Assembly (NCBI GenBank): GCA_009691725.1
Contig: SIAP01000011.1
Coordinates: 1-56,157 of the forward strand
Direction of reading: 5' to 3'
DNA from: Phycisphaerales bacterium
GTDB lineage: Bacteria; Planctomycetota; Phycisphaerae; Phycisphaerales; SM1A02
DNA length: 56,157 nucleotides
Part shown: piece by piece, positions 1 to 56,157 of the stretch
Layout: each line of letters begins with the position of its first letter
Position numbering within the stretch: the stretch's first letter is position 1
Notes under the pieces: model-generated
The model's input: the letters and a program-made list of their open reading frames with translations, nothing else
Told to the model about the DNA's origin: nothing
Database searches by the model: none
Translations under genes and position numbers: made by a program

Positions 1-25
1 CGCCGTACGAGGCGGGATCTAGATC

Positions 26-634
26 ATGGCACTCATGCCGCAGCGTGACGCCTTTCGGCACGATGGTGCTGCGCGTGATCAAGCTGCTCGTCAGGGGATG
101 TGGATTTTCGTCATTGTCGTCGTCGTGCTCTTCGCAGCGAGCATCCTGGGGTATCTGGTCGTTCGACTCAACCCACACATGACAGGCCCGTGGCGCACCG
201 CCGATGAGGCTGGGTTGCCATGGACGCTTCTTCTGAGCACTGCGGCGCTTCTCGCGTCGAGTGCAACACTCCATCAGTCACTCGTTCGAGTGCGACGTGG
301 CGACCAGCGAGGATGTGCGAGATTCGCAATTGCCACATACTGGCTCGGTGTTGCATTCGTGCTCTTGCAAGGCGAGGCGTGGTGGTCGATGTGGCGGCAG
401 CAGGTCGTCAAGGAAGAAAACCTCTATGCGTGGACGTTTTATCTGCTCACCGCGCTTCACATGATCCACATCATTGGCGGACTCTTCGGTCTCGGTGTCG
501 TTGCGCGCAGGGCTGGTGAATCGATGTACACCACGGCGAACCATAACGGGATCGTCGTTTGTGGCATCTACTGGCACACACTCGATGCGATTTGGATCGT
601 GCTCTACGCGACACTGTGGTTGGGATCGTTGTGA
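26..634 (+). CDS. coxC: Cytochrome c oxidase subunit III (short, 5-TM type)
   Basis: Subunit III of a haem-copper terminal oxidase, an inner-membrane protein that stabilises the catalytic subunit I. The 202-residue product has about five hydrophobic helices, the first at residues 26-46 after a polar N-terminus. Family marks are a Glu inside a helix (LQGEAWWSM, about residues 114-122), the segment HMIHIIGGLFGL (about 148-159), and the terminal helix with YWHTLDAIWIVLY, which matches the usual YWHFVDxxW pattern. The classical mitochondrial-type subunit has seven helices and about 260 residues, so this is the short form. ATG at 35 is an alternative start. The rest of an oxidase operon probably lies upstream of the window; ctaB and ctaA lie downstream. 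Confidence 0.9.
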   Translation: MALMPQRDAFRHDGAARDQAARQGMWIFVIVVVVLFAASILGYLVVRLNPHMTGPWRTADEAGLPWTLLLSTAALLASSATLHQSLVRVRRGDQRGCARFAIATYWLGVAFVLLQGEAWWSMWRQQVVKEENLYAWTFYLLTALHMIHIIGGLFGLGVVARRAGESMYTTANHNGIVVCGIYWHTLDAIWIVLYATLWLGSL

Positions 635-702
635 TTCACCGAGATTCAGAGCGTCGCGGCGCAATTGAGTCCCTTGGCGGCGGCACGAGGCAATGCCCTG
701 CG

Positions 703-2673
703 ATGATCCATTCCGTGACCGGGTCGCTCCTCTCCGTTGCATGCGCGCTGTCCGCGGCAGCATCGACCACCGCCGAATCGTCCGCGCTTGAACGACATCG
801 GATGGGTCCGCCTGCGATGCTCGCCATCGTCGAGCGCGTCTGCCTGCACTGCCACAACGCGGGTGGGAATGTCCCCTTCGAGTTCCGAACCGGCGCACAT
901 CTGAAGCGCGCATCACAGACCGCTGCCGAAGCGTTGCGTGTGCGTGCGATGCCGCCGTGGTTGCCAACACAGGACCCATCGCACTTTCTTGGAGTGCCAT
1001 CGATCACTGAAGTGGATCGCGCCGCGCTCATTCAATGGTTTGAGGGCGGGGCAGAGGGATCGGAAGCCTGGACCGCTCCGCCTCCCCCTGCATCACCCGT
1101 CGGCGTGACGATTCGATTTGGCGATGGATGGAGGACTTCGGCGGAGGCAGATCTGACCTACGCACGAACATTTCTGCGCCAGATCGGCAATGACTTCCCG
1201 CTGCGATTTCGCGGGTTTCGTTATCGCCTCGCGGAAACTGGCGCGCTTGAGATGGTCATGCTCAACGGAGATACCACAGGCATGGGTCGACAACTCGATG
1301 CCCGCGATGGAGATGTCGGCAGCGCATTTCACGCGGACATTGGGACCGTCCCCGCTGGAGCACTCGGCGCAGCAGGGGTGTGTTCATCCTTTCAACTGCC
1401 CGATGGATTCACTTTCGCGGTCGAACCGGATTGTGATCTGCTTGCAGAGGCACACGCTCGCGCACTTGGTCGAAGTGCATCTGGTGCCTTCTCTGTGATG
1501 ATCGAACCATCGCGTCCAGAAGACACGCGCATCGTGGAATCGTTCGTCGTTGGCGGCGCAACCACCGGTGGTGCGGCGAAGCGCAGTGGACTCGTGATCG
1601 AGTACCTCTGCGACACACTCGATGCACCCATGGAGATTCTCAGTGTGCTTCCAAACACTGGAATCCGCTGCGTCACATACGACCTCAACATCATCCGCCG
1701 TGGTGGCGCGGTCGAGGGCGTCATCAACATCCCGGCGCACCGAGCGTGGGCTGATCGTGCGTATGTCTTCCGTACGCCACTCAAGGTCGAAGCAGGGGAT
1801 CGATTCAGTCTGCGTGTGAGCCACGCAGATGGGTATGCCTTTCTGCATACTCATGCGAGCGCCGTGCTGCTGATCGCGCCACCGATTGCCAGTCCGGATG
1901 TGATAAACACGGCAGTGTCGCCCGCCGCGGCGGCTGTCGCACTCCCTCCGACACGCACGGATCCTGTGGAAATGGCGAGTGTCAAAGGGATGTTTCGGAT
2001 CGCGCGCGACGAAACCAGCGTTGCCGAATGGTCGAAGGTGATGGATCGCGCCATCGTTGCGATTGACGCGCACGACACACGCGACACCCAACTCGATTCC
2101 GAGATGGTGGAGTTACCCACGCCAATCGATCCAACGATTCCCGTGGATCCGTTGCTGCCGTGTGTTGGTGTGAGTTACTACGACGCAGTTGAGTATTGCA
2201 ACGCTCTCTCGAAGCAGGTTGGATTACCCCCGCACTACAGGCTCTCGAGTGTGATCACGCGCAAGGACGGTTCAATCTCATCGGCAGTCGTCGCGAGCGT
2301 TGGCGGTCCCGGCTACCGCTTGCCGACGGAAGCAGAGTGGGAACTCGCGGCCGCATCGATGGGTGATGCATGGTGCGTCAAAACCGGTCACTCCCCGCCG
2401 AACGCGCCGCGACACGCTGGCGCTGGTACTCCAAATGAGCTTGGCATTGTCAATCTCGCCGGCAATGTGTGGGAGTGGTGTGATGATGGATACGCCCCTC
2501 AGCGAAAACTCGATGGCAATTCCCTCGCCGCCAATGGTCCCACCAATCGCGGTCGAGTCGTCAAGGGTGGGTCATTTGCGGACTCACCCGCAGCATGCGT
2601 GGCCGCATTTCGATCAGGACTGCCGCCATCGACTCGAACGACCTTGCTGGGGTTCAGGATTGCCCGCGATTAG
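703..2673 (+). CDS. Secreted protein: haem-type CxxCH domain, monooxygenase-like middle, C-terminal FGE/SUMF1 fold
   Basis: About 656 residues from the ATG at 703; an upstream in-frame start at 559 would overlap coxC, and the 703 start gives a hydrophobic, signal-like N-terminus. Residues near 45-50 read CLHCH, a CxxCH haem-binding motif, followed by MPPWLP and an Ala/Glu-rich stretch. This arrangement is known from planctomycete and myxobacterial proteins annotated as ascorbate-dependent (copper type II-like) monooxygenases. The middle part has the beta-rich, His-containing character of those proteins (for example FLHTHAS). The C-terminal third is a formylglycine-generating-enzyme/SUMF1 fold, with YRLPTEAEWE, NLAGNVWEWCDD and RVVKGGSF. 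Enzymatic activity of either part is inferred from family only. It follows coxC by 68 bp and may be co-transcribed. Confidence 0.75.
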   Translation: MIHSVTGSLLSVACALSAAASTTAESSALERHRMGPPAMLAIVERVCLHCHNAGGNVPFEFRTGAHLKRASQTAAEALRVRAMPPWLPTQDPSHFLGVPSITEVDRAALIQWFEGGAEGSEAWTAPPPPASPVGVTIRFGDGWRTSAEADLTYARTFLRQIGNDFPLRFRGFRYRLAETGALEMVMLNGDTTGMGRQLDARDGDVGSAFHADIGTVPAGALGAAGVCSSFQLPDGFTFAVEPDCDLLAEAHARALGRSASGAFSVMIEPSRPEDTRIVESFVVGGATTGGAAKRSGLVIEYLCDTLDAPMEILSVLPNTGIRCVTYDLNIIRRGGAVEGVINIPAHRAWADRAYVFRTPLKVEAGDRFSLRVSHADGYAFLHTHASAVLLIAPPIASPDVINTAVSPAAAAVALPPTRTDPVEMASVKGMFRIARDETSVAEWSKVMDRAIVAIDAHDTRDTQLDSEMVELPTPIDPTIPVDPLLPCVGVSYYDAVEYCNALSKQVGLPPHYRLSSVITRKDGSISSAVVASVGGPGYRLPTEAEWELAAASMGDAWCVKTGHSPPNAPRHAGAGTPNELGIVNLAGNVWEWCDDGYAPQRKLDGNSLAANGPTNRGRVVKGGSFADSPAACVAAFRSGLPPSTRTTLLGFRIARD

Positions 2674-2772
2674 GGTGAATCTCTGAGGTTTGGTCGTCCC
2701 CAAGCCAATTCGTGTGCCAAACTCCTGGCGAAGATCGGCTCACGCCTGAACACCGTCAACGAGGATCGCACT

Positions 2773-3948
2773 ATGAAAGACACTTCAATCCCCACTGCCG
2801 CAAGACTCGCCGCAACACTCACTGCAACAATTGCCCTCGCGATGGAACTCGCGGTGGGAGTCCAAGCGCAGGGGCAGTCGCTCGAGCCGGTCGTCACGGA
2901 CTGGATCATCAACACGACGGGTCAAACGGGGTACGGCGGCATCCTTGCGAATGTGCAATCGGTCAAGTATGACGCTGGCTTCGTCTATGTGAAATCAACT
3001 GGTGTTCCGAGTTACACAGTTGGACCTTGGGTTGGCAACCCCAATCCAATGACGAATCAGAACTGGGGATTCAAACTTCCCCGCGTGGCAACTTTGGCAA
3101 CCACCGCCACGACATCATCGATGGGACAGGTTGGCGTGATGGTCAACGGTGTGGTCTTCTACAACCCAACCGATGCAATGAGTTGGAACAACTTGAACAT
3201 CTGGCATCAGAATGCATTCGTGAGTGTTGGAACTGGTCTCGATCCATGCGGCGGTCATCCGAGTCCTCCTGGGTCATATCACAATCATCCGCGACCCAAG
3301 TGCGTGTTCACTGAGACTCCGACGACGCACTCTCGCATCGTGGGTTACGGGTTTGACGGCATCGCTGTCTACGGACCCTACGGCTACAACAACACCGATG
3401 GAAGTGGTGGAATCGATCGCATTGCTTCGAGTTACCGCAAGCGAAACATGACGCAGCGCACGACGCTTCCCAACGGCACGCAACTGTCACCCAACCAATA
3501 CGGACCCGCAGTCAGTGCGACCTATCCGCTTGGCTACTTCATCGAAGACTTCGAGTATGTCGCGGGATTGGGCGATCTCGATCAGTTCAACGGTCGCTTT
3601 GCGGTGACTCCGGATTATCCAGCGGGTGTCTACTCCTACTACTCAACGATGGATGCTGCAGGTGTGTCCGAGTATCCATACTTCTTTGGTCCACAGTATC
3701 GCGGCATCGTGACGTTGGGAAACACAGGCATGGGCGGACACATCACAGCGCCTGGGAGTGCGACAACTTTGTGTTGCACTCCCTGCGCCGCAGACATCAG
3801 TGGCGATCGCATGGTGGATGCTGCCGATCTCGCGACGATGCTCTCTGGTTGGGGCGCGATCGGTGGTGGCGGTGACCTCAACCGAGATGGTCAGGTCGAT
3901 GGTTCTGACCTGACCGAACTCTTCTCGGTGTGGGGCGCGTGTGACTGA
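2773..3948 (+). CDS. Secreted YHYH-domain protein with C-terminal dockerin-like repeats
   Basis: A 391-residue protein with a signal-like N-terminus (hydrophobic about residues 10-30). The central region carries the YHYH-domain signature: a Cys/Gly/His-rich loop ending in SYHNHPRPKC, then GFDGIAVYGPYGY. Members are secreted proteins of unknown function, often in marine bacteria. The last about 55 residues hold two Ca-loop repeats of dockerin type (DISGDRMVDAADL and DLNRDGQVDGSDL), each followed by a short helix ending in a Trp-Gly pair, flanked by Cys near the beginning and end (CTPC and WGAC). This matches the C-terminal dockerin domain recurrent in planctomycete exported proteins. The 100 bp upstream region shows no clear promoter; a weak GAGG precedes the start. 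Confidence 0.85.
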   Translation: MKDTSIPTAARLAATLTATIALAMELAVGVQAQGQSLEPVVTDWIINTTGQTGYGGILANVQSVKYDAGFVYVKSTGVPSYTVGPWVGNPNPMTNQNWGFKLPRVATLATTATTSSMGQVGVMVNGVVFYNPTDAMSWNNLNIWHQNAFVSVGTGLDPCGGHPSPPGSYHNHPRPKCVFTETPTTHSRIVGYGFDGIAVYGPYGYNNTDGSGGIDRIASSYRKRNMTQRTTLPNGTQLSPNQYGPAVSATYPLGYFIEDFEYVAGLGDLDQFNGRFAVTPDYPAGVYSYYSTMDAAGVSEYPYFFGPQYRGIVTLGNTGMGGHITAPGSATTLCCTPCAADISGDRMVDAADLATMLSGWGAIGGGGDLNRDGQVDGSDLTELFSVWGACD

Positions 3949-3961
3949 ATCATCGCGCAGT

Positions 3962-5158
3962 TCATGGGACGGCCGGTTGCTGCGGATGAAAGGCCTGCCA
4001 CGCGAACCATCGGCAGGGGACCATCACTGGCATTGGGTTGGTCATCGCTTCTGACTCTTGCACGAGCGCACCACGCCCAGGAACGATGCGCCACTGGATT
4101 TGAACTCCCAGCATCGATGAGTCCGCCGTGAAAGTTGTGGTATCGACAAACTTGATGAGTGTGACGAGTGGGATGACCTTCCATCCATGTTGATACTGCA
4201 CAGCGAGGATCGGCGTCATGGTTGATAGACCACCATCGAGGAGCGGTGCGACCGCCGGCGCGATCTCTGAAAATGGAATTGTCCGGTGGGAGGCATCACG
4301 CGGAGCAATCGCACAGACGGGGAATGTCACCTTCTCCTCGCGCCAATAGCGTTCGTAATCCATCGCCTTCATGCGCCGCTTGTCGTTGTCCGCAGGCATG
4401 GCGATCGTGGTTTCCGGATGAAGCAGAAACCATGCGGCCCATGTGCAGATTTGCGTGCCCGGCCGAAGCGTCAAGGATGTGTTGGTCGTCGCAGCCGGTC
4501 CCGCAATTGCTCGGAACGCCAGTTGCGACCAGAGACTTGGCGTGTGCGCGGGGATGGGAATGGGGGCGACCGCGGAGTCGTCTGCCGCGAACTCCGCGTG
4601 GTCGTACATCACGAGATTGCTGTTCAGCAAGAGTCCGCTGACACCAAACCGCACGACGCGTCCATCGACCGTGCGATCAAAGATCACCGCACTGTCACAG
4701 AGCGGGCTGTAGGTCACGGCGATGTGGACTCCACCGAGGACATCGTTGCAAATCTCATGCACATTCATCAACTGGAGTGGGTACGCGCGCGACTCGCCGT
4801 TGATCGTGATGCCAATGACGCGATCTGCGGAGACTGCATACTTGATGCGCTCGGCTTCGTTGCGCGGTGCGATTTCAGCACCTGTGATCGTCGCTGGATT
4901 GTCGAGGGATCGCAGAAAATCACGGGGATTGCCAGACCCAGCGAGTGACTCGCGCGCCACCGAAAGATTGCTCAAGTCGAAGCCATATGTCGCAGGATCG
5001 CGCCCATCGCCGATGGGTTTCACGCCACTCATCGGACCGAGGAAGGCGAAGATCACGATCGCCACAACGATGATCGACGCGAGAAGGATCACCCATCCGC
5101 CAGCTGCGAAAGTCAGTCGTGTTTCGGTGCCAGAGGAGTCGCGGGTCGCTCTGGTCAC
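3962..5158 (-). CDS. DUF3179-family membrane-anchored protein
   Basis: A 398-residue protein with one N-terminal transmembrane helix (about residues 19-41) and an extracytoplasmic DUF3179 domain. Recognisable parts are the stretch around RAYPLQLMNVHEICND, VTYSPLCDSAVIFDR (the family's T-Y-C/S-P-L-C core) and FGVSGLLLNSNLVMYD. The family's function is unknown. The start is a GTG at 5158 that overlaps the TGA stop of ctaB by GTGA, so the two are probably translated together. Its 3' end faces the YHYH gene with a 13-bp gap. An association with haem A or oxidase biogenesis is suggested only by this coupling. Confidence 0.85.
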   Translation of the reverse strand: MTRATRDSSGTETRLTFAAGGWVILLASIIVVAIVIFAFLGPMSGVKPIGDGRDPATYGFDLSNLSVARESLAGSGNPRDFLRSLDNPATITGAEIAPRNEAERIKYAVSADRVIGITINGESRAYPLQLMNVHEICNDVLGGVHIAVTYSPLCDSAVIFDRTVDGRVVRFGVSGLLLNSNLVMYDHAEFAADDSAVAPIPIPAHTPSLWSQLAFRAIAGPAATTNTSLTLRPGTQICTWAAWFLLHPETTIAMPADNDKRRMKAMDYERYWREEKVTFPVCAIAPRDASHRTIPFSEIAPAVAPLLDGGLSTMTPILAVQYQHGWKVIPLVTLIKFVDTTTFTADSSMLGVQIQWRIVPGRGALVQESEAMTNPMPVMVPCRWFAWQAFHPQQPAVP

Positions 5159-6132
5159 GGGGCGGGAGTCTCAGTCGTTGGGTAGAACACGGGAGCACTC
5201 CGCAGCGCGGCCTCTGGCGAGACGGGTCCTCTGTCCAGCACGAGGACGAGCAAGAGGAGTGGCAAGTAAATGATGCTGGTCAGGAAAACCCGTCGAGCGC
5301 GTTGATCCGAGCGCTCTTGAAGAAAGAGGAGACTTGCGATGGAGATCCACAGACCAAGCACCAGCGATGCGCCAGCGAACCACCATCCCGCAATTCCGTA
5401 GACCGTGCCGAGGAGTGTCAATGGCACCAAGATGAGCGATGTCAGAACCATTGTCTGTGCGGTGATGCGACCCGTTGGATCGAGCTGTGGCAACATCATA
5501 AACCCTCCGCGCGTGTAGTCGTCGCGGTACATCCATGCAAGTGCCATGAAGTGGGGGAGTTGCCAGACAAAGAGAATGGCGGCGATCACCCACGCTCCAG
5601 GTGCGAGTTCTCCAGTGGCAGCGGTCCATCCAACCAGTGGCGGAATCGCGCCGCAGACTGCCCCCACCAGCGTGTTCATGGACGTGTATCGCTTCAGCGG
5701 CGTGTAGATCGCCGCATAGATGAGGATGTTTCCGGTTGCCAGCGCGGCAGGAATCCAACCAGACGTCCCCAGCAGAATCGCCCCTCCCGCATAGCCAAGG
5801 ATGACCGCCATCACGAACACGACTGGCTTGCCGATCTGTCGTTGTGGCAGCGGACGCATCGCAGTCCGGATCATCAGTCCATCTCGACGACTCTCGATGA
5901 GTTGATTGAACATCGAAGCACTCGCCGCCGAGGCTCCTGTTCCCACCAGCGTCCACAGCAGCACGAGCCAATTGGTTGAGGTTGGAATCGCGACGACGAA
6001 TCCCACTCCGGTCGTCACAAGCACGAGTGCGTTGAGGCGGATCTTTGCCAGAGCGCTCAGAGTGGGGATGATTCGCGGTGCGTGAGAGATCGGCTGCGCG
6101 TTTTCGATCGAACTAGTATAGGAAGCACGCAT
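5155..6132 (-). CDS. ctaB: Protohaem IX farnesyltransferase (haem O synthase)
   Basis: Transfers a farnesyl group from farnesyl-PP to protohaem to make haem O, the first step to haem A for cytochrome oxidase; UbiA-superfamily polytopic membrane enzyme. About 325 residues. The first prenyl-PP binding motif reads FNQLIESRRDGLMIRTAMRP, with Glu at the position that is Asp in CyoE, as in COX10-like members. The second reads YTPLKRYTSMNTLVGAVCG followed by AIPPLVGW. The chosen ATG is at 6132-6130 on the minus strand and overlaps the ctaA ATG (6131-6133) by two bases. A longer reading from 6207 would lie inside ctaA and has no homologous-looking residues. No Shine-Dalgarno was seen. The stop overlaps the downstream DUF3179 start. 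Confidence 0.92.
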   Translation of the reverse strand: MRASYTSSIENAQPISHAPRIIPTLSALAKIRLNALVLVTTGVGFVVAIPTSTNWLVLLWTLVGTGASAASASMFNQLIESRRDGLMIRTAMRPLPQRQIGKPVVFVMAVILGYAGGAILLGTSGWIPAALATGNILIYAAIYTPLKRYTSMNTLVGAVCGAIPPLVGWTAATGELAPGAWVIAAILFVWQLPHFMALAWMYRDDYTRGGFMMLPQLDPTGRITAQTMVLTSLILVPLTLLGTVYGIAGWWFAGASLVLGLWISIASLLFLQERSDQRARRVFLTSIIYLPLLLLVLVLDRGPVSPEAALRSAPVFYPTTETPAP

Positions 6133-7480
6133 GAGTGACCAATCGATCGATCGTCGTGGACTGCATCTCGCACTCGCCTTCGCGACAACCGTCACGATGT
6201 GGGTCATCGGCTATCTCGCCATGATGCGCCCGGGAGTGGTCGCAGGCGAGATTCTCTTCGCAGCGATGTTTGTCGCATTGGGTCTCGGTGGATTCGTTGG
6301 TGCGCGACTCTGCGCATCGCCATCACGTGCAGCGCAAGTCCAGACGGGCGTCATCATCGGCGCGCTGAGCGCCACGGTGAACTTGCTCATCGTTGGAAGT
6401 CTCTTTGGGCGCGACACCGAGTCGTCAGTCTGGATGCAGCTTTTCGCATGGGTTGGCGGATTGTTTGTCGCAAGCACTGTCAGCTGTGCGATTGGCGCGG
6501 CGATTGGCGCGCGCGGTCGCCGTTGGACTCTTCGCGTTCCAGTGACGGCACTCTTTGCAGCCATCACGGCGGCGACGATCTTTCTACTGCTGATCACGGG
6601 CGGACTCGTGACTGGTCTCGAAGCAGGACTCGCCGTTCCAGACTGGCCCAATTCGTTTGGACACAACATGCTTCTCTATCCGCTGGCCGAGATGAAGGGT
6701 GGCATCTACTACGAACATGCGCACCGACTCTATGGAATGCTCGTTGGCGTGAGCGCGATCGCGCTGCTGGTGCAAATCGCTCGCTTCGAATCGGGGAGAC
6801 TCGTGCGGACGCTGGCCGTCGTCGGATTCAGCTTCATCGTCGTGCAGGGACTCATGGGCGCGCTGCGGGTGACTGGAAACTTCACGCTCTCGCAGGAGAG
6901 CGCCGATCTCGCGCCGAGCACCGCGATCGGAGTGGTACACGGGATCTTTGGGCAAGTCGTCTTCGCGCTTTTTTGTTTGATCGCCGCGCTTTGTGGCGCA
7001 CGGTGGAAGAGCCCTGCGACGCAGGTTGCGGGGGATACGGTGACAGGACGCCGCATGAGCGCGTTGCTCATCGCCGTCTTGTTCGTGCAACTCGCATCGG
7101 GTGCGATCTATCGCCACTATCAGGTGCCGGTGGCCGATGGACCAGCGACCTATCCAAAGTGGGCGATGCACTTGCATCTCTCATGGGCTGTTGTCACATT
7201 CATCATGACCCTGCTTGTTGGGCTGCGCGCCATGCGATTCCCGAAGTCTCTGAGACCCCTTCCGCAACTCGGTCACGGCATTCTGATGCTCGTCGGTGTG
7301 CAGTTCGTGCTGGGAATCGGCGCATTCGTCTTCGTGATCACGCGCAAGTCACTGACCATTCCAACGGGCGAGATCATCTTCACGACGATGCATCAAGCGA
7401 CTGGTGCGCTCTTGCTTGCCACAAGCGTGCTGCTCTGCGCATGGTGGCGCCGAATCACGGTGCTCGCGTCGTCGGTTTGA
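6131..7480 (+). CDS. ctaA: Haem A synthase, COX15/CtaA family, with extra N-terminal membrane segment
   Basis: Oxidises the methyl group of haem O to the formyl group of haem A in the inner membrane. The 449-residue product has the conserved helices of CtaA from about residue 140 onward: GLVTGLEAGLAVPDWPNSFG, EHAHRLYGMLVG (catalytic Glu and haem-ligand His pair), VVHGIFGQ, MHLHLSW and TTMHQATGALL. About 140 residues with several further hydrophobic helices precede this core, so it is longer than typical bacterial CtaA (about 300-350 residues). A Shine-Dalgarno AGGAAG at 6120-6125 supports the ATG at 6131. Divergent from ctaB with overlapping start codons; the 3' end overlaps the next leftward gene by 26 bp. 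Confidence 0.92.
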   Translation: MSDQSIDRRGLHLALAFATTVTMWVIGYLAMMRPGVVAGEILFAAMFVALGLGGFVGARLCASPSRAAQVQTGVIIGALSATVNLLIVGSLFGRDTESSVWMQLFAWVGGLFVASTVSCAIGAAIGARGRRWTLRVPVTALFAAITAATIFLLLITGGLVTGLEAGLAVPDWPNSFGHNMLLYPLAEMKGGIYYEHAHRLYGMLVGVSAIALLVQIARFESGRLVRTLAVVGFSFIVVQGLMGALRVTGNFTLSQESADLAPSTAIGVVHGIFGQVVFALFCLIAALCGARWKSPATQVAGDTVTGRRMSALLIAVLFVQLASGAIYRHYQVPVADGPATYPKWAMHLHLSWAVVTFIMTLLVGLRAMRFPKSLRPLPQLGHGILMLVGVQFVLGIGAFVFVITRKSLTIPTGEIIFTTMHQATGALLLATSVLLCAWWRRITVLASSV

Positions 7481-8801
7481 TCGCTTCTTCGAGCGCGAGC
7501 ACGCAATACGTGGTGCAGAGGTCCGCGTCGCCCTCTTCCCATCGCGAAGCTGTATTGATCCATGAACCATCGGGCCGTTGTCGCGCAACGATTGCGGCCA
7601 CCAGTTCATCGCGCCACGAGTGGATGACATCATGGTTGTCCATGATCTGATCCTGCCCGGATGCCAACAATGCGCGCGCCATCGCGTGTACAAAGTAGTA
7701 ATAGCCCTGCTGTCCAAGTCCGGGGTTTTCTGCGAAAGTCCAGTGACGGCGAATCCAGACGAATGCCGCTTGCACGCGCGGATCATCCTTGGTGAGCCCG
7801 GCGTAGAGCAGACTCTTGAAACCCGCGTAGGTCATCGAACCATATGAACGAAGACTGCGCGGTGTTCCCGCAGGCATCTTCTCGCCATAGCGGCCCTCGC
7901 CCGCTGCATCGCTCGCGAAACTTTCCCCGCCGTTGGCTGGCGTGTAAACGAAACCGCCGTCCTGTGATCCAGACTCGACCCACGCCACAGGATTGGTCGC
8001 CGCAAGATTCTGGGTGCGTGTCAGGAAAACCAGCGCGCGTTGCACTCCAGGATCATCTGCGGAGACTTGCGCATCGTGGAGTGCATCGAGCATCATTTGT
8101 GTGTTGGAGAGGTCAGGGCGTCCCCACTTTCCGTAGCCGCTGCCGCCAAACCAATCCATGCGCGGCGACACGCCCTCGCTCTGATCCCACTGCGCACGCG
8201 TGAGCCACTCGACCGCCTCTTCAATGAGTGGACGATCACTGGGATCATCGACCGCCGCAAGTCCGCTCACCACAGCGCTCGCCACATAGTTTCCAAGTCC
8301 GCCACTGGGATCTGGAGAAAAGAAACCATCGCCACCGCGCACCCGCTGTCGAATGAGTGTGAGCGCCTTCTGTGCGGCGGGATCAGTTGCTGGCAGTGCG
8401 CCCGCTTGCGCGAATGCCTTGAGCGCGAGCGCGGTGACCGCCGTCGACGCCGCGCTCGATGGTTGGGGTTGGTCGGTGCCGGCCGCGGCCTTCGTGACCA
8501 TCCATCCACCTGATGCATCTTGGGTTGCTCGCAGGCGCGTGAGTGCGAGGTCGATCGCGCCGCGCGCGGCGGTCCAAGTCGCTTCGCTGCAAGGAACTTC
8601 GGCTGCAGAAGTCGCAACGCGGTGGATGGCAGGCAGCGGTTGGATGATCGCTCCGAGAATCGTGGTGGGTTCCTGTTCGGTGACTTTCTCCTTGACGATG
8701 CGCGAATCGAGCGGTGCAGTAGGGGGCGCGAGAAGTTTCGCATCGTCGGACATACTCGGCGCGGCGGCGCACAGCGCTGCGATCATTGTTTCAAAGAGCA
8801 T
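7455..8801 (-). CDS. Secreted prenyltransferase/squalene-oxidase-repeat protein (alpha/alpha toroid)
   Basis: About 448 residues from ATG 8801, with a signal-like N-terminus (FETMIAALCAAAPSM). Repeated QW-like elements (about residues 85-90 QDASGGW, then GGDGFFSP, YGKWGRPDLSNTQMMLDAL, QDGGFVYTP, RQRPDGSW) indicate the alpha/alpha-barrel shared by squalene-hopene cyclases, prenyltransferases and related proteins. The DxDD catalytic motif of terpene cyclases was not found. It is therefore better read as a structural or unknown relative exported from the cytoplasm, common in planctomycetes, than as a hopene synthase. A longer reading to 8939 would overlap the divergent gene at 8818 and was rejected. 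Its 3' end overlaps ctaA convergently. Confidence 0.8.
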   Translation of the reverse strand: MLFETMIAALCAAAPSMSDDAKLLAPPTAPLDSRIVKEKVTEQEPTTILGAIIQPLPAIHRVATSAAEVPCSEATWTAARGAIDLALTRLRATQDASGGWMVTKAAAGTDQPQPSSAASTAVTALALKAFAQAGALPATDPAAQKALTLIRQRVRGGDGFFSPDPSGGLGNYVASAVVSGLAAVDDPSDRPLIEEAVEWLTRAQWDQSEGVSPRMDWFGGSGYGKWGRPDLSNTQMMLDALHDAQVSADDPGVQRALVFLTRTQNLAATNPVAWVESGSQDGGFVYTPANGGESFASDAAGEGRYGEKMPAGTPRSLRSYGSMTYAGFKSLLYAGLTKDDPRVQAAFVWIRRHWTFAENPGLGQQGYYYFVHAMARALLASGQDQIMDNHDVIHSWRDELVAAIVARQRPDGSWINTASRWEEGDADLCTTYCVLALEEAIKPTTRAP

Positions 8802-8817
8802 GAGATGAGTGTAGGGT

Positions 8818-9708
8818 GTGAGTGTGACACGACGCATTCCACAACAGGGATTCCCGGGCAATATCACCTTTAGCGAGTCCATCGGATTTCTCGCACGGCC
8901 CGGAAAGGGCGATGAGCTCGATGCGGTGTTCTTCGTCACGGCACACGAAGCGGGGCATCAGTGGTGGGGCAACATGCTGATGCCAGGCAAGGGTCTCGGA
9001 GGCAACATTCTCAGCGAAGGCATGGCGAACTTTAGTGCGTGGATGCTGACCCGAGAGTGTCGCGGCGATGAAGCCGCTCAACATGTGCTGCGCGAGTGGG
9101 AGAACACATACGCCAATGCCCGCAGCGCCGACAGCGAGCGACCACTCGTGCGGACCTCGGGTACTCGTCCCGGTGACACGAGCGTCACCTACGACAAGGG
9201 TGGATGGGTCTTTGTGATGTTGATGGATCACATGGGTCGCGATGCGATGCTCGCTGGGCTGCAAGACTTCATTGTGCAATATCGAGACGGTCCAGATTTC
9301 CCGTTGCTTCAAGATTTCGTTCGCGTCATGCGGACACACGCGACAGATCTCGCCGCCTTCGACGCATTCACGACGCAGTGGTTTGAGCGTGTGGTGCTTC
9401 CAGAGTTCAAGGTTCGCGACGGCGTGGTTACTGGTCCACGTGGTGAGCCTCCCATGTGGACGACGACCGCTCGAATCGAAAACGCGGGAAGTGGACAAGT
9501 CACCGTCGATGTCGCAGTCGAGGGAGAAAAAGTTGGCGATGATCCTGCCGACCGCGTTTTGACGAGCGTCACACTGGGTTCAGACGGCGATCCCTCCGCA
9601 CATGCCACGATTGAGGTCCATACGCCTTTCGCGCCAGTGCGTACCGTGGTGGATCCAGACACTCGTTGCCTCCAACTTCGCCGAAAACTTGCAGAATGGA
9701 AACCATGA
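8818..9708 (+). CDS. M1-family metallopeptidase, N-terminally truncated
   Basis: A 296-residue product with the zinc site of gluzincins: HEAGHQWWG (H43, E44, H47) and a third ligand E67 in NILSEGMANF. The spacing and the preceding ITFSESIGFLARPG match the aminopeptidase half of the large ABC-permease/M1 fusion proteins. Those proteins, and all normal M1 enzymes, have several hundred residues before this point; here the frame opens only at 8815, just after a TAG at 8812, and starts at GTG 8818. The N-terminal substrate-binding domain is thus missing, which points to a gene remnant or a shortened catalytic fragment. The rest of the frame is intact. The stop overlaps the porin start by ATGA. Confidence 0.65.
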   Translation: MSVTRRIPQQGFPGNITFSESIGFLARPGKGDELDAVFFVTAHEAGHQWWGNMLMPGKGLGGNILSEGMANFSAWMLTRECRGDEAAQHVLREWENTYANARSADSERPLVRTSGTRPGDTSVTYDKGGWVFVMLMDHMGRDAMLAGLQDFIVQYRDGPDFPLLQDFVRVMRTHATDLAAFDAFTTQWFERVVLPEFKVRDGVVTGPRGEPPMWTTTARIENAGSGQVTVDVAVEGEKVGDDPADRVLTSVTLGSDGDPSAHATIEVHTPFAPVRTVVDPDTRCLQLRRKLAEWKP

Positions 9709-11018
9709 TGCTTTCCACACTCGCTCTAACCATCGCCGCCACGCTCGCACAATCTCAAGTTCCGCCCGAACCACAACACGCGCCGCCGCTCCCGCCGGAG
9801 ACTCCGTCGCTGGGAGTGCAGCCGGTGGGTGCGCTGGATTTCAATCTTGGAATGAGTCAAGCACGACAGAAAATGGCCGAGGCTGGATTCATCTTCAATC
9901 TGAATCTCACACTCGATGGTGGTTGGAATGTCACCGGTGGTGCGGAGACTGGTGGGTTCGTAGCGGGGCTCGTGACAGCAACGGCACAGTTTGACCTCGA
10001 GAAGATCGCGAGTGTGAAGGGCGGATCGTTCCTCGTCTCCTGGCAAGATTTCTTCACGACCAAACCCGGTGCATTCGACCTTGTCCCCGATTACTGGGGG
10101 TTCGAGTCGATCGACTCCGCCATCGGAGATCTCAATCAACTCTCGCAGTGCTACTACAGTCAGTCGCTCCTCGACGGCGGGCTCGTCGTGACCGCTGGCA
10201 AACAAGACGCTCTCAACACATTTCTCAATCCTCTGGGCGCGACGGGATACTTCATCAGCAACATGGACTGTTTTCCTGCCACGATGCTGCCCTACACGCC
10301 GACCTATCCCGATCAGGCGATGGGTGTCGTGGTTGTCGTCAAGCCCGTTGATTGGCTCGAAATCAAGAGTGGATGGTTCGATGGTTCCAACTCCTATCCA
10401 ACTGGACGGATCCCCCCACATTCGACGGGAAGTCTGGGCCCAGGGACATTCTTCGACAATCCCGGATCGTGGTTCTTCATCGAAGAACTCGATTTCAATT
10501 GGACGTGTGATGGCGGTCTCGATGGATCTGCGGCGATTGGCGGTTGGTGGCAAACTGGTCAGTCGATCATGTATGTATTCAATGGTCCAGCCGATCCGCA
10601 GATCAGTGATGGCACTGGCGGTTGGTACGCACAACTCACACAGCGTGTTTACAACCCAGATGCAACTGCCACAACTCCCCGAGGAGTCCGATTCTTCACG
10701 CAGTTTGGTTGGGGGAGCCCGTCGAGCAATCCTTCGCACTGGTCCGTTGCAGGCGGCTTCGCATTCGATGGTCTGCTTCCCGGTCGCGAGGCGGACTCCT
10801 TTGGCATCGCTGCTGGTTACGCGGCGTTCTCCAACAATCCCGACATCTATCAGGCAGAGTCTGGTCTGTACAACCTCAATGTCGAGGCGTACTACTCGAT
10901 CGCGATTACGAATTGGATGTTCCTGCAGCCTGATGTGCAAGTCGTCATTTCGCCAAATGGGAGTGCTGAAATGCCGACGGCAGTTATTGGAATGCTGCGC
11001 CTCTCGATCAACTTCTAG
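9705..11018 (+). CDS. Carbohydrate porin, OprB family
   Basis: About 437 residues; signal peptide in the first 20 (LALTIAATLAQSQ) followed by a Pro-rich linker. From about residue 40 onward the sequence alternates beta-strand and aromatic-rich turns typical of a 16-strand outer-membrane barrel, with the OprB-like motifs GGWNVTGG near the start, DALNTFLNPLGATGYFISN in the middle and a C-terminal strand ending in RLSINF (terminal Phe). OprB porins let glucose and other sugars cross the outer membrane. The start ATG at 9705 overlaps the TGA of the truncated M1 gene; alternatives are 9696 and 9708. A fit with the sugar-uptake locus further right is conjecture. Confidence 0.85.
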   Translation: MMLSTLALTIAATLAQSQVPPEPQHAPPLPPETPSLGVQPVGALDFNLGMSQARQKMAEAGFIFNLNLTLDGGWNVTGGAETGGFVAGLVTATAQFDLEKIASVKGGSFLVSWQDFFTTKPGAFDLVPDYWGFESIDSAIGDLNQLSQCYYSQSLLDGGLVVTAGKQDALNTFLNPLGATGYFISNMDCFPATMLPYTPTYPDQAMGVVVVVKPVDWLEIKSGWFDGSNSYPTGRIPPHSTGSLGPGTFFDNPGSWFFIEELDFNWTCDGGLDGSAAIGGWWQTGQSIMYVFNGPADPQISDGTGGWYAQLTQRVYNPDATATTPRGVRFFTQFGWGSPSSNPSHWSVAGGFAFDGLLPGREADSFGIAAGYAAFSNNPDIYQAESGLYNLNVEAYYSIAITNWMFLQPDVQVVISPNGSAEMPTAVIGMLRLSINF

Positions 11019-11034
11019 CGGATAGTCTGTCGGA

Positions 11035-12369
11035 ATGATCTCCATAGTCGCGACTGTCGCCATCGCTGTGTTGTCGGGTCCTCCAATTCACACACTCAAA
11101 CAGTCCGCAGTGCTCGACGCAAACGCGCCGACCGTGTCGCTGACATTCGGCATGGTCGTCGCGGTCTCTGGCGATCGAATCGCCGCCACCGGACCAGACC
11201 CATCGCGAACCGGCGGATCGGTCGGACAAATCGCGACATTTCAATTGCAACCGACCGGTGAGTGGACCTGCTTTCGCGAAATGCAATCCGTCGATCAAGT
11301 GCGAACCGGTGACATGATCCTTGGACGAATGGCAATGTCGGGAGAGGTGCTTCTCGTCTCGGATGAACGACGCGATGGTCGAAGCAGCACAGTCGTCGCC
11401 TTCGAGAGCGCGTCAACAAGTTCTGGATGGAAGCAGGTCGGTCGCCTCGATCCTCCACTAACTGTGACGGAGCCTGCGTTTGGTATGGCGGTCGCAACAG
11501 ACGGAGTCATCGCAGCAGTTTCGACGGTGGATATGCGCGTGCTCGGAGAGAAACCGCGCACCGTGCAAGTTTCGCCAAAAGTGTTTCTCTTCAAGCGGGG
11601 GCCAGAGGGATGGTCGGGAATTGGATTCTTGCAACGCGATGAATCGCAGAAGCCAACCTTCTTTGGAGCGTCGCTCGCGATGACGCCGGGTCAGTTGGTG
11701 ATCGGTTGTCCAAAGGCGGTTCCAGCAGCGCCTCATCAGCAACTTGTCGTTGGTGGTGAAGCGGTCGTTGTTGTGTATCGCCAGAACCAAGAGGGCATGT
11801 GGACGATTGACGGCGAGTTACGACCGCCTGCCGATCGTCTCGACCACATTGGGTTCGGCTCGACGATCGCTGCGGACGATTCAACGATCGCAGTTCGCAT
11901 GTCTATGGTGACCGCGCCGACGGCACGCGTCTTGGTGTACCGACGCGGTGCCACAGGATGGGTGTATGACGGCGAGTTAACGCCGCTGATTGATGTGACA
12001 CCCGGCGCTGGTTGGGGATACTCGCTGGCGGTCGCAGACGGGCGAGTGGTCGTTGGCGATTCAACTGCGCTCAATGGCGATCAGCCTCCTGGATATGTCG
12101 GAGTCTTCGCACGCGCAAGCAATGGATCGTGGGGTGAGTCCATGCGGTTGCAGCCATCTGTGAAGGTGATGGCTGCGCGATGGGGAGTCGCCCTCCGTGC
12201 GGACGGGCGCAGAGTTGTTGTCGCGCGACCGCAGAGTGAACGCGATGGCATCGTGCCCGGTGGAGCCTTGCTCTTCATGCTTCCGCCGGTCGATCAAGTT
12301 CCCGTACCGAGCGCAGCAGGATCGGCTCCGGCGACCTTGACTCCATTGACTGCGCCAGCGACAAAGTAA
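11035..12369 (+). CDS. Secreted FG-GAP-like beta-propeller protein
   Basis: A 444-residue exported protein: signal peptide about residues 1-15, then about seven repeats of roughly 50-60 residues. Each carries a phrase like FGMAVATDGVIAAV, FGASLAMTPGQLVIG, FGSTIAADDSTIAV, WGYSLAVADGRVVVG or WGVALRADGRRVVV, then a strand reporting text-like VFVYRR/VFLFKR. This is the FG-GAP/integrin-like propeller found in many planctomycete secreted proteins, where it is usually thought to bind partners or surfaces. No catalytic motif was seen. It begins 17 bp after the porin stop and may belong to the same transcript. A 12-bp tandem repeat follows its stop codon. Confidence 0.75.
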   Translation: MISIVATVAIAVLSGPPIHTLKQSAVLDANAPTVSLTFGMVVAVSGDRIAATGPDPSRTGGSVGQIATFQLQPTGEWTCFREMQSVDQVRTGDMILGRMAMSGEVLLVSDERRDGRSSTVVAFESASTSSGWKQVGRLDPPLTVTEPAFGMAVATDGVIAAVSTVDMRVLGEKPRTVQVSPKVFLFKRGPEGWSGIGFLQRDESQKPTFFGASLAMTPGQLVIGCPKAVPAAPHQQLVVGGEAVVVVYRQNQEGMWTIDGELRPPADRLDHIGFGSTIAADDSTIAVRMSMVTAPTARVLVYRRGATGWVYDGELTPLIDVTPGAGWGYSLAVADGRVVVGDSTALNGDQPPGYVGVFARASNGSWGESMRLQPSVKVMAARWGVALRADGRRVVVARPQSERDGIVPGGALLFMLPPVDQVPVPSAAGSAPATLTPLTAPATK

Positions 12370-12376
12370 AAAAGTG

Positions 12377-12465
12377 CTCCCGTACCTACTCCCGTACCTA
12401 CTCCCGTACCTACTCCCGTACTTACTCCCGTACCTACTCCCGTACCTACTCCCGTACCTACTCCC
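12377..12465. repeat. 12-bp minisatellite (unit CTCCCGTACCTA)
   Basis: Seven head-to-tail copies of CTCCCGTACCTA fill 12377-12460, with one base change in the fourth copy (CTTA for CCTA), followed by a partial CTCCC. The array lies between the 3' ends of the propeller gene and the leftward small membrane gene. The last full copy provides that gene's TAG stop. On the minus strand it would read as repeated Gly-Thr-Gly-Val if read through. Confidence 0.95.
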
Positions 12466-12763
12466 AGTTGCGAACAACGCACGCTGAGCACAGCACGCCA
12501 CACACAATGTTGAATGGTCCAACGGCGTCAGGGGGGATCGCCACCGGCACGAGCACATTCAGTGCAACTGCCATGGCTGCGAGGATTGCTGCCCACGCCG
12601 GAAGTTTGAGCTTCACCAACCACACCGCGCTGATGAGTGATGCGATCGAGAGCGCCCAGGCGATGATGGAGTCGAGCGGAGGTGATTGGACTGCGCCAAT
12701 CTTCGCAGCTCGTGCAAACAGAAGTGCTCCGATTCCGCCGACGATAAAGAGGAGGACTTTCAC
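12458..12763 (-). CDS. Small membrane protein of unknown function
   Basis: About 101 residues from GTG 12763, or 124 from ATG 12832. The longer version would overlap the divergent kinase gene by 33 bp, so the shorter is preferred. Three to four hydrophobic helices (about residues 3-17, 32-46, 52-66 and 75-92) and almost no polar loops mark it as integral to the membrane. I do not recognise the family. It shares a bidirectional upstream region with the kinase gene; the stop codon is supplied by the minisatellite. Confidence 0.6.
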   Translation of the reverse strand: MKVLLFIVGGIGALLFARAAKIGAVQSPPLDSIIAWALSIASLISAVWLVKLKLPAWAAILAAMAVALNVLVPVAIPPDAVGPFNIVCGVLCSACVVRNWE

Positions 12764-12799
12764 GCCGCAGAGAATACTCGTTGAGTTACTCTTGAGTCC

Positions 12800-14380
12800 A
12801 TGACCCCAGCGCAACGCGACCTTGCGCAGCAACTCTTCGAAGAGGCGATTCGCGGCGGTACGCCAGACGCATCGGCATGGATTGCGACTCGAACGCTTGA
12901 CGGCCAGGTCGCTGCTGAAGTCAAACGACTGCTCTCACAGCATGGCTCGCATGCGACACACGCGGAGTCGACTGCGCAGCCACCGGTCCGACTCGCGGAC
13001 GCACTCATTGGTCAAATGCTCGGGGGCTATCGCATCGATCGAATGATCGGCGCGGGGGGAATGGGTCGCGTGTACCTCGGAGTCAGCGCGATGGATTCCA
13101 GCCACGAGGCTGCGATGAAAGTGCTCGGTCGATCTGTGTCTGGTCCGATTGCACTCTCGCGCTTTGAACGGGAACGAGAAGTGATGGCACGGCTCAAGCA
13201 TCCCGGTATCGCTGCGTTCTATGACGGCGGCATGTACGACGATGGAGCGGGGGCTGTCCCATGGTTTGCGATGGAACTCATCGCCAACGCGACAGAGTTG
13301 GCTGACTGGTGCGAGAAACGGAACTTGGGTTTGCGAGCACGATTGAGTCTCGTCGCTGAAGTCAGCGATGCGATTGGGCACGCGCACCGCGCTGGAATCG
13401 TGCACCGCGATTTGAAGCCTGCGAACATTCTCGTCACCGAAACTGGGGAGCCAAAGGTGATTGATTTCGGAGTCGCCCGCTGCATGGGCACCGATTCCGG
13501 GAGCACTGCCGTGCAGACGCAGACTGGTCAGTTGGTGGGCACCATGCAGTACATGAGCCCAGAGCAATTCGCGGGCGATCCTCGCAAGATCGATGCGCGC
13601 GCAGATGTCTACGCGCTGGGAGTCATCCTGTATGAACTCATCGCCAACACCTATCCACACGATGTTCGTGCGCTCTCTGTCTCGGACGCAGCCCGAATCG
13701 TTTGCGAGGTGGATGCGCCGGACATTCGAAGCGTCGCGAGCGAGATCGATGACGCGCTCGCAGCACTCGTGGCAAAGTGCCTCGCACGCGCGCGGGCAGA
13801 CCGATTCGACGATGCGGGAGCGGTGAGCCAATCACTTCGCAGATGGCTTCGAGGGGAAAGTTCGGTGGGTCTCGTGCCGATGATGGACTCTGCGTCGTTC
13901 GAGAGTGTTCCACCGGGGAAACGTGCGAGGGGCGCTGCACACCCACTTGAGCAAGTCAGCATTCAACGATCGAGCGGCTGGATGATTCCAGCCGTGTCGA
14001 TGATCCTTGTTGCACTCGTCGTTCTTGTCGCCACGGGAATCGTCACGCCCAATTCCGTGGTGCGCTGGTGGCAGATGTTCTCGACCGATGTTGGCGCAGG
14101 CAGTCCTGATCCGACTTCCACCACCGCAGTCGAGCCCATTTCGATTGTGACCGACCCCGCCGGCGCACGTGTGACTATCGATGGGCTCGAAATCGGAGTG
14201 ACGCCAACGAGTTCGACGATCTCGTGGACTGCGACCAGCACGAGCGCATCGATCCACATCTCGCTCGCGGGGTTCAAGCCTCAAACACATGTGATTGCGG
14301 CGGCGCCACGGGGCGGGCGCACGGCACCGTTGCAGATGCGCGTGCGCCTCGACCCCGTCGCGGAACCAACAGTTCCCTAG
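12800..14380 (+). CDS. Transmembrane Ser/Thr protein kinase with PEGA domain
   Basis: A 526-residue bacterial Hanks-type kinase. After an N-terminal helical segment typical of planctomycete kinases, the kinase domain (about residues 74-350) shows the Gly-rich loop IGAGGMGRVYLG, the lysine in AAMKVL, the catalytic loop IVHRDLKPANIL (about 199-210), DFG (IDFGVAR) and the SPEQ segment of the activation region. A single transmembrane helix lies at about 393-415, followed by an extracytoplasmic PEGA domain (about 448-515) with ITVSSxPxGAxVxIDGxxxGxTP character, here IVTDPAGARVTIDGLEIGVT. It presumably phosphorylates cytoplasmic targets in response to envelope signals. Substrates are unknown. It lies just before the convergent secretion operon. 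Confidence 0.93.
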   Translation: MTPAQRDLAQQLFEEAIRGGTPDASAWIATRTLDGQVAAEVKRLLSQHGSHATHAESTAQPPVRLADALIGQMLGGYRIDRMIGAGGMGRVYLGVSAMDSSHEAAMKVLGRSVSGPIALSRFEREREVMARLKHPGIAAFYDGGMYDDGAGAVPWFAMELIANATELADWCEKRNLGLRARLSLVAEVSDAIGHAHRAGIVHRDLKPANILVTETGEPKVIDFGVARCMGTDSGSTAVQTQTGQLVGTMQYMSPEQFAGDPRKIDARADVYALGVILYELIANTYPHDVRALSVSDAARIVCEVDAPDIRSVASEIDDALAALVAKCLARARADRFDDAGAVSQSLRRWLRGESSVGLVPMMDSASFESVPPGKRARGAAHPLEQVSIQRSSGWMIPAVSMILVALVVLVATGIVTPNSVVRWWQMFSTDVGAGSPDPTSTTAVEPISIVTDPAGARVTIDGLEIGVTPTSSTISWTATSTSASIHISLAGFKPQTHVIAAAPRGGRTAPLQMRVRLDPVAEPTVP

Positions 14381-14431
14381 GCTCTGCCCTCGTGCGAACG
14401 CGAGGACTAGTCTCGAAGACCACGACGAGCC

Positions 14432-15691
14432 TTAAGAACGAATTGCTTTGCTCAATCCAAAGATCGGTAACAACATCGCCGCTGCGATGCCGCCGACCAC
14501 AACACCCATACCAAGAATCATGATCGGTTCAATCAAACTGGTTGCCGTCTTGATGGCGGCATCGAGTTCTTCTTCCGCAAACTGTGCTGCGTGATCCAGT
14601 GTCTCGGAGAGGCGACCGCTTCGCTCGCCAGCATTGATCATCGCCGCGACTGGTCGCGGAACAAATGGCGACTCTAGAAATGCGGTGGACATGTCCTGCC
14701 CACGACTGACGCGTGCCTCCAAGTCGTCCCAGAGTTGTTTGTACAGCGTGTTGCCAGTGATCGTGCGGAGGATCCGGATGACCTCAAGCAAGCTCACGCC
14801 TGCCGCGAGCAATGTCCCCATGGTTCCCGCGAAACGCACCGTGTAGAGCTGCAAGAACATCTTCCTCACGATGGGAGTGTTCAGCCGAAGCCAATCCAAC
14901 GCGTACTTCCCTGGCGTCGAGCGAGCCCACAGGACCGACGAGATGATGATCGCTGCGAGCGCGATGATCCACAACATCCAGTGGGTGTGCAGGTTGTCGG
15001 CGATCGCCATCAACGCCCGCGTGATCAGCGGCAGTCGATCGCCTTGCGCCGAGAAGAGCGGTCGAAACTTTGGAAGGACGAAGGTCATGATGATGGCGAC
15101 CGCAGCAAATGCCACAAAAAGCATGATGCCCGGGTATGCCATCGCACCCTTGACTTGTCGGGTGAACTTGCGCTGCTTGGCGAGGTCTTTGGAGATTCGT
15201 GCCAGCATCTGATCGAGCATGCCAGTTGCTTCTGCGGCCTGGAGCAATGCGATCATGACCGTTGGAAAGATGCGCGGCCACTTCGCCATCGCGGCGGAGA
15301 GGTCTTCGCCCTCACAGACATCTTCTTTGATGCGATTGATGACGGCTGCGGCCTCTTTGCTTTCTGTTTGAGCTGCGTAGGTTTCGAGGCCCTCCACCAG
15401 CGACACTCCCGTTTTCATCATCACCGACAACTGCGTGCAGAGCGACAAGACTTCATCCTTGCTAAACCGCGAACTCAGTGAGCGATCGCCCGGAGTGGCT
15501 CGGGCCACTGGTTTCGCATCCAATTCGGCGAGTGCGATCGAGATGACGGCAAGTCCCTGTCGGTGCAACTCACGGACGACTCCCGCATGATTCGACGCTT
15601 CCATGATGCCGCGTTGTGGGGCACCATCGGCGCGGCGTGCGCGCCATTCGAAGCGGGGGATCAGGGATTGTTCAGCGACGGCAAGCGCCAT
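14432..15691 (-). CDS. gspF: Type II secretion / type IV pilus inner-membrane platform protein GspF/PilC
   Basis: A 419-residue polytopic protein that forms the inner-membrane platform on which the pseudopilus is built and engages the ATPase. Two homologous GspF domains (about residues 70-200 and 280-405), each with the family's helix bundle and the signature KREGGSMTxAL-like stretches (for example VMMKTGVSLVEGLETYA and GTLLAAGVSLLEVIRIL), are followed by hydrophobic helices, the last ending LLPIFGLSKAIRS. The N-terminal FEWRARRADGAPQRGIMEA is the usual opening. It is the last gene of the leftward operon and overlaps the gspE stop by 20 bp. Confidence 0.95.
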   Translation of the reverse strand: MALAVAEQSLIPRFEWRARRADGAPQRGIMEASNHAGVVRELHRQGLAVISIALAELDAKPVARATPGDRSLSSRFSKDEVLSLCTQLSVMMKTGVSLVEGLETYAAQTESKEAAAVINRIKEDVCEGEDLSAAMAKWPRIFPTVMIALLQAAEATGMLDQMLARISKDLAKQRKFTRQVKGAMAYPGIMLFVAFAAVAIIMTFVLPKFRPLFSAQGDRLPLITRALMAIADNLHTHWMLWIIALAAIIISSVLWARSTPGKYALDWLRLNTPIVRKMFLQLYTVRFAGTMGTLLAAGVSLLEVIRILRTITGNTLYKQLWDDLEARVSRGQDMSTAFLESPFVPRPVAAMINAGERSGRLSETLDHAAQFAEEELDAAIKTATSLIEPIMILGMGVVVGGIAAAMLLPIFGLSKAIRS

Positions 15692-17414
15692 GGACTTCCT
15701 CCAATGTTGTCAAACCGGCGAGCACCTTTTGCATGCCGTCGTCCCACAATGTTTCAAATCCCTGCTTGGACAGCAAATGACGAATCGAATTCAGGTCAAC
15801 CTTTGTCGCAATTGCATCGAGAATCTCACTGTCCGGCACGAGGAGCTCGTAGAGACCGATGCGCCCAGCACAGCCGCGTTCCTTGCACTTTCGGCATCCC
15901 GTCCCCTTGACCAAACTGACGGCGCTTTCGCCGTACTTGCCCATGCTCGCACGTTCGTGCGAATCTGGGGTGTATGGCGCCTTGCAGTGCACGCAGCACT
16001 TGCGAACGAGACGCTGCGCCAGCACGCCGCGCAGACTTGCCGCAACGAGAAATGGTTCCACTCCAAGATTGGTCAGCCGCGTCACTGCGCTTGGCGCATC
16101 GTTGGTGTGGAGGGTCGACAGAACAAGATGGCCAGTGAGTGCCGCTTGCACCGCCGTTTGCGCAGTCTCGCCATCGCGAATCTCGCCAACCATGATGATG
16201 TCTGGATCCTGTCGCAGAAGTGATCGCAGTGCGCCAGAGAAGGTGAGCCCGGCCTTGACATTTATTTGCGTTTGGTGGACTCCAGGGAGATTGCTCTCAA
16301 CGGGATCCTCCACGGTCGACACATTGAGGGACTCAGTATCGAATCCAGAGAGCACCGAGTACAGCGTGGTCGACTTTCCACTTCCGGTTGGACCGGTGAC
16401 GAGTACGACGCCGTGTGGCTCATCCACGAGTTTTCGGAAAGTTGCTTCGGTTGTGGCGCGAAACCCCAGCTTTTCCAGCCCGATGCGCGCTCCGCCCACA
16501 TCGATCACACGCATGACGACCTTCTCACCAAACTTTCCAGGCAGGGTCGACACACGCAAGTCGATTGGGCGCCCGCTGACGCGAACGCTGATCTCACCAT
16601 CTTGGGGAATGCGTCGCTCGGAAATGTCCAGCCGAGCCATGATCTTGATGCGGCTGGCAATCGCCGAATGCATGCGGTAGGGGGGGCGTACACGAACATG
16701 CAGCACGCCATCGACGCGAAGCCGAACTCGCAACTGGCCATCGTCTGGTTCGATGTGAATGTCGGATGCCCCTTCGGCGACTGCGCACGCAATGATGTGA
16801 TTCACCAATCGAACGACCGGACCGCTTGACGCTTCCTCTGCGCCAGCCGACATCTCTGCCGTTTGCGGTTCGGTGACCTCGCCCACAACGTCATCTAAAT
16901 TGTCCAACAGTTCAGCGACGAGATCCTGCGATGCGTCGCCTGGGCGCTCGCTGGTGGATTCCGCTTCTGGAAGGTCCATGGTGAGTGCAGCCTCAATGGC
17001 CGATGGCGTGCTCACCGTGATGCGGATTCGGAATCCCGTCATGCGCGCCAAGTGCTCGGTCACCACAAAGTCATCAGGGTTTGAAGTACACACAACCAGT
17101 TCGCCATCCGCCAGAGCAAGCGGGATGACCAAATGCTCGTTGCGGATGGCCTCTGGAATGAGCGCACGCACGCCAGCATCGGCAAGTGCCGCTGGATTGT
17201 CGAGGAAGTCATGTCCGCGCGCCTGTGCGAGCGCGCGCAAGAGTTGTTCGTTCGTGACAAATCCACGTTCGACCAGAATCTCGCCCAACATCTTGCGGCG
17301 TGAGTCTGATGACTGTGCGAGCAATGCGTCCCGCAACTGCTCCGAAGTGAGCAGACCAGTATCCATCAGGACCTGGCCGAGCGAGATTGAGATTGGTCGC
17401 GCTGGATCAACCAT
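15672..17414 (-). CDS. gspE: Type II secretion/pilus assembly ATPase GspE/PilB with MshEN N-terminus
   Basis: Cytoplasmic hexameric ATPase that powers pseudopilus assembly; about 580 residues from ATG 17414. N-terminal MshEN-type domain (about residues 9-150) has two copies of the LGxxLxxxGxxxxxxLxxAL pattern (SLGQVLMDTGLLTSEQLRDA and MLGEILVERGFVTNEQLLRA), a motif known to bind cyclic di-GMP in related ATPases. The ATPase core has Walker A GPTGSGKST, the Asp box, Walker B region IIMVGEIRDGETA and LSTLHTND. A Cys4 zinc element (CCVHCKAPY and CRKCKERGC) sits near the C-terminus. The start overlaps the stop of the upstream gene by 8 bp, arguing for the 17414 start over an upstream one at 17477. 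Confidence 0.95.
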   Translation of the reverse strand: MVDPARPISISLGQVLMDTGLLTSEQLRDALLAQSSDSRRKMLGEILVERGFVTNEQLLRALAQARGHDFLDNPAALADAGVRALIPEAIRNEHLVIPLALADGELVVCTSNPDDFVVTEHLARMTGFRIRITVSTPSAIEAALTMDLPEAESTSERPGDASQDLVAELLDNLDDVVGEVTEPQTAEMSAGAEEASSGPVVRLVNHIIACAVAEGASDIHIEPDDGQLRVRLRVDGVLHVRVRPPYRMHSAIASRIKIMARLDISERRIPQDGEISVRVSGRPIDLRVSTLPGKFGEKVVMRVIDVGGARIGLEKLGFRATTEATFRKLVDEPHGVVLVTGPTGSGKSTTLYSVLSGFDTESLNVSTVEDPVESNLPGVHQTQINVKAGLTFSGALRSLLRQDPDIIMVGEIRDGETAQTAVQAALTGHLVLSTLHTNDAPSAVTRLTNLGVEPFLVAASLRGVLAQRLVRKCCVHCKAPYTPDSHERASMGKYGESAVSLVKGTGCRKCKERGCAGRIGLYELLVPDSEILDAIATKVDLNSIRHLLSKQGFETLWDDGMQKVLAGLTTLEEVHGACRR

Positions 17415-17937
17415 CGAGTGACACCTCGAACATTCGAGAGCCACAACTGAATCGTGCGTTTCGTTCTCCCACTTCAATGAGGACGAAGGATTGTTTGGAT
17501 TTTGGGTCGATCCATGATTGTCCGACGCGAAGGGCTCGACCGTTGACCACTGCGAGCGTGCGATCGAGCGTTGCCTGCAGCACCATCGTGGACTTCACGC
17601 CCTCTTCGGATCCTGCTGCTGGATCCGCCGTCAAATTCAATTCAGGTTGGAGATCGCTCGGTGACGCGAATGGACTTCGCGCTGGCAGGCTTGCGAGATT
17701 CCACTGCGGAGTCGCAAGGAGCAGGGTTTCTGGCAGGGTCGTCGCAGGTGCTGGTTCGACGGCTTTGGTCATCACGGCCGCTGCGACTGGTGCCGCAGTT
17801 GCGCTCTTGGGCGACATCACCAGCTTGGTTCCAAAGATACCGACCGCCGCCGCAGCGGATGCCAGAAGAATTGCGAACTGACGGGGCGAAGTTCCAAGTC
17901 GCGTCGCGAACCCCTCCCATTGGGTCTGAAGTGACAT
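17407..17937 (-). CDS. PilP/GspC-like periplasmic assembly protein
   Basis: A 176-residue single-pass inner-membrane protein: cytoplasmic N-terminus, TM helix about 22-38, an Ala/Pro-rich linker, and a small beta-rich C-terminal domain (about 108-175) with the pattern LQATLDRTLAVVNGRALRVG, then VLIEVGERNARFSCG. This resembles the homology region of GspC and the beta-domain of PilP, which link the platform to the secretin. The assignment is structural and positional, not by strong sequence match. It is placed between pilO and gspE, overlapping both (TAATG with pilO). Confidence 0.65.
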   Translation of the reverse strand: MSLQTQWEGFATRLGTSPRQFAILLASAAAAVGIFGTKLVMSPKSATAAPVAAAVMTKAVEPAPATTLPETLLLATPQWNLASLPARSPFASPSDLQPELNLTADPAAGSEEGVKSTMVLQATLDRTLAVVNGRALRVGQSWIDPKSKQSFVLIEVGERNARFSCGSRMFEVSLDG

Positions 17938-18485
17938 TAGCGCTTGCCCTCCGATGAACGGAAAAACTCGTCGATTCCCACGCTCGCCTGAACCTGCGAT
18001 CCGTTGCGATGCATGTCAACCGTTCGAACACGCGTCATTCCTGCTTCGTCCTCTGCTGCTCGCAGCGTCGAGAACAAGGCGTCGAATGAACCGGTCATTT
18101 GCAAATCAATGACCCGCTTGTCCAACGAGAATCCCACCGTTTGGAAATTGAGTGATTCCCGATCGCCAATGCGAATGGATTGGTCGAGCACTTCGGTGCC
18201 GTCGATGGGACGTGTCAACGATGGCACCAGCCTGCTTTCATTGAGGTCGCTGCGCAGCGCATGCCCGCTTTCATCCCGTTGGCTCCGCAATCGATCGAGT
18301 TCGGTGCCAAGGCGCGCGAACTCGTTCCGTTGAACGAGGTATTGGTCAGCCGCCTTCGAGAGTGTGCGGCTGTCGGCGCGCATCACGGCAGCCTTGCGGT
18401 AGTTGGGAATCGCGACCGATCCGAGGATGGCGATGCTCGCGACTGCCGCAGTCAGGAGCCACATCCAGAATGGAGAGGGTTTCAT
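17937..18485 (-). CDS. pilO: PilO-like pilus/secretion assembly protein
   Basis: About 182 residues from ATG 18485, whose ATGA overlaps the upstream pilN stop. One N-terminal TM helix (about 7-25), a coiled-coil stretch (about 40-80, with heptad-like LxxLRSQRDE pattern) and a C-terminal alpha/beta domain of ferredoxin-like size. Length and layout agree with PilO/GspM, the periplasmic-side partner of PilN/GspL in the alignment complex. The identification rests mainly on gene order (PilM-N-O-P-E-F) and topology. Confidence 0.75.
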   Translation of the reverse strand: MKPSPFWMWLLTAAVASIAILGSVAIPNYRKAAVMRADSRTLSKAADQYLVQRNEFARLGTELDRLRSQRDESGHALRSDLNESRLVPSLTRPIDGTEVLDQSIRIGDRESLNFQTVGFSLDKRVIDLQMTGSFDALFSTLRAAEDEAGMTRVRTVDMHRNGSQVQASVGIDEFFRSSEGKR

Positions 18486-19159
18486 CGTTGGACTCCTTCG
18501 GTCACGCTCGACGCGTGCGCAACGGATTGCGACCACGGTTTGACTTGCACAGTTGAATCATTCGCGGGAGCAGTTGGGTCGATCCGAGCGCGCATCACAA
18601 AGTGTTGTTCACTCCCGCCGCCAACCTTGGGAGCGGCACGCTGTTCCAGGATCGTCACCGCCGTGAATGGTGCGGAATTGCGCAAGTCACCCGCAAGATC
18701 CTGCACCGCCTGGGATGTTGGCGCGATTCCGTTCATCAAGATGACATACACCGGACGCCCAGCAACGGTGGTCTTCGTGAGTTTCTGCTCCTCCAGCGAG
18801 ACCTTCATGGATTCCAACCAGCTGCCCTCTGGCAGGAGGTGGGAGATCGTGGCGATGATCGCGCTCGCGCGGACAGGCGAACGAAGCATTGCATCGATGG
18901 CAATCTCTCCGCGCAAGGTGCCGCGTTCGCCGACAGACTGCGCGACGAGTTCTTCAATCTTGCTTGCACGATCGCGAAGCTGCACGATCACTTCGTGCTC
19001 GGCACGAGCATTGCGAAGCGCGACATAGGAATTGATGGCAATTCCGGTCGTGATGCTCAAGGCGAGCACAGCGCTCAGCTTGACAAGTCGAAACGCGGCT
19101 CGCTGGCGGAAGATCTTGCGAGAGTCATCTGGCAGGAGATCGATAAAGAACTCGTTCAT
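18482..19159 (-). CDS. pilN: PilN/GspL-like pilus/secretion assembly protein
   Basis: About 225 residues from ATG 19159, whose ATGA overlaps the pilM stop; the N-terminal MNEFFIDLLPDDSR matches the conserved NLLP-like tail that binds PilM. One TM helix (about 28-45), a coiled coil (about 50-80) and a periplasmic alpha/beta domain (about 95-205) complete the usual PilN architecture. It anchors cytoplasmic PilM to the inner membrane and pairs with PilO. A reading from 19231 has no family-like residues and was rejected. Confidence 0.85.
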   Translation of the reverse strand: MNEFFIDLLPDDSRKIFRQRAAFRLVKLSAVLALSITTGIAINSYVALRNARAEHEVIVQLRDRASKIEELVAQSVGERGTLRGEIAIDAMLRSPVRASAIIATISHLLPEGSWLESMKVSLEEQKLTKTTVAGRPVYVILMNGIAPTSQAVQDLAGDLRNSAPFTAVTILEQRAAPKVGGGSEQHFVMRARIDPTAPANDSTVQVKPWSQSVAHASSVTEGVQR

Positions 19160-20169
19160 GCCACCCTCCGTGATGTGGTGGCGGGTTGGCACGCGGGGGG
19201 TGCAAGTGCCACAGATAGAAGACTCATCCACGATGAAAGCGATCCGCTCGGACGTGCGACCTTCGACCAGTCTGCGAGCGCTTCAATGTCCATCGATCGC
19301 GTGTCAGCTCCACAGACTGACCGGATCGCAGAAGCAATTCCAGGTTCCTCGGCCATCGCTCCGCTCAACAAGACGAATTGTGGCCACGCTCCACCAGCGC
19401 GTCGTTCCACATGACGCAAGCAGAGCAGGATTTCCTCGGCCATTTGGCGCCATCTCCATGCATGGGACTCGTCCTCCTCGCCGGCAACCGGAATCGAACT
19501 CGGATTCAAATCCGCACTCGACTCCCAGGCAAATGCACGGTGGAAAACGAGCCCAGAGTGATTCAGAACCGCCAGCGTTGCGCGATCAGCCTCCAAGTGC
19601 AGGAACGCAAATTGCGGAATGGGGGAGGTGACTTTGACTTGATTCCATGCCAATCTCATCGCCGCGAGCGCGCCGAGTTCGGCACGGACTGGTTCGAGAC
19701 CGGCCTGTGTCATCAGCGTGGCGGCATGATTGACAAATGTGCGGCGCGCAGCGATCAGCAATACTTCAGAAGATGCGACGCCCAATGTTCCCGCGCGCAG
19801 CGGCAGATGACCGGAGACCACCTCGCTTCGATCCACTCCAAGGCGTTCGACTGCCGTCCAGGAAACGCTCTCCTTCATCTCATCGTTGGCGAGTGCAGGA
19901 ATCTCAATGCATTCAGTCAGGATGGACTTGGCTGGAAGTACCAAGGCGCACGTGCGGCCGGAGAATCCGCCCCCGCGCAGTGCATCCTTGAGTCGGCGAA
20001 CCGTCACTTCGTCGACGTTCTGTTGTGTTGATTGTGGCGCACAGACCTGCACCATCGCGATTGACTGCACCACCGGACTCGCTGCACTTCCCGAGAGCTG
20101 CAGCAGGCGCAGGGCTGTCGAGCCGCATTCGACGGCGATCAACTTGCGCTGGATGGGGGGGTTGAACAC
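19156..20169 (-). CDS. pilM: PilM-like actin-fold assembly protein
   Basis: Cytoplasmic actin-like ATP-binding protein of the pilus/T2S assembly complex, binding the PilN tail. About 337 residues from GTG 20169, which follows AGAGGA by 8 nt; a TTG at 20232 would give 358 residues with no obvious ribosome site. The N-terminus shows RKLIAVECGSTALRLLQL, the actin-fold phosphate-1 strand (canonical xxxDxGxxxxK), here with Glu-Cys-Gly, so ATP binding is not assured. Later parts fit the fold (SEVLLIAARRTFVNHAATLM and VLLSGAMAEEPGI). It is second in the leftward operon after the major pseudopilin, from which it is separated by two hairpins. Confidence 0.85.
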   Translation of the reverse strand: MFNPPIQRKLIAVECGSTALRLLQLSGSAASPVVQSIAMVQVCAPQSTQQNVDEVTVRRLKDALRGGGFSGRTCALVLPAKSILTECIEIPALANDEMKESVSWTAVERLGVDRSEVVSGHLPLRAGTLGVASSEVLLIAARRTFVNHAATLMTQAGLEPVRAELGALAAMRLAWNQVKVTSPIPQFAFLHLEADRATLAVLNHSGLVFHRAFAWESSADLNPSSIPVAGEEDESHAWRWRQMAEEILLCLRHVERRAGGAWPQFVLLSGAMAEEPGIASAIRSVCGADTRSMDIEALADWSKVARPSGSLSSWMSLLSVALAPPACQPATTSRRVA

Positions 20170-20236
20170 TGGATGGTTCCTCTGATAGTTCCGTCGAATT
20201 CGACCTTGGTCTGCATTGACCCACTCACTCAAGACT

Positions 20237-20275
20237 GCGCGCCGCGGACGGACTCGGTGTCCATCCGCGGCGCGC
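20237..20275 (-). promoter_or_regulatory. Strong hairpin between major pseudopilin and pilM genes
   Basis: Perfect 12-bp inverted repeat GCGCGCCGCGGA (20237-20248) and TCCGCGGCGCGC (20264-20275), with a 15-nt centre that can itself pair GGAC with GTCC. On the minus strand it lies downstream of the pseudopilin stop and upstream of pilM. A clear U-run is lacking, so it may be an attenuator, a processing/stability stem, or a weak terminator. Confidence 0.8.
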
Positions 20276-20287
20276 TGCTCTACGTGA

Positions 20288-20313
20288 TCGGGTGCCCGCC
20301 GCAGGGCGCCCGA
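20288..20313 (-). promoter_or_regulatory. Second hairpin after the major pseudopilin gene
   Basis: Inverted repeat TCGGGTGCCC (20288-20297) and GGGCGCCCGA (20304-20313), ten pairs including one G-U, with a 6-nt loop. It sits between the pseudopilin stop (20335) and the stronger hairpin at 20237-20275. Together they could shield the short pseudopilin transcript from 3' decay and reduce readthrough into pilM. Confidence 0.7.
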
Positions 20314-20334
20314 ATGATGCTCAATCGTTTCGGC

Positions 20335-20694
20335 TTATGGCGTTGGGATGACCTTGCCGCTGGTGAAGGTCCAGTTTGCGGCGTGGTCAGACTCAAGCTG
20401 ATTCTCGATGTCGGATGTCGTGCAGTACCCAGCCGCGATGAGCGCGTCGAATGAAGCGCTTGCGATCGCACCGTTTGCAGTGCTGATGGCGGTTCCGCCG
20501 CCTGGCAAGAACTGGTTGTAACGAGTGATCATCGTCAAGATCTGACTTCCACGAGCGTCGGCGGCTTCAGTCTGTGCGTCTGTGAGGGCGCTTGTCACTG
20601 AAGGAACGACGAGTGCGGCGAGAACGCCGAGAATGACGACGACGATCAGGATTTCGATGAGTGTGAATCCGCGTTTCATGTTGCGAGCAATCAT
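20335..20694 (-). CDS. gspG: Major pseudopilin (GspG-like)
   Basis: A 119-residue prepilin with a short basic leader (residues 1-7) and the processing/helix motif RG|FTLIEILIVVVILGVLAA, with Glu at +5 after the cleavage site. The rest is a small globular domain ending with GYCTTSDIENQLESDH and a short tail. It is the most probable structural subunit of the pseudopilus. The start at ATG 20694 has an excellent Shine-Dalgarno GGAGG (minus strand, 20704-20700) 5 nt away; the upstream ATG at 20706 would put that site inside the gene. It is first in the leftward operon, with hairpins between it and pilM. Confidence 0.93.
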   Translation of the reverse strand: MIARNMKRGFTLIEILIVVVILGVLAALVVPSVTSALTDAQTEAADARGSQILTMITRYNQFLPGGGTAISTANGAIASASFDALIAAGYCTTSDIENQLESDHAANWTFTSGKVIPTP

Positions 20695-20699
20695 TTGAA

Positions 20700-20704
20700 C
20701 CTCC
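20700..20704 (-). promoter_or_regulatory. Shine-Dalgarno GGAGG of the major pseudopilin gene
   Basis: GGAGG on the minus strand, 5 nt from the ATG at 20694. It is a stronger ribosome site than most in this window, in keeping with a high-expression pilin, and it decides the start. Confidence 0.85.
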
Positions 20705-20960
20705 AAAGTTCAGTGACAGGAGGTGGTGAGCACCCGCTGTCGGTTTGTAGAGCAGGACGGCGACATCCGCTGTCCAACATCTCAACAATCGGATTCGTCG
20801 GAGGGCTGCACCAAGAAACTCAATGATTTTCTCAAGTAATTTGGCGCCGGTTGATCGCCTTCGCATCATTCATATGAGAATCCTGCGGTTTTTTTGGTTT
20901 GCGCTTGCAGCATCTGTGAACGAATTGGATTCTCTGGGTGTGAAAAGGTCATCAAAGGGA

Positions 20961-21428
20961 ATGCAGGGGAAGGCGATCCAGCGTGCCATGACGCTCATTG
21001 AGTGTCTCGTTGCGATGTCGATACTGACGATCGCGGCGAGCATCTTGGTGATGGCCGTGCAGGGCGGCCTCGCTGCGCAGGAGGACGCGCTTTCCACAAC
21101 GATCGCCGCAACCGCTGCGGAGTCGCGCGTCGCTGAATACCTCGCCCGCGATTACAACACGATCACAGCGCTCGACTCAACAGAGAGCGTCGGCACGATG
21201 TTGACGCCGATGGGCGATCCGTTCAGCAAGAGTTACGACTCGATGGGTCGACACACTGTGGTGGAACTCGGCACGCTGACAGTTCCAGACTTTCCTGGAC
21301 TCTCAATTCTCGGTTACAGCATTGATGTCACTGTCTTCGACACCTTTGCCGGTGAAGTGCGAACATTGGTTGCGCTGCAACGATTTCGTCCGCGCACGAT
21401 TGAAGAGAGTGCAGAGGTCGCACCATGA
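20961..21428 (+). CDS. Minor pseudopilin (GspI/PilV-like)
   Basis: About 155 residues from ATG 20961. A prepilin motif is present as QRA|MTLIECLVAMSILTIAA, with Glu at +5; unusually Ala (not Gly) precedes the cleavage site and Met rather than Phe follows. The helix continues to about residue 30, then a beta-rich domain. Its position before the GspJ- and GspK-like genes fits the I-J-K tip complex of T2S systems. The 266-bp region to the divergent major pseudopilin (20695-20960) holds both promoters; TTGATC at 20851 with TATGAG at 20873 (16-nt spacing) is a weak candidate. A reading from 20823 adds a leader without prepilin features. Confidence 0.85.
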   Translation: MQGKAIQRAMTLIECLVAMSILTIAASILVMAVQGGLAAQEDALSTTIAATAAESRVAEYLARDYNTITALDSTESVGTMLTPMGDPFSKSYDSMGRHTVVELGTLTVPDFPGLSILGYSIDVTVFDTFAGEVRTLVALQRFRPRTIEESAEVAP

Positions 21429-22138
21429 TGCGTTCCCCACACAGCCTTCGTGCCTTCACGCTGATTGAAGTGATCATTTCGACGATAGTGACGACGCTTG
21501 TTGCTGGAACTGTCGTTGCAATCGTCGGAGCGTTTTCGTCAGCACTTGCCATCCAAGATCTCCGCAGCGAAGCGATCGTGCGTGGCGCAGGGGTGCAATC
21601 GCACATCGGGCTCCTGAGCCTGAAAACACGCATGACGCTGGCACTGAGTCCGCAGCGTGTGCTGCTTTGGCTTCCTGCCGAAACGCTCGAGGAATCTGGC
21701 AGTGGCAGCGATTCTGCCTTTGATCGAATCGACCTGGACGAAGATGAACTGCACTGGTTGGAGTTTTTTCAGGAAGCCGATGCATCCTGGACGCTGATCG
21801 AATGGACTGTGAAGCCAGAAACAGTCGTCGCAGGTGCGGCAGAGGTGTACTTCTCAGCCGACAGTCAATTCTGGGACACCCTCTTCGTGCAAATGCGTGA
21901 TGCGGGGCAGTTGCGTCGTTCTCCAATCGCTGGCGGGCTCGCTGCGCCGCAGAGATCAGGAGTCGTTTTGGGCGCGCCCTGTTTCGTCTGGCAAACAGAA
22001 AGTTGTTGTGACAATCGTTCGGTGGGAGCTGAGTTCGCGTTCGTTGCAGTCGACGGTGAAGAAGAACTGCGCAGTGACATGCGACTCGAAAGTGCGTTGG
22101 CATTCTTTGATCGGCATCCCATTTGCACGGAGTCATGA
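21425..22138 (+). CDS. Minor pseudopilin (GspJ-like)
   Basis: A 237-residue prepilin with leader MMRSPHSLRA and cleavage/helix motif A|FTLIEVIISTIVTTLVAGTV. Again Ala rather than Gly precedes the cleavage site. A mixed alpha/beta domain with acidic loop (residues about 100-115, DSAFDRIDLDEDELH) follows. Overlaps the gspI-like stop by ATGA and is overlapped by the GspK-like gene in the same way, so I-J-K are translationally coupled. The identification rests on order, size and helix. Confidence 0.85.
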   Translation: MMRSPHSLRAFTLIEVIISTIVTTLVAGTVVAIVGAFSSALAIQDLRSEAIVRGAGVQSHIGLLSLKTRMTLALSPQRVLLWLPAETLEESGSGSDSAFDRIDLDEDELHWLEFFQEADASWTLIEWTVKPETVVAGAAEVYFSADSQFWDTLFVQMRDAGQLRRSPIAGGLAAPQRSGVVLGAPCFVWQTESCCDNRSVGAEFAFVAVDGEEELRSDMRLESALAFFDRHPICTES

Positions 22139-23910
22139 TCATGCATCACTCATCAACACCAGTCATCTCGAAACGAAAACCAGCATCAGCGCGAGTTCGC
22201 CGAGGTGCAGCTCTGCTCATGGCTCTGTTCGCCCTTGGCGTCGCAACCACGGCGGGAACTGCCTTCCTCAAGTCCCGCGATCGAAGCGTGACCATCGGGA
22301 GAAGCATGGATCATGCTGCGAGCGCGCGACTTGCTGCGGCCGAAGGTCTCGCCATTTCACGCGAAGTGCTCGCCGCAATCTTCTGTCAACCCGATGCCAC
22401 CATCGCGGCGCAGTGGCGGGCACAGCTCTCGGATGGAACGCTCTTGACCAACTATCAGATCAACGGCGCGACGCTCAATGTCACCGTTGCAGATCTCACG
22501 ACTGGCGCTCCGCCGACGATTACCACGACGGAGTTTCAGGCGAACATCACAGTCACCGTGGGCGAGACGAGTTACTCCATGAGCGCGCAGATGAGTCTGC
22601 AGAGCCTCATCAAGGGTCAGTACGCAGTGTTTGCCAACAAACTCTTCCGCATGGAGGATGACAACTTCGTCGGTCGATGGGAGAAGTCTCCAAAGAGCAC
22701 TCTGGATTATCCGATCAATCTCGGAACGCAGGCGCTTCGCACATGGTTGGGAAACGAAGGCGCCTACTTCGACGCTGACGCGTACTTCGAGGACCAGGCA
22801 TATCTGATTCCAAACAACCACATCAACCTCGCGGTTGCGATCCAAGCAGAGCCCACCAAGTTTTGTCGCGCATCGCGCGCGGGGTATGCGGGAGTTCGCA
22901 TTGCGGGAGTGGACAGGGTCTACAAGTATCTCTCCGGCAATCCGCTCGTCGCGGCATCGTGGGAAATCTCTGCTGATTTCGCGACGAAACAAGCCTATCT
23001 GCACTTTCCCAATGATGCGGAGAGCGCGACCGTGACTGGCGGAAGTGCAGACGAAATTGAACTCGTGCGCATGACCGCTGGCGAATCCGTGCGCATGCCA
23101 ACTCCGCCCAACGAACCATCCTTCGTTCCTGGGACAACCTTCGTTGGGAACAAGACATACAGCGGCGTGACCGCAACGCTCAATCCAATTCGAGTGAAAT
23201 GCGTGGAGTTCTTCGGATTCCCCATTAGCGGCGGCGACTTGAAGATCAACAACAACTCAGTGATCACACTCAAGAGCGGCGTGTACCGAGTTGATGACAA
23301 GTTCACACTCAGCAACAGCAAGCTCATCATCGATGGCAATGTCAAGATTGTGATGAAGGCGCGGATGTGGCTGGACCTGGATGCCAAGAGCCTGGACTTC
23401 TCCGGTTCATCAATCGAATTGAAAGCCAACTCGCAGCTCCTGCTCTTCGTCGCGTACGACCTCGTCATGAACAACTCGTGGATCGGCAAGGAATACACCT
23501 GTCCGACCGAGCTCAATCCCGCATTGGCGGCCGGCGATCCGCATCGCAAGAAGTGGATGAACCAGTGGTCACCCAATGCGTGCGCGACATTCGCCCCTGA
23601 GGAACCGCAGTACATCGAGCCGTGGCGGATTCGTGTCTATCCCGACCCCGCATTTCTCTCGAGCATCTTCATCTGGGACTTCGCATCGACATGCGTCGTC
23701 GGATCCATCTACATGCCAACCAATCCTGTCATCTTGCGCGGAACCACCGAAATCTATGGGCGAATCGCGGCAAACCATGTGATCCTGCGCGACACCGCGA
23801 GCTTCTTCTACGACCACGCTCTCGACGACATCACGGGAATGACTGAAGGAGCCCCGCCACCACGCGGTGGAACACAGCAGATTCCAACGAGGATTCAAAT
23901 TGACTTCTAA
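22135..23910 (+). CDS. Large GspK/PilX-like minor pilin with predicted beta-helix region
   Basis: About 591 residues from ATG 22135, overlapping the previous stop. A basic leader precedes RRGAALLMALFALGVATTAG (about residues 22-42), the hydrophobic N-terminal helix of GspK/PilX-type proteins, without the canonical Glu+5. The early globular part has AAEGLAISREV, usual for PilX/GspK. GspK is normally about 300 residues; here residues about 350-590 form regular short strands with Asn/Asp turns (for example NNNSVITLKSGVYRVDDKF, SKLIIDGNVKIVMKARMWLD, VILRGTTEIYGRIAANHVIL), which reads like a right-handed beta-helix. The role is probably at the pseudopilus tip; an adhesive or cargo-binding function is inferred only. 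Confidence 0.75.
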   Translation: MIMHHSSTPVISKRKPASARVRRGAALLMALFALGVATTAGTAFLKSRDRSVTIGRSMDHAASARLAAAEGLAISREVLAAIFCQPDATIAAQWRAQLSDGTLLTNYQINGATLNVTVADLTTGAPPTITTTEFQANITVTVGETSYSMSAQMSLQSLIKGQYAVFANKLFRMEDDNFVGRWEKSPKSTLDYPINLGTQALRTWLGNEGAYFDADAYFEDQAYLIPNNHINLAVAIQAEPTKFCRASRAGYAGVRIAGVDRVYKYLSGNPLVAASWEISADFATKQAYLHFPNDAESATVTGGSADEIELVRMTAGESVRMPTPPNEPSFVPGTTFVGNKTYSGVTATLNPIRVKCVEFFGFPISGGDLKINNNSVITLKSGVYRVDDKFTLSNSKLIIDGNVKIVMKARMWLDLDAKSLDFSGSSIELKANSQLLLFVAYDLVMNNSWIGKEYTCPTELNPALAAGDPHRKKWMNQWSPNACATFAPEEPQYIEPWRIRVYPDPAFLSSIFIWDFASTCVVGSIYMPTNPVILRGTTEIYGRIAANHVILRDTASFFYDHALDDITGMTEGAPPPRGGTQQIPTRIQIDF

Positions 23911-23929
23911 ACAAACCAAGGAATGCATC

Positions 23930-24403
23930 ATGCGACGCGCCTTCACACTCATTGAACTCATCATTGCGACGGTCATCATCTGCATCGTGGTGTCGATGGC
24001 GATACCGATGTTCTCGGACCAGAATGCAGATCGCATCACTGCGGCCAAGCATCGACTCTGGGCAGACATTCAATATGCGCAAGCCTGGACGATCGCCAAT
24101 CCATCCAATCCGGCGACGATCAGTTTTCTCTCCGACGGTTACACCATCGAAGGACCGCCTGATGGCGGAACTGTCCGCTTCACGAGCGCTGGATTCTCTG
24201 AAGCCCGCGGAGTGAAACTGTCAGTGTCGGATGTCCCCGCGGCGGGAATCCCATTCAGTCACTCGGGTGCGCTAAATATCGGACTCGATGCTCCAGAACC
24301 ACGAATCCATCTTTCAACCGACGGCGGTGTTGAGAGTGTTGATCTTGTTCTGCAGCCGACATCGGGTCAGATTCGTTCTGAAAAAGCGATTGGATTGCCC
24401 TAA
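23930..24403 (+). CDS. Minor pseudopilin (GspH-like)
   Basis: About 157 residues from ATG 23930, preceded by AAGGA. Prepilin motif RRA|FTLIELIIATVIICIVVSMA with Glu at +5; then a region with the GspH/FimT character (ADIQYAQAWTIANPSN, followed by TISFLSDGYTIE). Third prepilin in this operon with Ala before the cleavage site. An upstream reading from 23867 is less likely because it buries the short leader. The secretin's Shine-Dalgarno overlaps its stop. Confidence 0.85.
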   Translation: MRRAFTLIELIIATVIICIVVSMAIPMFSDQNADRITAAKHRLWADIQYAQAWTIANPSNPATISFLSDGYTIEGPPDGGTVRFTSAGFSEARGVKLSVSDVPAAGIPFSHSGALNIGLDAPEPRIHLSTDGGVESVDLVLQPTSGQIRSEKAIGLP

Positions 24404-24412
24404 AGGAGCCGA

Positions 24413-26560
24413 ATGTCATTATTCACCACCACCGCATTGGTGCAGGCGGTTTCACGCGCGTTGATGTCAAAAAAAGAAATCCTCCCGAGTTGTCAACCCC
24501 AGCCCCAGCGCCATTCGTGGGTGAGGGGCGGTGTCTTCGGCATTGCTGTCGCCGCGACACTTCTCGCAGCAGGCGCGATCGCAGAGCAGAGTTCGCAATC
24601 CTCCGTTCCTCAGAGTGGGTCTGGGAATGTGCCACCAGGTGGAGTTGCTCCGGTTGCGCGTTCAACGACAGCGGGTTCTTCGGGGAAAGCACCGAGTCAG
24701 GGCGCAGATTCAAACGCACCTGCCACCGCACCTGCGACCACACCTGCGACCACATTGGGCACCGTTCCAGTCGAGGATGCGCCGCCGCAACCGACCGTCA
24801 TCGGGTCACTTCCGGTCATTGAGATATCGCCCACAGGAACGATCACGCTCGCGGCACAAGATGTCGAGATCGACTCGCTCTTGGAACTTCTGGCAGTTCG
24901 TGGCAAGCAGAACATCGTGGCGAGTGACAAGGTGGCGGGAAAAGTGTCCGTCAATCTTTACGATGTCCCTTTCACGCAAGCACTCGAGGCAATCCTTTCT
25001 GTGAATGGTCTCGTTTCGATGCATGAGGGTGGTTTCATCTTTGTGTACACCAAGGCCGAATTCGACGAGGCGACCAAAGCTGCGCGCAAGATTGAGACCA
25101 GAGTTTTCACGCTGCAGTTCTTGAATTCGCTCGATGCAGAAGCATTCGTGAAACCGATTCTCTCGAAGGAGGGCCAAGTCGCTGCACGCGGCACGGTTGG
25201 GGCAGGATTTGAAATGGAAGTCACCAATGGCGGAGCGGATGATTATGCCTTCATGGCGCGCCTGGTGGTATCAGACTACGACTCGAACCTCGCAGAAATC
25301 GCCCGCGTGCTTGAGGAGATCGACACCGCCCCGCAGCAGGTGCGTGTCGAGTGCACGATCGTCTCGGCGAGCGTCGACGAAAACAATGCGTACGGTGTGG
25401 ACTTTGCCGCGATCGGCAATCTCAATTTCAGCAATGTCACTGACGCAGTGACCAACACCCTTGTGCCGCCACTGGCGATTCCTGATGCTCTCAAGTCAGG
25501 AGTAGCGTCTCCCTACCCAACCACCAGTGCGCAAGCTGGCGCTGTCAGCAACATTGTGTCGCTCCCCGGCGCCCCGTCTGCGAATGTCAAGATGGGTCTC
25601 ATCGCTGGCGACATGGCGGTCTTCCTCAACATTCTGGACGATGTAACGGACACAACCGTGCTTGCCCGCCCGGCGGTCACATGCCTGAATCGGCAGCGCG
25701 CTTCGTTGGAGGTTGGCGAGCGAGTTGCCTACGTGACACAGACAGTCAGCCAGACGAGCACGACCCAAACAGTCAATTACCTCGACACCGGGATTCGCCT
25801 CACTTTTCGTCCATTTATTGGGAATGACGGAATGATCCGAATGGAACTCATTCCGAGCATCTCGGATTACACGCTTCGAAATGTCGGTGCGAAGGGAACG
25901 ACCTCTGAGACCACCGTGCCCGACGAGAACAAGCAGGAAATCAGGACAAATGTGCGCGTGAGGAGCGGGCAAACCGTGGTGCTCGGCGGGCTCTTCAGCG
26001 ACAAGATTGTCACACAAAGAAAGCATGTTCCAGGTCTGAGCGAGATTCCGTTCATCGGTGGCTTGACTGGCGGACAGGGCGATCAAGTGGAGCGCCGCGA
26101 GATCATCTTCATGGTCACGCCGACTGTGATCGAAGATGAAAAACTCTACCAGGAGGGTCGAGACTCGCTCGAGATCTTCGACAATGTGCGAGTGGGCGCG
26201 CGTGCTGGTCTGTTGCCGTTCTCTCGCGATCAAGTCACTGCGAACTATCAGCAGGATGCCTTCAACGCCTACAACAATGGCGATCTCACAAAGGCGCTCT
26301 TCTACTCGAATTCGGCTCTGCGAATGAAGCCAATCTCTCCCGCGATGCAACAACTGCGAGAACGCGTGATGTCGATGCCGGGGTCTGACTATCAGGATGA
26401 GATCGATCAGACGCTCATCGAAAAGCGAACCTTCTCACCAAAAGAGCAGGAGATGCCATCACCTCCGCCCGCCCGCGCCGCGCCATCTGCGGAACCTGCG
26501 CCATCTGCGGAACCCGCGCCACCTGCGCCATCTGCGGAACCTGCGGAGAGTTCGCCATGA
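24413..26560 (+). CDS. gspD: Secretin (GspD/PilQ family) with C-terminal extension
   Basis: Outer-membrane channel of the T2S/T4P machine, 715 residues. A long polar leader of about 35 residues precedes the hydrophobic signal (about 40-58); then a Pro/Thr-rich linker (90-125), an STN/N0-like domain (about 140-215, IDSLLELLAVRGKQNIVASD), N1-type domains and the secretin core (about 390-590), which has LARPAVTCLNRQRASLEVGE, YLDTGIRLTFRPFI, and RVRSGQTVVLGGLFSDK. After the core comes a short TPR-like pair of helices (about 620-655, AYNNGDLTKALFYSNSALRM) and an Ala/Pro/Glu repeat tail. AAAGGAG (24402-24408) fixes the start. Overlaps the TPR lipoprotein gene by ATGA. Confidence 0.94.
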   Translation: MSLFTTTALVQAVSRALMSKKEILPSCQPQPQRHSWVRGGVFGIAVAATLLAAGAIAEQSSQSSVPQSGSGNVPPGGVAPVARSTTAGSSGKAPSQGADSNAPATAPATTPATTLGTVPVEDAPPQPTVIGSLPVIEISPTGTITLAAQDVEIDSLLELLAVRGKQNIVASDKVAGKVSVNLYDVPFTQALEAILSVNGLVSMHEGGFIFVYTKAEFDEATKAARKIETRVFTLQFLNSLDAEAFVKPILSKEGQVAARGTVGAGFEMEVTNGGADDYAFMARLVVSDYDSNLAEIARVLEEIDTAPQQVRVECTIVSASVDENNAYGVDFAAIGNLNFSNVTDAVTNTLVPPLAIPDALKSGVASPYPTTSAQAGAVSNIVSLPGAPSANVKMGLIAGDMAVFLNILDDVTDTTVLARPAVTCLNRQRASLEVGERVAYVTQTVSQTSTTQTVNYLDTGIRLTFRPFIGNDGMIRMELIPSISDYTLRNVGAKGTTSETTVPDENKQEIRTNVRVRSGQTVVLGGLFSDKIVTQRKHVPGLSEIPFIGGLTGGQGDQVERREIIFMVTPTVIEDEKLYQEGRDSLEIFDNVRVGARAGLLPFSRDQVTANYQQDAFNAYNNGDLTKALFYSNSALRMKPISPAMQQLRERVMSMPGSDYQDEIDQTLIEKRTFSPKEQEMPSPPPARAAPSAEPAPSAEPAPPAPSAEPAESSP

Positions 26561-27717
26561 CGCGCGCGAGCCGCCTCGCTCGGACGCTTTGCATCGCGAC
26601 ATCGCTAGGTCTTTCATGCGGAGTGGTTGCAGCGTGCAAGGGACCATCGAGTTCTGGCGTTGAAGCCCGCAAGGAGGCAAAGGCCAGATTCGATCGGGTG
26701 GGTGCCGGTGTTGCGATGGATCAAGCAGCGCAATCGCTTGAATCTGGGCAGTTCAGCGACGCGCTCAAGCACATCGACAAGGTCGTGGCAGTCCTTCCAG
26801 ACGATCCGCGAGCGCGCCTCCTCCGTGGTCGAATCGTTCTGGAGATGGGCAGGCTTGAATCAGCAGCGGCCGACTTCCAGAGTGCGTCAGCGCTCAATCC
26901 GAGTTGTGACGAGTGCCTCTACTACCTAGGTGTGGTCTTCCAACGATGGGGTCGCGATGAAGAGGCGCTCGCCCACTACGCCGCAGCACTCGCCATCGAG
27001 CCGACCAATTCGCACTATCTCTTGAGCGAAGCAGAATCGTTTCTCGCACTGGGACGCGTCGAAGAGGCAAAGGTGTTGTTGGATGATGCTGCCTGTCACT
27101 TTGAATTCAGTTCGGCGCTTGCTCACCTCCGTGCGGAGATTGCCGCCGCAGAGGGTGACGACGCACAGGCGATGCACTTCATGGAACTCGCAGTGACACT
27201 CGCAGCAGATCCATCGCTCTATCAGGAAGATGTTGCAGTCTTTGCATTCAAGGCGCGAGAGTGGGACCGCTGTCTCAACGCACTGGCCACCTTGCCGCCA
27301 TCGGTCGCGAGTCGCAATGACTTGCTTCGCATGCGTGCGCGGTGCCTGGTCCTCTCGGGACGGGCGAAGGAAGCGCGCGATCTGTTGGTGCAATACGAGA
27401 TTGACAGCGCTTTGAGGCAGGAGGGCATCACAGTCGAACAGGATCTCACACTGGGCTACTGCGCCTGGATTGCCGGAGATGTGCTCCGCGCAGAAACCTG
27501 CGCGGCTCGGATGATCGCACGCAATCCAACAATGTGCGATGGATACCTCTTGAAAGGGCTCACTTTGGAGCATGCTGGGGATCTCCAAGGGGCGACGGTG
27601 GCACTCGCAAAGGCTTGCGAATTGGACCCGAGTCGAAAGCTCGCCCGCGACTTACTTATGCGCGCGCAGGCCGCCAAGATAGCAATTGATGGCATCGCGC
27701 TGACAACAAGCCGGTAG
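26557..27717 (+). CDS. TPR lipoprotein, possible secretin pilotin/assembly factor
   Basis: A 386-residue lipoprotein: signal peptide with lipobox VVAA|C at residue 27, then five or more tetratricopeptide repeats from about residue 50 onward (for example SGQFSDALKHIDKVVAVLPD, MGRLESAAADFQSASALNPS, WGRDEEALAHYAAALAIEP). Its start overlaps the secretin stop (ATGA). In T4P systems a TPR lipoprotein (PilF/PilW) helps the secretin assemble; the translational coupling here supports a similar role, though this protein is longer than PilF and the function is inferred. Confidence 0.85.
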   Translation: MTRASRLARTLCIATSLGLSCGVVAACKGPSSSGVEARKEAKARFDRVGAGVAMDQAAQSLESGQFSDALKHIDKVVAVLPDDPRARLLRGRIVLEMGRLESAAADFQSASALNPSCDECLYYLGVVFQRWGRDEEALAHYAAALAIEPTNSHYLLSEAESFLALGRVEEAKVLLDDAACHFEFSSALAHLRAEIAAAEGDDAQAMHFMELAVTLAADPSLYQEDVAVFAFKAREWDRCLNALATLPPSVASRNDLLRMRARCLVLSGRAKEARDLLVQYEIDSALRQEGITVEQDLTLGYCAWIAGDVLRAETCAARMIARNPTMCDGYLLKGLTLEHAGDLQGATVALAKACELDPSRKLARDLLMRAQAAKIAIDGIALTTSR

Positions 27718-27739
27718 GGTCCTCAATGAGGCAGCGATG

Positions 27740-27856
27740 GACGCAGGCGGGGACGCAGGCGGGGACGCAGGCGGGGACGCAGGCGGGGACGCAGGCGGGG
27801 ACGCAGGCGGGGACGCAGGCGGGGACGCAGGCGGGGACGCAGGCGGGGACGCAGGG
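27740..27856. repeat. 12-bp minisatellite (unit GACGCAGGCGGG)
   Basis: Nine perfect head-to-tail copies of GACGCAGGCGGG (27740-27847) followed by a partial tenth (GACGCAGGG). It lies 22 bp after the TPR lipoprotein stop and 76 bp before the next gene. A forward frame through it reads repeated Asp-Ala-Gly-Gly and a reverse frame repeated Cys-Val-Pro-Ala; neither is a convincing gene. The perfect copies imply recent slippage or amplification. Confidence 0.97.
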
Positions 27857-27932
27857 CCGGGACTCGCAATTCGCTGGAGTTATTTTGCATTGATAGGGGG
27901 CTGGGTTATCTTGATGATCAAGGAGTCCCCCA

Positions 27933-28979
27933 ATGTTCACCAAGATTTCTATCGTGGCAGCGTTCGCATTTGTTCCATCCGCATTGAGCCAAATCGTCGT
28001 GGATGGAGTGAATCTGCAGGAGTACGCAACTCCCATCAGCGTGCAGAACGCGACGACTGGGTTTGGCGACTCGACACTGGGAGCCGTCGACGCCGCCAAC
28101 GGTTCCGAACTCGACAACTGCTTTGCGACGATCGACGGTGGCGTGCTCTACCTCTTCTTCGGCGGCAATCTGGAAAGCAACTTCAATAAGTTTGAACTCT
28201 TCATCGACAGCGGGGTCGGCGGACAGAATGCGTTGCGCGGCGACAATGCGAATGTGGACTTCAATGGTCTCAACCGCCTTGGCGAGAGTGCCGTCGGCGT
28301 CGGCGACGGCCTTCAGTTTGACGCCTGCTTTTCTGCGAATTTTTATCTCACGACAACATGCGGAGGCACCCCAACTGCCCTGTACGCAAACATTGCGCAG
28401 GTGCTGACTGAAGGCGGCGGAATCGGGGCGTACATCGGCAGCGGCGCGCCCGGAACGGTCGCGATCGACAATGCGAAGTACGGGGTCAAGGTCGCTCTAA
28501 ACAACTCGAATGTCCTTGGGGTCGGCGCGAACGGCGGCAGCACAGAGGGCGCGAGCATTGTCGGAACAGGAATCGAAGTCGCTATTCCACTCTCGCTCAT
28601 GGGATATGACGCTGCGACGCAGCAGAACATCAAGGTCTGTGCGATGATCAACGGTGGCGGTCACGATTGGCTATCGAATCAGTTCATTGGTGGACTCGGT
28701 GCGGGGAGCGCAAACCTTGCCGAACCGCGTCTGGTCAGCCTCGCGACGGTCGCCGAGAACCAATACGCGGTGATCGTGGTGGATGCAGCAGAGCCCGACT
28801 GTCCTGTCGTTCCGCCAGCCTGCCCAGCCGACCTCAATGGTGACGGCTTCGTTGATGCCTCAGATCTTGCAGCGGTCCTCGGCGGATGGGGCACGGAATC
28901 TGGCGACACCAACGGGGATCTCACCACGGATGCTGCGGATCTCGCGGCTGTGTTGAGCGCATGGGGTACATGCGTGTGA
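27933..28979 (+). CDS. Secreted protein with C-terminal dockerin-like repeats
   Basis: A 348-residue exported protein: signal peptide residues 1-19 (cleavage after SALSQ-like region), then a beta-rich domain of unknown family (about 20-285) with many Gly/Asn turns and YLFFGGNLESN. Its C-terminus has two dockerin-type Ca loops, DLNGDGFVDASDL and DTNGDLTTDAADL, each followed by a helix ending in WG, and flanked by Cys (CPAD and WGTC). A Shine-Dalgarno AAGGAG (27920-27925) fixes the start. It is the nearest gene downstream of the secretin/TPR operon, separated by the minisatellite, so is a candidate secretion cargo (inference). Confidence 0.8.
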   Translation: MFTKISIVAAFAFVPSALSQIVVDGVNLQEYATPISVQNATTGFGDSTLGAVDAANGSELDNCFATIDGGVLYLFFGGNLESNFNKFELFIDSGVGGQNALRGDNANVDFNGLNRLGESAVGVGDGLQFDACFSANFYLTTTCGGTPTALYANIAQVLTEGGGIGAYIGSGAPGTVAIDNAKYGVKVALNNSNVLGVGANGGSTEGASIVGTGIEVAIPLSLMGYDAATQQNIKVCAMINGGGHDWLSNQFIGGLGAGSANLAEPRLVSLATVAENQYAVIVVDAAEPDCPVVPPACPADLNGDGFVDASDLAAVLGGWGTESGDTNGDLTTDAADLAAVLSAWGTCV

Positions 28980-29057
28980 TCCGCGCCTGACCGCATCATT
29001 CGATCAGTACGATTGCTCCAATCGAGTTAGACTTTCGCCATCGGCGCATCGGATGCG

Positions 29058-29079
29058 TCGTGTTGGCATCGTGTTGGCA
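29058..29079. repeat. 11-bp perfect tandem duplication upstream of the SYLF gene
   Basis: TCGTGTTGGCA occurs twice without interruption (29058-29068, 29069-29079), 28 bp before the start at 29107. It could be a two-site regulator box or chance duplication. Confidence 0.6.
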
Positions 29080-29106
29080 CCATGTTCCGTCTTTAGGAGG
29101 ATTCTC

Positions 29107-29766
29107 ATGTCTCGAACAGTCATCTCTACCTTCGTCCTCGTGCTCGCAATGTCACACATGGTCGTTGGCATCGGTTGCACGTCGCAAAGTGCCATCTTGG
29201 ATCACATCACTGAGGGGGGCGACGCATTTCAAAGCGTGCAAACTTCCGGCGCTCCAATTCCTGCCGAGGAATTGAAGTCAGCCGTCGGCATTGCAATGCT
29301 GAAGTGTTTTCAGGCAGGTGTTGTCTTTGGCATGATGGGTGGCAATGGAGTTGTGGTCAAGAAACTCCCAGCGGGATGGTCGCCACCTGCAGCGGTGGGA
29401 TTGGTGAAGGGTGACTTTGGGGCGTTGATTGGCGCGCAATCGCTCGACATCGTGATGGTCTTCTCGGACGCAGTCGCGTTCGATGACTTCGTCGCCAATG
29501 GGAGTTACTTCTACGCAGGCGCGCAAGGCACGGCGGCGACAGCCACAGGAGAGACAACTGCCGCAGGCGCACCAGTAAAAACATTCGTGCGGGCCGTCGG
29601 GCTCTACGGCGGAGCGTCCATCGGCGGAATGGGGATTGATTTCAAGGAGAAAACGAATGCAGATGCGTACGGGGCGGATGCGACCTTCGTTGACATCCTC
29701 AACGGAAAGTTCCCCCAGCCTCCCGGTGGAATGGAACTCGCCAAGAAACTGAACAGCGGGACCTGA
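29107..29766 (+). CDS. SYLF (Ysc84) domain lipoprotein
   Basis: About 219 residues. Signal peptide with a lipobox-like VGIG|C at residue 25. From about residue 45 the SYLF lipid-binding fold is visible: ELKSAVGIAMLKCFQAGVVF, GVVVKKLPAGWSPPAAVGL, GDFGALIGAQSLDIVMVFSD, and a later AVGLYGGASIGGMGIDFKEK. SYLF proteins bind membranes; the bacterial role is unknown. AGGAGG (29095-29100) 6 nt from ATG 29107 makes this start clear over 29053. Confidence 0.85.
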   Translation: MSRTVISTFVLVLAMSHMVVGIGCTSQSAILDHITEGGDAFQSVQTSGAPIPAEELKSAVGIAMLKCFQAGVVFGMMGGNGVVVKKLPAGWSPPAAVGLVKGDFGALIGAQSLDIVMVFSDAVAFDDFVANGSYFYAGAQGTAATATGETTAAGAPVKTFVRAVGLYGGASIGGMGIDFKEKTNADAYGADATFVDILNGKFPQPPGGMELAKKLNSGT

Positions 29767-29835
29767 AGACTTCGACTTCGATCAATTGCTCTCAAAAAGA
29801 GGCATTTCTCTTCGGTGGGAGTATTCTTCCTCGAC

Positions 29836-31884
29836 ATGAATCGGATGTGTCGATCCAACCTTGGGACTCTGTGTGCCGCCCTCATGTTGGTGGTGGCTTC
29901 AGCATCATTCGCTCAGGTGTCAACGCGACCGGGCATCGGTGCTATCCCATTTACATCAGCCACCGGAAATGGCACGACCTTTCGCACGTTCGCGCCATTC
30001 GCTGACAGCGTTGCGGTCGCGGGGACTTTCAACTTCTGGAGCACGACGAGCCGACCGCTCTTCAGCGAGGGAAATGGATATTGGTCCTTCGATGTTCCTC
30101 TCGCGCAAGCCGGCGCGCAGTACAAGTTTCATGTCCGGCGCGGAACGCAAGCGCTCTGGAGGAATGATCCCCGCGCGCGCGATCTGGTGAGTTCCGTTGG
30201 CAATTCGGTTGTCTACGACCCAAACACATTCGTCTGGCAAACGCAGAACTTTTCGATTCCATCGTGGGACAAGTTAGTGATGTACGAGATGCATGTTGGA
30301 ACGTTCGGAACATCGACGAGTGGTGCGACGCCATCGACGCTCGACCAGTGCGTTGCGAAGTTGGATCACCTCGTTGAACTTGGAGTGAATGTCATCGCGC
30401 TGATGCCCACCTGCGAGTTCCCAACGGATCGTTCATGGGGATACAACGCCTCGTACCTCTTTTCGGTCGAGAGCGCGTACGGGAACCCAAATGACTTGAA
30501 GGAGTTTGTTGATGCGGCGCACTCGCGGGGGATCGCCGTCACCACCGATGTCGTCTTCAACCACATCGGTCCCAGCGACATGGACATGTGGCAATTTGAC
30601 GGATGGTCACAAAACAACCTCGGTGGCATCTTCTTCTACAACGATTACCGTGCCTACACCCCATGGGGCGATACGCGACCGGACTTTGGTCGGGGGGAAG
30701 TGCGCACCTTTCTCCGCGACAACGCGCTGATGTGGCTGAACGAGTTTCGCATGGACGGTCTGCGGATTGACGGAACCAAGTACATCCGCCGTGTGGGGCA
30801 AGATGGTCCAGATATTCCCGATGGATGGTCGCTCCTGCAGTGGATCAACAATGACATTGATGCGATCTCGCCGCAGAAACTCATCGTCGCCGAGGACATG
30901 GATGTCAACCACTTCATGACCAAGACAACTGGGGCGGGCGGTGCGGGGTTCGACAGCCAATGGGATTCCAGTTTTTATCCGCCCATTCGAACTGCTGCAA
31001 TCACGCCCAATGACGCCGATCGGAACATGTTCTCGGTGCGGGATGCGATCGCGTTTTCTTACAACGGTTCCATGCAGCAGCGCGTGATTTATTCAGAGAG
31101 CCATGACGAAGTTGCCAACGGCAAACAGCGTGTCCCAGAGGAAATCTCGCCAGGCAACGCTGGCTCGTGGTATGCGCGCAAACGGTCGACACTCGCCGCT
31201 GCTATCGTGATGAGTTCGCCCGGGATTCCATTGCTGTTCCAAGGGCAAGAGTTCCTCGAAGACGAGTGGTTCCGAGATGATGTCCCGCTCGATTGGTCGC
31301 GCAAGATCACCTACGCAGGCATTTTCAAGCTCTATCAGGATCTCATCGCGCTGCGCACGAACGCCACCGGCGTTTCGCGCGGGCTTTCTGGATTCAGCAC
31401 GAATGTCTTTCATGTGAATAACACGGACAAGGTCATCGCCTTTCACCGCTGGCAGAATGGCGGCGAACTCGACGACACGATCATCATTGCGAATTTCTCC
31501 GCTACCCCCAAGTTGAATTACAGGATCGGTGTTCCCAGGGCGGGATTGTGGAAGTGCAGATTCAATAGTGACTGGACGGGGTATTCTTCGGACTACGCGA
31601 ACACGCTTTGCGTGGCGACCTCGACCGATTCAGCACCGTGGGACGGCCTCGCCCAGAGTGCGTTGGTCTCGGTCGGTGCGTACTCGGTGATCATGTTTTC
31701 ACAGGGGGATCCGCCGCCGACCTATTCCCCGCAAGATCTGAATCACGATGGCGTGGTCAACGCCGCAGACCTCACGGTGCTTCTTTCGGCATGGGGAACC
31801 GCTGGGAGTGCCGCGGACATTGACGGAGACGGAATCGTCGCAGGAAGCGATTTGGCGAGCATGCTCAGCGCTTGGACTGGCTGA
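29836..31884 (+). CDS. Secreted GH13 enzyme (branching-enzyme/trehalohydrolase-like) with dockerin tail
   Basis: Exported alpha-glucan-acting enzyme of about 682 residues from ATG 29836. Signal peptide to about residue 25, then a CBM48-like beta domain (about 35-110, [20 protein letters not shown]). The GH13 barrel (about 135-560) has the catalytic triad in place: nucleophile D312 (GLRIDGTKY), acid/base E353 (IVAEDMD) and D424 (SHDEV). The barrel resembles GlgB/TreZ-type members ([22 protein letters not shown]). The C-terminal domain ends with two dockerin-like Ca loops ([26 protein letters not shown]) without the flanking Cys seen elsewhere. The product specificity cannot be settled by reading. 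Convergent overlap of 20 bp with the ABC ATPase gene. Confidence 0.88.
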
Positions 31885-33082
31885 TCGCGTTGCCATCACT
31901 CGTGAAGAGATGCGCCGCGCTGGCATCCAATTGAAGTCCACACGAGTCACCCTCTCGAATCGAAGTCAATTGATCCATCCCACAGCGCGCTGTCACGAGC
32001 CGCTCACTCGGCAGGCGGACAACAACATCCGCCAATGAGCCAATGCGCTCAATGGCGACAACTTGCCCCGACAGATGGTGTTCGCTGCGACCCTCAACGA
32101 CTGAGCCGCCGGCAACCAGTTTCAATCGATCTGGGCGAATTCCCAGCTTGACAGGAAGAGTGACGGCGAGCGTGTACGCGGGGCTCGCGAGCGGTCCGAT
32201 GGCATCCGCATCCCATCGCGCAGGGGAGAGGGGCAGTGCAAAGTGGGAGCAGCGAAAACTCAGCGCCCCTCGACCATCTCGAATGAGTTCGCCATCGATC
32301 ATGTTCATCGGAGGCGTTCCAATGAAACTCGCGACGAATCGATTGATGGGTCGGTCGTAAATCTCTGCGGGCGATCCGATCTGCTGCACGACACCACTGC
32401 GCATCACCACGATCCGATCCGCAAGGCTCATCGCCTCCTCCTGGTCGTGCGTGACGTAGACCATGGTTGCATTCAAGGTGCGATGCAAGATTCGAAGTTC
32501 AGTGCGCATCTGACCACGCAAACTCGCGTCGAGATTTGAAAGTGGTTCGTCGAAGAGAAAGACTGCGGGATTGCGCACGAGAGCGCGTCCCACGGCGACG
32601 CGCTGTCGCTGTCCACCCGAGAGTTCGCGCGGTTGGCGTTCGAGCAGCGTTTCAATTCCCAGTGTGACCGCTGCGGACTCCACGCGATCACGCAAGGACG
32701 CCGCCTCCCCGCGCCGCTGCGCTCGGTATGTACCGTTCCACAGGCTCTTCCAGCGACTCTTGTATGCACGCCTCTGCTGGAGACCGAATGCGAGGTTTTG
32801 GCGAACAGTCAAATGCGGGTAGAGCGCGTAGTTCTGAAAGACCATCGCAATGTCACGGTCCTTGGGAGGAACATCGTTCACCGCTCGATCACCGATCGAA
32901 ATCGTTCCACCAGAAAGTTCTTCCAGTCCTGCGATCATGCGCAGCGTTGTGCTCTTGCCGCACCCAGATGGTCCAACGAGCACGACGAATTCACCATCCG
33001 CAATCGCGAGATCCACCGACTCCACCGCCCGCACCGTTCCTCCATACGACTTCGACACTGCGCGCAGTTGAACTGTTGCCAT
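31865..33082 (-). CDS. ABC sugar importer ATPase (MalK/UgpC/MsmK type)
   Basis: The 405-residue cytoplasmic energising subunit for CUT1 importers. Walker [11 protein letters not shown]-loop ([11 protein letters not shown]), signature [15 protein letters not shown], Walker [14 protein letters not shown] and H-loop ([10 protein letters not shown]) are all present; residues beyond about 260 form the TOBE/OB regulatory domain of MalK relatives. A 20-residue basic/aromatic insertion ([18 protein letters not shown] and flanks) interrupts the helical segment after the Q-loop compared with usual MalK. It is separated from the permease genes by the gene at 33132 on the other strand, so it is not in one operon with them. 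Confidence 0.93.
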
Positions 33083-33131
33083 TCACGGGAGAGGCTACCG
33101 ATCACAGTCAAACAGGTACAACAGGAGCATC

Positions 33132-34523
33132 ATGTTCATAACACATCTGCTCATCACGGTCCTTTCGATCATCGGGCAATCTCCAGCTCAGCCAGCAGCA
33201 CCAGCCCTCGTCCCTGTGCGCGGACCAGCGACTGCCGCGAGCCAGGAGACTGCGCCGGATGCTGGCCCCGTGGATGCAGTTCCACCCTCGTCGAAGTGTG
33301 CCAAGGATCGTCGGCTTGCGCGCACATTGCGCTACGCGGTTCTGCCTCTCAATGGTGCTGTTGGCGATTCGTCCGTCATCGACACCCTCAAGGAGTTTCT
33401 TCGGCGGAACTCCGCGAACACTCAGGTCAATGCGCTCGTCCTGCAATTCAATCTCACTGGCGGCGATCATGATGCGACCATCGCCTTGGCAGATCAAATT
33501 GTCGAGGTGCGCAAGCGTATGCCCGTGATTGGGGTTTTTGGTTCATGCGTTGGCGCGGGGGCGATTCTGCCGATGGTCTGCGACTATCTCATCGTTTTGA
33601 ATCCCAGTACCGAGGGAATGATCTTGGAATGGTCGCCGGGCTGTGATGTTGCAGACAATGACATCTCCACTGAAGTTGGCAAGTGCTTCGATGTGATCGT
33701 TTCGCGATCCCCAGACCGTGCGTACATGCGCGCTGTCGCCAAAGCGTTGCTCGATCCAACGGTGGATCTCTTCCTGTGGCGGGGAAGCGATGGGTGTGCA
33801 GAAGCGGCGCAATCGGCGCCTGCTGGAACGACCGCGGTGCAACTCTCCAGCGGCAAGGATGCGTTGGCAGGAATGACGGGCGCGCAACTCGTTGCGTCGG
33901 GGCTTGCGCTGGGATGTTCTGGAACACTCGATGGCGTTGGCGTGGTGCTCGGAGTCGAAAAGTGGATCGCGCAACCGCAGGTGGTGGAGAAGATCCTCGC
34001 GCAAGTTCAGGAGCAGCACGCGAAGGAATACGCGCAGCACACGCTGGCACTCAAAACGGGTTTCACCGCAGTCAATCAGGCGCGTGCCTTGGTGGGTGGC
34101 CTCATCGAAGCCGAAGCGAATGCGCGTGCCGCCGATCCAAGGAAGCAGTCCTATCGCAGAACGTACTCGCGGAACTGGAGTTCGACCACGCAGAATACGA
34201 CACAGGGGAGCAGTTGGCAGTTCACTCGTGTCACTTCCAACGCGTGGCAAACGAATTGCCGGTTCGCCATCACCGCGTGGGAGGGCGCGCTGCAGATGTA
34301 TGAACAGGCGAGCGCCGCGACCACGCAGGCGAGAGCCATTGCGGCAACGCTCGACAGGAGCGCGCTGATGAAGAGCGACCCAGAGTTCAACGCAGAGGTG
34401 GTGGTACTGCAGAGTGAAGTCGATGCACTGATGGCGCAAGCTCCGGCGTTGACCGTCAAGGGTGACAACGCAAAACAGTCGCTGCTCTGGTTGCGCAACA
34501 ACCGCATGAATCCAGCGATGTGA
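33132..34523 (+). CDS. Secreted S49/NfeD-like (ClpP-class) fold protein, catalytic Ser apparently missing
   Basis: A 463-residue exported protein: signal peptide residues 1-18, Ala/Pro-rich linker, then an alpha/beta core (about 75-180) typical of membrane-associated ClpP-class proteases: VLPLNGAVGDSSVIDTLKEF, NALVLQFNLTGGDHDATIAL, MPVIGVFGSCVGAGAILPMV. By hand alignment to NfeD-type ASAGA, the catalytic Ser falls on Gly141, so activity is doubtful. A helical, partly coiled C-terminal region (about 290-463) follows, with a Ser/Thr-rich patch. AGGAG (33123-33127) precedes ATG 33132. Lies inside the sugar-import locus; link unknown. Confidence 0.6.
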   Translation: MFITHLLITVLSIIGQSPAQPAAPALVPVRGPATAASQETAPDAGPVDAVPPSSKCAKDRRLARTLRYAVLPLNGAVGDSSVIDTLKEFLRRNSANTQVNALVLQFNLTGGDHDATIALADQIVEVRKRMPVIGVFGSCVGAGAILPMVCDYLIVLNPSTEGMILEWSPGCDVADNDISTEVGKCFDVIVSRSPDRAYMRAVAKALLDPTVDLFLWRGSDGCAEAAQSAPAGTTAVQLSSGKDALAGMTGAQLVASGLALGCSGTLDGVGVVLGVEKWIAQPQVVEKILAQVQEQHAKEYAQHTLALKTGFTAVNQARALVGGLIEAEANARAADPRKQSYRRTYSRNWSSTTQNTTQGSSWQFTRVTSNAWQTNCRFAITAWEGALQMYEQASAATTQARAIAATLDRSALMKSDPEFNAEVVVLQSEVDALMAQAPALTVKGDNAKQSLLWLRNNRMNPAM

Positions 34524-34527
34524 ATTC

Positions 34528-34580
34528 GCCTCGTGCGCGCCGGCTTGCGTCGTGTCCGCGCCACGCAGGCGTGTCGAGGC
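34528..34580. terminator. Inverted-repeat region between convergent genes
   Basis: GCCTCG (34528-34533) and CGAGGC (34575-34580) flank an inner pair TGCGT/ACGCA, giving a branched stem between the convergent 33132 and 34582 genes. No clear T-run; possible bidirectional terminator. Confidence 0.35.
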
Positions 34581-34581
34581 T

Positions 34582-35445
34582 TCATCCCTTCACGGCGCCG
34601 CGGGCGAGTCCTTCAATGAAGTGTCGCTGTGCCGCAACGAACAACAGAATGCACGGCACCATCGTCACAAGGCTCGCAGCCATCAGCAGATGGACATCTT
34701 CGAGTCCTCCATACTGATTCCGAAAGGAGTTGAGCGCCACCGCGAGCGTCGCCTGCTCATCGCTGTGGAGATAGACGAGTGGTCCCATGAAGTCGTTCCA
34801 GACATAGATGAATGTAAAAACCGCGCAGATTGCCGTGACGGGCTTGCACAGCGGCAGAACGATTCGCCACCAGATGCCGAGCAGCGTGTACCCATCGACT
34901 CGAGCTGCCTCGATAAGGCTCTCGGGAATCTGCGCGATGAACTGGCGGTACATGAAAATGAAGAATGCATTACCGAAAAATGCGGGGACGATCAACGGCA
35001 ACAGTGAGTCGATCCATCCAAGATTTCTGAAGAGGATGAAGAGCGGAATGAGCGTCACCTGACTGGGCAGCATCATCGTGCCGAGCATGGTGATGAAGAG
35101 TGCGCGACTTCCACGAAAGCGAATGCGCGCGAATGCAAATCCCACCACACTGCTCGAGAGCACCGTGCCGATGACCACAAGCGTGGTCGTCACGATGGAG
35201 TTCGCAAGCGCATTGAGGAATCCATGCCACGGCACGGATCCCATCTCACGGAGCGCGTCTGGGTAGTTCACCCACTGCGGCGAATGCGGCCACAGTGCGA
35301 TCTCGCCCGCTCCGCTCACTGCGGCTCCCGCACGTTCTGGCGTTTCTAAACTCACCACCAACATCCACCAGAGCGGGAGCAACATGATCGTTGCACCACC
35401 AAGCAAGAGCGCGTACTGCATCGTTCGCCAGAGTGTGCGACTCAT
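34582..35445 (-). CDS. ABC sugar importer permease, MalG type
   Basis: A 287-residue inner-membrane subunit of a CUT1 sugar importer with six hydrophobic helices. The conserved EAA loop that docks the ATPase reads EAARVDGYTLLGIWWRIVLP (about residues 180-199). N-terminal TM about 11-30; MLPSQVTLIPLFILF and AFFGNAFFIFMYRQF are typical MalG stretches. Its start overlaps the stop of the fused substrate-binding/permease gene by ATGA, so both are made from one transcript; the ATPase is encoded separately at 31865-33082. Confidence 0.93.
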   Translation of the reverse strand: MSRTLWRTMQYALLLGGATIMLLPLWWMLVVSLETPERAGAAVSGAGEIALWPHSPQWVNYPDALREMGSVPWHGFLNALANSIVTTTLVVIGTVLSSSVVGFAFARIRFRGSRALFITMLGTMMLPSQVTLIPLFILFRNLGWIDSLLPLIVPAFFGNAFFIFMYRQFIAQIPESLIEAARVDGYTLLGIWWRIVLPLCKPVTAICAVFTFIYVWNDFMGPLVYLHSDEQATLAVALNSFRNQYGGLEDVHLLMAASLVTMVPCILLFVAAQRHFIEGLARGAVKG

Positions 35446-37826
35446 GTCGTGACCCCTTCGCTATGGACCCATCGATTGCTCACGCGCATCACCAAGATGG
35501 TGAGCGACAGCACGATCAGCAACAGAATCCACGCCATCGCGCTCGCATACCCCATTTCGTAATACTCGAACCCCTGGTTGTAGAGGTACAGCACAAAGAA
35601 TCGAGTGAGATCGCCTGGCTCGCCGCCGGTCATCACAAACGCTTGTGTGAAAATCTGAAAGCTCGCGATGATCGACATGATCACATTGAAGAGGATGATC
35701 GGCGAGAGCATCGGCAGCGTGACTGACCAGAATTGACGACGGCGACTCGCGCCATCGATCGCTGCAGCCTCGTACAGTTCGATGGGAATCTGCTGTAGTC
35801 CCGCCAGGTAGACGATCATGGTTGCCCCCATGAACCAGAGGCTCATCAGCGCGAAGGCGGGGGCTCCCCACACTTCGGCATCCTTGCCAAACCACTCCGG
35901 CGCAGTCATCCCCACTTGCGAAAGCAGTGGCTGTATCGCAGAGTTCAGCAGTCCACCGTCGGCATCGAAGATCCATCTCCACAGGACCGCCACGCCGACG
36001 CCCGCAAGCACACTCGGCAGATACCACGCTGCGCGAAAGAGATGGATGCCGCGCACCTTCGCGTTCATCAGAAGTGCGGCGAGCAACGCGAGGACTTGCC
36101 CAGCGGGGACCGCGATGATGGCGTAGTAGGCGGTGACAGCAAGGCTTGATCGGAAGCGATGATCGAACGCGATCAACTGCTCGAAGTTTGCGGCGCCGGC
36201 GAAATCGGCAGAACTGAGGGGCGACACACCCTTCCAGCGTGCAAACGCCAACGCAAGACTCATGCCGACGGGGAAGATCATGAAGAGTGCGAAACCAATC
36301 ATCCACGGCGACGCCAGACACAGACCAGCGCGTTCCTCTTGTCGCTGTCGACGGCTGATCGATCCGCCACGCAACGCAAGCACTGCAATTGCAAGGGCGC
36401 AGGAGCACAAGACCAGCGCGGTCCATGCGAGCGCCTCCCACGCCATTGGAGACATTGTCTGATCGTGGATAGGACTCTGCCGCTGCACCAGCCAGTCGCG
36501 CTCGAAGTTTGCAATCGCCTGTTGCAACGGCAGGTCTGCAGTTTTCAGTCCCTGGTCGAGACGCGATCCCAAGAGCCCCTCAAACTGCGGATCCGATGGC
36601 CAGTCCACCACGCGTGCATACTCGGCGGCATCGAGAAACCCCTGATCATTGTTTGGCAACTGCGTTGGATCCGAAAACGCTTCGCTCTCTGCGGCTTGGC
36701 GAATCGTTGGAATGGCGAGTCCCAGTTTCGCGAGCGCCCGTTGGTTTTGTTCACCAGCGAGAAATCGCACGAGTTCCCACGCTTCCTCAGGATGATTGCT
36801 CTGGCTCGAGATCGACCACGACACCGTCAGCACGATGTTGCTCTGCACGGAACCGCGCGGCAGTGGAGCGAAATCCCAGTCGAATCCACCCTCTGCGTGC
36901 GAAGGAATCTTGCGGTAACTCGGCACGACCCATCGCCCGAATGGTCCAGCCATCCCAATCTTTCCACTCAGAAAGACGCTCGATCCCGTGGCGATCTTGC
37001 TCTTGCCACTAGTCAACGCGCCAGTCTCGTCGTGACGCCAACTGCGAAGTCGGTCGAGCGCTGTGACAACATCGGCGTCAGATGTTCGCACAGAGTCAAA
37101 GGTCGAATCCGCCACATCAAGCCCCTCGCTCATCAGATAGGCGCGCACCATCGAAGGCCATGTGACGAACTCCGCACCTGTGCAGCCCGGCAACTTTCCA
37201 ATCGCCCTCGCATCGGCGATGAACTCGTCCCATGTCCAGTCTGCGCTGGGCGGTGAAAGCCCTGCGCGCTTGAAGAGGTCCTTGTTCCAGTAAAACCCAA
37301 CAGTCGTGAAGTCCTTGGGGATTCCATAGAGCGCACCAGATCCGCTGCGCGCTCCGTCGTACCGAAACGCAGCGACCGTTGCAGGATAAAAATCCGCAAG
37401 ATCCAGCCGATTTGCTGCGTCCAACCGTGCGTCCTGGGAGAGTCGTTCATCGAGCGGCGCAAGCAAACCAAGAGAGACAAATGCTGGAATCCGTTCCGCT
37501 CCGACATAGAAGACATCAGGCGGGTCGCCGGATGCCATCATTGTCTGAAGTTTGGTGTAGAAACTTCCAGCGTCTCCGGGGTTGATGCGGCGTACGCGAA
37601 GCGACGGATGATCGCGCTCGAATGATCGCAAAGCATCTTCGACGATCTGATCTTCTTCTTGACCACCCTCGCCCGACCAGTGCATGACAACGAGTTCCGT
37701 GCGGGGGTCATTCCACCCCATTCTGCCTGCTTCGCGCACCGTCACCGTTGCAAATGCCCACAGCACGACAGCGCACATGAGCGCGATCGATGCCCTCGAA
37801 AGCCATGGGGTGACACTTCGCATCAT
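35442..37826 (-). CDS. Fusion of ABC solute-binding protein and MalF-type permease
   Basis: About 794 residues from ATG 37826. An N-terminal TM anchor (about 12-29) without lipobox leads into a full CUT1-type extracellular solute-binding domain (about 40-450; MHWSGEGGQEEDQIVEDALR, TKLQTMMASGDPPDVFYVGA, GIPKDFTTVGFYWNKDLFKR, GPFGRWVVPSYRK). A second hydrophobic stretch (about 473-495) and a cytoplasmic basic segment join it to a complete MalF-like permease (about 515-790) with EAA loop EAAAIDGASRRRQFWSVTLP. In ordinary systems these are two genes. The single polypeptide holds the binding protein next to the channel. No frameshift or stop lies at the junction. The upstream divergent gap to the GH13 gene is 67 bp. 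Confidence 0.9.
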   Translation of the reverse strand: MMRSVTPWLSRASIALMCAVVLWAFATVTVREAGRMGWNDPRTELVVMHWSGEGGQEEDQIVEDALRSFERDHPSLRVRRINPGDAGSFYTKLQTMMASGDPPDVFYVGAERIPAFVSLGLLAPLDERLSQDARLDAANRLDLADFYPATVAAFRYDGARSGSGALYGIPKDFTTVGFYWNKDLFKRAGLSPPSADWTWDEFIADARAIGKLPGCTGAEFVTWPSMVRAYLMSEGLDVADSTFDSVRTSDADVVTALDRLRSWRHDETGALTSGKSKIATGSSVFLSGKIGMAGPFGRWVVPSYRKIPSHAEGGFDWDFAPLPRGSVQSNIVLTVSWSISSQSNHPEEAWELVRFLAGEQNQRALAKLGLAIPTIRQAAESEAFSDPTQLPNNDQGFLDAAEYARVVDWPSDPQFEGLLGSRLDQGLKTADLPLQQAIANFERDWLVQRQSPIHDQTMSPMAWEALAWTALVLCSCALAIAVLALRGGSISRRQRQEERAGLCLASPWMIGFALFMIFPVGMSLALAFARWKGVSPLSSADFAGAANFEQLIAFDHRFRSSLAVTAYYAIIAVPAGQVLALLAALLMNAKVRGIHLFRAAWYLPSVLAGVGVAVLWRWIFDADGGLLNSAIQPLLSQVGMTAPEWFGKDAEVWGAPAFALMSLWFMGATMIVYLAGLQQIPIELYEAAAIDGASRRRQFWSVTLPMLSPIILFNVIMSIIASFQIFTQAFVMTGGEPGDLTRFFVLYLYNQGFEYYEMGYASAMAWILLLIVLSLTILVMRVSNRWVHSEGVTT

Positions 37827-37893
37827 GGGATGGCACGGAGGATAGTTTGGCAATCGAGAACCACGGCACAGTCCGACCTACCATCGCCAAGCC

Positions 37894-40335
37894 ATGCGAT
37901 TCTCGGCACCGCTGCCTGTTCTGTTGCTCGCGATTGCCAGCGTCCATCATTTTGCTGCGGGAATGCAAGATCCGCCGTGGCCGCCACGGGAATCAAAGAT
38001 CGTCAGCACGATTTCTTCGGATCACGTTGCGGCGCCATCAAGCGTCGAAGTGCGCGCTCGTGGAGATGGCGCGTTCGATTGCCTCTTCAGTTTCCATCCC
38101 GCCTCTGCTGTGATCACCGTGCATCTTGCAGGGGACTTCAACGGATGGAGTCCTTCCGCGACGGGGATGAGCCGTGGGGACGATGGCGTGTGGCGCGTCT
38201 CAGTCCCGCTCGCCGCTGGTGAGCGGGCGTACAAGTTTGTCGTCGACGGCAAGCACTGGCTCAGCGATTCAAGAAATCCCCTCACCACCGACGACGGGCA
38301 TGGCGGTGCAAACAGCATGCTGCGTCTCGGTGCTCAAGCAAATCTCGCTGGGGTTCGTGCGCGGAAGAACGATGGACAGATCGAAGGTGGGGGAGTCCTC
38401 CACGATCCATCGAACGCGACATGTGTGCAACTGCTGCCAGATGGGCGGGTGCTGCTGCGCGTGCGAACGCTTCGCGATGACATCGTTGCAGTCGAGTTCG
38501 CAGCACAGGGACGACCGCCCGTGCGGATGAAGGACTCGGGAGCTGACGAACACTTCTCGTGGTGGGAGGTGTCGGTGTCGCAACCAACGGGAGAACTTCC
38601 CTATACCTTCCTGTTCTCTGATGGAACGACACGATTGAGCGACGCGCGCATCTACTCACTGGTTCACTCGCACGACGCGCTGTTTTCAACACCAGCGTGG
38701 GCGAAGAATGCGATTTGGTATCAGATCATGCTCGAACGATTTCGAGATGGTGACCCTGCGAACAATCCAGATCCCTGTCGTCCCTGGACGAGCGGGTGGT
38801 ACACGCCCAGTGCGTGGGAAACGCAATCTGGGCAAACTTTTTTCAACTGGTATGTCTTCTCGCGCCACTATGGCGGCGACCTTGCTGGACTGCGTGATCG
38901 CCTGCCATATCTCAAGGATCTCGGCGTCAATGCGATCTATCTGAATCCGATTTTTCAAGCCACCACACACCACAAGTACAACGCGACAAGTTTCATTCAT
39001 GTCGACGAACATTTCGGCGTGCGCGGCGACTACGCCAAGGCGGAGGCCATCGAGGATGTGCGCGATCCGAAAACATGGACCTGGACTCCAACCGACCTGC
39101 TCTTCCTTGAGGTGATCAAAGAAGCGAAACAACTGGGAATCCGCATCATCTTGGATGGCGTGTTCAATCATGTTGGGACTGCCCACCCCGCGTTTCGTGA
39201 TCTGCAGGCGCGTGGACAGGCGAGCCCCTATCGCGATTGGTTCAGCGTTCGCTCGTGGGATCCATTCGAGTACGACGGCTGGGCGGGCTTCACGGAACTT
39301 CCCGTCTTTCGCAAGAACGACCGAGGATTCTCCTGCGACGAGGTGAAGCAGCACATCTTCGATGTCACTCGGCGGTGGATGGATCCCAACGGTGACGGCG
39401 ACCCGAGCGACGGGATTGATGGATGGCGACTCGATGTTCCGAATGAAGTGGCGATGCCATTCTGGTACGAGTGGCGATCACTCGTGAAGTCGATCAATCC
39501 AGAGGCGTACATCGTTGGTGAAATCTGGCGTCGGGCAGATCAATGGCTCGATGGTCGATCGTTCGATGCCGTCATGAACTACCCGTTCGCAGAAACTCTG
39601 TTGCAGTGGATCCGCGACAAGAACCGAAAAATCACTGCAAGCGAACTGGATCGCAGGCTCGCAGAGTTGCGGCATGCATATCCAGCGCAGGCGACCTATG
39701 TGTTGCAGAATCTCGTCGACAGCCATGACACTGATCGACTTGTCAGCAAGTTGCGCCATCCCGATTCTGAGTACGACAAGGGCAATCGTGAGCAAGAAAA
39801 CCCCCAGTATCAAGGGGGAAAACCATCGCTGGCGGAGTATCAACGCGCGCGATTGATCGCCCTCATTCAGATGGTGTATGTCGGTGCACCGATGATCTAC
39901 TACGGTGACGAAGTCGGCATGTGGGGCGCAGACGATCCGACGAATCGCAAACCAATGCTCTGGAAGGATCTCGAACCCTACGACGGACCAGACGACAACA
40001 CCGTCGATGAGATGCACTACCAGTGGTACAAGCGCGTCATCGCATTGCGCAGGGTGCATCCTGCGCTCCGTGAGGGCACGTTCGAGACTCTGCTGTGCGA
40101 CGATGATCAGGATGTATGGATCTTCCTGCGCACCCTCGGCAGCGACACACTGCTCGTGGCGATCAATGCGTCGGAGAAGGAAGCGCGGTTGGATCTGGTG
40201 CAGACGACCCTCGGCGCGCCCACAGGTCGTTGGCGCACCATCTTTGGAGGTGAAGGCGCAGCGGTCGCCGACGACGCCTTCCCGAGAATTTCCGTTGGCG
40301 CACTCTCGGGACGAGTCTGGATTCTCGAACGATGA
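37894..40335 (+). CDS. Exported GH13 alpha-glucanase (neopullulanase/cyclomaltodextrinase-like)
   Basis: An 813-residue enzyme with signal peptide (1-22), two N-terminal immunoglobulin-like/CBM48-type domains (about 55-145, AGDFNGWSPSATGMSRGDDG, and 165-270), and a GH13 barrel (about 275-740). Catalytic triad D514 (GWRLDVPNE), E543 (IVGEIWRR) and D612 (DSHDTDRL); also NPIFQATTHHKYN and GVFNHVG, as in the neopullulanase group. It should cleave alpha-glucans outside the cytoplasm. Starts divergently from the SBP-permease gene; the stop overlaps malQ by ATGA, so it is co-translated with it. Confidence 0.9.
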   Translation: MRFSAPLPVLLLAIASVHHFAAGMQDPPWPPRESKIVSTISSDHVAAPSSVEVRARGDGAFDCLFSFHPASAVITVHLAGDFNGWSPSATGMSRGDDGVWRVSVPLAAGERAYKFVVDGKHWLSDSRNPLTTDDGHGGANSMLRLGAQANLAGVRARKNDGQIEGGGVLHDPSNATCVQLLPDGRVLLRVRTLRDDIVAVEFAAQGRPPVRMKDSGADEHFSWWEVSVSQPTGELPYTFLFSDGTTRLSDARIYSLVHSHDALFSTPAWAKNAIWYQIMLERFRDGDPANNPDPCRPWTSGWYTPSAWETQSGQTFFNWYVFSRHYGGDLAGLRDRLPYLKDLGVNAIYLNPIFQATTHHKYNATSFIHVDEHFGVRGDYAKAEAIEDVRDPKTWTWTPTDLLFLEVIKEAKQLGIRIILDGVFNHVGTAHPAFRDLQARGQASPYRDWFSVRSWDPFEYDGWAGFTELPVFRKNDRGFSCDEVKQHIFDVTRRWMDPNGDGDPSDGIDGWRLDVPNEVAMPFWYEWRSLVKSINPEAYIVGEIWRRADQWLDGRSFDAVMNYPFAETLLQWIRDKNRKITASELDRRLAELRHAYPAQATYVLQNLVDSHDTDRLVSKLRHPDSEYDKGNREQENPQYQGGKPSLAEYQRARLIALIQMVYVGAPMIYYGDEVGMWGADDPTNRKPMLWKDLEPYDGPDDNTVDEMHYQWYKRVIALRRVHPALREGTFETLLCDDDQDVWIFLRTLGSDTLLVAINASEKEARLDLVQTTLGAPTGRWRTIFGGEGAAVADDAFPRISVGALSGRVWILER

Positions 40336-41792
40336 AGGCACGGATCAACCCGTTGATCTCGCACCGCAGTGCGGGAGTGCTCTGTCACCTGTCGAGTCTG
40401 CGTGGTCCATGCGCCATTGGCGATCTCGGTCTCTGCGCACGCGAGTTCATCGATTGGTGTCGTACGAGCGGCGCGACATGGTGGCAGATGCTGCCTGTTG
40501 GTCCCATCGGGCCGGGGGACTCCCCGTATGCGAGCACATCGAGTTTTGCAGGCGAGCCGCTCTTCATTTCACTCGATGGACTGCGCGAGCAAGGGCTGCT
40601 TTCGGCGAGTGACGTGCGGCAATCGATGTTGGCTGCGAAGAAGTTCAGCCGTGGTCGGCTTGATCGGAAAGGATCACGTGCTCGGACCGACTACGACGCT
40701 GCGCGCCGTGCAAAGGAGCCTGCGTTTCTGCGCGCCTTTGAGTCGTTTCGGGCTGACGGTGGATTCGCAACCGCGGACTACGCCGCATTCGCTCGGCGCG
40801 AAAAGTTCTGGCTTTCAGGTTGGAGCGCATTCAATCGCGACTCAATTGGCTACCACGCATTTCTCCAGTTCACCTTCGACACGCAGTGGCGCGCTCTTCG
40901 ATCGCACGCGAAGCGACAGGGGATCAAACTCCTCGGCGATCTTCCAATCTTCGTCACGCTGGACAGCGCGGATGTCGCCGAGCATCCAGAACTCTTTCGA
41001 CTCGACAGCAGACTCCGTCCAGAAGTCCTCACTGGAGTTCCGCCCGACTGTTTCTCCCGCGATGGTCAACTCTGGGGGCATCCTCATTACCGTTGGTCCG
41101 CCCACCGCAGCGAAAAGTTTCGCTGGTGGACGGCTCGCATTGCCGCAGCGCTTCGCAGATTCGATGGTGTTCGCATCGATCATTTCGTGGGGTTTCAACA
41201 CGCATACGAAATCCCAGCGGGTGCCACGAACGCACGCCGAGGGGTGTGGAAGCCCCAAGCCGGCCGTGAGGTGTTGGATGCAGCGCTCGCACTTCGGATG
41301 CTGCCGCTCCTTGCCGAGGATCTCGGAGCGGTGACGCCGAAACTCATTGCGCTTCGAAAGAGGTTCAATCTTCCTGGGATGCACCTGCTCCATCACTCAT
41401 TCGGGAGCGCGGATGCGGTGAACTCGATCGTCACATGCAGCGCGGACACAGTCATCTATCCGGGCACGCACGACAACGACACATCGCGTGGATGGTTCTC
41501 GAAGCTCGACAGCGCGTCACGGCGGCGCTTCCTCGCACTCGCCGGCGACAGTGCCGCGCTTCATCCGCACGATGCGATGACTCGCATCGCCTATAGGTCG
41601 AACGCCCAACTCGCAGTGGTTGCAGTACAAGATCTCTTGGGACTCGATCGGTCTGCGCGCATGAACCTCCCGGGCACCGCAACGAACAACTGGCGATGGC
41701 GTCTGGGAAGCGATTGGCAGCGAATCCGTTTGAAACGAGCCAGACAATTGCACACTCTGGCCAAGATCACGGGTCGCAGCAGGCGCGCATGA
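40332..41792 (+). CDS. malQ: 4-alpha-glucanotransferase (amylomaltase)
   Basis: GH77 cytoplasmic enzyme that disproportionates maltodextrins, releasing glucose and longer chains. 486 residues with the usual openings RSAGVLCHLSSLRGPCAIGD and WWQMLPVGPIGPGDSPYAS. Catalytic centre: GVRIDHFVGF (nucleophile Asp), LAEDLGAVT (acid/base Glu) and YPGTHDNDTSRGWF (transition-state Asp). Overlaps the upstream GH13 gene by ATGA and lies 42 bp before glgP; together they form the maltodextrin-degrading operon. Confidence 0.95.
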   Translation: MKARINPLISHRSAGVLCHLSSLRGPCAIGDLGLCAREFIDWCRTSGATWWQMLPVGPIGPGDSPYASTSSFAGEPLFISLDGLREQGLLSASDVRQSMLAAKKFSRGRLDRKGSRARTDYDAARRAKEPAFLRAFESFRADGGFATADYAAFARREKFWLSGWSAFNRDSIGYHAFLQFTFDTQWRALRSHAKRQGIKLLGDLPIFVTLDSADVAEHPELFRLDSRLRPEVLTGVPPDCFSRDGQLWGHPHYRWSAHRSEKFRWWTARIAAALRRFDGVRIDHFVGFQHAYEIPAGATNARRGVWKPQAGREVLDAALALRMLPLLAEDLGAVTPKLIALRKRFNLPGMHLLHHSFGSADAVNSIVTCSADTVIYPGTHDNDTSRGWFSKLDSASRRRFLALAGDSAALHPHDAMTRIAYRSNAQLAVVAVQDLLGLDRSARMNLPGTATNNWRWRLGSDWQRIRLKRARQLHTLAKITGRSRRA

Positions 41793-41834
41793 CGCGAAAG
41801 GGCATCGCGCACATTTGGTAGAAATGCTCGGCTC

Positions 41835-43964
41835 ATGCCACACGCTCCACGATTTCCATCCATCGCCGTCGACGACCTCGTGAGCCATCTGCGCGACCTC
41901 GCGTCGAATGTGTGGTGGTCATGGAACGAAGAGGGATGGTCAGTCTTCCAAACGCTTGACCCCACGGAGTGGCGCGCGACAAATCACTCTCCCCTTGGAA
42001 CACTTGAGCGCACGACGGCCGCGCGAATTGCTGCGCTTGCCTGCGATCCCATCTTCGTGAAGCGTGTGTATGACGGGCTCGCAGCACGCGCCGCATACCT
42101 TGGCGAGCGCGCATGGTTTCAACGAGGCGCTGGCGCACATCGCGCTGGGTTCCGAGTTGGATACTTCTGTAGCGAGTACGGCCTTCACGAATCCATCCAG
42201 CAGTACGCCGGAGGATTGGGCATTCTTGCGGGCGATCATCTCAAGAGCGCGTCCGATTTGGGGATTCCGCTCGTGGCCATGGGACTCGCCTACCGCCACG
42301 GTTACTACATCCAGCAACTTGCACGAGATGGTTCGACGCAAGTGCTCTATCCAGAATACGACTTCGCACGATTTGGCATCGAAGACACGCGCATCACCAT
42401 CGGCTGCCCGATTGGCTCGCGCATCGTGACTGCGCGGGTGCTTCGCCTGTGGGTTGGTCGCGTTCCGCTCTACCTGCTCGACACCGATCTGAAAGCCAAC
42501 GCACCCGATGATCGAAAACTCACCGAGGGGCTCTACAAGGGTGACCCGCTCCTTCGGCTGCGACAGCAGGTGCTGCTCGGTGTCGGCGGGATGATGGCAT
42601 TGAAAGCACTTGGCGAGAAAGTCACAGTGTTGCATCTCAATGAGGGGCACGCGGCATTCGCTGCTCTCCAACGAGCGGTCGACTTGCATTCGACGGGGCG
42701 TCCAATCCAGGAATCGTTCGATGTCGTTCGCCGCGCAACAGTCTTCACAACGCATACGCCTGTTCCAGCTGGGCACGATCGGTACGACCCAAAGATGGTC
42801 TGCGAAGAACTCGCGACTCTCGCCGCACGCGCAGGACTTTCCCAAACCGAACTCGCAGATCTAGGACGAATCAACGCGGGCGATGAAGAGGAAACATTCT
42901 GCATGACCGTGCTCGCTCTGCGACTTTCACAGCGCGTCAATGGCGTTTCGCAATTGCACGGGGAAGTGAGCAGAGACATGTGGAAGAAGTTCTACAGGGT
43001 CGGTGCTGCGAAAGTTCCCATTGGTTCGATTACCAATGGCGTCCATGTGAAGACATGGATCGATCCAGACGCAGAGCGCTTCTGGCAAAACGAGATCGCA
43101 CTGCGTCTGGGCAAGCAGGCTCCAAAGGCGACTGGATGGAGCCATGCGAAGGACGCAGATCCTGCGCGATTCTGGGAACTTCGAGAGCGGTTACGAAGCA
43201 GGTTGGTGCACTTTGTCCGTGATCGAATGACCATGCAATGCAAGCGGCGCGGCGAGGGGCAGTCTGCAGTCGCCTCCGCATACTCGTTGCTCGACGATGG
43301 CGTCCTCACGATTGGCTTCGCTCGGCGCTTCGCCACATACAAGCGTGCACCGCTGATCTTTCATGATCCAAAGCGGCTGGCCCAGATTCTGTCCAGCTCA
43401 ACGCGACCCGTTCAAATCGTTTTCGCTGGCAAGGCGCATCCTCGCGACGAAGCTGGTCAGGCATTCGCGCAGCGTGTTTTCTCGATGACCCGCGATCCCA
43501 TGTTTGCTGGTCGCGTGGCGTTCGTCGAGGAGTACGACATGCACGTCGGTCGGATGCTCACCTCTGGTGCAGATGTGTGGCTGAACACTCCAACGCGTCC
43601 GTACGAGGCGAGCGGCACCAGTGGAATGAAGCCGCCGCTTCACGGAGGGCTCAATCTCTCGATTCTCGATGGGTGGTGGCCCGAGGCAGCGGATGGCATC
43701 AACGGGTGGAGCATCGGTTCGACACAGACGCTTGCCGATGCGCCGTCACAGGACGCTTCGGATGTCGAGAGCCTCTATCGATTGCTTGAAGAATCGGTGG
43801 TTCCGCAGTTTTACGAACGCGACGCCAATGGTCTTCCACAGGGTTGGATCGCCCGCGCCCTCCACAGTGCTGCGACCGTCCCACCCGAATTCAACTCCCA
43901 TCGGATGGTTGCGCAGTACACGCGCAAGGCCTATTTGCCAGCGCATTCCATTCGCGGCAGCTGA
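41835..43964 (+). CDS. glgP: Alpha-glucan (glycogen/maltodextrin) phosphorylase, short type
   Basis: GT35 enzyme that releases glucose-1-phosphate from alpha-1,4-glucans; cytoplasmic, PLP-dependent. 709 residues, the shorter alpha-glucan phosphorylase class with an N-terminal DUF3417-like part (NVWWSWNEEGWSVFQTLDP). VGYFCSEYGLHESIQQYAGG, NEGHAAFAAL, THTPVPAGHDRY and GSITNGVH match. The PLP lysine is K599 in EASGTSGMKPPLHGG. Follows malQ by 42 bp. Supplies the final step of the degradative pathway. Confidence 0.95.
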   Translation: MPHAPRFPSIAVDDLVSHLRDLASNVWWSWNEEGWSVFQTLDPTEWRATNHSPLGTLERTTAARIAALACDPIFVKRVYDGLAARAAYLGERAWFQRGAGAHRAGFRVGYFCSEYGLHESIQQYAGGLGILAGDHLKSASDLGIPLVAMGLAYRHGYYIQQLARDGSTQVLYPEYDFARFGIEDTRITIGCPIGSRIVTARVLRLWVGRVPLYLLDTDLKANAPDDRKLTEGLYKGDPLLRLRQQVLLGVGGMMALKALGEKVTVLHLNEGHAAFAALQRAVDLHSTGRPIQESFDVVRRATVFTTHTPVPAGHDRYDPKMVCEELATLAARAGLSQTELADLGRINAGDEEETFCMTVLALRLSQRVNGVSQLHGEVSRDMWKKFYRVGAAKVPIGSITNGVHVKTWIDPDAERFWQNEIALRLGKQAPKATGWSHAKDADPARFWELRERLRSRLVHFVRDRMTMQCKRRGEGQSAVASAYSLLDDGVLTIGFARRFATYKRAPLIFHDPKRLAQILSSSTRPVQIVFAGKAHPRDEAGQAFAQRVFSMTRDPMFAGRVAFVEEYDMHVGRMLTSGADVWLNTPTRPYEASGTSGMKPPLHGGLNLSILDGWWPEAADGINGWSIGSTQTLADAPSQDASDVESLYRLLEESVVPQFYERDANGLPQGWIARALHSAATVPPEFNSHRMVAQYTRKAYLPAHSIRGS

Positions 43965-43976
43965 AGCATCGCGCTG

Positions 43977-45173
43977 TCAGGGCGCACGAGTGGCAGGCGC
44001 GGCGGGCGGCTTCAACTGCTGCATGCGTTCGTAGATCGCATCCGCTTCTTCGGGCATCGCCAACGCGAGTGCGCGTTCGAGCGAACGGAGTGCCAAATCG
44101 CTCTGCCCTGCTCGCGCTTGCACCTCTGCGAGAGCGCAGTAGGGGATCGCCTCCTTCTGCTTCGACAGACCAATTGCTTTCAATGCCGCGATGGTCGCCC
44201 GCGAAGTTTCAGCCTTCGCGAAGAGTGGAGACGCGAGCATCCTCGCAACCTCGGCTGCGACTTGCCAATCGTTCGTCGTCTGCACGAGCGTGTCGCAGAA
44301 CTGAATCGCATCGACGGTACGCCCAGCCTGTTGCAGAACTCCAACCCGCATCAACTGTCCCTCCCGCGCAATCGATGTGCTGGGATCCTGTTCCATCTCG
44401 GTCAGGATTCCAAGCATTGCATCCCAATCGCGTCGATCGACCATGTTGTCCAACCGCTGTTCAAACTCGATTGCCCGCTTGATCGCGCGTGCATTCTCTT
44501 CAAATGCCTCGCGTCGTCCCTCGGGCGACCACTTCTCGGTTGTCACTAGCGCCAACACATCTGCGACATCGCGTGGATTGCCAATCCACACGATCTTTCC
44601 CGCCTGCGCAAGAAATGCGGTTGGGAGGGACACCTGCCACGACTGCGACATGAACTGGTGGTAAGTACTTCGATCGGGATCGCAACCGATAGGGAATCGC
44701 ACGAGTTCCGTGAACTTCGGAGAATCGAGTAGATGTCTGATCGCGCCCGCTGGTTCGTCTGTGATGCCAACAACCACCAGCCCAGCATCGCGATACTGAT
44801 CCGACAGTTTGGAGAGTCGACTCAACGACTCGCGCGCTGGGGTGATCGCAGACGACCAGAAGTTGAGCAAGTAGATCTTCGATGGATCTGCGAAATCTGG
44901 TGGCTCCCCTCGCGCCCACTCTGCGATGTCGGGTCGGGGCAAGGGCGAATCAAACGAGAGTGGCGGGCGCGCGACTGATTGCCGACTCGCATCGACGACC
45001 GGCGCAGCGAGCGCGCCAGCACCGTCGGCAGATTTCTGTGCGGGAGCCGTGTGGGTTGGTGAGGCATGCGCAGGTTGGGTCTGCGCTCCAGTCTGCGCTC
45101 CAGTCTGCGCTGCCGACTCTGTTCCGTGGTGGACTGCGAACAGCGTCAGCGATAGAAGCAAACGAACCGGCAT
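43977..45173 (-). CDS. Exported thioredoxin-fold protein lacking the CxxC cysteines, with TPR-like C-terminus
   Basis: About 398 residues from ATG 45173, the start that gives a signal peptide (PVRLLLSLTLFAVHHG). A short linker encodes (QTGA)n from a 12-bp repeat at 45079-45114. The TlpA-like domain (about 110-230) has KIYLLNFWSSAITPARESLS, GLVVVGITDEP and LPTAFLAQAGKIVWIG; the position of the WCxPC motif reads SSAITPA, with both Cys missing, so no redox activity is expected. A helical region (about 255-398) resembles degenerate TPRs. Convergent with glgP, divergent from the antiporter gene (44 bp). Confidence 0.75.
   Translation of the reverse strand: MPVRLLLSLTLFAVHHGTESAAQTGAQTGAQTQPAHASPTHTAPAQKSADGAGALAAPVVDASRQSVARPPLSFDSPLPRPDIAEWARGEPPDFADPSKIYLLNFWSSAITPARESLSRLSKLSDQYRDAGLVVVGITDEPAGAIRHLLDSPKFTELVRFPIGCDPDRSTYHQFMSQSWQVSLPTAFLAQAGKIVWIGNPRDVADVLALVTTEKWSPEGRREAFEENARAIKRAIEFEQRLDNMVDRRDWDAMLGILTEMEQDPSTSIAREGQLMRVGVLQQAGRTVDAIQFCDTLVQTTNDWQVAAEVARMLASPLFAKAETSRATIAALKAIGLSKQKEAIPYCALAEVQARAGQSDLALRSLERALALAMPEEADAIYERMQQLKPPAAPATRAP
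45079..45114. repeat. 12-bp in-frame tandem repeat (unit GTCTGCGCTCCA)
   Basis: Three copies (45079-45090, 45091-45102 and an imperfect one at 45103-45114). On the minus strand they encode the Gln-Thr-Gly-Ala linker of the thioredoxin-fold protein. Confidence 0.85.
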
Positions 45174-45217
45174 CGTCAGAGAGCCTACCGCGATGGCGCT
45201 TGCACTACAGTTCGTCG

Positions 45218-46390
45218 ATGATCGCTCCTGCGAAACGCGTCCTCGCGAATCATCCGTGGTTGTGGGATCTGCCGATTGCTGCCGGAATCGGCTTTGGACT
45301 GGTCGTCCTGTTTTGTGGCAAGTGGGTCGGATTGCACTCTGAAGCCGATGAGCTCGCTGCTGGCGGTCCCGCATTCGCGAAGGCTGCCCCACGCTTTCTG
45401 CTGCCACTGATCTTCATGACGATTCTCTACTGCGGGTTTCGCGCATCCGCCCACGCAGAGGAGATCGCACACCGCCTTCGTGAACCTTTCGGCGTGCTGA
45501 TCTTGACGCTCTCTGCGGTGACGATTGAGGTCGCGCTCGTCATCGGCGTCATGCTGACTGGAAGCACCGAAGATGATGTTGCCCGTAACACGATGTTCGC
45601 AGTGCTCATGATGATCATGAACGGGTTGGTGGGCATTGCTCTGCTGATGGGTGGCCTGCGCAAGCGGGAACAGGCATTCAATGCGCAATCCACCAGTGCG
45701 TTCTTGGCGCTGATCACGGCGCTCACATTCATTGGCTTGGTCATGCCACGCCTTACCGTCAGCAGGCCAGGCGGATACATGACGCCGCAGATGGAGATCT
45801 TTGTCGCGGGTGCATCGCTCGGTGTGTACCTCGCATTCTTGGCGTTGCAGTCCTCTTCGCATCGCCACTTCTTCACCTTTCTTGATGGTCGCGCGGAGGA
45901 GCATCATGTGGCACCAGAATCAGCACCAGCCGTCACACGCCCCGCGCTCTGGATCTCCGTCCTCCTCCTCGTCGCCGCGTTGGTTGGTGTGGTCCTGCTC
46001 GCAGAGTCACTTGGTCACCTGCTCGTCTCGATTCTCGCGCGCAACTTCTTTCCCCAGGCGATTCAAGGAGTGGTGATCGCCTTCCTCATTCTGCTACCCG
46101 AAGGAATCGCGGCAACTCGGGCGGCGCTGCGCTCGGATGTTCAGCGAACGATCAACATCTTGCATGGTTCTGCACTCAGCACGATCGGATTGACGATTCC
46201 AGCAGTGCTCATCGTGTCGTTGGTCTTGCAACGACCGATTGAGTTGGGACTCAACGCTCCCGAAATCGGTCTGCTCGCCGCAACCATCATCGTGACGATG
46301 CTGAATGTCTCACTCGGCAAGGCCAACCTGATGCAGGGAATCATCCACTTGATGTTCTTTGCGGTGTGGATCGCACTGATCTTGGGTTGA
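45218..46390 (+). CDS. chaA: ChaA-like Ca2+/H+ (Na+/H+) antiporter, CaCA superfamily
   Basis: Inner-membrane cation/proton exchanger of about 390 residues from ATG 45218, with around 11 hydrophobic helices. The two inverted alpha repeats show the core acid residues: LSAVTIEVALVIGVML (first) and VIAFLILLPEGIAATRAALR (second), characteristic of the ChaA branch. ADELAAGG and the acidic TGSTEDDVARNT segment follow family usage. Earlier in-frame codons (to 44882) do not look like protein. Ion selectivity cannot be told by reading. Confidence 0.9.
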   Translation: MIAPAKRVLANHPWLWDLPIAAGIGFGLVVLFCGKWVGLHSEADELAAGGPAFAKAAPRFLLPLIFMTILYCGFRASAHAEEIAHRLREPFGVLILTLSAVTIEVALVIGVMLTGSTEDDVARNTMFAVLMMIMNGLVGIALLMGGLRKREQAFNAQSTSAFLALITALTFIGLVMPRLTVSRPGGYMTPQMEIFVAGASLGVYLAFLALQSSSHRHFFTFLDGRAEEHHVAPESAPAVTRPALWISVLLLVAALVGVVLLAESLGHLLVSILARNFFPQAIQGVVIAFLILLPEGIAATRAALRSDVQRTINILHGSALSTIGLTIPAVLIVSLVLQRPIELGLNAPEIGLLAATIIVTMLNVSLGKANLMQGIIHLMFFAVWIALILG

Positions 46391-46398
46391 GCGCGCGA

Positions 46399-47115
46399 TC
46401 ACCGTGGCGCGGGAACGCTGGTGGCCGGTGCTTGAGGCACTCCACCGAAAGCAGCTTGACGCGGGGGCATTCCGTCTGGAACGCGCGCCCTTCCCGTGGC
46501 AATTGCATCCATGACGAACCGATCAACCATGGCGTCGGCTTCTGACGCACCGCGCGCGGCACGAACTGCGAAATTGCACTTTGTAATCGCCCACGCAGAC
46601 GAATTCCACCCAGTGCGGTGTGTCGTCGAGCGCATTGCATCAACGAAGAGTTCCGCGTTTTCGTGATAGGTGGTGAGATCCATGTTGATGACACCTTTGT
46701 CGTCGTATCTCCCCTGAAAACAGAACCACGCGCAACTTCCCTCGCCGCCGCCGACTGGAGTTCGGATTACACGACCCGCGACCGCAATCACAAAGGTTGT
46801 CTGTGCCGGTCGGTAGGCGTATGCGAGTCCATCGATGTGCTCTTCGATCTGAACCAACGATTCGGCCGAGTCCATCTCCTGTCCAGTCCGACTGAATGTC
46901 TTGACGGAACGCAGGGTGATCTGCTCACCATTGGAGGTGTCAGGGAGTGAGCCCTGATGCTTACGCGCGTACTTCAAGATAGCGTTACGCGCAACGGGGA
47001 CTTGTGTCGCGGCGATGGTCGGAATGTTGAATTCGACTGGGACAGCAGGGGGAGTTGAGCATCCCGTCGCGACAGCGAGAACAGAACACAGGATCAGGCG
47101 ACTCGAAATGTGCAT
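46399..47115 (-). CDS. Predicted lipoprotein of unknown function
   Basis: About 238 residues from ATG 47115; a lipoprotein signal with AVATG|C at residue 19 (first Cys of CSTPP). The mature part has no recognisable fold: a polar alpha/beta region (about 30-190) with GSCAWFCFQGRYDD and a Pro-rich end. A perfect 7-bp inverted repeat sits immediately before the start codon. The next leftward gene upstream is the GYF-like one, 105 bp away. Confidence 0.65.
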   Translation of the reverse strand: MHISSRLILCSVLAVATGCSTPPAVPVEFNIPTIAATQVPVARNAILKYARKHQGSLPDTSNGEQITLRSVKTFSRTGQEMDSAESLVQIEEHIDGLAYAYRPAQTTFVIAVAGRVIRTPVGGGEGSCAWFCFQGRYDDKGVINMDLTTYHENAELFVDAMRSTTHRTGWNSSAWAITKCNFAVRAARGASEADAMVDRFVMDAIATGRARVPDGMPPRQAAFGGVPQAPATSVPAPR

Positions 47116-47116
47116 G

Positions 47117-47131
47117 GCACTACTGTAGTGC
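47117..47131. promoter_or_regulatory. Perfect palindrome GCACTAC-T-GTAGTGC at a start codon
   Basis: Seven-base arms (47117-47123 and 47125-47131) about one centre base; on the minus strand its last base lies 1 nt before ATG 47115. It could be a regulator operator or an RNA stem that masks the ribosome site. Confidence 0.55.
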
Positions 47132-47220
47132 GACGCAGAGTGGTTGGGGGTCGATTCCAAACTCATACTGAAGCGTGCGCCGTCGCACTTCGCACAGTAT
47201 GGGGAGCGATCCCAACCGCA

Positions 47221-47796
47221 TTACACCGCGGCACGCACTCCGCTGGCAGTCGCAGATGCAACGAGGGTGCTGAGTTCTGGAAGCGAATCGACATCGATGC
47301 GCACGACTTCTCCTCTGCGCGGCGGACCCAGTGCAGGGAACTTGTTCGAAATCATGGCAGATCGAACACGGTTGAGAGGGATGTAGACGACTGCGGAAAA
47401 CTCTGCGAACTCCACCATCAATCCCTCGACAGTCAGTCCGATGAGCGTCCCAGAATTGATTTGGTCGTTCTGATGATCGTCATGCGCAGTCACTTGGATT
47501 GCCATGTGCAACGCGCGATGCAGCAGATGGTGGATCGATTCGGGTGGTCGCTGGGCCTGCCGCTGCTCTGCGCGGGCGTGTTCAACTTCCTTGGTCTCTG
47601 TGTCGACTGGTCTCTCGACAACGGCGGCGGGGATGAGGCCGGGGATCGAGCCAGCGCTCACCCAATCGTCTCGTCCCGCCTGCTGAACCTGTGAGTCAGG
47701 CAAGAGCGTCTTTGCCCTTGCTGCATCTCGCAGTCCGTCTGCGACAAGCCATCCAGAGATGAAATCACCACTCTTGAAACGGAATTTGACTCCCAC
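47221..47796 (-). CDS. GYF-like domain protein of unknown function
   Basis: About 191 residues from GTG 47796, which follows GGAGGAGG by 5 nt; a GTG at 47817 would put that site inside the gene. The first about 55 residues (KFRFKSGDFISGWLVADGLR, DWVSAGSIPGLIP) resemble the bacterial GYF_2 domain, which often serves to bind proline-rich peptides or membrane partners. An acidic/Gln linker follows, then a small beta domain (about 95-180, GTLIGLTVEGLMVEFAEFSA, YIPLNRVRSAMI) that may be a regulator of unknown kind. Function not assigned. Confidence 0.65.
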   Translation of the reverse strand: MGVKFRFKSGDFISGWLVADGLRDAARAKTLLPDSQVQQAGRDDWVSAGSIPGLIPAAVVERPVDTETKEVEHARAEQRQAQRPPESIHHLLHRALHMAIQVTAHDDHQNDQINSGTLIGLTVEGLMVEFAEFSAVVYIPLNRVRSAMISNKFPALGPPRRGEVVRIDVDSLPELSTLVASATASGVRAAV

Positions 47797-47984
47797 GAAT
47801 GCCTCCTCCGCGCACACGGCGCGATCGGTGAACCGCGGATCCAGGGCGATCGGCGACCGCCAACTTTGAAAATGCTACCGTCCAAGAGGTGCGTCGCAGA
47901 GAATTTTCGCCGGCGACTGGAAGAATTGAGGTCTGTTTCGCTCTATCTTTGCCGCCATTGTGCATACAAGATTGCAGAGTTAAA

Positions 47985-48059
47985 GTCCCGGTAGCTCAGT
48001 TGGATAGAGCAGCAGATTTCTAATCTGCAGGTCGGTGGTTCGAGCCCACCCCGGGACGC
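47985..48059 (+). tRNA. tRNA-Arg (anticodon UCU)
   Basis: Cloverleaf with 7-bp acceptor stem GTCCCGG/CCGGGAC, D-arm TAGCTCAGTTGGATAGAGCA, anticodon stem GCAGA/TCTGC with loop TTTCTAA (anticodon UCU, reads AGA and AGG), and T-arm with GGTTCGAGCC. Discriminator base G at 48059; no CCA encoded. It is followed by a glycosyltransferase gene only 6 bp away. Confidence 0.96.
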
Positions 48060-48064
48060 TTCCC

Positions 48065-49555
48065 ATGGAATCACTTCGAAAACATTTTCAATCCCCGACG
48101 ACCATTTTCTGGGTGACGACGCTCACGATGTACTTCGGCTGGTCGCTCGTGACTGCATGCCTGCCTGGCAATCTCCCATTCGACCACATCGAGATGCTCG
48201 TTTGGGGGAAGGCTTGGCAGTTGAGTTACTGGAAGCATCCGCCGTTGCCTGCGTGGGTGACGGAAGCCGTTTTCGTCGCCACGAATCGCGCAATCTGGCC
48301 GCAGTTCTTCATTGGTCCAGCAACAACTGCGACGGCTGCGTGGGTTGTGTGGCGCGCTGCGCGCGATGTGGCCGGTCCGTGGCGGGCGCTCATTGCCGCG
48401 CTCTCCTTGCAAGGCTGCATTTACTACAGCCACGAATGCGATGTCATCAACCACAATTCGATCCAACTGCCCTTTGTGGCGGCACTCATTTGGGCCGGGT
48501 GGCGTGGTTTGCGCGGCTCATCACTCGCGTGGATCTGTTTTGGCGCATGCTCCGCGCTTGCGATCTATGGGAAGCACTCCGCCGCATTCGCGCCTGTTGG
48601 GGTTCTTGTATTCACGCTCATCAACAAGGATGCGCGCAGACTCTGGCGCACGGCGGGGCCGTATCTGGGGCTCATCACCGGAACGATTGTCATGGTGCCG
48701 CACTTGATCGGACTCTGGCAGGTCGACTTCCTTCCGTTTCAAACGGCATTCATGTATCGCACAGAACCTCCTCCGTGGTGGGGTCGCATTGCCTATCCAG
48801 CTGAATTTGTTTCCGTCCAACTCGTGATGACGTTTGGGGTTTGGATCATGATGTTTTTGCTCTTCGCGGTCCCAGGTCAGCCCACGATCGAACCAGAATC
48901 ACCTGCACTCGAAACTCGCAAGGCGGCGCTCTACTTTCTCTGGTGCACGGCGTTCCCGCTGGCGCTCGCGGCGAGCGTCTCGTGTGTGCTCAATCTGCAT
49001 CTGCACAGTCTCTGGGCGATGGCATGGTTGCCATACACGGGACTCGTTGTTCTGCTCTGGGTGCGTCGTCCTATTGGCTGGAGCGGCCTTCGAACCATGG
49101 GGATCGCGTGGTGTGCGCTGGCATTTGGGACACTGGGATTCGTCGGGATTCGACTGGTGGCCAGGCCTCACCTCACTGGGAGTACAGCGAATGTGTACTT
49201 CAATGGCGAGGACCTCGCAGAACATGTTGGCGCTCGGTGGAAGGAGGCAACTGATGGCGCACCACTGGGAATCGTGATTGGGTCGTACTGGATTGGTGGA
49301 AATGTCTGTGTCTATCACCCAGAGCATCCAGACATTGTGATTGATGCGATCCCACTTCGATCCTCGTGGGTTGACCTTTCCCGCATTTCCGTGGAGGGTG
49401 CCATCCTTGTTTGGGAGGGGCAGGGCGTTCCAGAGTGGATCGACAATTTTGGAGCCCACACCGAGGTCGAGCGCTTTGAGATCACCCCTCGAACCACGGC
49501 GGCCGTCTCAAAGAAACAACTCGGGATGGCGATCATCCTGCCCGCTGGCAAGTGA
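48065..49555 (+). CDS. Membrane glycosyltransferase, GT39/PMT_2-like
   Basis: About 496 residues from ATG 48065, right after the tRNA. Ten or so hydrophobic helices; the first periplasmic loop reads FDHIEMLVWGKAWQLSYWKH then PPLPAW, similar to the D-E and HPPL motifs of the ArnT/PMT_2 lipid-linked sugar transferases. A C-terminal soluble domain (about 395-496) follows. It transfers a sugar from a polyprenyl carrier, probably to lipid or protein outside the membrane; substrate unknown. A reading from 48035 would overlap the tRNA and was rejected. Confidence 0.85.
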   Translation: MESLRKHFQSPTTIFWVTTLTMYFGWSLVTACLPGNLPFDHIEMLVWGKAWQLSYWKHPPLPAWVTEAVFVATNRAIWPQFFIGPATTATAAWVVWRAARDVAGPWRALIAALSLQGCIYYSHECDVINHNSIQLPFVAALIWAGWRGLRGSSLAWICFGACSALAIYGKHSAAFAPVGVLVFTLINKDARRLWRTAGPYLGLITGTIVMVPHLIGLWQVDFLPFQTAFMYRTEPPPWWGRIAYPAEFVSVQLVMTFGVWIMMFLLFAVPGQPTIEPESPALETRKAALYFLWCTAFPLALAASVSCVLNLHLHSLWAMAWLPYTGLVVLLWVRRPIGWSGLRTMGIAWCALAFGTLGFVGIRLVARPHLTGSTANVYFNGEDLAEHVGARWKEATDGAPLGIVIGSYWIGGNVCVYHPEHPDIVIDAIPLRSSWVDLSRISVEGAILVWEGQGVPEWIDNFGAHTEVERFEITPRTTAAVSKKQLGMAIILPAGK

Positions 49556-49560
49556 TTCCC

Positions 49561-51687
49561 TTACGAAACATCCAATTCGCGCAGGTACGCACCAAGGGCA
49601 TCCTGTTGTGCCTTGAGTGTCGTGCGCAATTCTCCATCCTCCACGCGGATTGCCTCGAGTCGCGACTCTTGTTCGTCGAACTTCGCGAGATAGCGTCGAT
49701 AGATATCCGTGTCGTGACTGATTGAATTCATGTTCTGTCGAATCCGATTCTGATCTCCGTCGATGGCTTGCCGTTCCTGTTCGAGCCGCGATACATCCAT
49801 CGCAGTCTCGTTGATGGTCGCCTGCATCTGTGATGCCTTCTTGACCGCGTCGACGACCGCTTGCGATGCCTTGCCGTTGCTCGCGTAGGCGAGCAGCGTG
49901 GGAAGGTCGAATCCGACCACCGCGATGTGCTGGTACGCAGTGCGTTCCTGCGTCACCGCAAGCGTGCCCCCCTCGCCAGCGAGCAGAGTGACTTCGAATC
50001 GATACAAGTCCTCCGTCTCTTGTGCCGCCTTCTTTGGAGCAGTCAGAGTCCAATCGTGCTGCTTGGCGACCTCAACCAGTAGGGTGCGCTCGCGAGTCTC
50101 GTCCTTGTTCACAAGCGCGAATGAGATGGTCTGGGACTGCTTGCGCGTCTGCACGACGAGCCCATCGACGATCTTGACGGACGCCACCGTGTCGGTGCTG
50201 TCACCGTCGATTGCCACAGAAACAGCCAAATCCACGGCGTAGGCGAGGAGCCGCGTATCGCCGAGGGTCAGGAATCCGATCTCCGCATCACCGGCATAGG
50301 TCGCGCCATCGAACACGGCGATGGGTCCTGGGATCAATTGAAGCCCCGAGGAGTTTGTGATCTCGACACCGCGCATCGGATGATCGATCCCATCAGATTC
50401 GTTGAAGATGCTGACGCGCCGTCCCTCAATGGGTGAAGTCAAAATCGGCAGCATGGCAGACTGTTGTCGTGCAATCGAAATCGGGTTTTCGAGTGTGTAC
50501 TGGAAAGTCTCCCCGACTTCGCCACCCTGCGCCGCGGAGAATCCATACAGTGATCCACCCATCGACATGCCTGCTCGGTCCAGCGATTCAGGGTTGCCGA
50601 CTCCACCGCCTCCACCAGCAGATCCAAACAGACTCCCGCTCGCCGCGTCACTCATCGACGCACCAGCCACCTTTCGCAGCACCCCACTCGCAGCGGGTGG
50701 CGGTGAGCCTGGTGCGGCCATCGTCTTAAGATCCTTCGCAGCCCTGTAGGCATCGCCATCCTGATAGATCCGCGGCGCAGCACCCGCGACCATCGGCACT
50801 TCGAGCATGGGGCGAGAGATGTGCAGCGACTCGGAGAGATCCATCTGAAAACTGACAGGTTGGCTTGCAACGAGCGCAAGCTTGACCTCAGTCCAATCAT
50901 CATCTGTGGTGTTCTCGACGATCGCCCATCCTTGGATCAGTGGCTTTTCCTTGGTGTTGACGGCATCCGGAAGCACGAGTCGGTAACTCGTCTTCCAAAT
51001 CGGCATCTCGTTGACATAGGCAACCCGAACTTCGCGCGTACCCGACCCTCCAAAGGCAAGATCAACAGTCTTGAATCGATCGGTGCTATGCGATGCAAGT
51101 GCCGCGAGTGCCTTGTTGAGTTCGGAGTTGAGCGTTGGATTCTCCAACTGAACCGAAACGAGAGTGCCGAGATTGACCGACCGTACACCACCATCCGTGA
51201 CGACATTCAGATATGGAGTGTTGATCGTCTTCTGCGCATTGCCTTGTGCGAGTTCGCGATTCTCCACACCGAGGATGACCCCAGAGATCGGACCATCGTT
51301 CGTGACCACCCTCACCTTGGTGCCGCGAAGTCTGCCGAGCATCACGCCAAGCGTTGGATTGTCTGCAAGGTCCACGCCGAAACTTGCCAACTGCCGTGCA
51401 AGCGGCTCCTTGGAGTCATAGGTCACCGATTCGAGTGCCTTCTGTGGATCCAAGATCACCATCGATTTCAGCATGTCATTGATCTGATCATTTGCAAAGC
51501 GCAGCTGCACGGTGTCGCCGCTGGTGATCGAACCATTCCGTTGGAAGTATCCGACTCCCGATCGGTAGAGGGTGATCGAAGTGAGCGGAAGTTGCCCTTG
51601 GACTGCGGCATCGCGCCCGAGCGCCGCCGACACGATCGCAAGTGTTGCCCCCGTGCACAAGAATGGATAGATCATTGAGCGCTTCAT
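49561..51687 (-). CDS. Secreted DUF4139-domain protein
   Basis: A 708-residue exported protein: signal peptide (1-24), a beta-rich first half with LTSITLYRSGVGYFQRNGSI, the DUF4139 fold with IWKTSYRLVL and GWAIVENTTDDDWTEVKLAL (about 225-265), a low-complexity Gly/Ser insert (about 310-370), and a C-terminal coiled coil (about 620-700, MDVSRLEQERQAIDGDQNRI). Such proteins are widespread in planctomycetes, of unknown function. Stop is 5 bp from the stop of the glycosyltransferase gene (convergent). Confidence 0.85.
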   Translation of the reverse strand: MKRSMIYPFLCTGATLAIVSAALGRDAAVQGQLPLTSITLYRSGVGYFQRNGSITSGDTVQLRFANDQINDMLKSMVILDPQKALESVTYDSKEPLARQLASFGVDLADNPTLGVMLGRLRGTKVRVVTNDGPISGVILGVENRELAQGNAQKTINTPYLNVVTDGGVRSVNLGTLVSVQLENPTLNSELNKALAALASHSTDRFKTVDLAFGGSGTREVRVAYVNEMPIWKTSYRLVLPDAVNTKEKPLIQGWAIVENTTDDDWTEVKLALVASQPVSFQMDLSESLHISRPMLEVPMVAGAAPRIYQDGDAYRAAKDLKTMAAPGSPPPAASGVLRKVAGASMSDAASGSLFGSAGGGGGVGNPESLDRAGMSMGGSLYGFSAAQGGEVGETFQYTLENPISIARQQSAMLPILTSPIEGRRVSIFNESDGIDHPMRGVEITNSSGLQLIPGPIAVFDGATYAGDAEIGFLTLGDTRLLAYAVDLAVSVAIDGDSTDTVASVKIVDGLVVQTRKQSQTISFALVNKDETRERTLLVEVAKQHDWTLTAPKKAAQETEDLYRFEVTLLAGEGGTLAVTQERTAYQHIAVVGFDLPTLLAYASNGKASQAVVDAVKKASQMQATINETAMDVSRLEQERQAIDGDQNRIRQNMNSISHDTDIYRRYLAKFDEQESRLEAIRVEDGELRTTLKAQQDALGAYLRELDVS

Positions 51688-51900
51688 GCCGGATTCTCCT
51701 TGACCAGAATGCTACCCGTGGTGCGATCGTCGCCGAATTGCGGCGACCTATCGCACTGGAGACATTCCAGTGGTTGTCTACAGCATGCCGAAGACGTGCC
51801 AAGTACATCGACTCGATGCTTGACACCACATACGCCCGCCACTTCTGGTCGTCTGCCGAACTCAGCGCAATGCGAGCGAAGTGGCTCCGACTCGGCTGAC

Positions 51901-52149
51901 TTAGGGCGTCGGATTCCAATTGCCCAACAGGATCGCCATGTCAGCGCCATTGACAAGACCGTCGCCATTGAGGTCGCCAATGGCCGCTTCGCAGAGATCG
52001 CCGATGCCATCACCATCGCAATCAGCCTGATTTGGATTTGGCGCAGCAGGACAGTTGTCCATGAAGGCAGCAACGCCGTCGCTCGCGCTGAAAATCGCAC
52101 TGAGCGCAATCGCTCGTGAAGAATGTCTGTCGATGCCACGGGTCAACAT
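51901..52149 (-). CDS. Short ORF: thrombospondin-type-3 and dockerin-like tail, probable gene remnant
   Basis: An 82-residue reading from ATG 52149. It carries the end of a secreted protein: DNCPAAPNPNQADCDGDGIG (thrombospondin type 3 repeat) then DLNGDGLVNGADMAILLGNW (a single dockerin-like repeat). A typical such protein is hundreds of residues long; here the sequence upstream on the minus strand soon enters the divergent MFS gene. No convincing signal peptide. It is either a decayed 3' fragment or a genuinely small protein; the former is preferred. The surrounding 51688-51900 has no clear gene. Confidence 0.55.
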   Translation of the reverse strand: MLTRGIDRHSSRAIALSAIFSASDGVAAFMDNCPAAPNPNQADCDGDGIGDLCEAAIGDLNGDGLVNGADMAILLGNWNPTP

Positions 52150-52226
52150 GGGATAAGTATGCCACACCCAATCCAATACGCCAACAATGAACTCGACATT
52201 CGGCGAATCGATACTCTTCGGGATTC

Positions 52227-53600
52227 GTGCCGCGCAGAACAAATCCACAGATTCGAAGACTGCACAGCGATATGCGCCTCCTCCAGGCGGATGGCGCGGC
52301 GGTGGCACTCACCATCGGATTGGCAGAGGCATACTTTGTGGCATTCGCCCTCGCAGCGGGACTCTCGCAGGTGGAGTCGAGCCTCATCGCAACTGTGCCT
52401 GTGCTGATCGGCGCACTGATTCACGGGGTGACTCCATGGGGGGTGCGCTTCACGCGCAGTCTTCGTCGGTGGGTGTGGATCTGCGCAGCACTACAGGCGA
52501 CGGCATTGCTCGCATTGTCCGTCTGCTCTTTGGACGGAACAGCATCAGCCCCAATGGTCTATCTGCTCGTCAGTCTTTACTGGGCGGCCGGTTTTTGTAC
52601 CGGACCACCCTGGCAAACCTGGGTACCGACGCTCATTCCAAAGCTGATCGCGACACACTTCTGGACGAAGCGCAGCAGAACCGTCCAAGCACTCCTCGGC
52701 ATCGGTTTGTTGAGTGGGCTCATTTTGGAATGGGGGCGACGCAGCGGGCAAGTGCTCGATGCCTTCGCGATCGTGTTCTTCTGCGGGTTCATCGCACGCG
52801 GCGCATCTGCATTCTTCCTCGCGCGACACAGCGAGCCACAGCCAAAGCTTGCGACGGAGAATCCTCTTCCATCGCTGCAGCTCATTCGTCAAGATCTGCT
52901 TGGCGATCAATCTGTTCGAGCGTTGCTCGTGTACATGTTGGCGGTCGTGCTGGCGACCAATGTCTCGGCCGCATTCATTACTCCCTACATGCTCACCGAG
53001 TTGCATTTCAACTACACACAATTGATGTGCGCCTTCGCAGTGACCTTTGCAGCGAAGGTGATCGCGCTTCCCGGAGTGGGCAGGCTCGCCAAACGCTATG
53101 GACCAGGAGTCCCGCTCTGGCTCGGAGGCATCGGCATCATTCCAACCGCGACGCTCTATCTCCTGTCCGACAGTTTCTGGTGGATCCTGTCTCTCCAATT
53201 CTGTGTCGGGTTGGCGTGGGCCTGCTGGGAAACCGCAACTTTCCTGCTGGTGTTCGATGTGATTCCAAGCGCACGGCGCACGAGCGTGATGACCGTCTAC
53301 AACATTGTGCAGAGTGTTGCCGTCGTCAGTGGATCGCTCATCGGCGCTGCAATTCTTGCCGGGATGGAGATGGGGCGCACCGGTTTCGCCGCAGTCTTCA
53401 TTGCCACTGGTGCGATGCGATTGATGACGCTCTTTCTGCTCGCAGGAATCGAGCCGCGCCGATTCAAACTCCGACAGACCTTCGATCTCTACTTACAGAC
53501 GCTCGGGATCAGTCTCGGTGATGGCTCGATGGACATTCCGCAATTCACGGAGCGGTCGGAGCCATCGGGCGCGCGTCTCAAACAAGACGAACCGCGTTGA
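52227..53600 (+). CDS. Major facilitator superfamily transporter
   Basis: A 457-residue protein with about 11-12 hydrophobic helices. The first segment RLLQADGAAVALTIGLAEAY plus FVAFALAAGLSQVESSLIAT is typical of planctomycete/bacteroidete MFS members. The start may be GTG 52227 or ATG 52272; the former keeps the basic N-terminus usual in this group. Substrate is unknown. A polar tail of about 50 residues follows the last helix. Confidence 0.82.
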   Translation: MPRRTNPQIRRLHSDMRLLQADGAAVALTIGLAEAYFVAFALAAGLSQVESSLIATVPVLIGALIHGVTPWGVRFTRSLRRWVWICAALQATALLALSVCSLDGTASAPMVYLLVSLYWAAGFCTGPPWQTWVPTLIPKLIATHFWTKRSRTVQALLGIGLLSGLILEWGRRSGQVLDAFAIVFFCGFIARGASAFFLARHSEPQPKLATENPLPSLQLIRQDLLGDQSVRALLVYMLAVVLATNVSAAFITPYMLTELHFNYTQLMCAFAVTFAAKVIALPGVGRLAKRYGPGVPLWLGGIGIIPTATLYLLSDSFWWILSLQFCVGLAWACWETATFLLVFDVIPSARRTSVMTVYNIVQSVAVVSGSLIGAAILAGMEMGRTGFAAVFIATGAMRLMTLFLLAGIEPRRFKLRQTFDLYLQTLGISLGDGSMDIPQFTERSEPSGARLKQDEPR

Positions 53601-53686
53601 GAATGCGGGACCGAGTGGGAACACAGTCGCCACGAAAGCGGCGGGCGGTGTCGATGGGAAGTTGCCAAGCCGATAGAGTCTCATCC

Positions 53687-55186
53687 ATGAAGGATCCCAG
53701 TAGCGCACTTCGCATTGACCAAGAAGCGCGCGCACTCGCGGGTGCAAAGTCGGCGATGCAGAATCGGCAACCCCGCGAGGCGTGGCGTTTGCTTGCGCCG
53801 TGGATTGATCGTCCGACTGCACGTGCGGATGTCTTGGTGGTTGCGGCGCACGCCCAACTCGTGAGTGGTGCGCGCACCGTCGCGGCGACGACCATCGAGC
53901 GCGCACTCAAGGCTGGCGCAGGAACGGATGCACTGCTCATCAAGGGTCTGTGTCTCTCAGGGGCTGGACAGACGGACGCCGCGTGCGAAGTCCTTCGGCG
54001 ATGCTTGGGAGATGCGCGCGTCGCGACGGATGCAGCGTGCGCGCTCGCCACCGCGCTCGAAGTCGTCGGACGGATTGATGAGGCCGAGTCGATTCTTGCG
54101 CCGATCATCGCCTCCAACAAGCGCCATCTTCCCGATGTCACGCAGGCATGGGCGCGCGTGTTGTTGCAGCGCAAGCGATTTGATGAGTTGCAATCCTGTG
54201 TGGCAGACACCCTTGCCGATCTGGGAACGACGCTGCCAGAGGCTCGGCGTGCCCTGTGGTATCTGCGGGCGAAGGCCTATGACCGCAGCGGGCAATTCGA
54301 TGCGGCGATGGATGCTGCGGTGCGCGCGAATCAGATCGGCGAGATGGACTTTGATCCAGCGATCTTCAAACGCCAGAGTCTCGCACTCGCAGAGCAGTGG
54401 ACTCGCCAACGAATGTCGCGATTTCCGCAGAGCCGATGCACCAGCGAGATCCCAGTCTTTGTCGCCGGGATGCCGCGCAGTGGAACGAGTCTCATCGATC
54501 AGGTCATCGACGCGCACCCGCTCGCTGCTGGGGTTGGAGAATTGAACACCATCGAGAAATTCGCACGCCAATTGGAAGCAACGGTTCTGCCTGGTGTCGA
54601 ACCACCAGCGTGTTTCGGCGCAATTCAAGCGGATGAATGGACTCGCAAGGCCAACGAGTATGTCACGCTCATCACTGCGCAGTCGCCACACGCGCAGCGG
54701 ATCGTCAACAAAGCGCTCGGCAACAACCGATTGCTCGGCATGATTGCCAGCCTCTTCCCAAAGACGCGCATCATCCATGCGCTGCGCGACCCTCGTGACA
54801 CCGCCATCTCATGCCTCATGGGCGGGTTCAACAATCGTCTCTTCCCTTGGACGACCCGACTCGAATGGGTCGCGTGTGCGTGGCAGGAGTCCAGACGCAT
54901 CATGGATCACTGGAAGCATTCTCTCGATGTGCCAATTCTGGATGTCTCCTACGAACGACTCGTGCAGTATCCACAAAGTGAGTTTCCTCGAATCATCGAG
55001 TTCCTCGGATTGGAATGGGACGAGGCGTGCACGCGTTTCCACGAATCCAAGCGCACCGTCCGCACGCTCAGTTACGACCAAGTGAACCGTCCGCTCTATA
55101 CGTCGAGCGTCGCGCGGCACACCAACTATGCCGCGGCGCTGCATGGGATCGACTGGCCGCCCTACGAGGCAAACGACATTCGCTAG
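53687..55186 (+). CDS. TPR-sulfotransferase
   Basis: About 499 residues from ATG 53687. N-terminal TPR-like helical region (about 5-225), then a PAPS-dependent sulfotransferase domain. The 5'-phosphosulfate loop VFVAGMPRSGTSLIDQVIDA (about 257-276) and the 3'-phosphate region RIIHALRDPRDTAISC (about 362-377) are both clear. Such two-part proteins are common in planctomycetes and sulfate polysaccharides or proteins. The acceptor is unknown. An inverted repeat follows the stop. Confidence 0.88.
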   Translation: MKDPSSALRIDQEARALAGAKSAMQNRQPREAWRLLAPWIDRPTARADVLVVAAHAQLVSGARTVAATTIERALKAGAGTDALLIKGLCLSGAGQTDAACEVLRRCLGDARVATDAACALATALEVVGRIDEAESILAPIIASNKRHLPDVTQAWARVLLQRKRFDELQSCVADTLADLGTTLPEARRALWYLRAKAYDRSGQFDAAMDAAVRANQIGEMDFDPAIFKRQSLALAEQWTRQRMSRFPQSRCTSEIPVFVAGMPRSGTSLIDQVIDAHPLAAGVGELNTIEKFARQLEATVLPGVEPPACFGAIQADEWTRKANEYVTLITAQSPHAQRIVNKALGNNRLLGMIASLFPKTRIIHALRDPRDTAISCLMGGFNNRLFPWTTRLEWVACAWQESRRIMDHWKHSLDVPILDVSYERLVQYPQSEFPRIIEFLGLEWDEACTRFHESKRTVRTLSYDQVNRPLYTSSVARHTNYAAALHGIDWPPYEANDIR

Positions 55187-55193
55187 CCGCTCG

Positions 55194-55232
55194 GCGGGCA
55201 GATCCAGCCCACTTTTGGGCTTATCTGCCCGC
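55194..55232 (+). terminator. Long hairpin between sulfotransferase and carbonic anhydrase genes
   Basis: Ten-base arms GCGGGCAGAT (55194-55203) and ATCTGCCCGC (55223-55232), with an inner stem AGCCCA/TGGGCT and a CTTT loop. No following T-run. A transcription terminator for the upstream gene, or a regulatory leader for the next, are both possible. Confidence 0.6.
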
Positions 55233-55273
55233 AGAGCAGGGGGACACGCTGCGACCCCACTACGATCAGCCCC

Positions 55274-55897
55274 ATGTCAGACTTGAGCCATCTATTTGCC
55301 AGCAACCGACTCTGGGCGGCGAGGGTTGAACGCGATCATCCAGGATTCTTCACCAGTCTCACTGCACAACAGAATCCCAAGTATCTCTGGATCGGCTGCT
55401 CGGACAGTCGCGTCCCAGCGAACGAGATCATCGGTCTCATGCCCGGCGAGGTCTTCGTCCATCGCAATGTCGCCAACCTGGTCATTCACAGCGATCTGAA
55501 TTGCCTTTCAGTGATCGACTTCGCGGTCAATGAACTCAAGATTCAAGACATCATTGTGTGCGGTCATTATGGATGCGGCGGCGTCACGGCAGCGCTGGCA
55601 CCAAGCGAAGGGCGAATCTTCGATCACTGGATTCGCCATGTCCGCGACATTGCCAAGTTCTATCGCGACGAGATCGAAAGCGAGTCAACAGCGGGGGGGC
55701 AGTCGCGCAAGCTTTGCGAGTTGAATGTCGCCGTCCAAGTCGTGCATGTCCGCGAATCACCGATCTTGCACTCGCAGAGCGCACGCGGCGTCAAGGTGCA
55801 CGGCTGGATCTACGACCTCGCGGATGGACTCTTGCGCGACCTCACACCGATGGTCGACTCCGTGCGAGCACTCGAGCCCAACGCCAGCGTGCGATAG
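55274..55897 (+). CDS. can: Beta-class carbonic anhydrase
   Basis: Zinc enzyme that interconverts CO2 and bicarbonate in the cytoplasm. 207 residues. Zinc ligands and partner Asp are C42 and D44 (GCSDSRVP, with R46) and H98/C101 (CGHYGCGGV); the other family positions (PGEVFVHRNVANLV, SVIDFAVNELKI) are also in place. The final segments match Can-type enzymes. Independent of its neighbours by function. Confidence 0.95.
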   Translation: MSDLSHLFASNRLWAARVERDHPGFFTSLTAQQNPKYLWIGCSDSRVPANEIIGLMPGEVFVHRNVANLVIHSDLNCLSVIDFAVNELKIQDIIVCGHYGCGGVTAALAPSEGRIFDHWIRHVRDIAKFYRDEIESESTAGGQSRKLCELNVAVQVVHVRESPILHSQSARGVKVHGWIYDLADGLLRDLTPMVDSVRALEPNASVR

Positions 55898-55920
55898 GCG
55901 CAAGCCCGCACCCCATCCGA

Positions 55921-56157
55921 TCACCGGTGTTTCTTCTGCCGCGCAAAGGGCTCCCACAATTGGCGTAGCAGTCCCTTCGGCATGGGATGGTCGATTCCAA
56001 AGTTTTCGGGCCAGCGATTGCGCGGCATGAAGTAAGTCCGAAAGATGATGTCCCACACGGGCAGCAATCCCGCAAAGTTCTTCTCCCGTGCTTTGGGCTC
56101 GCGCGAGTGATGCCAGCGATGAAAGACGGGTGTCGCAATCACGCTGCGCAGGGGTCC
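55921..56157 (-). CDS. Sterol desaturase/fatty-acid hydroxylase family protein, 3' part
   Basis: The last about 78 residues of a gene that continues past the window edge; the frame is open through 56157. The third His cluster of the di-iron membrane hydroxylases is visible (TPVFHRWHHS), followed by NFAGLLPVWDIIFRTYF and the basic C-terminus. These enzymes hydroxylate or desaturate lipids in membranes. Confidence 0.85.
   Translation of the reverse strand, partial: GPLRSVIATPVFHRWHHSREPKAREKNFAGLLPVWDIIFRTYFMPRNRWPENFGIDHPMPKGLLRQLWEPFARQKKHR

Follow-up and report, generated by a model that had tools for sequence, protein, structure and literature searches.

In Escherichia coli, the CUT1 maltose importer MalEFGK2 (PDB 2r6g and later) combines a MalF-type and a MalG-type permease with a MalK-type ATPase and a CUT1 binding protein. 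MalE is a separate soluble protein, and MalF carries a large P2 loop. In the mycobacterial trehalose importer LpqY-SugABC, likewise a sugar importer, LpqY is a separate lipoprotein. The glycine-betaine importer OpuA is a covalent fusion of binding and transmembrane domains, with the binding domain joined to the permease end opposite to that described below. In the amino acid importer GlnPQ, binding domains are also tethered covalently through short linkers; GlnPQ is a homodimer in which each GlnP carries two binding domains, making four in all. According to the passages of the published accounts used here, the GlnPQ linker to the transmembrane domain has 19 residues (PMC8025302), and OpuA is a homodimer with two cooperating binding domains, the effective local concentration of the tethered domain being estimated at 4 mM (PMC11065425). 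These accounts agree with the preliminary description of the present DNA, which cited both systems as precedents for fusion. A further passage states in general terms that binding proteins can be fused to the permease and puts MalE in 30-50-fold excess over its translocator (PMC9045158). A search of the open-access literature, with most subscription journals and the InterPro architecture lists outside its range, found no description of such a fusion in a CUT1 system.

In the present study, the window comprised a whole stretch of 56,157 nucleotides from a Phycisphaerales bacterium. On its minus strand, the gene at 35442-37826 (stop codon included) encodes a protein of 794 amino acids, which we consider, with a probability of about three in four, to serve as the large subunit in a CUT1 ABC importer that takes up alpha-glucan oligosaccharides (maltodextrins) and has its substrate-binding protein covalently built into the MalF permease. 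The frame was open across 794 codons from 37826 to 35442, and the plus-strand translation of the same stretch was interrupted by stops; the preliminary description had the correct coordinates and left the strand unstated. An in-frame TTG lies upstream at 37853 and, as the start, would add nine residues. Pfam analysis of the single frame identified SBP_bac_1 at residues 56-362 (2.6e-36) and BPD_transp_1 at residues 578-782 (5.2e-14), and NCBIfam matches fell in the same frame. The binding domain also matched SBP_bac_8 and, weakly, SBP_bac_11, which are not the families of the OpuA or GlnPQ binding domains. As in those two importers, binding and transmembrane domains share one polypeptide; unlike in MalEFGK2, the binding domain forms part of MalF, and unlike in GlnPQ, the linker has 12 residues and a MalF/MalG pair with a single binding domain is predicted.

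The source assembly consists of 51 contigs, and an assembly error or a missed stop might have joined two ordinary genes. The homologues carry the same single frame and therefore rule this artefact out, leaving it a negligible chance. Both domains lay in one frame in 28 of 29 close homologous loci, including the complete chromosome CP036296, and the 29th was truncated by the end of its contig. Moreover, at least 69 of 397 sampled genomes of the class contained a full-length match without a stop. The preliminary description had proposed counting the homologues that keep the junction and searching planctomycetes for the same domain order, and had regarded the fusion as vulnerable to a stop near residues 450-515 or to homologues that always carry two genes; the counts above speak for the fusion, and neither of the latter was seen.

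From N- to C-terminus, the protein comprises a transmembrane helix (TM1, residues 12-30; 37737-37793), a CUT1 solute-binding domain (residues 43-449; 36480-37700), a linker (residues 452-463; 36438-36473), a second helix (TM2; 36369-36440) and a MalF-type permease core (about residues 492-783; 35478-36353) with an intact EAA loop, the ATPase-coupling segment (residues 686-705; 35712-35771), all on the minus strand. In the AF2 model (mean pLDDT 76.5 over the full length, mostly above 80 in the binding domain), the binding domain is flanked by helices 2-37 and 463-486, and transmembrane segments were predicted at residues 12-30 and 465-483. In a Foldseek search, the binding domain showed a two-lobe binding-protein fold with the cycloalternan-binding Lmo0181 (5f7v) as top match, the next matches including AbnE and several proteins that bind maltose or isomalto-oligosaccharides. 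The nearest solved sequence was AbnE (E 3.3e-31), a binder of arabino-oligosaccharides, and the solved relatives were mostly sugar-binding proteins. The permease half modelled alone was poor (pLDDT 60.8), so that its fold is weakly supported by structure; its assignment follows domain matches, and SugA of LpqY-SugABC was among the best matches of the permease. No insert as large as the MalF P2 loop was seen in this half. The EAA loop of the fusion reads EAAAIDG...LP, with E686, A687, D691, G692 and P705 invariant throughout an alignment of 24 proteins that includes near-copies. Overall, these analyses bore out the earlier reading that one frame connects a CUT1 binding domain through a linker helix to a MalF-type permease, and the structure prediction suggested with it gave the expected flanking helices.

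The preliminary description had also proposed that an N-terminal membrane anchor replaces the lipobox. This part stood: no lipobox was found in the 794-residue protein, and a lipobox-like string occurred in one of the 24 aligned proteins. It had missed, however, that attachment may exist at both ends: TM1 looks uncleaved in this clade, and therefore the binding domain may be anchored on both sides. Alternatively, one chain might be made and then processed, signal peptidase cutting after TM1 and a protease cutting the linker, which would leave the binding protein free or held by a single anchor and reduce the role of the fusion to equal synthesis of the two parts. A possible signal peptidase site (A-x-A/G/S at residues 24-26) is present in 9 of the 24 proteins, including the one studied here, and many Armatimonadota fusions have N-termini that, judged by eye, resemble cleavable signal peptides. 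However, the other 15 lack a small residue at 26 or an alanine at 24, while across the alignment W23 (23/24) and R31 (24/24), around the putative site, are kept; the linker, identical in length in all 24 and ending in the invariant W463, is unlike a disposable spacer; and TM2 would maintain the tether even after cleavage of TM1. Processing is rated improbable.

The linker could also yield separate parts through an internal start at codon 461, just as it could through cleavage. Were this start used, the full-length fusion would be accompanied by a shorter permease, and only some importers would bear a binding domain. Codon 461 of this gene is ATG, and either ATG or GTG stands there in 23 of the 24 aligned proteins. 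None of the 24, however, has a Shine-Dalgarno-like string ahead of codon 461, although genes of this phylum may have only weak strings of that kind or none, and the matching residue in other fusion groups is often F, V or L (by eye). Dual products are rated the least probable of the alternatives that accept a genuine fusion.

The gene neighbourhood resembles that of a maltodextrin system, as for MalEFGK2. The fusion stop and the ATG of a MalG-type permease gene (287 aa; 34582-35445, minus strand, assigned by domain matches) share four bases (35442-35445), so that the overlap noted earlier is real. A MalK/UgpC-type ATPase gene (405 aa; 31865-33082, minus strand; ABC_tran, OB_MalK and TOBE_2) lies farther downstream, and an unrelated antisense gene between the two (33132-34523, plus strand) is found in 11 of the 29 loci, the closest relatives. 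Divergent from the fusion, and assigned by domain matches, are plus-strand genes for a GH13 alpha-amylase with CBM48 (37894-40335), a GH77 4-alpha-glucanotransferase (malQ; 40332-41792) and an alpha-glucan phosphorylase (41835-43964). The amylase has a signal-like N-terminus (by eye), which suggests that it may be exported. The usual CUT1 features are present (an SBP_bac_1-type two-lobe domain, MalF-type and MalG-type permeases, and a separate ATPase with C-terminal OB/TOBE domains), except for a separate binding-protein gene. Across the 29 loci, malG follows the fusion in 28 (the contig of L022 stops 98 bases past the fusion gene), the ATPase gene lies on the fusion's strand in 23, the amylase gene is upstream in 25 and divergent in 24, malQ occurs in 20 and the phosphorylase in 15. 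In the flanks, no ATPase gene was found in L021, L025 and L028, and neither malQ nor the phosphorylase in L020 and L025. Because most loci put the fusion before malG and divergent from the amylase gene, a maltodextrin importer is the most likely assignment; the support for this substrate comes from the neighbouring genes and from remote matches in structure. In the source genome, SBP_bac_1 gave three matches, the fusion at 129 bits and the other two at 33 and 23 bits, and BPD_transp_1 gave ten.

The distinct malG gene in 28 of 29 loci speaks for a heterodimer rather than a homodimeric permease, and one binding domain per MalF/MalG importer is predicted. In the proposed mechanism, the N-terminus would lie inside, TM1 would run outward to a periplasmic binding domain, and the linker and TM2 would lead back inward to the permease core, a topology to which the three K/R directly following TM1 are a poor fit. 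The fusion would assemble with MalG and with the MalK-type ATPase encoded nearby, in two copies, giving exactly one binding domain per importer. Short tethers, of 12 residues towards the permease, would keep that domain close to where it docks. This domain would capture oligosaccharides, perhaps products of the neighbouring amylase, close, dock on MalF/MalG of its own complex and set off the usual ATP-driven alternating access; once emptied, it could neither diffuse off nor be produced in excess. Another possibility is that the domain is a fixed sensor or gate, a transceptor that binds oligosaccharides and mainly regulates ATPase activity without delivering them. Its position between two transmembrane helices with short connections would suit such a role, as would the stimulation of the ATPase that docking of a binding protein normally brings about, a point established with MalE-MalFGK2. 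The domain nevertheless retains the full two-lobe fold of delivering proteins, and no separate binding-protein frame that could deliver substrate instead was seen in the stretches of DNA covered at the 29 loci; a sensor is rated slightly below processing.

In a tethered importer that delivers its substrate, the ratio of binding protein to channel, normally a large excess, would be set at 1:1. The preliminary description had likewise suggested one tethered domain per importer and altered uptake kinetics. In a published model of ABC uptake, affinity depends on how many binding proteins there are per transporter, and rate on the release and diffusion of spent binding protein (PMC8168909). If our reading is true, a natural one-receptor-per-transporter CUT1 importer with split relatives in the same phyla would make both statements testable, since affinity, rate and cost could be measured side by side in fused and split forms. 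For structural biology, it would offer a complex whose binding domain cannot dissociate; for annotation, the lesson is that in these phyla a binding protein and a permease need not be encoded by two genes.

The preliminary description missed that fusions of this kind extend to diverged Planctomycetota, to Armatimonadota and to Verrucomicrobiota. A long open frame was dropped as proof of fusion since some such frames failed the two-domain test, which required a binding domain and a permease match above 100 bits in the same frame: the test was failed by 5 of the 20 frames of a planctomycete batch, by 2 of 8 fetched Verrucomicrobiota and by all 7 candidates from Chloroflexota and Bacillota. The last seven were separate genes, consistent with the earlier remark that CUT1 parts are usually separate, and in one Paenibacillus genome the permease frames among the matches listed were all below 400 aa save one of 655 aa. 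Pfam concurred in rejecting L110 and L168, and L111-L114 show one domain of the two. For 55 long frames selected from diverged members of Planctomycetota and Armatimonadota, Pfam at E 0.001 gave BPD_transp_1 in 55 and SBP_bac_1 in 54. L059 shows SBP_bac_8 in its place, and the SBP_bac_1 match of L067, at 25.4 bits, lies just under the curated cut-off of 26; binding domain and permease are both present in all 55. Both domains were also found by Pfam in six Verrucomicrobiota proteins. The broad binding-domain profile used in the two-domain test is circular, since its sequences were the N-terminal regions of the very frames tested. A profile from alignment A1 alone gave same-frame matches in 18/20 (L050-L069, missing L064 and L067), 15/15 (L095-L109) and 20/20 (L115-L134), with 0/30 in short-frame controls. 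Loci were picked from the listed matches by frame length, not randomly. In the genome surveys, among them that of the 397 genomes, scoring covered the top 2 to 6 or so candidates of each genome; the counts are therefore lower bounds and do not give a proportion of fused to split systems. Tentatively, and at rather less than even odds, we propose a separate importer design, comprising at least two binding-protein lineages across the three phyla: an asymmetric MalF/MalG with one built-in receptor, double-anchored near the dock in this clade, in which the excess-receptor strategy would have been given up, perhaps because the large, variable planctomycete periplasm would dilute a soluble receptor.

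Its history, as far as phylogeny suggests, may have involved repeated fusion, domain replacement or re-splitting. Near-copies (L007, L008, L012, L013 and L017) were omitted from the trees, and L026, L027, L029, L031, L033, L036-L049, L070-L074, L110-L114, L150 and L153 were unused; L166 and L168 were absent from the 134-row permease tree. Five of these 134 rows had no binding domain, leaving 129, from which 55 (74-row tree) or 71 (58-row tree) were removed by a selection made after the larger trees had been inspected. The binding-domain trees rejected a single origin (p-AU 2e-7 with 58 rows; 4e-21 with 74 rows under a simpler model), a result that is provisional because the stretches were excised with the circular broad profile and were difficult to align. 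In the permease trees, a single fusion origin was not rejected (p-AU 0.20, 0.36 and 0.13 with 119, 134 and 58 rows), and the corresponding free trees showed 7, 9 and 4 state changes, respectively.

The minus strand of the window between 35442 and 37826 holds 794 open codons from an ATG at 37826, while translation of the plus strand of the same interval meets stops and is not open. Pfam places a solute-binding domain, SBP_bac_1 (residues 56-362), and a permease domain, BPD_transp_1 (residues 578-782), in this one chain, which upholds the preliminary description of the gene as a single uninterrupted frame joining a binding protein to a MalF-type permease. The EAA loop (residues 686-705) is intact, as had been described, and the overlap with the malG-type gene was likewise recovered, as four bases (35442-35445) shared with its start. 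The malG-type gene has BPD_transp_1 as its sole domain, and an ABC ATPase gene with OB_MalK and TOBE_2 domains (Pfam) lies at 31865-33082. The nearest NCBIfam models were UgpA, GlcT and MalF for the permease half and UgpE, GlcU and MalG for the malG-type gene, in both cases far under the substrate-naming cut-offs; SugA and MalF chains were sequence matches of the permease half. Every feature of CUT1 sugar importers that was tested was found in the fusion system except the customary separate gene for a solute-binding protein.

Hydropathy placed transmembrane segments at residues 12-30 (TM1) and 465-483 (TM2), followed by those of the permease core. An AlphaFold2 model of the whole chain, built on an alignment of 24 sequences, reached a mean pLDDT of 76.5, and in it long helices (2-37 and 463-486) flank a well-predicted binding domain, the permease core being the less certain part. 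The N-terminal membrane segment and the linker helix proposed earlier are seen both in hydropathy and in the model. The best 50 Foldseek matches listed for this model were solute-binding proteins, mostly sugar-binding and some labelled dinucleotide-binding, with Lmo0181 in complex with cycloalternan at the top. The model of residues 452-794 alone was weak (pLDDT 60.8); every one of its 15 matches at E <= 0.001 was to a chain from a maltose-transporter or a mycobacterial SugABC entry, and the TM-scores were low (0.33-0.42 by query).

Scanning species genomes identified 39 loci, of which 29 are close (L001-L029) and ten more distant (L030-L039). Both domains share a frame at 28 of the 29 close loci; L029 is truncated by the end of its contig, L026 is partial yet contains both domains, and L014 belongs to the complete chromosome of isolate Pla86. 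No frame with both domains was seen at L030-L039: six of these loci have them in separate frames and four gave a single-domain match. Among 24 aligned proteins, some of them near-copies, the linker (residues 452-463) is free of insertions and deletions and W463 never varies; W23 of TM1 is kept in 23 of them and R31 in all 24. Codon 461 (window 36444-36446), just 5' of TM2, is ATG or GTG in 23 of the 24, and no Shine-Dalgarno-like string was found 5' of it in these proteins. Its conservation could reflect either a preference for a hydrophobic residue or an internal start.

The neighbouring genes are conserved among the close loci, in counts for which several contigs stop too soon to decide. The malG gene follows the fusion at 28 of 29 loci (the contig of L022 stops before it), an ATPase gene lies on the same strand at 23, and a GH13 amylase gene lies upstream at 25, on the opposite strand in 24 and on the same strand at L025. 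Genes for MalQ and a phosphorylase were found at 20 and 15 loci, respectively. There was no ATPase match in kilobases of flank at L021, L025 and L028, and neither malQ nor a phosphorylase gene in the available flank of L020 and L025. No separate binding-protein frame was seen within the stretches of L001-L029. The neighbourhood fits a locus for maltodextrin uptake and breakdown without a separate MalE. The window's own genome (2.07 Mb, 92.6% complete) gave three SBP_bac_1 matches, namely the fusion (129 bits) and two weak ones in proteins that better match other binding-protein families; it also gave ten BPD_transp_1 matches, for any substrate, and one match to the fusion profile among the best two or three of eight candidates. 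At 11 of the 29 loci, those of the closest relatives, the space between malG and the ATPase gene holds an unrelated gene in antisense orientation; in the window (33132-34523) this gene has a sub-threshold Clp-protease-like match (E 0.15).

The same domain order occurs in other planctomycetes. When the best two candidates per genome were scored in a scan of 397 genomes of the class, at least 69 had a stop-free match covering at least positions 11 to 792 of the 795-position fusion profile, and in the window's family at least 24 of 33 sampled genomes matched, 20 at full length. The loci surveyed more widely, in Planctomycetota, Armatimonadota, Verrucomicrobiota, Chloroflexota and Bacillota, were picked rather than randomly sampled. 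A second, diverged fusion family (L050-L069) was traced from permease-only matches inside frames of 800-980 residues, another 20 loci, drawn from elsewhere in Planctomycetota, yielded 15 fusions (L095-L109; not L110-L114), and 20 long-frame loci of Armatimonadota (L115-L134) were fusions. Pfam, which is independent of our own profiles, found BPD_transp_1 in 55 of these 55 frames and SBP_bac_1 in 54, L059 having SBP_bac_8 in its place. Of 30 short-frame controls, 20 from Planctomycetota and 10 from Armatimonadota, none carried a binding domain in the permease frame, and 27 had a separate binding-protein frame at the locus. In Verrucomicrobiota, six of eight long-frame loci were fusions, all six confirmed by Pfam, and a Victivallales genome (L150) holds a further fusion with a BPD_transp_1 score slightly under the cut-off. 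No fusion was found among the seven long-frame candidates from 201 Chloroflexota and 199 Bacillota genomes (E 1e-90, at most the best five candidates per genome). The frames of L111-L114 are very long (872-1267 residues); in L111-L113 the binding domain is close to the C-terminal end and a permease domain is absent, and L114, conversely, has the permease domain without a binding domain. Pfam matched no family in the remainder of these frames, which may be partly non-coding.

A single clade of all fused proteins was not rejected by trees of the permease half and was rejected by trees of the binding domain, whose hard-to-align stretches make this a result that needs repeating. A hydrophobic stretch (hydropathy >= 1.6) separates the two domains in 82 of 85 fused proteins, opened in many groups by a P-x-x-W-like motif that is absent, for example, in L052, L060, L095 and L105-L109. 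TM1 reaches the same hydropathy in 73 of 85, and lipobox-like strings occur in eight. By eye, the N-termini of many Armatimonadota fusions resemble signal peptides that could be cleaved off, but in the window's clade the N-terminal helix is longer and conserved. In the second family, the malG-type frames of L060, L062, L063, L065, L066 and L069 (such as L066:3994-5601) have an insert of about 280 residues ahead of the permease core, in which Pfam found no family in the four proteins scanned (L060, L062, L065 and L066); the MalG frames adjoining the Verrucomicrobiota fusions L155-L158 are likewise long.

A single frame, two domains, two additional hydrophobic helices, a constant linker and conserved neighbours are the observed base for a mechanism in which the binding domain would lie between TM1 and TM2 on the periplasmic side. 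The five K/R residues in the loop after TM2 and the two before TM1 agree with an N-in topology in which TM2 runs from out to in; the three directly after TM1 fit it less well. With one MalF in each importer there would be a single binding domain, probably one receptor on a heterodimer. GlnPQ and OpuA are similar in tethering the receptor, whereas the domains, permease pair and ATPase of the fusion are those of a CUT1 importer. In OpuA, the local concentration of the tethered domain has been estimated at 4 mM (PMC11065425), so that a tether could replace a large pool of free protein; the maltose-binding protein of E. coli is described as being in 30-50-fold excess over the translocator (PMC9045158). 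In a model of oligotrophic uptake, affinity depends on the ratio of binding protein to transporter and rate on release of the bulky protein (PMC8168909). The fusion would abandon the excess of receptor and bypass the diffusion step. The planctomycete periplasm can be greatly enlarged and variable, and imported dextran is reported to accumulate there (PMC5394234). That the tether would protect the receptor from dilution in this compartment is a guess only, because Armatimonadota have the same architecture.

Beyond the ATPase gene, and convergent with it, the cluster's second GH13/CBM48 enzyme (29815-31884) ends in a C-terminal dockerin-type repeat (Pfam Dockerin_1) and is present at several related loci. 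A short tandem repeat at 27656-28189 reads as GGDA repeats in the frames of one strand and as CVPA in those of the other.
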